From contig DXFS01000064.1 in the NCBI GenBank assembly GCA_019114345.1, positions 1 through 33,024 on the forward strand: 33,024 nucleotides of DNA, written 5' to 3'. The first letter of the stretch is position 1; each line of letters starts with the position of its first letter. The translations under genes and the position numbers were made by a program. The stretch comes from Candidatus Agathobaculum pullistercoris (GTDB lineage Bacteria; Bacillota; Clostridia; Oscillospirales; Butyricicoccaceae). This document shows positions 1 through 33,024 of the stretch, piece by piece. A model generated the notes under the pieces. That model made no database searches. It was given only the letters and a program-made list of their open reading frames with translations, and was not told the DNA's origin.

Positions 1-368
1 TCTCGGGCAAGGACCCGACCAAGGTCGACCGCTCGGCGGCGTATGCGGCGCGCTGGGTCGCCAAGAACATCGTTGCGGCGGGGCTGGCAAAGCGCTGCGA
101 GATCCAGCTCGCTTACGCGATCGGCGTGGCAGATCCGGTATCCATCATGGTCGAAACCTTCGGCACCGGTGCGGTGGACGAGGGCAAGCTCGCAGAGGCG
201 GTGCGTAAGGTATTCGACCTGCGCCCGGCGGCGATCATCGAGACGCTCGACCTGCGCAAGCCGATTTACAAGAAGCTCGCCGCTTACGGCCACATGGGCC
301 GCGAGGAGCTGGGTGTCAAGTGGGAGCAGACCGATAAAATCGAGGAACTGAAAAAGGCGCTCGCCTGA
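1..368 (+). CDS. metK: S-adenosylmethionine synthetase, C-terminal part (5' truncated by window edge)
   Basis: Makes S-adenosylmethionine from methionine and ATP in the cytoplasm. The visible 121 residues, read in frame 3 from base 3, begin [18 protein letters not shown] and continue [20 protein letters not shown] and [17 protein letters not shown]. These are the conserved C-terminal blocks of MetK, including the [12 protein letters not shown] active-site stretch. The stop is TGA at 366-368. The start and the N-terminal two thirds lie outside the window. The next gene starts 44 bases downstream on the same strand with its own ribosome binding site and no terminator between, so the two may share a transcript. 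Confidence 0.97.
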
Positions 369-412
369 TTGGACGGACGCCGCAGACAAAAGAATTTTGG
401 AGGCGGTAAACC

Positions 413-1027
413 ATGACGGAGGAAGAAAAGATTTTTGCGGGCAAGCTGTTTGACGCGCGCACCAAGGAGCTGCGCGACATCAAGCACAAGGCGCACATCC
501 TGTGCCAGAAGTTCAACCAGATGGACGAGTACGACCCCGCGCGCCTGCCCATCATCCGCGAGTTCATCGGGAAAATCGGCGGGAAATACTATTTTCAGGG
601 GCCGATCCAGTTCAATTATGGTTCGCACACCTTTATTGGGGAGAATTTTTTCTGCAACTTCAACCTGACCGTGATGGACGACGCGCGCATCTTCATTGGG
701 GACAACGTGATGTTCGGCCCGAATGTGTCGCTCATGGCGACCGACCACCCGCTGATTGCGCACGAGCGCACCAGCATGCGTTATCCGGACGGGCACGTCT
801 CCATGTCCGAGTTTGCCAAGGATATCCACATCGGCAGCAACGTCTGGCTGGCGGCGAATGTCGTGGTGCTGGGCGGCGTGACCATCGGGGACGGCGCGGT
901 CATCGGCGCGGGCAGCGTGGTGACCAAGGACATCCCAGCAGGATATCTTGCGGTCGGCGTGCCGTGCAGGCCGCTGCGCCCGATCACCGAAGCGGACTCC
1001 AAAATGCACCTGCTGGCGGAGGAATAA
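413..1027 (+). CDS. Sugar O-acetyltransferase of the maltose/galactoside acetyltransferase family
   Basis: A 204-residue left-handed beta-helix (hexapeptide repeat) acetyltransferase that would move acetyl from acetyl-CoA to a sugar hydroxyl. The N-terminal 50 residues form the helical cap typical of maltose and galactoside acetyltransferases. From about residue 70 there are hexapeptide turns (SHTFIGENFF, ARIFIGDNVM, VWLAANVVVLGGVTIGDGAV, IGAGSVVTKDIP). The catalytic histidine is H112 in MATDHPL. The length is usual for the family. The start is fixed by GGAGG about 10 bases upstream of the ATG. The true sugar substrate cannot be read from sequence. A strong terminator follows. Confidence 0.9.
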   Translation: MTEEEKIFAGKLFDARTKELRDIKHKAHILCQKFNQMDEYDPARLPIIREFIGKIGGKYYFQGPIQFNYGSHTFIGENFFCNFNLTVMDDARIFIGDNVMFGPNVSLMATDHPLIAHERTSMRYPDGHVSMSEFAKDIHIGSNVWLAANVVVLGGVTIGDGAVIGAGSVVTKDIPAGYLAVGVPCRPLRPITEADSKMHLLAEE

Positions 1028-1038
1028 GAGAATACGGC

Positions 1039-1071
1039 AAAGCGCCCCGCCTAACTACGCGGGGCGCTTTT
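1039..1071 (+). terminator. Intrinsic terminator after the acetyltransferase
   Basis: A perfect 12-bp stem, AAAGCGCCCCGC paired with GCGGGGCGCTTT, closes on an 8-base loop and runs into a short T tract. It lies between convergent genes. The A tract on the other side means it could also serve the minus-strand operon ending at 1077. Confidence 0.85.
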
Positions 1072-1076
1072 GGCTG

Positions 1077-1721
1077 TCAGTCAAGCGTGGCATACAGCAG
1101 GCCGTAGACACCGAAGAACACAACGGTCAATGCAATAACCGGCGCGGCGGGCAGCCGGAACAGCACGGTGCGGAACGCATCATGGAAAAACAGGTCCAGC
1201 ACATCCTCATACCAGAGACCCAGTATACACAGGGCAAGTGCTCTGCGGTTGCTTAGGATGGAGCTGACATACGGCCTGCGGTAAAGCAGGACGATGATCG
1301 AGAGCAGGACGAAAAACAAGGCGGCAGTGAAGGATACCAGGCCGGTATCGACCGTCAACACCGGCCACCCGTCGAACGCCCGCAATGCCGGGGTAAGCAG
1401 CAGGACGGCGAGCGCAAACGCCACATCCCGCAGCAGCGCCAGCAGCTGGTAGCGTCCTGACGGCGGCGGAAAGGCGGAGATGATCTCGTCGCACATCAGC
1501 CGGTAGTCTGCCCCGATGACCGCTTCCGGCGGCTCGCCGCGCGCCTCGGCATCCGCCAGCATGCGGATCATGTCCCGCCGCGCAAGCTCCTGATTAAAGG
1601 GGCGGACGGGCGCACTGCGGATGTAATCCGTGATGTTGTCGATCAAGACCGTTGACGCGGTGGAAAGCGGTTCCAACGCGCGTTTGTTCTCACGGCGGAG
1701 TTTGCGAAGTCGCTTGCTCAT
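1077..1721 (-). CDS. DUF1048-like membrane protein, second paralogue of the padR operon
   Basis: A 214-residue protein. Residues 1-95 are a soluble, charged helical domain (MSKRLRKLRRENKRALEPLS, then a stretch ending MIRMLADAEARGEPPEAVIG) of the kind found next to PadR regulators in Firmicutes (DUF1048/DUF1700-like). It is followed by about four hydrophobic segments over residues 95-210. The start ATG is preceded by AAGGGGGGATCACC. It is clearly paralogous to the upstream gene: LRRENK/LREENR, IRMLADAEARG/IRMLTDADARG, and the same acidic turn before the membrane part. Only 16 bases separate the two. Molecular function is unknown. PadR-linked proteins of this class are presumed envelope or stress partners, which is inference here. 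Confidence 0.8.
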   Translation of the reverse strand: MSKRLRKLRRENKRALEPLSTASTVLIDNITDYIRSAPVRPFNQELARRDMIRMLADAEARGEPPEAVIGADYRLMCDEIISAFPPPSGRYQLLALLRDVAFALAVLLLTPALRAFDGWPVLTVDTGLVSFTAALFFVLLSIIVLLYRRPYVSSILSNRRALALCILGLWYEDVLDLFFHDAFRTVLFRLPAAPVIALTVVFFGVYGLLYATLD

Positions 1722-1737
1722 GGTGATCCCCCCTTTT

Positions 1738-2442
1738 TTAATCCAGCTTGGCGTCCAGCAGTTTCCAAAGCCCGTACATCGCGGCCAGCAGCACAAGGAT
1801 GGCGGAAATGTGCATCCGGAACAGCTTCTGCGGAAACAGCAGGCCCACCGCGATCAAAAGTGCCAAAACGAGTGCATAAAGCAGTGCGCTCAGCATGGAT
1901 TCGCTCCCCGTGCGCTTGCGCCCGGCTGTACGTGTGCGCCAGAGGTCTATAATGAAGAAAGCGGCCAGAAGAAGCAGCCAGCCAAGCAAAAAGCCAAGCG
2001 TGATCGTGAAGTACTCGGGCTCTGAAACGCGGCGGACGCTTTCCGGCAGATCGAACGGCCCCCAGTTCTGCCGGACGCCCGCCATGTTTTCCGGCATATG
2101 GAGGAGCAGCGAGATCACGGAGCACCGTACTGCGACCCGCAGCATAGTGCGCAGCGTGTTGAGAAACTGATACGACAGGGGCGGCTGCGGGAGTGCTGCG
2201 AGCACGTTGCTGCAAAATGCGTCGTAATCATCGCCGAGCACATCCTCGGGCGTGTCCCCGCGCGCGTCCGCATCCGTCAGCATGCGGATGACGTCCTGCC
2301 GCACAGTTTCGACCTGATAAGCGGTGATCGACACGGCGCGCAGACGGTCGGTGATATCGTCCAGCGCAGCGTTGGAGGCCTGGGACAGAAAACGCGCGGC
2401 TTCCCGGTTTTCCTCCCGGAGTTGTCTGGTTCGACTGCTCAT
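1738..2442 (-). CDS. DUF1048-like membrane protein, first paralogue of the padR operon
   Basis: A 234-residue paralogue of the gene that follows it. It has the same N-terminal domain (MSSRTRQLREENREAARFLS, IRMLTDADARGDTPEDVLG, DDYDAFCSNVLAALPQPP) followed by hydrophobic segments from about residue 105. Those segments are interrupted by a longer exported or cytosolic loop (residues about 130-155) that the second copy lacks. Its ATG overlaps the padR stop in an ATGA arrangement, so translation is probably coupled to padR. The tandem copies suggest duplication and divergence within the operon. The DUF1048 name is a family-level guess from domain pattern and PadR linkage. Confidence 0.8.
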   Translation of the reverse strand: MSSRTRQLREENREAARFLSQASNAALDDITDRLRAVSITAYQVETVRQDVIRMLTDADARGDTPEDVLGDDYDAFCSNVLAALPQPPLSYQFLNTLRTMLRVAVRCSVISLLLHMPENMAGVRQNWGPFDLPESVRRVSEPEYFTITLGFLLGWLLLLAAFFIIDLWRTRTAGRKRTGSESMLSALLYALVLALLIAVGLLFPQKLFRMHISAILVLLAAMYGLWKLLDAKLD

Positions 2443-2774
2443 AATGATTCCCCTTTCATCTCATCCATCAGGCGGTCGACCGCGCTCGTCAGCTCGCGGT
2501 AGCTGGCGAGGAAGGACGCGAGTTCTTCGCGGCCCTTGGCGGTCAAAGCATAGTACTTGCGCTTGGGGCCGACCTCGGAAGCACGGTATTCCGCGTTGGC
2601 CAGCCCGTTTTTCTCCAGCCGGAGCAGCAGGGGATAGATCGTGCCCTCTGCGATCTGGCCGAAGCCGTAGTTTTTGAGCTGCTCGGCGATCTCGTAGCCG
2701 TAGGTCGGCTGGCGGCTGATGATCGCCATGATACAGCCCTCCAGCGTGCCCTTGAGCATTTGCGATGGGATCAA
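2439..2774 (-). CDS. PadR-family transcriptional regulator
   Basis: A 111-residue winged-helix repressor. The core MLKGTLEGCIMAIISRQPTY then GYEIAEQLKNYGFGQIAEGT, IYPLLLRLEKNGLANAEYRA and PKRKYYALTAKGREEL is the diagnostic PadR N-terminal domain. The C-terminal helix SYRELTSAVDRLMDEM is the dimerisation helix of the short PadR-s2 class. I chose TTG at 2774 because GGAGGG lies 7-8 bases upstream; ATG at 2759 (Met6) is the alternative but has no ribosome binding site. It heads the operon with the two membrane paralogues and is probably autoregulated through the palindrome over its promoter. The ligand is unknown. Confidence 0.92.
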   Translation of the reverse strand: MIPSQMLKGTLEGCIMAIISRQPTYGYEIAEQLKNYGFGQIAEGTIYPLLLRLEKNGLANAEYRASEVGPKRKYYALTAKGREELASFLASYRELTSAVDRLMDEMKGESL

Positions 2775-2802
2775 TCTGCCGCCCTCCTTTTCTTTAGGTA
2801 TC

Positions 2803-2854
2803 TTGCAATGCAATGTAGTAACTATATTGTATTGCAAAGTAGCGGAAGTGTCAA
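2803..2854 (-). promoter_or_regulatory. padR operon promoter embedded in a 35-bp near-perfect operator palindrome
   Basis: On the minus strand TTGACA (2849-2854) is followed after exactly 17 bases by TACAAT (2826-2831), a near-consensus sigma-A promoter. Bases 2803-2837 form a dyad centred on 2820. Outer arms TTGCAATGCAAT and ATTGTATTGCAA enclose TAGT-A-ACTA, with 15 of 17 positions pairing. The dyad covers the -10 box and the predicted start point, the expected layout for autorepression by PadR. Binding by PadR is inferred from position. Confidence 0.85.
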
Positions 2855-2902
2855 CGAAAACGGGAGCTTTTTGTAGATATACACAGAAAACCCGGTGTGG
2901 AA

Positions 2903-2931
2903 TTGACTTTCCGGACAAAAGCGGGTATGCT
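2903..2931 (+). promoter_or_regulatory. Sigma-A promoter of the LacX-type epimerase gene
   Basis: TTGACT (2903-2908), a 17-base spacer and TATGCT (2926-2931). The predicted start point is about 28 bases upstream of the ATG at 2966. It diverges from the padR promoter with about 50 bases between the -35 boxes. Confidence 0.75.
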
Positions 2932-2965
2932 GAAAGCATCAAAGCAGACAGGGAGGAAGAACATC

Positions 2966-3847
2966 ATGCAGGTATTGGAAAACGAGCGTTTCCGCGTGGA
3001 GATCAGCGAGATGGGCGCGGAGCTGACGAGCTTCAAGAGCAAAACGACTGGCACCGAATACGTCTGGCAGGCTGACCCTGTGGCGTGGAAGCGGCACGCG
3101 CCTATCCTGTTCCCGATCGTCGGGCGGCTCAAGGACAAGACCTATACCGCGGACGGCAAGGCGTACGAGATTACCCAGCACGGCTTCGGCCGTGATCTGG
3201 AATGGCAGGCAAACCGCGAGAGCGACACCTGCGTATCGTTCACGCTCACGCCAAACGACTATACGAAGAAAATGTATCCGTGGGATTTCAAGTGCACGGT
3301 GCGGTACACACTGGACGGCGCGTCCCTCAAAAAGGAGCATATCACGGAAAATTGCAGCGATTCGGCCATGTATTATGAGGTAGGCGGGCACGACGCCTAT
3401 AATCTCTGCTGGCAGGACGGCGAGCAGGTCACCGACTACTATGTTGCATTCGAGGGGACAGACAAGCTGTGCCGCATTGTGACGGATGAGGCTGTCATGC
3501 TTACCGAGGAGCGCATGGATGTGCCGCTGGACAACGGCCGCCTGCCCATCACCCGCGAGTTGTTTGCAAACGACGCGGTCATGGCCGAGGGCTTGCCGGT
3601 GCGCCGCGCGTCCATCGGCTGCACGAAAAGCAGCCGCCGCGTGACCATGGACTTTGCGGACTTTGACTATTTCGCGGTGTGGAGTCAGTACAAGGATTTC
3701 GACGTGCCGTTTGTGTGCCTCGAGCCGTGGAGCACCCTGCCGGACGGCAGCTACCTCGACCACGCGATCGAGCATAAGACGGGTGTGCGTGTCCTGCAGC
3801 CCGGCCAGAGCGAAACCCTGTCGTTTACGACCACGGTCAGCGAGTAA
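2966..3847 (+). CDS. Aldose 1-epimerase family protein, LacX type
   Basis: A 293-residue galactose-mutarotase-like protein that would interconvert anomers of an aldose or a sugar phosphate. The stretch RHAPILFPIVGRLKDKTYTA followed by ADGKAYEITQHGFGRDLEW is characteristic of the LacX subgroup. H72 and the His in EVGGHDAYNL are the likely catalytic pair, and C-terminal FVCLEPWSTLPDG supplies the conserved Glu-Pro-Trp block. The start at 2966 follows GGGAGG; an in-frame upstream extension to 2897 runs through the promoter and is rejected. It stands alone, ended by its own terminator. The natural sugar is not evident from context. Confidence 0.9.
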   Translation: MQVLENERFRVEISEMGAELTSFKSKTTGTEYVWQADPVAWKRHAPILFPIVGRLKDKTYTADGKAYEITQHGFGRDLEWQANRESDTCVSFTLTPNDYTKKMYPWDFKCTVRYTLDGASLKKEHITENCSDSAMYYEVGGHDAYNLCWQDGEQVTDYYVAFEGTDKLCRIVTDEAVMLTEERMDVPLDNGRLPITRELFANDAVMAEGLPVRRASIGCTKSSRRVTMDFADFDYFAVWSQYKDFDVPFVCLEPWSTLPDGSYLDHAIEHKTGVRVLQPGQSETLSFTTTVSE

Positions 3848-3853
3848 AACAGG

Positions 3854-3885
3854 AAAACCTCCCGTGAATATGCACGGGAGGTTTT
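3854..3885 (+). terminator. Bidirectional terminator between the epimerase and XRE genes
   Basis: A perfect 13-bp stem, AAAACCTCCCGTG with CACGGGAGGTTTT, and a 7-base loop. The A and T tracts on each side let it act on both strands between two convergent genes. Confidence 0.88.
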
Positions 3886-3897
3886 GATTTGCCTTTG

Positions 3898-4680
3898 TTA
3901 AGAGCCGGCCATGACCGGACGGGTAAGCAGGATCAGCACGATCACCGCGATGCAGGCAAGAAGCGTGGCCGCCGCCCAGACAGCGCCCTTTTTGGAGCGC
4001 AGGCGCACGCCTTTTTTCGCCATGCGTTCGAGGACAATGCCGGAAACGAACGCGACAAAATACAGGCAGATCCAGATCAGCCAACCATCATGCCCGTGGC
4101 CGTAGGGCGCGTTCGCCGGGTTGGGGCCGAGTAACTCACCAATCGGGATGGCGATCGCGGAGAGGATAAAGGTAACAGCGGCAAATCGCCATGTGCCGAG
4201 GAACAGGGCAGCTGAGACGGAAATCAGCATTGCAGTGCTAAATAGCCCGCTTCGGGTCAGCCAGCCGAACAGGTAATATCGGGACCAGTCGTCGAACAGA
4301 AAGCCGAGCAGGCTGGTCTCATACGGATAGGCGCAAACCAGCCGCCCGGCCAGATACACCAGCACCCAGCCTGCGAGGATAATGAGCGCCGCGCGCAGGT
4401 TGTTCCAGAGCAGCTGCGCAAATTCCCGGAAGGACAGGATGCGCACCGGCTGACCCGGCAGCTGCGGTTCGCGCGCCTCTTCGCCGAGCAGGGCAGTCAC
4501 CGGGACGCCGAGCACCTCGGCCAGATGCAGCAGATTCTCCGTGCTGGGTGCGGACTGTCCGGTTTCCCATTTGGTGACCGCCTGCCGGGTCAGGCCGAGC
4601 CGCTCAGCCAGCTTTTCCTGCGACAGCCCGGCGGCTTGCCGCGCCGCACGGATGCGTTCGCCCAAAGTCTCAGTGGTCAT
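3898..4680 (-). CDS. XRE-family HTH protein with C-terminal membrane domain
   Basis: A 260-residue protein. Residues 6-62 are a classic Cro/C1 helix-turn-helix (GERIRAARQAAGLSQEKLAE, RLGLTRQAVTKWETGQSAPS). A linker of about 20 residues leads to an integral membrane domain with about five hydrophobic segments (residues 90-255), including LIILAGWVLVYLAGRLV and WLIWICLYFVAFVSGIVLE. Such HTH-membrane fusions are common in Clostridia; their signal is mostly unknown. The start at 4680 follows AGGAGGTGTGCACC; the in-frame extension to 4749 is rejected because it crosses the promoter. It is monocistronic. Confidence 0.88.
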   Translation of the reverse strand: MTTETLGERIRAARQAAGLSQEKLAERLGLTRQAVTKWETGQSAPSTENLLHLAEVLGVPVTALLGEEAREPQLPGQPVRILSFREFAQLLWNNLRAALIILAGWVLVYLAGRLVCAYPYETSLLGFLFDDWSRYYLFGWLTRSGLFSTAMLISVSAALFLGTWRFAAVTFILSAIAIPIGELLGPNPANAPYGHGHDGWLIWICLYFVAFVSGIVLERMAKKGVRLRSKKGAVWAAATLLACIAVIVLILLTRPVMAGS

Positions 4681-4705
4681 GGTGCACACCTCCTTTTCTG
4701 CGTTC

Positions 4706-4734
4706 AGTATAGCATCCCGCGGCGCAAAAGTCAG
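4706..4734 (-). promoter_or_regulatory. Promoter of the XRE membrane regulator
   Basis: On the minus strand CTGACT (4729-4734), a 17-base spacer and TATACT (4706-4711). The ATG at 4680 is about 25 bases from the -10 box. Confidence 0.65.
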
Positions 4735-4871
4735 CAAACTGCGCGGCAACTATCGGTTGCGGCGCGGATTTTTTTGCATTCTGCGGCGAAAAATAAGCCT
4801 GATGGGACGTAAAGCAGGGGGATGCCGTAAGGCCGTATCCTGCCCGGCAGAAAACGGATGCAGGAATACGC

Positions 4872-4933
4872 TTGACAAAATCCGGCCGCTGCCGTATACT
4901 AAGTACGAACATACCCCCTCCCCGGGGGAGGGG
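4872..4933 (+). promoter_or_regulatory. copA operon promoter with CsoR-type GC palindrome
   Basis: TTGACA (4872-4877), a 17-base spacer and TATACT (4895-4900) form a near-consensus promoter. Just downstream, 4915-4933 reads CCCCTCCCC-G-GGGGAGGGG, a 9-bp perfect dyad around one base and flanked by TAC. CsoR repressors are known to bind GC-tract dyads with flanking AT at copA promoters. A csoR gene lies in the same operon, so this is the likely copper-responsive operator, placed to block the transcription start. Confidence 0.8.
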
Positions 4934-4953
4934 TTGGGATAAGGAGAGAAGAT

Positions 4954-7479
4954 ATGAAACAACGATTCCGTGTCGGCGGCATGAGCTGTGCGGCCTGCTC
5001 GGCGCATGTGGAAAAAAGTGTCGCGGCAGTGCCGGGCGTGCGTGAGGTGCAGGTCAACCTGCTCGCGGGCAGTATGGTCGTGCAGTACGATGAGGGCGCG
5101 TGCGACGCCCACAAGATCATCCAGGCTGTCGAGTCCGGCGGCTATACGGCTGCGGTGGACGACGGCAAACAGCAGGCCGCAGCACCTGCGAAAGGTCTGC
5201 AGGAGGACGGCGAGCTGCGTGAGATGAAGACTCGCATCATCGTATCCGCGGTGTTCCTCATTATTTTGATGTATTTCTCCATGGGGCCGATGTTCGGCCT
5301 GCCGCTGCCGGGCTTTGTCAGCGGCACGGAGCACGCTTTTGCGCTTGCACTGGTCCAGCTGCTGCTTACGCTGCCAATCTGCATCGTTAACCGGAAATAT
5401 TATATCAACGGTTTTAAGACGCTGTTCCACCTTGCGCCGACCATGGATGCCCTGATCGCGGTCGGCTCGGGCGCGGCGATGGTGTACGGCATTTACGCCC
5501 TGTTCCAGATCGGCTACGCAGGCGCGGCAGGCAATGCCGAACTGGTGCACAGCTTTGTGCACGACCTGTACTTCGAGTCCGCGGGCATGATCCTGACGCT
5601 CGTGACGCTCGGCAAGTATTTTGAAGCGCGCGCCAAGCGCAAGACCGGTGAGGCCATCGCCGCGCTGATGGACCTGCGGCCGCAGACCGCGAATGTGCTG
5701 CGCGGCGGGCAGGAGGTTTCCGTCCCGATCGAGGACGTGCACGTGGGCGACCTGGTGGTCGTGCGCGGCGGCCAGTCCGTGCCGGTGGACGGCGAGATCG
5801 CAGAGGGCAATGCGTTTTTGGATGAGAGCGCCATCACCGGCGAGAGTATGCCGGTTGAAAAGCATGTGGGAGATACGGTTATCGGCGCGACTGTATCCAA
5901 GAGCGGCTATTTTGTGATGAAGGCCGCGCGCGTGGGCGACGATACCACGCTGTCCCAGATTATCCGTCTGGTCGAGGAGGCGGGTGCCTCCAAGGCGCCG
6001 ATCGCCAAGCTCGCGGATAAGGTCGCGGGCGTGTTTGTGCCGGTCGTCATGGGCATTGCACTGGTCACCGCCATCGTGTGGCTGGTGTACGGCGAAACGC
6101 CGAGCTTCGCGCTCACCCGCGCGATCGCCGTGCTGGTCATCTCGTGCCCGTGCGCGCTGGGGCTGGCAACGCCGGTCGCCATCATGGTCGGCACGGGCGT
6201 GGGCGCGAAAAACGGCGTGCTGTTCCAGTCAGCCGAGGCGCTGGAAAACCTGCACAATGTAAACAGTGTGATTTTGGACAAGACCGGCACGGTCACCGAG
6301 GGCCGTCCGGTCGTGACCGACGTCAAATCCTTCGGTGTCGAGCCGGAGGACCTGCTCTCGCTTGCGCTGTCGATCGAGTCCAGGAGCGACCACCCGCTCG
6401 CGGACGCGATCGTGCGCTATGCGCGCAGCAAGCATGTCAAAGAGCGCACGGTCACGGATTTTGAAATGATCGAAGGACAGGGCGTGCGTGCCACGATCGA
6501 CGGCGTGCGCTGCATGGCGGGCAACCGCCGCATGCTGCTGGCGAACGGGCTTGCACTGTCGCGCTCCGCGCAGCAGATGGGCGAGGAGCTCGCTGCGGCG
6601 GGCAAGACGCCGCTGTACTTCGCAGCCAACCGGCAGGTGGCGGGTATTTTTGCGGTCGCGGATGTGCTCAAGCCGACCAGCCGCGCGGCAGTTGACGCGC
6701 TGCAAAGCCTGGGCGTCGAGGTAACGCTTCTCACGGGCGACAATCAGGCGACCGCCAAATCCATTGCCGCCGAGCTTGGTATCAAGGACGTCGTAGCCGA
6801 GGTGCTGCCGCAGGATAAGGAACGCGTGGTGCGCGAGAAGCAGGCGCAGGGCCGCAAGGTCGCCATGGTGGGTGATGGCATCAACGATGCGCCCGCGCTG
6901 GCGCGTGCGGATGTGGGCATCGCCATCGGCGCGGGTACGGATGTAGCGATTTCGTCTGCAGATGTAGTGCTGATGAAGAGCGACCTGATGGATGCGGTGG
7001 ATGCGATCCGCCTGTCCCGCCAGACCATGCGCAACATCCGCCAGAACCTGTTCTGGGCGTTTTTCTACAACTGTATTGGCATCCCGATCGCGGCGGGCGT
7101 GCTGTGGCTTCCGCTGGGGCTGGGGCTCAGCCCGATGATCGGCGCGGCCGCGATGAGCCTGAGCTCGGTATGCGTGGTATCCAACGCACTGCGGCTCAAG
7201 TTCTTCCAGAGTACCCCTAAACCGGCAGTGAAGCCGGGCGAATATACAGTTCTGCCAAAGGAGGAAGCAAAAATGGCAAAGGTAGTCAAGGTGGAGGGCA
7301 TGATGTGCGAGCACTGCGTAGCCCATGTGAAAAAGGCGCTCGAGGCGTTCCCGGGTGTGACCGCGGATGTGGATCTCAAGAGCGGCAAGGCCACGCTGCA
7401 CGGCGACAGCATTCCGGACGACGCCAAGCTGACCGAAGCGGTCGAGCAGGCGGGCTACAAGGTGGTCGGCATTGAATGA
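4954..7479 (+). CDS. copA: Copper-exporting P1B-type ATPase with N- and C-terminal heavy-metal-binding domains
   Basis: An 841-residue Cu(I) efflux ATPase of the cytoplasmic membrane. Domains: HMA1 with GGMSCAAC (C12, C15); membrane helices; actuator domain with ITGESMPVEK; the Cu-site helix with CPC (C398-P399-C400); phosphorylation loop DKTGT (D442); SDHPLAD nucleotide motif; GDGINDAPALARADVG hinge. The last two helices carry FFYNCIGIPIA and MSLSSVCVVSNALRL, the Y-N and M-S-S residues typical of Cu(I) pumps. A second HMA follows at 774-841 with MMCEHC (C785, C788), an unusual place. A strong internal start precedes that domain (separate entry). The start follows AAGGAGAG. It overlaps csoR by ATGA. 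Confidence 0.96.
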   Translation: MKQRFRVGGMSCAACSAHVEKSVAAVPGVREVQVNLLAGSMVVQYDEGACDAHKIIQAVESGGYTAAVDDGKQQAAAPAKGLQEDGELREMKTRIIVSAVFLIILMYFSMGPMFGLPLPGFVSGTEHAFALALVQLLLTLPICIVNRKYYINGFKTLFHLAPTMDALIAVGSGAAMVYGIYALFQIGYAGAAGNAELVHSFVHDLYFESAGMILTLVTLGKYFEARAKRKTGEAIAALMDLRPQTANVLRGGQEVSVPIEDVHVGDLVVVRGGQSVPVDGEIAEGNAFLDESAITGESMPVEKHVGDTVIGATVSKSGYFVMKAARVGDDTTLSQIIRLVEEAGASKAPIAKLADKVAGVFVPVVMGIALVTAIVWLVYGETPSFALTRAIAVLVISCPCALGLATPVAIMVGTGVGAKNGVLFQSAEALENLHNVNSVILDKTGTVTEGRPVVTDVKSFGVEPEDLLSLALSIESRSDHPLADAIVRYARSKHVKERTVTDFEMIEGQGVRATIDGVRCMAGNRRMLLANGLALSRSAQQMGEELAAAGKTPLYFAANRQVAGIFAVADVLKPTSRAAVDALQSLGVEVTLLTGDNQATAKSIAAELGIKDVVAEVLPQDKERVVREKQAQGRKVAMVGDGINDAPALARADVGIAIGAGTDVAISSADVVLMKSDLMDAVDAIRLSRQTMRNIRQNLFWAFFYNCIGIPIAAGVLWLPLGLGLSPMIGAAAMSLSSVCVVSNALRLKFFQSTPKPAVKPGEYTVLPKEEAKMAKVVKVEGMMCEHCVAHVKKALEAFPGVTADVDLKSGKATLHGDSIPDDAKLTEAVEQAGYKVVGIE
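7273..7479 (+). CDS. Candidate internal gene: free CopZ-like copper chaperone from within copA
   Basis: In frame with copA, AAAGGAGG at 7257-7264 lies 8 bases before ATG at 7273, an ideal ribosome binding site in the middle of a coding region. Initiation there would give a complete 68-residue HMA protein, starting MAKVVKVEGMMCEHC and ending at the copA stop. That is the normal size and layout of CopZ, which carries Cu(I) to CopA. The linker before it (about residues 755-773: Pro-rich, Lys/Glu-rich) looks like former intergenic sequence. Most simply, a separate copZ was fused to copA by loss of the copA stop while its start signal stayed. Whether both products are made is inference. Confidence 0.55.
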   Translation: MAKVVKVEGMMCEHCVAHVKKALEAFPGVTADVDLKSGKATLHGDSIPDDAKLTEAVEQAGYKVVGIE

Positions 7480-7742
7480 GGGCTGACCGGAAAAAGGTCG
7501 AGCCGCTCCTGCGCACCGCGCGGGGGCAGCTCGACGGCGTGCTCAAGATGATCGAGGATGACCGCTACTGCATGGAGATCGCCACGCAGCTGCAGGCGGT
7601 CGAGTCGCTGGTGCACAAGGCGCGGCGCGAGGTGCTGCGCGCCCATCTGTCGGGCTGCGTGCAGGAGGCATTCGAGACGGGTGACGAGCAGGCTCGCGAG
7701 GCGAAGATCGACGAGATCATCAAACTGCTCGACAAGACGTGA
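7476..7742 (+). CDS. csoR: CsoR-family copper-sensing repressor
   Basis: An 88-residue all-helical DNA-binding repressor that leaves DNA on binding Cu(I). The metal site is complete: C32 (RYCMEI), H57 and C61 (LRAHLSGCV), with the 25- and 4-residue spacings of the Cu(I)-type CsoR C-H-C triad; formaldehyde or nickel relatives differ here. The N-terminal RTARGQLDGVLKMIEDD is the family signature. It is translationally coupled on both sides: its ATG overlaps the copA stop and its TGA overlaps the next GTG. It probably acts on the GC palindrome at 4915-4933. Confidence 0.93.
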   Translation: MRADRKKVEPLLRTARGQLDGVLKMIEDDRYCMEIATQLQAVESLVHKARREVLRAHLSGCVQEAFETGDEQAREAKIDEIIKLLDKT

Positions 7743-8383
7743 CCGCGCGTCTGCCAGCGGCGCTGGAGCAGGTATCCGATGCGGCAGAGCTGCTCTCCCA
7801 CTGCGAGCGGGAGGAGCTGCCGGCCGAGGGGCTGCACATCTGCGGGGCGGACCTGTCCGGCACGCGGTTTGAGGGCCTGCGGCTGCACGGCGTGCTGCTT
7901 GAAGGCTGCCGCCTGACCGGGTGCCGGTGGGAACGCGCGGATTTGAGTGACGTTGTGTTCCGGCGGTGCGAGCTGTCGAACAGCGGCTGGCGCGACGGGT
8001 TCTTCGCGCGCGTGGCGTTCGAGGACTGCAAGGCGGTCGGCGCGGGCTTCGGCGAGACCGGCTGGCGGGGTGTGTCGTTCGATGCGTGTGCGCTGTCCTA
8101 CGTGGTGTTTGACCACGCGCGGCTGCGCGAGGCCATATTCTCCGGCTGCGACCTCAGCAATGCTTCCCTGAATGAATGCACATGGAAGGGGCTGCAGCTG
8201 GACAGGACGATGCTGCGGTCGGCGAGCTTTCTGCATACGCCGCTCGCGGGGCTGGACCTGACCGGCTGTGAACTGGACGGGATCGCTGTATCGGACACCA
8301 ATGCCGAGCTGCGCGGCGCGGTCGTGACCATGGAACAGGCCGCGATGTTGGCGAAGCGGCTGGGGCTTGTCATCAAAGTATAA
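7739..8383 (+). CDS. Pentapeptide-repeat protein, Qnr/MfpA-like length
   Basis: A 214-residue protein whose residues 30-180 are tandem pentapeptide repeats of A(D/N)LxX type (GADLSGTRFEGLRLHGVLLE, CDLSNASLNECTWKG, GLDLTGCELDGIAV), which fold as a right-handed quadrilateral beta-helix. The tail AVVTMEQAAMLAKRLGL is the C-terminal helix seen in Firmicutes Qnr-like proteins. Family members of this length can mimic DNA and protect gyrase, but most chromosomal ones have no known role. The start is GTG at 7739, overlapping the csoR stop (GTGA). Its place as third gene of a copper operon is unusual. Confidence 0.88.
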   Translation: MTARLPAALEQVSDAAELLSHCEREELPAEGLHICGADLSGTRFEGLRLHGVLLEGCRLTGCRWERADLSDVVFRRCELSNSGWRDGFFARVAFEDCKAVGAGFGETGWRGVSFDACALSYVVFDHARLREAIFSGCDLSNASLNECTWKGLQLDRTMLRSASFLHTPLAGLDLTGCELDGIAVSDTNAELRGAVVTMEQAAMLAKRLGLVIKV

Positions 8384-8428
8384 CAAAAAGCGTTCCGCGA
8401 AAGGACTTTCGCGGAACGCTTTTTGTTA
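8381..8428 (+). terminator. Bidirectional terminator shared with the hisC stop codon
   Basis: A 23-bp perfect stem runs from TAACAAAAAGCG at 8381 to its complement ending TTTTTGTTA at 8428, with a 2-base centre. Both stop codons lie in the stem: TAA 8381-8383 of the plus gene and TAA 8426-8428 of hisC on minus. A/T tracts on each flank allow action in both directions. Confidence 0.92.
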
Positions 8429-9481
8429 CAGAAATTCCTTGAGCGCGGCGATCAACTTGTCCATCTGCTCGTCCGTGCCGACCGTAATGCGCAAATAATT
8501 ATCAATGCGCGGCAGCTTAAAATAGCGGATAAAGATATTTTTCTGCCGCAAATACTCAAAAATGACCGATGCTTCTTTTTTGGGGTGCGTCACAAACAGG
8601 AAGTTGGAAAGCGAGGGAGAAACCGTGAAGCCGAGCTCCCGCAGCGCTTCTGCCGCGCGTTCGCGCGTTGCAATGACCTTGTGGCAGATTTGCTGGAAGT
8701 ACATTTCGTCGCGCACGGCGGCCTCGCCTGCGGCGAGTGCAATGGCGTCCATGGTGTAGGAGTTGTATGAATTCTTGACCGCTTCGAGTGTGGCGATCAG
8801 CGTCTCCGAGCCGAGCGCATAGCCGATGCGCAGGCCGGCGAGCGAGCGCGATTTGCTCATGGTCTGTACGATCAGCAAGTTTTCATACCGCTTCAGCAGC
8901 GAAACAGCGCTGTTTGTACCGAAATCCACATACGCTTCGTCAATAATGACTATGCAGTCAGTATTGCGCTGCAGCAGATCCTCGATCGCGTCCAGCGGCA
9001 GCGCGCGCCCGGTCGGCGCGTTCGGGTTGGGCAGCACCACGCCGCCGTTCGGCTTGTCGTAATTGCGGATGTTCACACAGAAGTCTTCACTAAGCGGCAC
9101 GGTCTCATACGGGATGCGGAACAGGTCGCACCAGACCGGGTAGAACGAATAAGTGATATCCGGATAAAGGATGGGTTTGTCCGAGCAGAAGAACGACTGG
9201 AACGCGAGCGCGAGCACGTCATCCGACCCGTTGCCGAGGAACACCTGCGCGGTTTTTACACCGAAGCGCTCAGCCAGCACGGTTTTGAGGCGCTTGCCGT
9301 TCGCATCCGGATAGAGCGCGAGCGAGGAAGCATCGAAGGTGCGCAGCACCTCCTGCACGCCTGGCGCGGGCGGATAGGGATTCTCGTTGGCATTTAATTT
9401 GATGATATCCTTTGCCTGCGGCTGCTCACCCGGCACATAGGGGTCGATCTTGCGGAGCTTATCGAGAAAGGGCTTGTCCAT
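8426..9481 (-). CDS. hisC: Histidinol-phosphate aminotransferase
   Basis: A 351-residue fold-type I PLP aminotransferase converting imidazole-acetol phosphate and glutamate to histidinol phosphate. N-terminal residues IIKLNANENPYPPAPG, LYPDANGKRLK and LGNGSDDVL are HisC hallmarks. The PLP contacts are N152 (PNPNAPTG), D181 and Y184 (IIDEAYVDF), and the Schiff-base lysine K210 in MSKSRSLAGLRIGYA. The start at 9481 follows AAAAGGAGAATGCCTT. It stands alone rather than in a his operon, so a broader role with aromatic amino acids is possible. Confidence 0.93.
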   Translation of the reverse strand: MDKPFLDKLRKIDPYVPGEQPQAKDIIKLNANENPYPPAPGVQEVLRTFDASSLALYPDANGKRLKTVLAERFGVKTAQVFLGNGSDDVLALAFQSFFCSDKPILYPDITYSFYPVWCDLFRIPYETVPLSEDFCVNIRNYDKPNGGVVLPNPNAPTGRALPLDAIEDLLQRNTDCIVIIDEAYVDFGTNSAVSLLKRYENLLIVQTMSKSRSLAGLRIGYALGSETLIATLEAVKNSYNSYTMDAIALAAGEAAVRDEMYFQQICHKVIATRERAAEALRELGFTVSPSLSNFLFVTHPKKEASVIFEYLRQKNIFIRYFKLPRIDNYLRITVGTDEQMDKLIAALKEFL

Positions 9482-9518
9482 AAGGCATTCTCCTTTTTGC
9501 AGTTTGTTGACTGCGGAT

Positions 9519-9547
9519 AGTTTATCATAGTAAAGCGAGAAAGTCAA
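9519..9547 (-). promoter_or_regulatory. hisC promoter
   Basis: On the minus strand TTGACT (9542-9547), a 17-base spacer and TAAACT (9519-9524), ending about 38 bases before the hisC ATG. It lies back to back with the promoter of the small membrane protein on the plus strand. Confidence 0.65.
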
Positions 9548-9554
9548 GCCCTGT

Positions 9555-9583
9555 TTGTGTTCGATGGGTGGGCGTGCTATAAT
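9555..9583 (+). promoter_or_regulatory. Promoter of the small membrane protein and rarA
   Basis: TTGTGT (9555-9560), a 17-base spacer and TATAAT (9578-9583) with an extended -10 TG. The same GTGCTATAAT string recurs at the DUF951 (12257) and lipoprotein (20745) promoters. Confidence 0.75.
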
Positions 9584-9616
9584 GGGATATATCATATAAG
9601 GGAGGCGGGGATCAAT

Positions 9617-9934
9617 ATGAAACAGGCAAAACAGGCAGGATATGCACTGGGCTATGCAGCAGCGCTTTGGTCGTTGTTCTCGTTGGCGGTCTGGGTGATA
9701 ACTGCTGCGGATATAGGCGGCCTGATGGGAGTATACAGCGCAGCAGCCTGGATGTATAGAACCGCCTTCTTATGGCTTGTGTTGTTTGCCGCACTCGTTT
9801 GCTGTATCATTGTGCGGCTGTTCCGCGGAAAATGCAGCAATGCGGAAAAGCCTGCCGCGCTGGTGCTCACGCTGTTGTATCTGCCCAGCGTATTCGGCTG
9901 GGCAATGATCACCGGGCTCTCCGCAGTATTTTGA
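9617..9934 (+). CDS. Small hypothetical membrane protein
   Basis: A 105-residue protein with three predicted membrane helices: residues about 10-35 (ALGYAAALWSLFSLAVWVIT), 48-70 (AFLWLVLFAALVCCIIVRLF) and 80-103 (AALVLTLLYLPSVFGWAMIT). They are joined by short charged loops. The start at 9617 follows GGGAGGCGGGGATCAAT; the in-frame extension to 9557 would begin inside the promoter. I recognise no family. It is 21 bases upstream of rarA and has its own promoter. Confidence 0.75.
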   Translation: MKQAKQAGYALGYAAALWSLFSLAVWVITAADIGGLMGVYSAAAWMYRTAFLWLVLFAALVCCIIVRLFRGKCSNAEKPAALVLTLLYLPSVFGWAMITGLSAVF

Positions 9935-9955
9935 AGTCTCCACAAGGAGGAAACC

Positions 9956-11206
9956 ATGTATCAACCCTTAGCAGACAAGATCCGCCCGAAAACACTCGAC
10001 GACGTGGTCGGCCAGCAGCACCTGCTGGGCAAAAACGGCCTGCTGCGCCGCGTGATCGAGAGCGGCAACATCCCGAACCTGATTTTTTACGGTCCGTCCG
10101 GCGTTGGCAAGACCACGGTCGCGTCCATCATCGCAAAGCAGACCGAGCGCAAGCTGTACCACCTCAACGCCACCACCGCGGGCATCGCGGATATCAAGGC
10201 GATCATCGACGAGCTGGACACCTTCCTTGCGCCGAACGGCGCGCTCGTGTATCTGGACGAGATCCAGTATTTTAACAAAAAGCAGCAGCAGAGCCTGCTG
10301 GAGTTTATTGAGACCGGCAAAATGACGCTGATCGCCTCCACGACCGAAAATCCCTATTTTTACATCTACAACGCGATCCTGAGCCGCTGCACGGTGTTTG
10401 AGTTCAAGCCCATCGAGGCGCGCGACATGCAGAGGGCGGTCGAGCGGGCATTTACACTCGCCATCGGGGATAAGGAAATCCCGGTCGAGGACGGCGTGGC
10501 CGCGCACATCGCGCAGGCGGTGGGCGGCGACGTGCGCAAGGCACTCGGCGCGGTCGAGCTGCTCGTGCTCGGCGCGGGGGAGCAGGGCGTGACGCTCGCG
10601 GACGCACAGCAGGCCGCACAGCGCTCCAACATGCGCTACGACCGCGACGGCGACAGCCATTACGATATCTTATCCGCGTTCCAAAAGTCCATCCGCGGCT
10701 CGGACCCGGACGCGGCGCTGCACTACCTCGCGCGCCTGCTCGAGGCGGGGGACATGATCTCCGCCGCGCGGCGCATGCTGGTCATTGCGGCGGAGGACGT
10801 GGGGCTGGCCTATCCGCAGTGTATGCCGATCGTCAAGGCGTGCGTGGACAGCGCGTTCCAGCTTGGCCTGCCTGAGGCGAGCATCCCGCTGGGTGAGGCG
10901 GTCATCCTGATGGCGACCGCGCCCAAGTCCAACAGCGCAGCCGTGGCCATTGGTGCGGCGCAGGCGGACGTGCGCGCGGGAAAAGTAGGAGACATCCCGT
11001 CGCACATCAAGGACGCGCATTACAGCGGCGCGGCGAAGCTGGGCCGCGGGCTGACCTATCAGTACCCGCATGACTTCCCAAATCACTGGACGCCGCAGCA
11101 GTATCTGCCGGATGAACTGCGCGGCGCGCATTATTACGATTTCGGCCCGAACAAGACCGAGCAGGCCGCGAAAGCCTACTGGGACAGGATTAAGGGACAG
11201 AAATAA
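9956..11206 (+). CDS. rarA: Replication-associated recombination protein A (MgsA/RarA AAA+ ATPase)
   Basis: A 416-residue AAA+ ATPase related to clamp loaders that acts at stalled replication forks. Walker A is GPSGVGKTT (46-54), Walker B is LVYLDEI (97-103), sensor 1 is STTENP (128-133), and the arginine finger is likely R144 (ILSRC). The opening QPLADKIRPKTLDDVVGQQH and the C-terminal MgsA block (SIRGSDPDAALHYLARLLEA, AAEDVGLAYPQ, KSNSAAVAIGAAQADV) fix the family and give full length. The ribosome binding site is AAGGAGGAAACC. A 9-bp GC stem follows immediately. Confidence 0.95.
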   Translation: MYQPLADKIRPKTLDDVVGQQHLLGKNGLLRRVIESGNIPNLIFYGPSGVGKTTVASIIAKQTERKLYHLNATTAGIADIKAIIDELDTFLAPNGALVYLDEIQYFNKKQQQSLLEFIETGKMTLIASTTENPYFYIYNAILSRCTVFEFKPIEARDMQRAVERAFTLAIGDKEIPVEDGVAAHIAQAVGGDVRKALGAVELLVLGAGEQGVTLADAQQAAQRSNMRYDRDGDSHYDILSAFQKSIRGSDPDAALHYLARLLEAGDMISAARRMLVIAAEDVGLAYPQCMPIVKACVDSAFQLGLPEASIPLGEAVILMATAPKSNSAAVAIGAAQADVRAGKVGDIPSHIKDAHYSGAAKLGRGLTYQYPHDFPNHWTPQQYLPDELRGAHYYDFGPNKTEQAAKAYWDRIKGQK

Positions 11207-11228
11207 GGAGCGCGATACGCGCGCTCCT
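11206..11228. terminator. Weak stem-loop between rarA and the S1-domain gene
   Basis: AGGAGCGCG pairs with CGCGCTCCT over a 5-base loop, starting in the rarA stop codon. No T run follows on either strand, so factor-independent termination would be inefficient. Confidence 0.4.
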
Positions 11229-11244
11229 GTGAAAGCTATGCCAT

Positions 11245-12183
11245 TTACTCAAATACGGTTGCGATATACTTCCGGTCGCAGCAGGCGGGCGTATACACCC
11301 ATTCATCGATATGCCCTTCCGTGATGAAATACTGCGGCAGGGGCGGTGCCTCGCTGGCGGCGAGTACGTCAATGACCGTCAGCTTGATCTTCATGCGCTG
11401 GGGCAGGATGGACTTGATGTACACGGATACCACCGTCCCTGCGGCGAGGTCGCTGCGCGGCTCAGCCAAACCGGACAGATTGGGCGCAAGTTCAATAAAC
11501 ACGCCATATGGCTCGACCGACCGCACCACGCCGCGCACGGTCTCCCCTGGGGAGAATTGCGCGGTGTTTTGTTCCCATGTGCCGAGCAGCTCACGGTGGG
11601 TGAGTGAAATGCGGCGCGTCTTCCGGTCCACCGACCGCACCGCGGCATAGATGGATTGGCCGACCGAAAGCCGGTCGCTTGGATGGAAGATGCGCGAGAC
11701 CGACAGGTTTTCGATGCCGATGAGCGACGCGACCCCGCAGCCGATGTCCACGAACGCGCCGAACGGCTCAAGGTGGGTGACTGCGGCGGGAATCACATCG
11801 CCCGGGGTCAGGGTATCCAGGAAAAAGTCCTGCGCGCGCTGCTGGACGATCGTGCGCGACAGCCAGACCACGGGCGGATCAGAGGTTTCGTCCACCTCGG
11901 TCACGGCAAAACAGGTCGGCTTGCCCACACGGGACAGGATAGCGATCTCGCGCGTGTCGCCCTCGGCAACGCCCAGTGCGCAGCACGAGCGCGGCATGAT
12001 GCCCTGCGCAAAGCCGAAGTCGAACAGCAGGTCATGCGCGGCTGTGCACCGCTGCGCGACCGCTTCGAGGATCATGCCTTCGTCCTGCGCACGGCGCAGC
12101 CCTTCGGGGGAGGAGAGTGCCTGCCGCATCTCGGGCAGGGCGGTGTAACTGCCCTCGGGCAGGTAGCATTCGCTTGTTTTCAT
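11245..12183 (-). CDS. S1 RNA-binding domain protein (ribosomal protein S1-like)
   Basis: A 312-residue protein with tandem OB-fold S1 domains. Residues 126-196 (LTPGDVIPAAVTHLEPFGAF, VDIGCGVASLIGIENLS, RKTRRISLTHRELLGTW) are a canonical domain. Residues 211-270 (SPGETVRGVVRSVEPYGVFI, ELAPNLSGLAE) are a second. Residues 40-112 may be a divergent third. It resembles the short S1-like proteins of Clostridia that are thought to bind mRNA or 30S subunits. The role is not proven for this subgroup. The ATG follows AAAGGAGG by 12 bases. It is monocistronic and divergent from the DUF951 operon. Confidence 0.85.
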   Translation of the reverse strand: MKTSECYLPEGSYTALPEMRQALSSPEGLRRAQDEGMILEAVAQRCTAAHDLLFDFGFAQGIMPRSCCALGVAEGDTREIAILSRVGKPTCFAVTEVDETSDPPVVWLSRTIVQQRAQDFFLDTLTPGDVIPAAVTHLEPFGAFVDIGCGVASLIGIENLSVSRIFHPSDRLSVGQSIYAAVRSVDRKTRRISLTHRELLGTWEQNTAQFSPGETVRGVVRSVEPYGVFIELAPNLSGLAEPRSDLAAGTVVSVYIKSILPQRMKIKLTVIDVLAASEAPPLPQYFITEGHIDEWVYTPACCDRKYIATVFE

Positions 12184-12256
12184 AATATAGCAGAGCCTCC
12201 TTTGGGGTCTGCACTACTATATGAAAAATCCGGTGGGAATAGCACTGGAAGTGTGC

Positions 12257-12262
12257 TATAAT
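12257..12262 (+). promoter_or_regulatory. Extended -10 promoter of the DUF951-udp-MATE operon
   Basis: TATAAT at 12257-12262 is preceded by TG one base upstream. The -35 hexamer at 17 bases (TGGGAA) is poor, so the extended -10 element is probably what sets the site. The ATG at 12293 is about 24 bases downstream of the predicted start point. Confidence 0.55.
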
Positions 12263-12292
12263 GAAGGCAAAAACATGAGGAGTGAACCGGGA

Positions 12293-12487
12293 ATGGATGT
12301 ACAGGTCGGCGATATCCTGACTATGAAAAAGCCGCATCCATGCGGCTCAAAGCAGTGGAAGGTGCTGCGCACGGGCATGGATTTTAAGCTCAAATGCGAG
12401 GGCTGCGGGCATGAGGTCATGCTGCCGCGCAGCAAGGCAGAGAAAAACATTCGCACTATCGAACGGGAGGGAAAAGTGGTATGCTGA
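12293..12487 (+). CDS. DUF951 family small protein
   Basis: A 64-residue protein beginning MDVQVGDILTMKKPHPCGSK, then KLKCEGCGHEVMLPRSKAEK. The block V-G-D-I-x-T-M-K-K-P-H-P-C-G-S with a later C-x2-C-G and M-L-P-R is the DUF951 signature. Three cysteines and a histidine suggest a small metal or nucleic-acid binding fold, but no function is established. The start at 12293 is set by GAGGAG 10 bases upstream; the longer in-frame starts at 12221 and 12275 lack ribosome binding sites. It overlaps udp by 7 bases and is therefore coupled to it. Confidence 0.88.
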   Translation: MDVQVGDILTMKKPHPCGSKQWKVLRTGMDFKLKCEGCGHEVMLPRSKAEKNIRTIEREGKVVC

Positions 12488-13242
12488 TCGACGGCAAGCA
12501 GATGCATATACAAATCCGAAAAGGCGACATTGGACGCTATGTCATTCTGCCGGGCGATCCGGGACGATCGGAGAAGATTGCCCGCTACTTTGACGAGCCC
12601 AAACAGATCGCGCAGAACCGCGAATATACCCTGTGGACGGGGAAGCTCGACGGCGTGCCGGTCGCAGTGTGCTCGACCGGCATTGGCGGCCCGTCCGCCG
12701 CGATCGCGCTCGAGGAGCTGGTCGAGTGCGGGGCGGACACGTTTATCCGTGTGGGGACTTCGGGCGGCATTGTGGACGAGGTGTGCGGCGGCGATATCGT
12801 GATCGCGACCGCAGCCATCCGGCAGGAGGGCACGAGCCGCGAATACCTGCCCATCGAGTTCCCGGCTGCGGCGGACTTTTCCGTCGTTTCCGCGCTGCGG
12901 GATGCGGCGGTAAAGCTCGGGCTCACTCACCACATCGGCGTCATCCAGTCCAAGGACAGCTTTTACGGCGAGATCCGCCCAGCGCAGCAGCCTATCGCAG
13001 ACGAGCTGCTCGCCAAGTGGAAGGCATGGAAGGCCGCGGGCGCGCTTACGAGCGAGATGGAGACCGCGGCGCTGTTTATCGTCTCGCAGGTGCTGCATGT
13101 GCGCTGCGGCGCGGTGCTCAATGTGCTGTGGAACGCGGATAACGACGACGCGCCCAGCATCCCGCCGGATGCGGCCGAGCGCGGCGTGAGGACCGCGGTG
13201 GAGGCGCTGCGCATCCTGATCCGGGAGGACGGAGCGGTATGA
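12481..13242 (+). CDS. udp: Uridine phosphorylase-like nucleoside phosphorylase
   Basis: A 253-residue PNP/UDP family enzyme that would split uridine with phosphate to uracil and ribose-1-phosphate. Phosphate-binding GDPGR is at 25-29, the second phosphate and ribose segment RVGTSGG at 90-96, and the ribose-binding SEMETAALF at 191-199. The segment QEGTSREYLPIEFPA is typical of the uridine branch. The length is normal. It overlaps the DUF951 gene upstream and, through ATGA, the MATE gene downstream. This is a salvage enzyme; activity on other pyrimidine nucleosides is possible. Confidence 0.9.
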   Translation: MLIDGKQMHIQIRKGDIGRYVILPGDPGRSEKIARYFDEPKQIAQNREYTLWTGKLDGVPVAVCSTGIGGPSAAIALEELVECGADTFIRVGTSGGIVDEVCGGDIVIATAAIRQEGTSREYLPIEFPAAADFSVVSALRDAAVKLGLTHHIGVIQSKDSFYGEIRPAQQPIADELLAKWKAWKAAGALTSEMETAALFIVSQVLHVRCGAVLNVLWNADNDDAPSIPPDAAERGVRTAVEALRILIREDGAV

Positions 13243-14636
13243 GAAAGGGAAAACAGAACAAGCGTGAGGCCGACCTGGGACGCGACCCGGTCGGCCCGCT
13301 GCTCATCCGCCTCGCGCTGCCGACGATCTGCGCGCAGGTGGTCAATCTGCTGTACAACATCGTCGACCGCATCTATATCGGCCAGATCCCGGGCGAGGGC
13401 GCGCTTGCGCTGACCGGCATGGGTGTCACCTTCCCGGTGATCACGCTGATCTCTGCGTTTGCGGCGCTGATCGGCATGGGCGGCTCGCCGCGCGCGTCCA
13501 TCTTCATGGGCGCAGGCGAGCATGAAAAAGCCGAACGTACGCTTGGAACCTGCTCGGCGGCGCTGTGGGGGCTGTCCATTGTGCTGACAGTACTGTTCCT
13601 GCTGTTTCAGGAGCCGCTGCTCGTGTTGTTCGGCGCGTCCCCGGATACACTGCCCTATGCGCTCGAATACCTGAATATCTATGTGCTGGGCACGATTTTT
13701 GTCATGACTGCGCTGGGTCTCAACGGTTTTATCACTGCACAGGGGAAATCCGGTGTGGCGATGAAAACCGTGCTGATCGGAGCGGTGCTCAATGTCGTGC
13801 TCGACCCGGTGTTCATCTTTGTGTTCGGCATGGGTGTGCGCGGCGCGGCGATCGCAACTGTCATTTCGCAGGCAGTTTCCGCGGCATGGGTAGTAGTGTT
13901 CCTGTCCGGCAGCAAGAGCACGCTGCGCCTGCGCAAAGCTTTTCTGCGGCTGGACAGCAAGCTGCTGCTTCCGGCGGTTGCATTGGGCGCTTCGCCCTTT
14001 GTCATGCAGGCGACCGAGAGTCTGCTTACGGTAACATTCAATGTCTCACTGCAGCGGTACGGCGGTGACCTTGCGGTCGGAGCGATGACCATTCTGACAT
14101 CAGTTTCCCAGATGGTACAAATGCCGCTGCTGGGACTGGCGCAGGGCGCGCAGCCGATTTTAAGCTTTAACTACGGCGCCGGCCGTCCGGACCGGATGAA
14201 GCAGTCCGTGCGTTATACCCTGATCATCGCCTGCGTGTTTGCTTTTTCGGTTTGGGGTGTGGTACAACTGGCGCCGCATGCCGTGGCGCAGATGTTCAAC
14301 CGCAATACCGAACTGGTGGATATGACTGCGTGGGCGCTGCGCATCTATTTCGCTGTCGGCTTTACGATGGCGTTCCAGAATACCTTCCAGCAGTGCTTTG
14401 TCGCGCTGGGGGAAGCGAAGATCTCGCTGTTCCTTGCGCTGGAACGAAAGGTCATTCTGCTCATTCCGCTGATTCTGATTCTGCCGCAGTTTATGTCAGA
14501 CAAGCTGTTTGCCGTATTCTGTGCAGAGCCGGTGGCAGATTTCCTTGCTGCTGCTACGACAACGACCCTGTTCCTCTTCCGATTCCGCCATATCCTGCGC
14601 GAAACGGAACAGAAAAGCCAAACCAGACCGGAATAA
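13239..14636 (+). CDS. MATE family efflux transporter
   Basis: A 465-residue, 12-helix cation-coupled drug or metabolite exporter. The opening GPLLIRLALPTICAQVVNLL and YNIVDRIYIGQIPGEGALAL is the N-terminal MATE signature. The repeat in the second half (ATESLLTVTFNVSLQRYGGD, PLLGLAQGAQPILSFNYGAG) is equally typical of the clostridial NorM/DinF-like group. It is translationally coupled to udp by an ATGA overlap and ends in a strong terminator. Linkage to a nucleoside phosphorylase hints at a nucleoside-related substrate, but nothing in the protein confirms it. Confidence 0.92.
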   Translation: MRKGKQNKREADLGRDPVGPLLIRLALPTICAQVVNLLYNIVDRIYIGQIPGEGALALTGMGVTFPVITLISAFAALIGMGGSPRASIFMGAGEHEKAERTLGTCSAALWGLSIVLTVLFLLFQEPLLVLFGASPDTLPYALEYLNIYVLGTIFVMTALGLNGFITAQGKSGVAMKTVLIGAVLNVVLDPVFIFVFGMGVRGAAIATVISQAVSAAWVVVFLSGSKSTLRLRKAFLRLDSKLLLPAVALGASPFVMQATESLLTVTFNVSLQRYGGDLAVGAMTILTSVSQMVQMPLLGLAQGAQPILSFNYGAGRPDRMKQSVRYTLIIACVFAFSVWGVVQLAPHAVAQMFNRNTELVDMTAWALRIYFAVGFTMAFQNTFQQCFVALGEAKISLFLALERKVILLIPLILILPQFMSDKLFAVFCAEPVADFLAAATTTTLFLFRFRHILRETEQKSQTRPE

Positions 14637-14678
14637 AACAAAGCGCCTGCGGTATTCAAAACCGCAGGCGCTTTGTTT
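14636..14678 (+). terminator. Terminator of the DUF951-udp-MATE operon
   Basis: A perfect 17-bp stem, AAACAAAGCGCCTGCGG with CCGCAGGCGCTTTGTTT, and a 9-base loop. Confidence 0.92.
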
Positions 14679-14741
14679 GTATATCCTGTGCCATCATGCG
14701 TGCATCAAACAGCCGCTGGGAGTGATCACGGTCAGCGTCAT

Positions 14742-14809
14742 AAAAAGCCCAGCTGTGCCGGGCTTTTTAACAAGAAAGGAGAAAAGTTTCGCCTGCGGCG
14801 GAACTTTTC
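14742..14809. repeat. Two further stem-loops in the MATE-RACo intergenic gap
   Basis: The 205-base gap 14679-14883 holds no gene I can support. It carries AAAAAGCCC (14742-14750) paired with GGGCTTTTT (14760-14768), a terminator-like stem usable on either strand. It also carries a 13-bp stem, GAAAAGTTTCGCC (14781-14793) with GGCGGAACTTTTC (14797-14809). The first could terminate the minus-strand RACo transcript. The second has no T run and looks like an intergenic palindrome or degenerate repeat unit. Confidence 0.6.
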
Positions 14810-14883
14810 GCAGTTTTGGGAGTATCTACGCTATGTGCGGTGCGTCTCCTCCCGCTTGAAGCGGATTGACGGAAACGAGCCCC

Positions 14884-16374
14884 TTAAAATTCCATAAACG
14901 ACATGCAGTCCACATAATAATCCATGAACGCCGGGCTGGCCGAGAGCGACAGCTCGGTTGCCTGCTGTGCCATGTGCTCGGATTTTTCGCGCAGGGATTT
15001 GTTCATCAGCAGCATGGACGCGCCGCCCAGCGCGCCGTTGCCGATAAACCCGGTCTTGTCGCGCAGCGCCGCCGGGAACAGGCCGATCGCGCAGGCGGAG
15101 TCAAAGTTCATCGAGCTGCCAAAGCCGCCCGCGATGGAGAACCGCTCGACACCCGCCGCGTTCACGCCCTCTTCCTCGAGCAGGGTGATCAGGCCCGCGC
15201 AGATCGCGGACTTGGCCAGCTGGATCTGGCGCACGTCGCGCTGGTCGATCTGCACGCCGCTGCCGCCGATGGCAAAATCCTCCTCGAGAAAGCCCGAGTC
15301 GTCGATCGCCCCGGTTTCCAGCATGACCGCGAGCGCATCCAGGATACCCGAACCGCACACACCCTTGGCGGGCTGGTCCTGCACGGTCTCGAAGCATATC
15401 TGATCGCCCTCGCGCCACACCGCGCGCACCGCGCCCGGCGCCGCAGGCATGCCGCAGGACAGGCCCGCGCCCTCGAACGCAGGGCCGGCCGCGGTCGAGC
15501 AGCAGAGCAGTTTTCCATCCTTCGCGAGCGCCATTTCGCCGTTCGTGCCGATGTCCGCGAGCAGCTGCACGCCGCCGGACAGCATATCGGACGCAAGGAT
15601 CGCGCATACGATGTCCGCGCCCACATACGCGCCGATGCAACGCGGCAGATAGACCGGCGCGCCCGCCAGCGTGTGCCGGCTCATGCAGCCGAAAAAGGAC
15701 TGCACGTCAAACGGCACGACCGCGAGCGAGGCCGGATCCAGCCCCTCGTACAGGTGCAGCATGGTCGAGTTGCCGGTGACGACCGACTCCTCGATGCGAT
15801 CCACCCCCGCCTCCTGCATGCATTCCGCGGCCATGCGCTCGAGTTGGCTGTTGATGCGTCCGGAGAGCACGTCCAGCCCCTCGGTCTTGCACGCCTCAAT
15901 GCGCGAGATGACGTCCGCGCCAAAGCCGCGCTGCGCGTTTTCCGCGAGCCGTTCGGCGAGCACCGCGCCGCTTGCGCGGTCGAACAGCTGCATGGCGACG
16001 GTCGTCGTGCCGATGTCCACCGCGATACCGTATCCGCTCTCGGTGTGCTCGAAGGGCGGGGTCTGGTTCCAGGCGATGATCTTGGAATTGCCCTCGGCCT
16101 CGAGCGTGACAGTGGCATCGCCTGCCAGACGGCAGGAGCAGGCCAGGCGGATGCCCGCGGCGAGGTCGTCCCCGCCCAGCAGGCGCCGCTCAGACGCATC
16201 GGGTGGTTCCACTGCTCCTGTGATCTGTACGCGGCACTTGCCGCAGGTGTGGTTACCTGCGCAGGGCAGCGCGAAGGAGGGTACAGCCTGCCGCAGCAGG
16301 TCGCTGACGAGCGCGCCCGCTTCGGCGGACACCGCGCGGCTGTCCCCGCCGCGCACGATGGTCAATTCACACAT
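14884..16374 (-). CDS. Ferredoxin-ASKHA protein, RACo-like reductive activator of corrinoid proteins (DUF4445)
   Basis: A 496-residue protein. Residues 1-90 are a plant-type 2Fe-2S domain with C38, C44, C47 (PCAGNHTCGKCRV) and C79 or C81 (RLACSCR). From about 115 comes an actin-like ATPase domain with phosphate loop VDIGTTT (119-125), a second loop near LLADIGTNGEMALAKDG, and the adenosine-site block SIAGGFGSSMNFD. RACo-type proteins use ATP to reduce inactive Co(II) corrinoid to Co(I) in methyltransferase systems. The start overlaps the upstream gene by 8 bases and has GGAG just before. Its corrinoid partner is not in this window. Confidence 0.87.
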   Translation of the reverse strand: MCELTIVRGGDSRAVSAEAGALVSDLLRQAVPSFALPCAGNHTCGKCRVQITGAVEPPDASERRLLGGDDLAAGIRLACSCRLAGDATVTLEAEGNSKIIAWNQTPPFEHTESGYGIAVDIGTTTVAMQLFDRASGAVLAERLAENAQRGFGADVISRIEACKTEGLDVLSGRINSQLERMAAECMQEAGVDRIEESVVTGNSTMLHLYEGLDPASLAVVPFDVQSFFGCMSRHTLAGAPVYLPRCIGAYVGADIVCAILASDMLSGGVQLLADIGTNGEMALAKDGKLLCCSTAAGPAFEGAGLSCGMPAAPGAVRAVWREGDQICFETVQDQPAKGVCGSGILDALAVMLETGAIDDSGFLEEDFAIGGSGVQIDQRDVRQIQLAKSAICAGLITLLEEEGVNAAGVERFSIAGGFGSSMNFDSACAIGLFPAALRDKTGFIGNGALGGASMLLMNKSLREKSEHMAQQATELSLSASPAFMDYYVDCMSFMEF

Positions 16375-18412
16375 GTCGGTTCTCCTTTACAGCAGTTTGC
16401 ATCAGGCAGGTGCTTGCGGTCACGCGGATGCGCGTGCACAGCTTAACCCCGCCCACCAGAATATCAGCAGTCATATCGTTTACACGGGAGACAAAGGACA
16501 GTTCGCAGGTTGCGCCCTGCGCGCGCAGGCTTTTTTCCGTACGCTCACGCAGGCGCGCCTCCGCCCACGCGGCGGCCTCGGCCTCATCCGCGAAGTAGCG
16601 CGGCGGCTGTCCGTCGCACAGCACCTCCCAGTCGCCCTGCACGCTGTCATCGGGTGACAGGCCGTGCGGCCGCACCTCGGCCTCGGCCGAGGCGGACATG
16701 CGTCCGGTCACCGCGCCGACCGCGTTGGCCGTAGGAGCGCAGTCCGGGATGATGCATTCTGCGCCGAGCGCCTTGGCTGCCTCTGGCAGGAACAGGTGCA
16801 CCGGCCCACCGATGCCCACGAGCGCCGCGGGCGCTCGGAAGGCGTAGTGCAGCAGGCCGTCGCCGCCTGTATGGCGGTTCTCCCACTGCAGGCGGAGCAG
16901 CTCGCGCATCCCGTCGTCCAGCCCGTGGCGGCGGAAGTAGGGGGAGCTGTGTTCGAGCAGCAATTGGGAAACGCCGTAGAACACTTCGCGCGAAACATCG
17001 TCATAGATGCGGCCGCAGAATTCCTCAGGCAGCATGCGCAGGGAGTTTGCGGCGAACTGAACCGCGAGCTGCGCGGCTTCGCGGTCATAGCGCGTATAAT
17101 CGCCGCGCACGTGCATCACGTCGGTCGGCGTCAGTCCTGCGCGCAGGATGACGCCCGCTTTTTCCAGCAGCCCGGTGTGCAGCAGGTATTTGTCCACGCC
17201 GACTGCATCCGCGGCCTGCTGCAGGCTGAGCGGCCCTTTTTCCAATGCGCGGCACAGGCGGCGGTCTGACTCCCCGATCGGGAGATGGTGCCAGTCCGCT
17301 CGGCCGAGGGTGAGGAACTCATGCAGCGGCAGGGTGTGAGCGGGCACCTCGCGCACCTGGCTGCGCAGCACGGGCAGGATGGCCGGGTACTGTTCGGCCA
17401 GCACGCACAGCGGGATGATTCGGTCCGGCCCGAGGGTGAGCGCGCCGTCCTTGTCCCAGCGGATGGCGCTGTCGCCGCCGAGCGCGAACGAGGTGGAAAA
17501 CAGTCCCTTGACCAAGGTCTTCCACTGCCCCACGCGGATACCGCCGTCTGCGAGCAGCGGCGCGCTGTTTTCGATGAGCGCCACGTCGGTCGTCGTGCCG
17601 CCGATATCGACGACGACTGCGTTGTCGCGCCCGGTCAGCGCGCTGCCGCCGAGCGCGGAGGCAGCCGGGCCGGAGAGCAGGGTCTCGACCGCGTGCTCCG
17701 CCGAATACGCCAGCCCCATCAGGCTGGAATCCGAGCGCACGATCAGGATCTCCGCGTCAATGCCGCGTTCGCGGAATGCGCGTGTGACCGCTGCGATGAA
17801 ATCCTGTGTGATGGGCAGCAAACCCGCGTTAAGCACCGCGCTCGCCGCGCGCTCCAGGCTGGAAAGGCCGGAAAACAACTCGCTGGCGCACACCACAGGC
17901 AGGCCGGTCTTTTCGCGGATGATTTCCGCAGCCTTCTGTTCAAGCACGCCGCCGTTGCGCATGCCGTAGATCTCGCAGACCGCGCAGCCTTCCGCATCCG
18001 CGAACCACTCGCGCACGTTCGCGCGCAGCTCGTCCCAGTCCGGCTCCTCCATGATCTGTCCCGTGATGGTGGTTTTGCAGGGCAGGTAACAGATATCGTC
18101 CGGGTCGGTAAAACCGTAGTCCGCACCGAAGCGGTCGATCCCCTTGCGGTCGATGCCCATGAGCAGCAGCCGCGTGCGGCGGAATTTGCCCTCTACGCAC
18201 GCATTGGTGGCAAGCGTGGTGGACAACCCTGCGACCGTGGCCTTGCGGCACAGCACGGGGTCGAGCCCGTCGAGTGCCGCGAGAATACCACGCGTCAGGT
18301 CGTCGTAGGTGGTCAGCGCCTTGTTCTGGCCGAGCACCTTTCCTGTGTCGAAATCATAAAGAATGGCGTCCGTACAGGTGCCACCCGTATCAATGCCGAT
18401 GGCAGGCTTCAT
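16367..18412 (-). CDS. Hydantoinase/oxoprolinase-family ASKHA protein
   Basis: A 681-residue protein of the HyuA/oxoprolinase superfamily. The N-terminal ATP loop is IGIDTGGTCTDAILYDF, the central loop NAVVVDIGGTTTDVALIE, with VRSDSSLMGLAYSAEHAVET between. No HyuB-like partner is adjacent, which argues against an N-methylhydantoinase. Single HyuA-like proteins of this type are often encoded beside RACo and UroD-like methyltransferases in methylotrophic acetogens and methanogens, where their role is not settled. The start at 18412 follows AAGGAAG; it is the first gene of the minus-strand pair and overlaps the RACo gene. Confidence 0.85.
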   Translation of the reverse strand: MKPAIGIDTGGTCTDAILYDFDTGKVLGQNKALTTYDDLTRGILAALDGLDPVLCRKATVAGLSTTLATNACVEGKFRRTRLLLMGIDRKGIDRFGADYGFTDPDDICYLPCKTTITGQIMEEPDWDELRANVREWFADAEGCAVCEIYGMRNGGVLEQKAAEIIREKTGLPVVCASELFSGLSSLERAASAVLNAGLLPITQDFIAAVTRAFRERGIDAEILIVRSDSSLMGLAYSAEHAVETLLSGPAASALGGSALTGRDNAVVVDIGGTTTDVALIENSAPLLADGGIRVGQWKTLVKGLFSTSFALGGDSAIRWDKDGALTLGPDRIIPLCVLAEQYPAILPVLRSQVREVPAHTLPLHEFLTLGRADWHHLPIGESDRRLCRALEKGPLSLQQAADAVGVDKYLLHTGLLEKAGVILRAGLTPTDVMHVRGDYTRYDREAAQLAVQFAANSLRMLPEEFCGRIYDDVSREVFYGVSQLLLEHSSPYFRRHGLDDGMRELLRLQWENRHTGGDGLLHYAFRAPAALVGIGGPVHLFLPEAAKALGAECIIPDCAPTANAVGAVTGRMSASAEAEVRPHGLSPDDSVQGDWEVLCDGQPPRYFADEAEAAAWAEARLRERTEKSLRAQGATCELSFVSRVNDMTADILVGGVKLCTRIRVTASTCLMQTAVKENRHV

Positions 18413-18444
18413 GGCAATGCTTCCTTCCCTAAGTTGTTGTTCCC

Positions 18445-18450
18445 ATTATA
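18445..18450 (-). promoter_or_regulatory. -10 element of the hydantoinase-family/RACo operon
   Basis: On the minus strand TATAAT at 18445-18450, about 32 bases upstream of the ATG. There is no recognisable -35 at 16-18 bases, so the promoter may need an activator. The shared palindrome at 18498-18516 lies about 70 bases upstream of the predicted start. Confidence 0.5.
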
Positions 18451-18497
18451 GCCCGGCCGCCTGCGCGTCGTATAGGAATATCGTCCGCCGGTTTGCA

Positions 18498-18516
18498 CGA
18501 AATTGCCCTGATTTCG
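18498..18516. promoter_or_regulatory. Candidate regulon operator, copy 1 (CGAAAT-N7-ATTTCG)
   Basis: CGAAATTGCCCTGATTTCG is a 6-bp perfect dyad with a 7-base spacer in the divergent control region between the hydantoinase-family and DUF1638 genes. A near copy with the same spacing lies upstream of the UroD-like gene (19497-19515): 15 of 19 bases match when one is read on the opposite strand. The hexamer GCACGA also recurs at 18495 and 18516, 21 bases (two helical turns) apart, a spacing favoured by AraC-family activators. The linked PocR-AraC protein is the natural candidate binder. Confidence 0.6.
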
Positions 18517-18545
18517 CACGATTTTCCAAAACTGCGTCCGGACAG

Positions 18546-18574
18546 TTGCCGCCCCGCGCGGCGGGATATATAAT
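18546..18574 (+). promoter_or_regulatory. Promoter of the DUF1638 gene
   Basis: TTGCCG (18546-18551), a 17-base spacer and TATAAT (18569-18574). The palindrome CCGCGCGG sits within the spacer. Confidence 0.68.
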
Positions 18575-18607
18575 AGAGCCATCCAAAAAAGAAGTGGGAT
18601 GAAGTAT

Positions 18608-19399
18608 ATGCGTTTGGCTATCATTGGCTGCATGGTGATGAACCGGGAGATCTCGCATCTCGTGTCGGAAAGCCGCCATGTGGTGCGCGTCTGGTGGCTG
18701 CGGCAGGGCCTGCACGACACGCCCGATGTGCTGCGCACCGAGCTGCAGCATGCGGTCGACGAGATCGGGCGGGAAAACGAACGCCTGCCCGAAAGCCTGC
18801 GTTTTGAGGCGGTCATCTTGGCATACGGGCTGTGCTCGAACGGCGTGATCGGCCTGCGCAGCCGCGCGCTGCCGGTCGTCGTCCCGCGGTGCGACGACTG
18901 CATCTCCCTCTTCCTCGGCTCGGCGGACCGTTACCGCGAGATGTTTCAAAAACTGCCTGGCGTGTACTGGTATAACACCGGCTGGATTGAGCAGGCATTC
19001 ACCCCGTCAAAGGAGAACTACGCGCGCCGCCGCGCGGAATACGCAGAGGAATACGGCGAGGAAAATGCAGACTATCTGATGGAGTGCACCAACAACTGGA
19101 TGGTCAACTACCGGCACTGCGGCTATATCACCTGCCCTCTGGGTGAGCGTGAGGGCTGCGAGGAATACGCCCGTCAGGCGGCTGCGGATTTCGGGTGGGA
19201 GTTTACCAAAGTCGAAGGTGATATGGGTTATCTGGACGCACTGGTCAACGGCCCGTGGGACGATAAGCGTTTCCTGACCTGCCCGCCGTACAGCCGGATT
19301 GAAGCGGATTTCAGCAACCGTAAGTTCCGCAGCGTGCCCTGCGAAAAAGAGGACGCCTCTCCAGCGCCGGACGGGGAGAGATACCGCCCCGTACTTTGA
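18608..19399 (+). CDS. DUF1638 protein
   Basis: A 263-residue protein beginning MRLAIIGCMVMNREISHLVS. The conserved blocks VILAYGLCSNGVIGL, LPVVVPRCDDCISLFLGS, GVYWYNTGWIE and WMVNYRHCGYITCPLG identify DUF1638. Cysteines recur in the conserved segments (C8, one in YGLCSNG, two in RCDDC, two in HCGYITC), suggesting metal or cofactor binding. The family is repeatedly found in corrinoid methyltransferase clusters of methanogens and acetogens but has no assigned activity. I prefer ATG at 18608 (AGTGGG 9 bases upstream) over 18599. It is followed by its own terminator. Confidence 0.85.
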   Translation: MRLAIIGCMVMNREISHLVSESRHVVRVWWLRQGLHDTPDVLRTELQHAVDEIGRENERLPESLRFEAVILAYGLCSNGVIGLRSRALPVVVPRCDDCISLFLGSADRYREMFQKLPGVYWYNTGWIEQAFTPSKENYARRRAEYAEEYGEENADYLMECTNNWMVNYRHCGYITCPLGEREGCEEYARQAAADFGWEFTKVEGDMGYLDALVNGPWDDKRFLTCPPYSRIEADFSNRKFRSVPCEKEDASPAPDGERYRPVL

Positions 19400-19421
19400 T
19401 ACAGAGACAATATTTTAAAAC

Positions 19422-19450
19422 TAAAAGCCCTTGCAAAAGCGGGGCTTTTA
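19422..19450 (+). terminator. Terminator after the DUF1638 gene
   Basis: TAAAAGCCC pairs with GGGCTTTTA across an 11-base loop that can pair further (TTGC/GCGG). T-rich sequence follows. It separates the DUF1638 gene from the UroD-like gene, which therefore needs its own promoter. Confidence 0.75.
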
Positions 19451-19476
19451 ATTTTGGGAAGAAAAATGGGAACTTT

Positions 19477-19515
19477 TTGACAAAGTCAATTATATCCGAA
19501 ATCTGCGCAATTTTC
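19477..19515. promoter_or_regulatory. Control region of the UroD-like gene with operator copy 2
   Basis: CGAAATCTGCGCAATTTTC at 19497-19515 is the second copy of the motif at 18498-18516, with one perfect half and one degenerate half at the same 7-base spacing. Immediately upstream is a small dyad TTGAC-AAA-GTCAA (19477-19489). Downstream, TATCTT (19543-19548) is a possible -10 element with no good -35, and GGTATCTT-T-AAGACACC forms an imperfect dyad around it. The layout suggests an activator-dependent promoter. Confidence 0.5.
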
Positions 19516-19604
19516 TCCTAACGGTTTGTTGCCGGCGCGTGGTATCTTTAAGACACCGACAAACGAGTGAAGCGGATTCGGAGTAATAATGGAGGTTGAT
19601 TTTG

Positions 19605-20636
19605 ATGAAAAGAAACATGGATCAGTGGACCAAGGAACTGCTTGAGGCGCCAATCAAAAAGGCGGTACCGGTACTGTCTTTCCCGTCCATCCAGCTGCTG
19701 GGCATCACGGTCAAGGACCTGATCAACGACAGCGACCTGCAGGCGCGCGGCATGAAGGCCGTTGCCGACCGCACGAACGCGGGAGCGGCTGTCAGCCTGA
19801 TGGATCTTTCGCTCGAGGCAGAGTGCTTCGGCGCACCCATCCGTTTTTCGGACGACGAGGTGCCGACTGTGACCGGACCGGTCATCTCCACTGAGGTGGA
19901 GGAGGACGAGCGCATGGAGCAGGCGGAGGCGCTCGCGGTACCGGAAATCGGAGCAGGACGCACCCAGATTTATATTGACGCGATCGAGAAGGTCATGGGC
20001 ATGATTGAGGACCGTCCGGTGTTCGCAGGCGTTATTGGCCCCTTCTCGTTGGCGGGCCGTCTGCTGGACGTCACCCAGTCCCTGATTTACTGCTACGAAG
20101 AGCCGGACATGGTGCATGTTGTCCTGGAGAAATGCACGGAGTTCATCACCAAATATATCAATGCCTACAAGGCGGTCGGGGCGAATGGCGTTGTCATTGC
20201 CGAGCCGCTTGCCGGCCTGCTGTCTCCCGCACTCGCGCAGGAGTTCTCGGGCGATTACAGCAAGCGCATTGTGGAAGCTGTGCGCGATGAGAACTTTGCG
20301 GTCATTTTCCACAACTGCGGCAATACCGCGAATATCACGCTCGACTCCATGTTCTCCAACGGCGCGAACGCATACCACTTCGGCAATGCAGTCGATATGG
20401 CAGAGATCATGGAGAAGGCTCCGGCAGACATTATCTGCATGGGCAATGTCGACCCGGCGGGCGAGTTCCGCAACGGCACGCCTGAATCCATCCGCGCCAA
20501 GACGCTTGAGGTCATGGAGAAGTGCTGCAGCCACAAGAATTTCGTGATCTCCTCGGGCTGCGATATTCCGCCGCTCTCCAGCTGGGACAACATCGACGCG
20601 TTCTTTAACGCGGTTGACGAGTTCTATTCCAAATAA
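19605..20636 (+). CDS. Uroporphyrinogen-decarboxylase-superfamily methyltransferase (MtaA/MtbA-like)
   Basis: A 343-residue TIM-barrel protein. Its zinc ligands match the methylcobamide methyltransferase branch: H236 and C238 (VIFHNCGNT) and C319 (ISSGCDIPP), the H-x-C-xn-C pattern that activates a thiol or similar acceptor. Haem-pathway UroD lacks this. Other conserved parts are MDLSLEAECFGAPIRF, AGVIGPFSLAGRLLDVTQ and ICMGNVDPAGEFRNGTPESI. Related proteins move methyl groups between a corrinoid protein and a substrate or acceptor. Direction and substrate cannot be read here. GGAGG lies 9 bases before the ATG. Confidence 0.87.
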   Translation: MKRNMDQWTKELLEAPIKKAVPVLSFPSIQLLGITVKDLINDSDLQARGMKAVADRTNAGAAVSLMDLSLEAECFGAPIRFSDDEVPTVTGPVISTEVEEDERMEQAEALAVPEIGAGRTQIYIDAIEKVMGMIEDRPVFAGVIGPFSLAGRLLDVTQSLIYCYEEPDMVHVVLEKCTEFITKYINAYKAVGANGVVIAEPLAGLLSPALAQEFSGDYSKRIVEAVRDENFAVIFHNCGNTANITLDSMFSNGANAYHFGNAVDMAEIMEKAPADIICMGNVDPAGEFRNGTPESIRAKTLEVMEKCCSHKNFVISSGCDIPPLSSWDNIDAFFNAVDEFYSK

Positions 20637-20670
20637 AGTTCCACACATACCAACTGCATAAATTCACGGG

Positions 20671-20706
20671 GAAAACGGCTCTGGCATAACTGTCAGAGCC
20701 GTTTTC
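20671..20706 (+). terminator. Terminator after the UroD-like gene
   Basis: A perfect 13-bp stem, GAAAACGGCTCTG with CAGAGCCGTTTTC, and a 10-base loop. Confidence 0.88.
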
Positions 20707-20744
20707 TCCAGATAAAAACACTGTACGGCGCAGTCCGGCCGTGC

Positions 20745-20750
20745 TATAAT
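20745..20750 (+). promoter_or_regulatory. Extended -10 promoter of the lipoprotein gene
   Basis: TATAAT with TG one base upstream, in the GTGCTATAATGGG context seen elsewhere in the window. No good -35 at 16-18 bases. Confidence 0.5.
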
Positions 20751-20826
20751 GGGGGACGGTAAACAGGGTATGCCGGGAAGAATGATGTGCATGCTCGCGT
20801 CTGTCTGCCGGTCAGGAGGAAAAACG

Positions 20827-21267
20827 ATGAAAAAACTTCAGCTGCTGTCTCTTATTGTTTGCGCTGTAGCGGTGCTGCTCTGCGGGTGCCGGGATACGGC
20901 GGACGCGGTGGATGCCGGGGATACGATTGCCAAGGCGCAGGAGATTGCCGTTTTGCCCGCCGGGGCGGATGAACCGGTGCGGACCATCACGGAGCAGGAT
21001 GAACTGGATGATTTTGTGCACGCGCTTGCCCTCGAAACCTGGCGGCCCGAGGCGGTGCCGGCAGATGCGGCGGCGGTTGGGCAGTTTGAATTGTCGCAGG
21101 AGTCGACGAAAAAGTTTGGTGAGAGCGGAGAAGACGAAACCTTGCATCCAGTTTGCTGCATCACCCTGTATGATGGCCCCTATATCGGTCTGGAGATCGC
21201 GGGGATGGAAATGGCGTTCCGGATCAGTGATGACGCAGCAGGATTCCTGAACGGTTTCTTTGAATAG
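20827..21267 (+). CDS. Small predicted lipoprotein, function unknown
   Basis: A 146-residue protein with a lipoprotein signal: MKKLQLLSLIVCAVAVLLCG followed by the lipobox cysteine C21. The mature part is acidic, about 125 residues, with AQEIAVLPAGADEPVRTITE and a C-terminal AFRISDDAAGFLNGFFE. It likely forms a small extracytoplasmic domain. The start follows AGGAGGAAAAACG; in-frame extension to 20749 has no ribosome binding site. It lies between the UroD-like gene and the PocR regulator but has its own promoter and terminator, so membership of the methyl-transfer cluster is unproven. Confidence 0.8.
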   Translation: MKKLQLLSLIVCAVAVLLCGCRDTADAVDAGDTIAKAQEIAVLPAGADEPVRTITEQDELDDFVHALALETWRPEAVPADAAAVGQFELSQESTKKFGESGEDETLHPVCCITLYDGPYIGLEIAGMEMAFRISDDAAGFLNGFFE

Positions 21268-21303
21268 AACAGCTGCCGCCCGCGCTAAGGACCAGGAAAA
21301 TGG

Positions 21304-21338
21304 AACAGCCGGCTTTGCATGAGGCAAAGCCGGCTGTT
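21304..21338. terminator. Bidirectional terminator between the lipoprotein and PocR-AraC genes
   Basis: A perfect 15-bp stem, AACAGCCGGCTTTGC with GCAAAGCCGGCTGTT, and a 5-base loop. On the plus strand a run of T follows (TTTTTATTTTTT). Confidence 0.92.
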
Positions 21339-21342
21339 GTTT

Positions 21343-22542
21343 TTATTTTTTGTGTACACCATGTGTGCTGCGCTGCTCACGGTATTTGCCCGGGGCAATA
21401 CCGGTCTGCTTTTTAAAAATGCGGGTGAAGTAGCTCTGGTCGTCAAATCCGACCGCACAGGCGATCTCCGCGATCGGCATGCCGGTCGAACGGAGCAGGG
21501 TTTTGCTGCGCTCGATTCGCAGGCGGTTGACATATTCGGTGAATGTGCAGCCCAGCTCATCCTTGATGATGCGGCAGAAGTAGGACTTGGACAGGTAGAC
21601 CTGCTCGGCCGCCTGGTCGAGCGTGAGCTTGTCGGTCAGGTGCTCCTTGATATAGGCAGTGGTTTTGAAGATCACATTCTGGTGCTTGATGTCGTTTAAG
21701 TCAAACACAAAGCTGATGAACTTGTGAAGGATCGCGCCGATCCAGCGGTTGAGCGACTCGATCGAGGTGAACGAGTCCACCTCCTGCTCATAGCGGTAGC
21801 ACAGGTTGAAAATCTCGTCCACATCCGCACCGCCGTCGATCGCCGCGCGGCTCATGAGCACAAGCAGCTCACGGATACGTGACTTGATGACCTGCTGGTC
21901 GTTGTCCGCCAGATAATAAATATGCACAAGCAGCTCATTGAGCAGTTCCTGCGCAGCCTCCTTGTCGCCTGAGCGGATATGCTCCTGCAGGCGGCGTTCG
22001 CTTTCGATGGGGTAGGCGCGCACCGTATTGTCCGCTGACAGGTCGTACATCATCTGCAAGATCGCAGCTTGGTTGCCTGAATCCACGTCGGGCGGCAGCA
22101 TATCGAGCGAAAAGGAGGAAACTGCCGCGGCAATGATTTCGCTCAGCGAGCGTGCCTGCGCGGTTGTCAGGCGGGGGACGCCGTCCATCGGCTCGGCCGT
22201 GAGCAAGGTATCCTCAAACGGATCCTCGTCGTCGTTGGACATGATAAACGGCCCGGTGATGATGCAGTATTCCATGGCCGAGCCCGACTGAAGCGGCGGC
22301 GTGGCGACGAACACCAGCCCGCGCGGGCAGTAATAAATGTATTTGCCGTCCCACCGTTCCGCCTCGTAGGCGCCGTACAGGTGGGTCAGATAGGCGGTGC
22401 AGCAGGTGCTCTGCAAGGCACAGGTGTGATGATACGGCTCGCGTGCAAACGACTTTGTCGTCAGGTCAAGCAGCGCGGTATGCACGCCGGTCAGCGTTTC
22501 GATATGCTCACACAGATGCAGGCAGCGGTCGGACAGATCCAT
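21343..22542 (-). CDS. PocR-domain AraC-family transcriptional regulator
   Basis: A 399-residue regulator. The N-terminal half (about 1-170) has the PocR sensory pattern: MDLSDRCLHLCEHIETLTGV, CALQSTCCTAYLTHLYGAYE, YYCPRGLVFVATPPL and a following ITGPF. Residues about 295-395 are the AraC double helix-turn-helix: KLTLDQAAEQVYLSKSYFCR, FTEYVNRLRIERSKTLLRST, IAEIACAVGFDDQSYFTRIF. PocR domains regulate propanediol, cobalamin and methyl-transfer genes in Firmicutes and may sense small metabolites. It probably controls the adjacent corrinoid-linked cluster. The start at 22542 follows AAAGGAGTGCAGGAATA; the longer frame to 22587 lacks a site. Confidence 0.9.
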   Translation of the reverse strand: MDLSDRCLHLCEHIETLTGVHTALLDLTTKSFAREPYHHTCALQSTCCTAYLTHLYGAYEAERWDGKYIYYCPRGLVFVATPPLQSGSAMEYCIITGPFIMSNDDEDPFEDTLLTAEPMDGVPRLTTAQARSLSEIIAAAVSSFSLDMLPPDVDSGNQAAILQMMYDLSADNTVRAYPIESERRLQEHIRSGDKEAAQELLNELLVHIYYLADNDQQVIKSRIRELLVLMSRAAIDGGADVDEIFNLCYRYEQEVDSFTSIESLNRWIGAILHKFISFVFDLNDIKHQNVIFKTTAYIKEHLTDKLTLDQAAEQVYLSKSYFCRIIKDELGCTFTEYVNRLRIERSKTLLRSTGMPIAEIACAVGFDDQSYFTRIFKKQTGIAPGKYREQRSTHGVHKK

Positions 22543-22580
22543 TATTCCTGCACTCCTTTCTTCCGTGGGCGTCGGATCGC

Positions 22581-22628
22581 TTGTCAAATTGACAACAACA
22601 GTATAGCATAATTTTTACATTTTTCCAA
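22581..22628 (-). promoter_or_regulatory. pocR-araC promoter with a perfect 15-bp palindrome at the start point
   Basis: On the minus strand TTGGAA (22623-22628), a 17-base spacer and TATACT (22600-22605). TTGTCAA-A-TTGACAA (22581-22595) is a perfect 7-1-7 dyad covering the expected transcription start. That position fits repression, perhaps autoregulation. Confidence 0.72.
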
Positions 22629-22640
22629 TGCGGAAATTTG

Positions 22641-23915
22641 CTATCTGTCTGACCGGATCATGCGCGCCTCAAGATAATACCGCTTTTCCAGCGCTGTGCC
22701 CATGGAGAAGGTCTTGCGCGGCAGCACGCCTTGCCCGGCCACATAGGGGAACAGCGCGTCCTTGGGGAAGCCGGGCAGCAAAAAGCCGATGCGGCCAGCG
22801 GCGTCCGACAGGTGGCGCAGCGTATCCGTGCCGTGAATGAAATCGATCCCCACCTGCGGCCGTGCGGCAAGGTAAGCGTCCAGCGCCTGCTGCAGCGCGG
22901 TGACTGGCAGCTCGCCGGGCGCAAGCGGGAGGGGCAGCCTGTGCTCCTGTCCCTGATACCGGCAGGGAAGCGCGGCAGGGGCTGCATCCGGACGGGCATG
23001 GGCGGCAGCCCAACCCTCCAGAAAGTGCAGTACATCCGCCGGGTCGGCATCCAGCAGCAGGCGGTGCACCGCCTCAAAGCAGATGCTGGGGTCATGCAGG
23101 TTGATCAGTTCGGCGAGCACCCAGCGCGCGGGGTGGCGCTCCTGCTCGGCGGGGGAGAGTGTGTGCTTGACGCGTTCCCAGTGCGCCTTAGCCGCTGCCA
23201 TGGAGTGGTTGCCGTCCCCGGTGGCAAAAAGCGGCGGCACAGCGCCCGCAGCGGCCCGTGTGCGGCAGGCGCCGGCATGCGCTGCAAGGCGGGAGAAAAA
23301 TGCTTCGGCCTGCATGCCGGGGGAAACCAGCCGCCCGGTGATGTGCCCGCCGCCCTGCATCAGCTCAAAATCGTACAGCGGGGCCTGTTCTGCGCATGCG
23401 GCGAACAGCGGCTCGAGCAGGGCGTGCGCCGGGTCGTCCACAAACAGCATGATATGCGGCAGCTCAAACGGAGCCTCCGCCCGGATCGCCAGCCGCGGCG
23501 GCACACGCTCGGTGACAGTGGCCTCGGTCGGCCGGATGGGCGCGTCGCTGCCGGGGGTCTCGTCGTAGGCTTCCAGGTCGAACGCCAGCAGCACACCGCG
23601 GCGCGGGCTGCCGCGGCCGGTATCCCGTTCGATCAGCATGAGCCCTTCGGGCAGCGGGCGCAGCACGCTTTCGCGCAGATAGTCCTGCATCGTGCGGTGG
23701 ATGGCTGCAGCGCGCGCGCCGTCGTTTGCGCCCAGCCAGGCTTCGGGCAGAGTCAGCCGCAGGCAGGAGGGCGCATCGCCCACGAACCGCTCTGCCTGCG
23801 CCCAGTAGGACGGCTCGGCCGTGAACTGGTCGCACGCAATGACCGCAAAGCGGGTCAGGTCAACGCCCGGGGCGGGAAACAGCAGCTGCGGGAGATGGAT
23901 GCAGTCGAGTGGCAT
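22641..23915 (-). CDS. DUF1015 family protein
   Basis: A 424-residue protein of the DUF1015 family, found mostly in Clostridia. Conserved features include the opening VDLTRFAVIACDQFTAEPSY, MLIERDTGRGSPRRGVLLAF, DGNHSMAAAKAHWERVK (the conserved D-G-N-H-S/R) and the HPARWVLAELINLHDPSICF segment. The D-G-N-H motif suggests a catalytic or metal site, but the activity is unknown. The start at 23915 follows GGAGGATTTCTGCC. The same frame stays open far upstream, antisense to spoIIE, which I regard as a composition artefact. Confidence 0.88.
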   Translation of the reverse strand: MPLDCIHLPQLLFPAPGVDLTRFAVIACDQFTAEPSYWAQAERFVGDAPSCLRLTLPEAWLGANDGARAAAIHRTMQDYLRESVLRPLPEGLMLIERDTGRGSPRRGVLLAFDLEAYDETPGSDAPIRPTEATVTERVPPRLAIRAEAPFELPHIMLFVDDPAHALLEPLFAACAEQAPLYDFELMQGGGHITGRLVSPGMQAEAFFSRLAAHAGACRTRAAAGAVPPLFATGDGNHSMAAAKAHWERVKHTLSPAEQERHPARWVLAELINLHDPSICFEAVHRLLLDADPADVLHFLEGWAAAHARPDAAPAALPCRYQGQEHRLPLPLAPGELPVTALQQALDAYLAARPQVGIDFIHGTDTLRHLSDAAGRIGFLLPGFPKDALFPYVAGQGVLPRKTFSMGTALEKRYYLEARMIRSDR

Positions 23916-24118
23916 GGCAGAAATCCTCCGAAAAAAGGTGATGCTACTATTATACGGATGGGCAGCGGCTTTGTATAGCAGTATTTTGCCGTAGGATTGT
24001 GACTGGATTGACATTTCCCGTGCTGCGAAAGCCGTCGGTCTGCTGCCCGGTGCATGAAAATCTGCAAAAAGGCTATTCCCCCTGTTATTTTCCGGCAAAG
24101 CCCGCAAAATGTTTGGGA

Positions 24119-24124
24119 TATACT
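24119..24124 (+). promoter_or_regulatory. Possible -10 element upstream of spoIIE
   Basis: TATACT 25 bases upstream of the spoIIE ATG. There is no clear -35 at standard spacing, and I did not find a convincing Spo0A box, although spoIIE is usually driven by sigma-A plus Spo0A~P. Confidence 0.35.
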
Positions 24125-24149
24125 GGGAAAACAAGGGAGGCATGGCAAC

Positions 24150-26495
24150 ATGGACAAGCAAAAGACAAGACGGGCTGCGCCGCAGCTGGTAGGGCGGGCT
24201 GCGGCGCGCCTGGCGCAGCTCTGGAACGAGGAGCATCTGCACACATTGATCAAGGGCGCGCAGCGGTTCGTGCTGTGCGCCGTACTGGCGCGCGGTACCG
24301 TGCTCGGCGGCTACACACCTTTTGGGCTGTCGATGGCCGCCGCGCTGATGGCGCGGGGGGCGGGGCTGTCCGCGATCGGCGGACTGATCTGCGGGGTCAT
24401 GCTGCTGGGCGGGGGGATCAAAAGCGGGGTCTATGTGGCGGCGGCACTGCTCGTGCTGTGCGTGACAAGTGTATGCGCGGGCCTGCGCATCGTGACCACG
24501 CGCTGGTTCGCACCAACCGTAGCCACGCTGGCGGGCGCGGCGTGTACCTTTGTATTCCTGCCCGTCGGCCCGGCGCTGCGGACGTCGGATGTACTGACCT
24601 TTGCCGCCGTGCAGGGGCTGACGTTCGGCGCATGCCGGGTATACGGCGCGGCGCTCGCCCCGCCGCGGGACGACAGCGACTGGCGGCGGCCTGTGACCCT
24701 GCTGGCGCTTGCTGCGACCGTGCTGCTCAGCCTGTCCAACCTCAGCCTGTTTGGACTGCTTGCGCCCGCGCGCATTCTGGCGCTGGTGCTGGTGCTGGCG
24801 GCCGCCTATCTGGGCGGTTCGGGCGCAGGCGCGGCGGCAGGCGTGGCATTCGGCGCGGCAATGGATCTGTGCGCAGGCTACGGGGCGCTGTTCACCTGCT
24901 GTTACGGCCTGTGCGCGCTGGTTTCCGGGCTGTTCCGGGATAATGGACGCGGCTGGTTTGCGGTGTGCGCGCTCGCCTCCGGCCTGTGCGCGGCCATGCT
25001 GGGGGTAGACCATCCGCTGTTTGTGCCGCTCATCCTTGAGCTGCTTTGTGCGGTAGCACTGTTTGCGGCCCTGCCGCCCATGGTGTGGAACGCTATCCGT
25101 CAAAGCCTGCTGCCGGATACGCTGATGGGCGAAGCCGCGCGCGGCAGCGTGCGCCGCACGGCGGGCAAATGCGCGACCGAGGCGGCGCAGGCGTTTTATG
25201 AGTTGTATCTCTCCATGCTGAACGGGCTCAGCGAGGGCAAGGCGGCAGGCGACCAGAACGTGCGCGCGGTGTTCGACCGCGCGAGCGACCGCGTGTGCCG
25301 CCACTGCGTGCTGTGCTCGCAGTGCTGGCAGCGGGATTATGTCACCACGCTCGCGGCGTTCAACGATGTGACCCAGCCCATGCTCAAACGCGGACGGGCC
25401 GAACTGACCGATTTCCCATACCACTTTGCCTCGCGCTGTGTGCATCTGCCCGAGCTGATGCGCGCAATCAACAGCGCGCTGTTTGCGCTGCGCGAGCGCC
25501 AGAGCCTTCGGCGGCAGCAGGAGGAAAACCAGAGCCTGCTCGCGCGGCAGTACGCGGGCATCACAGACATCCTGCGGCAGCTCGGCGCGGAGGTGACGCG
25601 GGACGTGACCGCCCAGCCCATGATGGAGCGGCAGGTGCGGCGGTATGCATCCGCCTTTGGCTGGATCGACAACGTGTGCGCGGTGCGCGATGCGCAGGGG
25701 CGGCTGGTGATCGAGCTGTACGGCGAGGGCATCGACGACGTGTTGCAGCAGGGCGAGGGGTTCTCAGCAGGCCTTTCCGCGCTGCTCGGCGTCGGCCTGA
25801 CCCGCCCGAAAAAAGTGGAGGAAGGCGACACGGTACATCTTGAGATGCGCGAGCGCGCGCCTTTTCGCGCGGTTGTGGGCATCGGACGGCAGCAGAAAGA
25901 GGACTCTGCGGTCTCAGGCGACACGGGATGCTATTTCCTGACCGACGCGGGCGTGGCCTGCCTGCTGCTCGCGGACGGCATGGGCACGGGCGCTGCCGCC
26001 TCGCAGGACAGCCGCCTGCTGGTCACCTCGCTCGAGCGGTTCCTGCGCGCGGGCATCACAATCGCGGACGCGCTGAGGGCGGTCTCGCCCGCCCTGCGCC
26101 TGCGGTCGGACGGTACGCGCTTTACCACGTTGGACGCACTCACCCTCGACCTGTTCACCGGCAAGGCGGAGAGCCTCAAATGCGGCGCGGCGCCCTCCTA
26201 TCTGCGCATTGCCGGGCAGTGGAGCATCCTGACGGGCAAGGCACTGCCCATCGGCCTGGCCGAGGAGGATAAGCTGGGTGAGCCGGTGCCGCTCCGCTTT
26301 GGACACGGTGACCTGTTTGTCATGCTGTCCGACGGGATCTCGGACGGCATGGAGGACGGCTGGGTGCGCGAGCTGCTGCTTGCCCACGCAGGCGACAGCC
26401 CCAAGGAGCTTGCCGCACGGCTGGTGACCGAGGCCAAAGGCCGCGGCCATGACGACGACCGCACTGCGCTCGTGATGCGCATCGAGAAAATGTAG
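24150..26495 (+). CDS. spoIIE: Stage II sporulation protein E, PP2C-type phosphatase
   Basis: A 781-residue sporulation protein that sits at the polar septum and dephosphorylates SpoIIAA to activate sigma-F in the forespore. Residues about 40-320 hold about ten membrane helices. A middle oligomerisation/FtsZ-interaction region follows, with cysteines in VCRHCVLCSQCWQRDY. The C-terminal PP2C domain (about 560-778) has the metal ligands in LLADGMGTGAAAS (D609), MLSDGISDGMED (D728) and a terminal DDDRTALVMR. The length fits the family. The start at 24150 follows GGGAGGCATGGCAAC. It shows that the organism belongs to an endospore-forming lineage. Confidence 0.94.
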   Translation: MDKQKTRRAAPQLVGRAAARLAQLWNEEHLHTLIKGAQRFVLCAVLARGTVLGGYTPFGLSMAAALMARGAGLSAIGGLICGVMLLGGGIKSGVYVAAALLVLCVTSVCAGLRIVTTRWFAPTVATLAGAACTFVFLPVGPALRTSDVLTFAAVQGLTFGACRVYGAALAPPRDDSDWRRPVTLLALAATVLLSLSNLSLFGLLAPARILALVLVLAAAYLGGSGAGAAAGVAFGAAMDLCAGYGALFTCCYGLCALVSGLFRDNGRGWFAVCALASGLCAAMLGVDHPLFVPLILELLCAVALFAALPPMVWNAIRQSLLPDTLMGEAARGSVRRTAGKCATEAAQAFYELYLSMLNGLSEGKAAGDQNVRAVFDRASDRVCRHCVLCSQCWQRDYVTTLAAFNDVTQPMLKRGRAELTDFPYHFASRCVHLPELMRAINSALFALRERQSLRRQQEENQSLLARQYAGITDILRQLGAEVTRDVTAQPMMERQVRRYASAFGWIDNVCAVRDAQGRLVIELYGEGIDDVLQQGEGFSAGLSALLGVGLTRPKKVEEGDTVHLEMRERAPFRAVVGIGRQQKEDSAVSGDTGCYFLTDAGVACLLLADGMGTGAAASQDSRLLVTSLERFLRAGITIADALRAVSPALRLRSDGTRFTTLDALTLDLFTGKAESLKCGAAPSYLRIAGQWSILTGKALPIGLAEEDKLGEPVPLRFGHGDLFVMLSDGISDGMEDGWVRELLLAHAGDSPKELAARLVTEAKGRGHDDDRTALVMRIEKM

Positions 26496-26519
26496 ATGTG
26501 AATGCACAGAAAATGGATA

Positions 26520-26562
26520 AATCCCTCCCTTTTGGGCAATACTGCTGCAAAAGGGAGGGATT
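26520..26562 (+). promoter_or_regulatory. Perfect 15-bp hairpin burying the ribosome binding site of the gene after spoIIE
   Basis: AATCCCTCCCTTTTG (26520-26534) pairs without mismatch with CAAAAGGGAGGGATT (26548-26562) across a 13-base loop. The 3' arm contains the AGGGAGGG Shine-Dalgarno of the gene starting at 26567. No T run follows, so it is not a standard terminator. It begins 24 bases after the spoIIE stop, beyond the reach of a terminating ribosome. Confidence 0.75.
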
Positions 26563-26566
26563 CGCA

Positions 26567-26830
26567 ATGGTGAAGGGCGTGAGCCGGCGGGTCGTGGTCG
26601 TGCGGCCGGACGAGTGCGGGCTGTTTGAGCAGGCAATATTTCTGGTGCGGGACTACAGTGCGCCGCGCAGCGACGTGGTGCGCGAGGCGTGCCGGATCGC
26701 CAACAGCTATTTGATGGGACGTACAGCGCGCAGCCGCAGCAAATCGGCAGCGTGGAAGCTGGGGCTGGCGTTTGCCGCCGGGGTGTTGGTTTCGAGCGCA
26801 GCATGGACAGTGGTCAGCATGGTTCTGTGA
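26567..26830 (+). CDS. Small conserved-looking membrane-anchored protein downstream of spoIIE
   Basis: An 87-residue protein: a basic N-terminus (MVKGVSRRVVVVRPDECGLF), an amphipathic middle (EQAIFLVRDYSAPRSDVVRE), an Arg/Ser-rich stretch and one C-terminal membrane helix (LGLAFAAGVLVSSAAWTVVS). Translation initiation repression peptides or sporulation partners of similar layout occur after spoIIE in Clostridia, but I do not recognise the family with certainty. The start is fixed by AGGGAGGG 7 bases upstream, which is locked in a hairpin. Co-transcription with spoIIE is likely, because there is no terminator. Confidence 0.75.
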   Translation: MVKGVSRRVVVVRPDECGLFEQAIFLVRDYSAPRSDVVREACRIANSYLMGRTARSRSKSAAWKLGLAFAAGVLVSSAAWTVVSMVL

Positions 26831-26856
26831 AAATGCTGAACACCGGAGAAAAGGCA

Positions 26857-26894
26857 GAATAATTATTGTTCACTTTTCCTATAGATTTTATATG
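26857..26894 (+). promoter_or_regulatory. Rubredoxin promoter with a PerR/Fur-like 7-1-7 box
   Basis: GAATAAT-T-ATTGTTC (26857-26871) is a 7-1-7 inverted repeat matching 10 of 14 defined positions of the PerR consensus TTATAATNATTATAA. It overlaps TTGTTC (26866-26871), which with a 17-base spacer gives TATATG (26889-26894). The surroundings are markedly AT-rich against the GC-rich chromosome. PerR control of rubredoxin is known in clostridia; here it is inferred. Confidence 0.5.
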
Positions 26895-26947
26895 ATATTT
26901 AATTTATATTAGTAGCAGTTATCAAATAGAAGAGAGGAGCTATTCCT

Positions 26948-27106
26948 ATGACAAAGTATGTATGCAAGGTTTGCGGATATATTTATGATCCTGCTGAGGG
27001 CGATCCGGACAACGGCGTTGCGCCCGGCACGGCGTTTGAGGCACTTCCGGACGATTGGGTATGCCCGTTGTGCGCAGTCGGCAAGGATGAATTTGAGCCG
27101 GCCTGA
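26948..27106 (+). CDS. Rubredoxin
   Basis: A 52-residue one-iron electron carrier of the cytoplasm: [20 protein letters not shown] at the start and [20 protein letters not shown] at the end. All four iron ligands are present as C-x2-C-G (C6, C9) and C-P-x-C (C39, C42). It probably donates electrons to oxygen- or peroxide-reducing enzymes in this anaerobe. The ribosome binding site GAGGAG lies 9 bases upstream. It is monocistronic with a strong terminator. Confidence 0.97.
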
Positions 27107-27119
27107 TCCGGGACGGCGG

Positions 27120-27157
27120 GGAAGGGGCTGCTGCCGGGCAGCCCCTTCCGCTTTTTT
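27120..27157 (+). terminator. Rubredoxin terminator
   Basis: A perfect 12-bp stem, GGAAGGGGCTGC with GCAGCCCCTTCC, a 6-base loop, then GC and six T. Confidence 0.93.
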
Positions 27158-27189
27158 GTAAACAGATTGAAAATTGATTTCCGGGAAAC

Positions 27190-27218
27190 TTGTTTTGCGC
27201 GGACAGGCTTGTTATACT
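27190..27218 (+). promoter_or_regulatory. Promoter of the DedA gene
   Basis: TTGTTT (27190-27195), a 17-base spacer and TATACT (27213-27218), about 33 bases before the ATG. Confidence 0.65.
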
Positions 27219-27250
27219 AAGGAAAAGAATTTCTTAGGGGTGTATCGCGC

Positions 27251-27757
27251 ATGACGGCAGACCAGTTTTTCTCTTTGTTCCATCAATACGGGTTGATTCT
27301 GGTCTGCGCAGTGATTTTCTGTGAGTACATGAACCTGCCTGGTTTCCCGGCTGGGGTGATCATGCCGTCGATTGGGGTGTTGATTGCGCAGAGCGAGTTG
27401 TCCCTTCTGCTGACGATTGTGCTCAGTGTGATCTGCGGCATTGGCGGCAGTCTGGTGATTTATGCATTATGCTATTGGGGCGGCGAGCCGATTATGGAAA
27501 AAGTTTTCGGGAAAAGCGCAAAGTTCCAATCCTTTGTCAAACGGTGCCATGAATATATAGATGCGCAGCACGGGCGCGGCCTGGCGCTGTGCCGCATCAT
27601 CCCTGTGCTGCGTACAATCGTTTCGATTCCTGCAGGGCTGATCCGCATGCCGGTGCGCTGGTTTATCGGCTGGTCGGCGCTGGGGATCGCAGTGTGGAAC
27701 ACTGCGCTGATTTCATTTGGCTACTTTTTCAGCGAAAAAATATTATCCATGCTTTAG
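27251..27757 (+). CDS. DedA family (VTT domain) membrane protein
   Basis: A 168-residue membrane protein. The conserved VTT/DedA core is visible: a first re-entrant segment with NLPGFPAGVIMPSIGVLIAQ, GIGGSLVIYALCYWGGEP, then the signature arginine region GLALCRIIPVLRTIVSIPAG and LIRMPVRWFIGWSALGIAVW. DedA proteins help flip undecaprenyl phosphate or phospholipids across the membrane; the exact substrate here is unknown. It is somewhat shorter than typical members (about 200). AGGGG lies 10 bases upstream of the start. Confidence 0.9.
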   Translation: MTADQFFSLFHQYGLILVCAVIFCEYMNLPGFPAGVIMPSIGVLIAQSELSLLLTIVLSVICGIGGSLVIYALCYWGGEPIMEKVFGKSAKFQSFVKRCHEYIDAQHGRGLALCRIIPVLRTIVSIPAGLIRMPVRWFIGWSALGIAVWNTALISFGYFFSEKILSML

Positions 27758-27770
27758 ACTACTGATAACG

Positions 27771-27810
27771 AAAAGGGCAAAAGCTCCCGGAAGGGAGCTT
27801 TTGCCCTTTT
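27771..27810. terminator. Bidirectional terminator between the DedA and GIY-YIG genes
   Basis: A perfect 18-bp stem, AAAAGGGCAAAAGCTCCC with GGGAGCTTTTGCCCTTTT, and a GGAA loop. It ends against the stop codon of the convergent gene (27809-27811). Confidence 0.93.
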
Positions 27811-28150
27811 AATATTGCGGTACATCCGCCAGCTTTTCCTGCCACAGCTCGAACAGGGCGTCCACATCTGCCTTGAATTCCGCTTCACTCTGTGTCTCCT
27901 TTTGCGTCAGATGTTCCAGCACCTCGAAAACGAATGTTTTCCCGTCCCGTCCCCAGTCGGACTGCAGGGCGTAGTCTACACAGGAGCCGGTCATCTGCGC
28001 AAACTGGAAACGGTTTTGGCTGCCCCGCAGGTCGGCTGTGCGGCGCAGCAGGATGCGGCCGGTTTCTGTGTTGCGGATCTGAAATACACCGCCCAGCTGC
28101 CGCCGCGTTTTGTATGCGGCCGCAGCCTCGCGGCGCTGTTGTTTATCCAT
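27809..28150 (-). CDS. Degenerate GIY-YIG nuclease-family protein
   Basis: A 113-residue stand-alone protein: a helical lead (MDKQQRREAAAAYKTRRQLG), then GVFQIRNTETGRILLRRTAD, a core helix RGSQNRFQFAQMTGSCVDYA, LQSDWGRDGKTFVFEVLEHL and an acidic tail. The order matches the short GIY-YIG family proteins of Firmicutes. The GIY is GVF here, and the YIG strand has become ILLRR, with no Tyr or Gly, so nuclease activity is doubtful. The start follows AAAGGAGAAAAGACC. It is monocistronic with a consensus promoter. Assignment rests on the family pattern and is moderate. Confidence 0.7.
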   Translation of the reverse strand: MDKQQRREAAAAYKTRRQLGGVFQIRNTETGRILLRRTADLRGSQNRFQFAQMTGSCVDYALQSDWGRDGKTFVFEVLEHLTQKETQSEAEFKADVDALFELWQEKLADVPQY

Positions 28151-28173
28151 GGTCTTTTCTCCTTTGCATATAA

Positions 28174-28226
28174 TTACTAAATTACTAATTTACTAATATT
28201 ATAACGAAACAGCAATCTGATGTCAA
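28174..28226 (-). promoter_or_regulatory. Consensus promoter with three 8-bp direct repeats at the start point (GIY-YIG gene)
   Basis: On the minus strand TTGACA (28221-28226), a 17-base spacer and TATAAT (28198-28203), both perfect consensus. Overlapping the expected start point are three copies of TTACTAA (plus strand, at 28174, 28182 and 28190), with a strict 8-base period. The -35 box lies within the dyad GTCAA-GC-TTGAC. A strong promoter with tandem sites at +1 suggests tight repression. Confidence 0.7.
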
Positions 28227-28265
28227 GCTTGACGTATCTGCATCCGTTTGTCACCACATTGCAAG

Positions 28266-28294
28266 TTGCAATCGGTGGGGGCTTGTGATAAAAT
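28266..28294 (+). promoter_or_regulatory. dusB promoter
   Basis: TTGCAA (28266-28271), a 17-base spacer and TAAAAT (28289-28294). The -35 box is the right half of the dyad ATTGCAA-G-TTGCAAT (28258-28272). Confidence 0.65.
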
Positions 28295-28329
28295 ATACTG
28301 CGTAAAATTTTGCACAGTGGGGGAGAAAT

Positions 28330-29301
28330 ATGCAAATCGGCAGTGTAACGCTTGCAGGCCGTCTGGCACTTGCGCCGATGGCCGGCGTGACCGACCTCGC
28401 CTTCCGGCAGATCTGCCGGGAACATGGGGCGGCGCTCACGGTGACCGAGATGGTCTCCACCAAGGCGCTGTGCTATCAGGATAGAAAAACGCCGCGCCTG
28501 CTTGCGCTGGGGGAGGACGAGCATCCCGCGGCGGCGCAGGTGTTCGGACACGAACCGGAAACCATGGCTGAAGGAGCGAAGATCGCACGTGCGGTCTCAG
28601 GCTGCGACATCATTGATATCAATATGGGCTGTCCCGCTCCCAAGATCGTGAACAACGGGGACGGCTCGGCGCTCATGCGGGACCCGGCGCTCGCCGCTCG
28701 GGTGATCGAAGCGGTGGTCAAAGCCGTGGATGTGCCGGTCACGGTCAAGTTCCGCAAGGGATGGGACGAAAAAAGCGTGAACTGTGTGGAGTTTGCCCGC
28801 ATGGCTGAGGCCGCGGGAGCAGCTGCGATCACGATACACGGCCGCACGCGCGCGCAGCAGTACAGCGGCAAGGCGGACTGGGACGCGATACGCGCGGTCA
28901 AACAGGCGGTGTCCATCCCGGTGTTCGCCAACGGAGATGTAGCCGAGCCTGCGGACGCAGTGCGCATTCTGGAATACACCGGCGCGGATGCGGTAATGAT
29001 CGGCCGGGGCGCACTGGGCGACCCATGGATCTTCGAACGCGCGAATGCGCTGATCGAGACCGGCGTGTGCCCGCCGCTGCCGCCGTTTGCCGAGCGGATC
29101 GGTACGGCGGTGCGGCAGATCGAGCTGGCGGCGGCGCAGAAGGGCGAATATATCGCCATGCTGGAGGCGCGCCGCCATGTCAACTGCTATTTGAAGTATG
29201 AACGCGGGCTCAAGACGTTCAAAACACGCATCTGTGCGCTGGAGCGGCTCGAACAGCTTTATGGGATTGCAGAGGAACTCAAGCAGACAGTCGGTGGGTA
29301 G
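28330..29301 (+). CDS. dusB: tRNA-dihydrouridine synthase B
   Basis: A 323-residue FMN enzyme that reduces uridine in the tRNA D-loop. The opening LAGRLALAPMAGVTDLAFRQ, the catalytic cysteine C101 in DINMGCPAPKIVNNGDGSAL, TIHGRTRAQQYSGKADWD, FANGDV and GADAVMIGRGALGDPWIF are the DusB (NifR3-like) hallmarks. The C-terminal helical tRNA-binding domain is complete. The ATG follows GGGGAGAAAT. The sigma factor gene starts 34 bases downstream with no terminator between, so they may be co-transcribed. Confidence 0.95.
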   Translation: MQIGSVTLAGRLALAPMAGVTDLAFRQICREHGAALTVTEMVSTKALCYQDRKTPRLLALGEDEHPAAAQVFGHEPETMAEGAKIARAVSGCDIIDINMGCPAPKIVNNGDGSALMRDPALAARVIEAVVKAVDVPVTVKFRKGWDEKSVNCVEFARMAEAAGAAAITIHGRTRAQQYSGKADWDAIRAVKQAVSIPVFANGDVAEPADAVRILEYTGADAVMIGRGALGDPWIFERANALIETGVCPPLPPFAERIGTAVRQIELAAAQKGEYIAMLEARRHVNCYLKYERGLKTFKTRICALERLEQLYGIAEELKQTVGG

Positions 29302-29335
29302 TCCGCCATAGACATCAAAAGGGGAGGCGTGAGCC

Positions 29336-29938
29336 GTGGACGAAAAGCATATACTGGCACGCGCGCGCCGCGGCGACATAGCAGCCTTCGAGGTGCTGGT
29401 GCGGCAGAATGAGAGGCGGGTCTATGCGGTGGCGCTGCGCTCGTCCGGTTCGCCGGAAGATGCGGCAGATATCACGCAGGAGGTGTTTCTGCGTGCCTGG
29501 CGGTCGATTGAGGACTTCCGCGGGGACAGCGGCTTTTCTACCTGGCTGTTCCGCATTACAACCAACCTGTGTGTAGATTTTGCACGCCATAAGCAGGCGC
29601 AGCCCCAGACCCAGCCGCTTGTCGGCGAAGACGATGCGGAGCGTCCGATTCCGGATCCTGCACCTACGCCTGAGGAGCATCTGGAAAACAGCGAGCTTGG
29701 CCGCGAGCTGGCTGCAGCGCTGGACGAGGTCAGCGAGGAGCACCGCCGCATCGTGCTGCTGCGCGATGTATCCGGGCTGAGCTACACCGAGATCGCCGAA
29801 GTGCTGGAGATCAGCGAGGGTACAGTCAAGTCGCGCCTGTCGCGTGCGCGGATCGCACTGCGCACGATTTTGCAAAAGAGAGGGAACCTTTTGCCGTCTG
29901 CCGCGTCTAACGATATGAAAGGAGGCGGGGACGCATGA
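29336..29938 (+). CDS. ECF-family RNA polymerase sigma factor (SigW/RpoE-like)
   Basis: A 200-residue group IV sigma factor. Region 2 covers about residues 10-80, with FEVLVRQNERRVYAVALRSS, DAADITQEVFLRAWRSIEDF and GDSGFSTWLFRITTNLCVDF. Region 4 covers about 125-180, with EEHRRIVLLRDVSGLSYTEI and AEVLEISEGTVKSRLSRARI. The linker is Pro/Gln-rich. The start is GTG at 29336, with GGGGAGG 8 bases upstream. Its stop overlaps the next ATG (ATGA), coupling it to its membrane anti-sigma factor. I see no obvious ECF promoter just upstream. Confidence 0.95.
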   Translation: MDEKHILARARRGDIAAFEVLVRQNERRVYAVALRSSGSPEDAADITQEVFLRAWRSIEDFRGDSGFSTWLFRITTNLCVDFARHKQAQPQTQPLVGEDDAERPIPDPAPTPEEHLENSELGRELAAALDEVSEEHRRIVLLRDVSGLSYTEIAEVLEISEGTVKSRLSRARIALRTILQKRGNLLPSAASNDMKGGGDA

Positions 29939-30927
29939 GTGATGAAGAATATTTTGAGCAGCTTTGCTCGAACAGCATCGACGGTACGCTGACTGATGCG
30001 GAGCGCGAAAAGCTGGAAGCCCATCTGGCGGAATGCCCCTCGTGCGCCGCGCTCAAGCAGGATCTGGAGAGGATGCAGGCGCTGTTTGCCGAAGAGGTGG
30101 AGCCGCCTGCCGGCCTGCATGAAAACATCATGCAGCGCCTGGAACAGGAAAGCAAGCTGAAGGTGGTGCAGCCGGAAAAGCCGGTGCGCCATATGCCGGT
30201 AATCACGATGGTTGCGGCAGCGGCAGTCGTAGTGCTGGTGGTGCTGGGCGGGGGCCTGATGCCGATGTTTTTCAGCACCGTGGGTAGCGGCAGCACAACT
30301 GCCACAGCAGATGCGTCGGCGGCAAGTGGGGCTGCGGCTGGCAGTGCAGATATGGACAGTGCTGTGCAGGAGGCCGCGGAACAGGCTGGCGTGGAAAACG
30401 AGGCTGCAGCGGAGGCAGAGGCGGACGGCAGCGCCGCACCGGCGGACAGTGCATCCGGGGGGGCAGCACAGCCGGAGCTCTATACGGCCGGACAAGAGGA
30501 GGATCAGGTGCCGGCTGACGAAGGGACGGCCGCTGCGGAGGAAACGCAGCAGGAGCGTATGGACGCAAGCACGCTGGCCCCGAGCGAAGAAACTGGCGGA
30601 GACACGAATCAGAGTACGGCAGATCCAGGTATCGCAGCGGTGCAAAGTAATGCGCAGCCGGTTGAGATTCCGGAAACCATGCGTGCGATGACGGTTGCAC
30701 ACTGTTATCTGGCGCAGGGCGGCGGTGAGCTGCCGGATATCGGTGGTGAGCTGCTTGGAACGGACGGGGATACGTCCTGGTTCCTGCTGGAGAATAATCT
30801 GTCGACCATCCAGGATACCCTGGGTGCAGTAGAGGACGCAGGATACACAGTATCCGCATATGAAGGGACCGGCATTACGATTGACAGCAAAGCGGCCTCA
30901 TGGATGCTGATTGTCACAGCGGACTGA
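29935..30927 (+). CDS. Transmembrane anti-sigma factor with zinc-finger (zf-HC2) domain
   Basis: A 330-residue single-pass membrane protein. Residues 5-45 form the anti-sigma zinc site H-x3-C-x2-C (H30, C34, C37 in AHLAECPSC). A membrane helix lies at about 88-110 (MPVITMVAAAAVVVLVVLGG). A long extracytoplasmic low-complexity stretch, about 115-235, is rich in Ala, Glu, Gln, Ser and Thr. A folded tail follows at about 240-330 (TMRAMTVAHCYLAQGGGELP, TSWFLLENNLSTIQDTLGAV). It should hold the sigma factor inactive until an envelope signal triggers its release. Translation is coupled to the sigma gene. Confidence 0.9.
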   Translation: MSDEEYFEQLCSNSIDGTLTDAEREKLEAHLAECPSCAALKQDLERMQALFAEEVEPPAGLHENIMQRLEQESKLKVVQPEKPVRHMPVITMVAAAAVVVLVVLGGGLMPMFFSTVGSGSTTATADASAASGAAAGSADMDSAVQEAAEQAGVENEAAAEAEADGSAAPADSASGGAAQPELYTAGQEEDQVPADEGTAAAEETQQERMDASTLAPSEETGGDTNQSTADPGIAAVQSNAQPVEIPETMRAMTVAHCYLAQGGGELPDIGGELLGTDGDTSWFLLENNLSTIQDTLGAVEDAGYTVSAYEGTGITIDSKAASWMLIVTAD

Positions 30928-30946
30928 CCCCGATGGGGGAGAATAT

Positions 30947-30974
30947 AAAACGGCGGCATTTGTGCCGCCGTTTT
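30947..30974 (+). terminator. Terminator of the dusB-sigma-anti-sigma transcript
   Basis: A perfect 12-bp stem, AAAACGGCGGCA with TGCCGCCGTTTT, and a 4-base loop. Confidence 0.92.
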
Positions 30975-31041
30975 GTATGTATATCGTGTGACTACGGCAT
31001 GCGGCATAACGGATGCCTGGTAAAAACAGAATTTCGGAACC

Positions 31042-31106
31042 TTATACAAAAAATTTGAAGAAATTTTGTGTAAACGCTTGACTTTGAGGAATGCTTGTAG
31101 TAATCT
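31042..31106 (+). promoter_or_regulatory. Promoter of the S10 operon leader
   Basis: TTGACT (31078-31083), a 17-base spacer and TAATCT (31101-31106); the predicted start is about 31112. Directly upstream is an AT-rich dyad (31042-31056 with 31061-31073, TTATACAAAA against its near complement) that could act as an UP element or operator. Bases 30975-31041 hold nothing I can identify. Confidence 0.65.
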
Positions 31107-31111
31107 ATATA

Positions 31112-31375
31112 GGCACCTGCGAAAGCGGGGAAAAACGCGATGATGCCGGAGATTGCTGCCAGAGGCAGGTAACTTCGGCGGAGTAGGTCCGACAATCGGG
31201 CGGTTGAGATAACTGCTATCAGCCGGAAGGCATTGCGCCTATCTCGGCAAAAACGCAATGTTCCTGCGTAAATTCGGGACTTGCGGTGCGTGCGCCGCAA
31301 AGCCGATAGCCTGAACCACTTACGTTTCTTAATTGTGACCGGATCATGACACTATCAGTGTGCCCGGTTATTTTC
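31112..31375 (+). ncRNA. Candidate structured RNA / long leader upstream of rpsJ, class not recognised
   Basis: No protein gene fits this stretch. From the predicted start it folds into: CCTGC-GAAA-GCGGG, a GNRA tetraloop hairpin (31116-31129); GCCGGAG/CTTCGGC enclosing CTGCC-AGA-GGCAG (31155-31190 region); CCGA-CAA-TCGG; GCC-GGAA-GGC; and TTGCGG/CCGCAA (31281 onward). ACGCA (31253-31257) pairs with TGCGT (31265-31269), while its loop GTTCC (31260-31264) can pair with GGGAC (31276-31280): an H-type pseudoknot. Competing long pairs exist (31231-31237 with 31254-31260; 31203-31211 with 31240-31248). A terminator-like hairpin, ACCGG...CCGGT then TATTTT, lies at 31338-31374. It matches no riboswitch, 6S, tmRNA or RNase P consensus I know. 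Confidence 0.55.
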
Positions 31376-31378
31376 ATG

Positions 31379-31445
31379 CCCGCGTGTGATACGCACGGCG
31401 GGGTTGCAGTTTCTCTCCGTAGCGAGTCAACACATTATTTAATGT
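31379..31445 (+). promoter_or_regulatory. Stem-loops at the 3' end of the rpsJ leader
   Basis: CCCGC-GTGTG-ATA-CGCAC-G-GCGGG (31379-31402) is a 10-bp hairpin with one bulged base. ACATTA-TT-TAATGT (31432-31445) is a second small dyad ending about 13 bases before the rpsJ AGGAGG. They extend the leader structure up to the first ribosomal gene. Confidence 0.5.
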
Positions 31446-31475
31446 ATGGCACAAATACGAGGAGGAAAAACCAAC

Positions 31476-31787
31476 ATGGCAAATGCACAGAAGATCCGCA
31501 TCCGCCTGAAGGCGTATGACCACGAGCTGATCGATCAGTCTGCAGAGAAGATCATCGAAACCGCAAAGCGCAACGGCGCTAAGGTTTCCGGCCCGATCCC
31601 GCTGCCGACCGAGAAGCAGATCATCACCATCCTGCGTGCGGTTCACAAGTACAAGGATTCCCGCGAGCAGTTCGAGCGCCGCACCCACAAGCGCCTGATC
31701 GACATCATCAATCCGAACCAGGCGACCATCGAGGCGTTGACCACTCTCGATCTGCCGGCTGGCGTGGAGTTTGAAGTTAAGCTCTAA
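31476..31787 (+). CDS. rpsJ: 30S ribosomal protein S10
   Basis: A 103-residue protein, full length: [61 protein letters not shown]10 is part of the 30S head and, as NusE, of transcription antitermination complexes. The start at 31476 follows AGGAGGAAAAACCAAC; the frame opens earlier at 31446 but without a site. It is the first gene of the S10 operon, preceded by a long structured leader and followed by an unusually long gap before rplC. Confidence 0.98.
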
Positions 31788-31792
31788 ACCCC

Positions 31793-32053
31793 TATAGGGG
31801 GCTTCAAAAGCCCCCTATATACGAAGATTGACTCCCAAAGAAACCAATCTTCGATACCCGAATGACGCCGCCCAGGGCGGCTGAGTCGAGGTGTAAAAAG
31901 TCCGGCAAAGCTGGACTTTTTACGAGAAACCGCATAGCGGTTTCATCTTAATATTCCTTTTGTCAACAGGCAGGCGGACTAACCCAACCGGCTGCTTGAA
32001 GCCCTGCCGCGACACGCGCGGCGAGGTCATGTTGGCGGCCAAATGCCGTCAAC
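31793..32053 (+). promoter_or_regulatory. Array of stem-loops between rpsJ and rplC
   Basis: The 293-base gap between the S10 and L3 genes encodes no protein I can support. It holds these perfect or near-perfect stems. 31793-31804 pairs with 31808-31819 (12 bp). 31822-31830 pairs with 31845-31853 (CGAAGATTG, 9 bp). 31867-31872 pairs with 31876-31881 (GCCGCC). 31893-31906 pairs with 31910-31923 (14 bp, with the U run inside the 3' arm, terminator-like). 31926-31933 pairs with 31937-31944 (GAAACCGC). 31969-31974 pairs with 32003-32008 (GGCAGG). 32031-32039 pairs with 32045-32053 (GTTGGCGGC, one G-U). Loop bases GACTC (31830-31834) can pair with GAGTC (31883-31887). Confidence 0.75.
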
Positions 32054-32080
32054 CAATAACCTTTAAGGAGGAAAATGCAA

Positions 32081-32779
32081 ATGCTGCAGAAAGCAATCAT
32101 CGGCAAGAAGGTCGGCATGACCCAGATCTTCAATGCTGACGGCAAGGTGATCCCCTGCACCGTTATCGAGGCAGGCCCCTGCGTCGTCACCCAGCTCAAG
32201 ACCGAAGAGAAGGACGGCTACAATGCGGTCCAGTTCGGCTTTGAGGATGTCAAGGAGCGCAAGCTCAACAAGCCGCAGAAGGGCCACCTGAAAAAGGCCG
32301 GCGACTCTCTGAAGAAGTACCTCAAGGAGTTCCGCTTCGCGGACTGCTCCACCTTCCAGCTTGGCGATGTAGTCAAGGCTGACATGTTCGTCGAGGGCGA
32401 CTATGTCGACGTGACCGGCACCTCCAAGGGCAAGGGCTACGCGGGCGTTATCAAGCGCTTCAACGCGGGCCGTTCCCCGATGAGCCACGGCGCCGGCCCG
32501 ATGCACCGCCACCAGGGTTCCATGGGCGCTTGCTCTGATCCTTCCAAGATCATGAAGGGCAAAATGATGCCTGGCCACCTGGGCGCTGAGCAGGTCACTG
32601 TTCAGAACCTGGACGTTGTCAAGGTTGACGCTGAGCTCAACCTGATCGCCGTTTGCGGCGCTGTCCCGGGCCCGAAGGGCGGCATTGTGGTGCTCAAGAA
32701 CACCGTCAAGAACAACAAGGTTGCCAAGGGCGAGGCTGGCATCAGCAAGAACCCGCAGAAGGCTTCCGCGAGAAAGTAA
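32081..32779 (+). CDS. rplC: 50S ribosomal protein L3
   Basis: A 232-residue protein: [80 protein letters not shown]. These are the universal L3 blocks, including the Gln of the H-R-H-Q-G-S loop that is methylated in some bacteria. It is slightly longer than usual (about 210) because of an extended Lys-rich tail. I chose ATG at 32081, 9 bases after AAGGAGG, over ATG 32075, only 3 bases away. Confidence 0.97.
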
Positions 32780-32797
32780 GGGAAGGAGGAGCAACGA

Positions 32798-33024
32798 ATG
32801 CCTACAGTAGCAGTTTTTGATATGACCGGCAAGAAGACCGGCGAGATGGAGCTGAATGAAGCCGTATTCGGCATCGAGCCCAACATGGCTGTTGTACACG
32901 CAGCGGTCAAGAATTACCTGGCCAACCAGCGTCAGGGCACCCAGTCCACGCTGACCCGCGCCGAGGTTCGCGGCGGCGGCATCAAGCCGTGGCGCCAGAA
33001 GGGCACCGGCCGCGCCCGTCAGGG
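32798..33024 (+). CDS. rplD: 50S ribosomal protein L4, N-terminal part (cut by window end)
   Basis: The first 75 residues are visible: [60 protein letters not shown], which are diagnostic of L4. AAGGAGGAGC lies before the ATG, 18 bases after the L3 stop. In enterobacteria L4 represses its own operon by binding the S10 leader; whether that applies here is unknown but relevant to the structured leader and gap upstream. Confidence 0.97.

Follow-up and report, generated by a model that had tools for sequence, protein, structure and literature searches.

In the part of Price et al. (2018, PMC5764234) available to us, genetic evidence ties DUF1638, together with a RamA-like protein, to the reactivation of B12. 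A hydantoinase gene, HydA, appears in earlier drawings of betaine corrinoid clusters (PMC9768040, accessible sections), and a His-Cys-Cys set of ligands is that of S-methyltransferases (Kountz and Balskus, PMC10418091, accessible sections). The locus compared here lies on contig DXFS01000064.1 of Candidatus Agathobaculum pullistercoris, whose genome is 77.4% complete; "the window" denotes the whole stretch of DNA analyzed, 33,024 nucleotides. An original prediction, made from the letters of the window, had described a corrinoid methyl-transfer accessory island at this locus, a description supported by the present analysis. The same prediction had taken the pairing of DUF1638 and a lone HyuA with UroD to suggest a module of undefined chemistry, which is too sweeping in view of the B12-reactivation link of DUF1638 and the occurrence of HydA in betaine clusters, as given in the accessible parts of PMC5764234 and PMC9768040.

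Organization and conservation of the island

Using ORF, Pfam, and NCBIfam checks of the window, all five predicted genes were found in place. The RACo/RamA-type corrinoid reductive activase (14884 to 16374, reverse strand) contains an N-terminal Fer2 (2Fe-2S) domain and, in its ATP-dependent part, RACo middle and RACo C-terminal domains, all above the Pfam cut-off (PF14574, 219 bits; PF17651, 126 bits; PF00111, 27 bits), which assigns it to the RACo/RamA family, and is the sole RACo detected in the 77.4% complete genome. It overlaps by 8 bases a lone HyuA-type ASKHA ATPase (16367 to 18412, reverse strand), and the promoter of the pair carries an operator (18491 to 18526, reverse strand) of the form GTGCGAAA-N5-GCAATTTCGTGCAA, with two GTGC half-sites 21 bases apart. 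On the forward strand, the DUF1638 protein (18608 to 19399; frame from 18599, conserved start 18608; PF07796, 129 bits) is followed by a weaker operator-like site (19487 to 19522), the second best in the window, located 5' of the gene for UroD-A, a UroD-superfamily methyltransferase (19605 to 20636; frame from 19596, conserved start 19605; PF01208, 186 bits). A terminator-like hairpin (21304 to 21338), bidirectional with a 15-pair stem and T-rich tails on both strands, adjoins the PocR-AraC regulator (21343 to 22542, reverse strand; a longer frame reaches 22587; PF10114, 33 bits; PF12833, 90 bits). Between UroD-A and the regulator there is also a small lipoprotein-like frame (20749 to 21267, forward strand), not mentioned in the original prediction; it had no Pfam or NCBIfam match and no tblastn match in 15 stretches (14 from relatives and one from contig C70 of the same genome), and probably lies outside the system.

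The island is a conserved, co-regulated gene set in Agathobaculum/Butyricicoccus relatives. At 17 named loci where HyuA is at least 60% identical, counting fetched stretches only, RACo and DUF1638 were each present at 16 and UroD at 13 (types A and B pooled), while a small corrinoid protein (CoP) was present at 10, PocR at 9, YGCC (an unnamed, remotely UroD-like family) at 4, and MttB at none. The co-occurrence that had been proposed as a check was thus observed, and because the genes are conserved with synteny, their grouping goes beyond chance. At 44 of the 56 more distant HyuA loci, no further part of the system was present within the fetched stretch.

The corrinoid carrier and its shared operator

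That the island lacks a corrinoid protein holds for the locus but not for the genome. A genome search (77.4% completeness) identified one B12-binding protein on another contig (C70), a 211-residue MtgC-like CoP that qualifies as the cognate MttC/MtaC-type corrinoid protein; its homologue in G045 had its best score with an MtgC model, yet below cut-off. CoP adjoins module genes in four fetched relatives, and these copies are 87 to 97% identical to that on C70. Across 51 genomes, RACo and CoP occurred together in 17, each occurred alone in one, and neither was present in 32; the presence of DUF1638 tracked RACo and CoP, not MetH. Five DUF1638 residues (Cys8, His36, Cys76, Asp97, and Cys98) were invariant in alignments of 15 and 16 sequences, and the protein is a probable B12-reactivation partner of RACo.

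In its own genome the C70 CoP is an orphan with an operator motif of the same kind in front of it, an outcome that the original prediction had named as support, subject to a caveat on spacer length. With a position weight matrix trained on relatives only, the HyuA-RACo operator scored highest in the window (39.9 bits), and the site before UroD-A scored 16.3 bits versus 13.0 bits for the next; five relatives were inspected, and there too a sequence resembling the UroD-A site lies ahead of the UroD gene. The HyuA-RACo operator was a zero-mismatch match in a genome search whose pattern was written from this site itself and related sites; the same genome-wide pattern misses the CoP site on C70. 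When 18 whole genomes were searched, all nine matches in module-positive genomes lay at HyuA/RACo or CoP promoters. Using a matrix from the HyuA sites of relatives, in which a one-base shorter spacer was permitted after the CoP site sequence was known, the C70 CoP promoter was the top site of the 18-kb stretch around it (26.5 bits versus 11.7 for the next), with maxima of 6.6 to 18.8 bits in 15 Markov control copies; with fixed spacing the site ranked only third (4.8 bits). The two YGCC copies of the genome had no comparable operator (best scores, 3.6 and 12.8 bits). A PocR homologue immediately adjoins the separated CoP in two relatives (G002 and G047), and the PocR-AraC regulator is presumed to be the reader of the operator.

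UroD-A, YGCC, and the proposed route of the methyl group

UroD-A has the zinc-type site that had been predicted, a His-Cys-Cys set (H239, C241, and C322, numbered from the frame start at 19596) formed by HNCGN and a later GC, which aligns with MtbA. UroD-A was rejected as HemE on its score (71.4 bits versus a cut-off of 302.95), the mtaA_cmuA model reaching 137.6 bits, also below its cut-off. In a tree with one HemE reference, with Mlp-like rows assigned by reading and no published Mlp sequence included, UroD-A formed its own clade (support 100/99) outside the Mlp-like/MtbA group and did not group with the single HemE reference. In addition, 33 of the 51 genomes had no URO-D protein at all, and the claim that this UroD does not belong to the haem pathway was borne out. 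UroD-A is best read as a putative thiol-type second methyltransferase, with the direction of transfer presumed. Since MttB, UroD-B, or UroD-C is present in some module genomes too, UroD-A might be a demethylase instead; among the URO-D matches of G028 and G037 whose sequences were inspected, there was no UroD-A.

The absence of an MttB/MtaB-type enzyme from the island extends to the whole genome (77.4% complete), where no known first methyltransferase (MTI) of a three-part corrinoid system, MttB or MtaB, and no pterin-binding domain were detected. The module carriers G004, G033, and G045 (97 to 100% complete) likewise had no MttB- or MtaB-type MTI, and MttB occurred in 6 of 51 genomes, all relatives. 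Neither MtrH (PF02007) nor MtaB was found in 35 genomes, and acetyl-CoA synthase (ACS) was found in one of 35. The proposed search for Wood-Ljungdahl genes gave a negative answer for ACS in the module genomes of the host's family, which leaves a Wood-Ljungdahl link unsupported; nor was any MtaB, MtrH, or stand-alone folate:corrinoid methyltransferase found in these genomes. PF00809 matches in the 51 genomes comprised 32 MetH-length frames, three frames of 293 to 309 amino acids that bear a FolP-like signature, and one match below cut-off. Thus, no folate:corrinoid second methyltransferase (MTII) of the MtgA/AcsE or MtrH type, and no recognized folate route, was found, near-complete relatives included. 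As the host genome is 77.4% complete, the assembly may have missed a gene for MttB or for a folate methyltransferase.

The suggestion that a primary methyltransferase lies elsewhere gained a candidate family in YGCC, whose role as a demethylase is putative. YGCC was found in 14 of the 15 genomes with DUF1638 and in one of the 36 others (G013). It shares one gene run with the module in a few relatives, and in G045 it lies in a single run with PocR, UroD-A, and CoP. The host genome has two copies beside sugar-type symporters, including a gene that adjoins a GPH symporter and IolE-like and Gfo/Idh-like genes (names by sequence reading). Broad alignments compared with hhalign placed YGCC in the UroD superfamily by profile homology (probability, 98.7%; E value, 1.7e-16; 317 columns; controls, 0.1 to 0.5%); narrow alignments against UroD-A alone gave no significant match, and the Pfam URO-D match to YGCC was only under cut-off. 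YGCC proteins are likely demethylases and a candidate new kind of methyl-removing enzyme.

A proposed shared hub compared with known systems

On balance, we lean toward a corrinoid methyl-transfer system in which the island serves as the shared hub and the remaining parts are encoded in trans. This reading draws on gene content, conservation, co-occurrence, the operator motif, the zinc-ligand residues, and the lack of a recognized folate route in near-complete relatives and, among published homologues, on RamA-type reactivation and the genetic link of DUF1638 to it. PocR-AraC would read the operators before HyuA-RACo and before the C70 CoP. Demethylases encoded elsewhere, for which the two YGCC copies are the best candidates in the genome, would place a methyl group on Co(I)-CoP, and accidentally oxidized Co(II)-CoP would be returned to Co(I) by RACo with DUF1638 and HyuA at the expense of ATP, the part of HyuA in recharging being tentative. 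UroD-A would then move the methyl group from CoP to a thiol, homocysteine or another, a step proposed because no folate:corrinoid methyltransferase was found; a non-folate acceptor is the best reading. O-methyl sugars or cyclitols may be the substrates; the IolE-like, Gfo/Idh-like, and GPH symporter genes beside YGCC would suit pinitol or another O-methyl-inositol. Titles and abstract openings in the literature on such compounds revealed no corrinoid system. The wider proposal, that these gut bacteria demethylate O-methylated sugars or cyclitols through a new UroD branch (YGCC and His-Cys-His sugar-linked UroDs), a shared CoP, and a PocR-run hub, passing the methyl group to a thiol and not to folate, with no ACS detected, is speculative and rather unlikely.

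UroD-A and CoP might also form a self-contained transmethylase, for which MtsA/MtsB is a precedent, transferring methyl from an S- or Se-methyl compound through CoP to another thiol with no separate demethylase. The His-Cys-Cys site of UroD-A fits the S-methyltransferase ligands given in the accessible text of PMC10418091, and the 100% complete genome G045 encodes a single URO-D protein and a single small CoP and lacks MttB; however, the gene run of G045 also holds YGCC and UroD-A falls outside the Mlp-like/MtbA group, and we consider this arrangement unlikely. More doubtful is the view of the island as a type I mlp gene cluster in reduced form, salvaging methyl-selenium or methyl-sulfur; its parts are alike (CoP, a Ram protein, a His-Cys-Cys UroD, and no folate methyltransferase), to judge from the same portion of PMC10418091. 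In such a cluster at least two Mlps, CoP, and Ram are co-directional and lie within 2 kb, whereas here there is a single UroD and CoP is on another contig. The PRK06252 model scored 139.6 for UroD-A versus 394.3 and 364.5 for same-family UroDs of Mlp-like clusters, and G027, G038, and G040 have UroD, CoP, and RACo clusters without DUF1638, called Mlp-like by reading, with no published Mlp sequence in the comparison. There is similarly little probability that HyuA is the substrate enzyme of a dedicated catabolic operon, using ATP to open or phosphorylate a methylated lactam, hydantoin, or ketone. Its fold matches acetone carboxylase beta, caprolactamase, and N-methylhydantoinase over the full length, but a HyuB partner was not recognizable by eye among adjacent frames, and MttB genes adjoin HyuA at 9 of the 56 more distant loci, which include ones in Spirochaetes, Syntrophomonadaceae, and Hydrogenedentota, so that a corrinoid-side role fits better than one substrate. 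MetH with a reactivation domain is longer than the MetH-type frames found, which are mostly about 790 to 830 residues. A MetH devoid of a reactivation domain might be recharged by RACo and DUF1638, along the lines put forward for Phaeobacter and Desulfovibrio; in the available part of Price et al. (2018, PMC5764234), split MetH is tied to DUF1638 together with a RamA-like protein. Such recharging is very improbable here, as DUF1638 showed no association with MetH-type frames (10 genomes with both, 5 with DUF1638 alone, 22 with MetH-type alone, and 14 with neither), 21 of the 32 genomes with such a frame had no RACo, and the host genome (77.4% complete) has RACo with no MetH found.

The shared-hub reading offers a wiring scheme, open to test, of B12-dependent demethylation in Agathobaculum/Butyricicoccus relatives without detected ACS or a recognized folate acceptor. 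Through the operator and co-occurrence, it connects corrinoid recharging with DUF1638 and a lone HyuA, and it singles out an unnamed UroD-like family as probable demethylases. Should the substrate prove to be an O-methyl sugar or a cyclitol, gut conversion of common plant compounds would be implied. Among known systems, the soluble CoM methyltransferases MtaA/MtbA of methanogens provide the best NCBIfam models for UroD-A, and the zinc residues of MtbA align, but every UroD-A score is under the curated cut-offs. To our knowledge, coenzyme M is not expected in Candidatus Agathobaculum pullistercoris. As described in the accessible part of PMC10418091, the type I mlp cluster also has a His-Cys-Cys UroD, a monomeric corrinoid protein, and a Ram/RACE activator with no folate methyltransferase, whereas the island has one UroD of another clade together with HyuA, DUF1638, PocR, and the operator, and its corrinoid protein and candidate demethylase are partly in trans. 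The Phaeobacter inhibens system, in the available text of PMC5764234, likewise combines a RamA-like protein with DUF1638, which adjoins a small corrinoid protein; there, however, methionine synthase is split, while here DUF1638 does not track MetH and accompanies HyuA and UroD-A. Glycine betaine clusters with HydA, as presented in the accessible part of PMC9768040, share a hydantoinase-type gene, a corrinoid protein, and a reductive activator and have both MTI and MTII, unlike the island, which is without MttB and for which no folate MTII was found. Here, the recharging half is kept in one island and the carrier is elsewhere behind the same kind of switch.

A conserved island in a draft genome

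The island (14884 to 22542 of the window) is a real, conserved and co-regulated corrinoid hub. The window is contig C31 of a 2.06-Mb draft genome (102 contigs, 77.4% complete), and frame and domain analysis confirmed all five genes of the original prediction, encoding RACo, HyuA, DUF1638, a UroD-superfamily methyltransferase (UroD-A) and a PocR-AraC regulator. On the minus strand, the HyuA and RACo frames overlap by 8 bases. The DUF1638 and UroD-A genes are oriented opposite to HyuA-RACo, and PocR is convergent with them, separated by a bidirectional terminator-like hairpin. A lipoprotein-like frame between UroD-A and PocR (20749-21267, plus strand) matched no known family and had no match in the 14 stretches fetched from relatives. 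Elsewhere in the window, an S10-Clostridia ribosomal protein leader (Rfam RF03136) was identified at 31132-31195 on the plus strand.

Named close relatives of HyuA included those from Agathobaculum and Butyricicoccus, with further records labelled just Clostridia or Eubacteriales. Among the named loci, 17 encode a HyuA with 60% identity or more in the best segment; of these, RACo and DUF1638 were each present in 16, UroD in 13, the small corrinoid protein (CoP) in 10, PocR in nine, the UroD-like YGCC family in four and MttB in none, counting parts within the fetched stretch; several stretches end at contig ends, and several loci share genomes with the set compared below. This set comprised 51 genomes (G numbers), 49 from the same family plus G062 and G076, included for carrying DUF1638. 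RACo and CoP occurred together in 17 genomes, each alone in one, and neither in 32. For DUF1638, the corresponding counts (both, DUF1638 alone, partner alone, neither) were 13, 2, 5 and 31 with CoP; 14, 1, 4 and 32 with URO-D proteins; and 10, 5, 22 and 14 with MetH-type frames. MttB was found in six of the 51 genomes, all of them DUF1638 carriers, and was not found in the 77.4% complete genome studied here. The two MttB loci read (L193:7879-9288 in G002 and L194:4490-9917 in G007) hold non-pyrrolysine MttB homologues near BCCT transporters, that of G007 being assigned by sequence likeness.

The corrinoid protein and a shared operator

The island itself lacks a corrinoid protein, as the original prediction noted, and a search of the genome identified one B12-binding protein, an MttC/MtgC-type CoP of 211 residues on contig C70, adjoining a gene read from its sequence as purD-like. 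Four of the 14 stretches from relatives (G007, G028, G044 and G045) have a CoP adjacent to the module, with 87 to 97% identity to the C70 orphan; in G002 and G047 CoP lies apart from the module and adjoins a PocR homologue.

A motif of two GTGC-type half-sites approximately 21 bases apart precedes both HyuA and CoP. Of 16 HyuA-upstream stretches examined, eight yielded a site similar enough to train on and eight did not; the resulting matrix contained eight HyuA sites from relatives and no site from this genome or from CoP. Its maxima in 15 Markov copies ranged from 6.6 to 18.8 bits. The HyuA site of the island scored 39.9 bits and its UroD site 16.3 bits (next, 13.0). An orphan corrinoid protein with the same operator had been named in advance as supporting evidence, and the C70 CoP promoter scored highest in its 18-kb stretch, at 26.5 bits (next, 11.7), with a one-base-shorter spacer that was allowed after its sequence had been seen; at fixed spacing the site scored just 4.8 bits and ranked third. 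The spacing is intact at the CoP sites of G002, G007 and G044, and the scanned stretch of G047 contained no operator site (best, 9.9 bits).

Searching 18 whole genomes (12 module positive, six negative) with the operator pattern at up to three mismatches gave 11 matches. Seven module-positive genomes accounted for nine of them, each located at a HyuA/RACo or CoP promoter; the other two, with three mismatches each, were in module-negative genomes (G003 and G005). The pattern was not matched in five module-positive genomes, the CoP site described here was missed because of its spacer, and a reversed control pattern gave one match.

UroD-A and other UroD-like proteins

In alignment, the zinc positions of UroD-A are His, Cys and Cys, the ligand set of S-methyltransferases according to PMC10418091. 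Phylogenetic analysis of 46 rows plus two partial references, giving a tree with long branches and open forks, placed UroD-A in a clade with one Oscillibacter protein that likewise keeps His-Cys-Cys (support, 100/99), apart from MtbA and the UroDs of Mlp-like clusters. A haem role is unsupported, as 33 of the 51 genomes, including 19 of 25 from the same genus, contain no URO-D protein.

In four loci, a UroD of another clade with Phe-Cys-Cys at the zinc positions (type B) takes the place of UroD-A (L111:1169-2548, L118:4645-6024, L155:7001-8380 and L120:16350-17840); thus, the methyltransferase slot looks exchangeable, with RACo, HyuA and DUF1638 constant. The type B C terminus, tested in L111 alone, gave a weak thioredoxin-like match under cut-offs. 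A gene called as a CobW-type GTPase, by Pfam scan for the L111 copy alone, adjoins type B in L111 and L155 and lies approximately 8 kb away in L120. A further UroD protein (L183:2284-3591, minus strand, contig C24 of the same genome) is near a putative sugar-binding-protein gene and a DeoR-like regulator, and four UroDs from relatives that seem to resemble it have His-Cys-His at the zinc positions.

The YGCC proteins, candidate demethylases of approximately 440 residues, share Tyr-Gly-Cys-Cys in all 22 aligned sequences. They have no Pfam assignment, with URO-D matches all under cut-off (best E, 0.0018); broad-alignment profile comparison identified them as UroD-like (E, 1.7e-16), with nothing from the HyuA, RACo and MttB controls. 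YGCC was present in 14 of the 15 DUF1638 carriers (G036 excepted) and one of 36 other genomes (G013). Same-strand runs of YGCC-PocR-UroD-A occur in L114 and L115, extended by CoP in G045. The genome studied here has two copies of a divergent branch (C45:3750-5066, minus strand, L229; C51:9865-11181, plus strand, L230), approximately 32% identical to the G045 protein and 97% to each other, for which no strong operator was found. Both are beside a GPH symporter, a type also accompanying similar copies in G004, G007 and G020, and the C45 copy further adjoins genes read as IolE-like and Gfo/Idh-like. Similar copies in G002 and G044 are near ABC-transporter genes read as putatively sugar type.

Methyl acceptor and relation to known systems

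Of 35 genomes, comprising the 15 DUF1638 carriers plus 20 further genomes, MtrH and MtaB were found in none and ACS in one, G076, of a different family. In the set of 51 genomes, pterin-binding domains over the cut-off were confined to 32 MetH-length frames and three frames of 293 to 309 amino acids (G033, G045 and G046) bearing a FolP-like signature; one more match fell under the cut-off. No recognised folate:corrinoid methyltransferase was found in G002, G004, G033, G044 or G045 (97 to 100% complete), nor in G007, which like G002 carries MttB. The simplest reading is therefore that a thiol would accept the methyl group through UroD-A.

No description of the same gene set was found in full-text literature searches, which cover few subscription journals. 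The parts are of known kinds; what is new is how they are combined, the operator that the island shares with the orphan CoP, the lack of a folate acceptor of recognised type, and the YGCC family.
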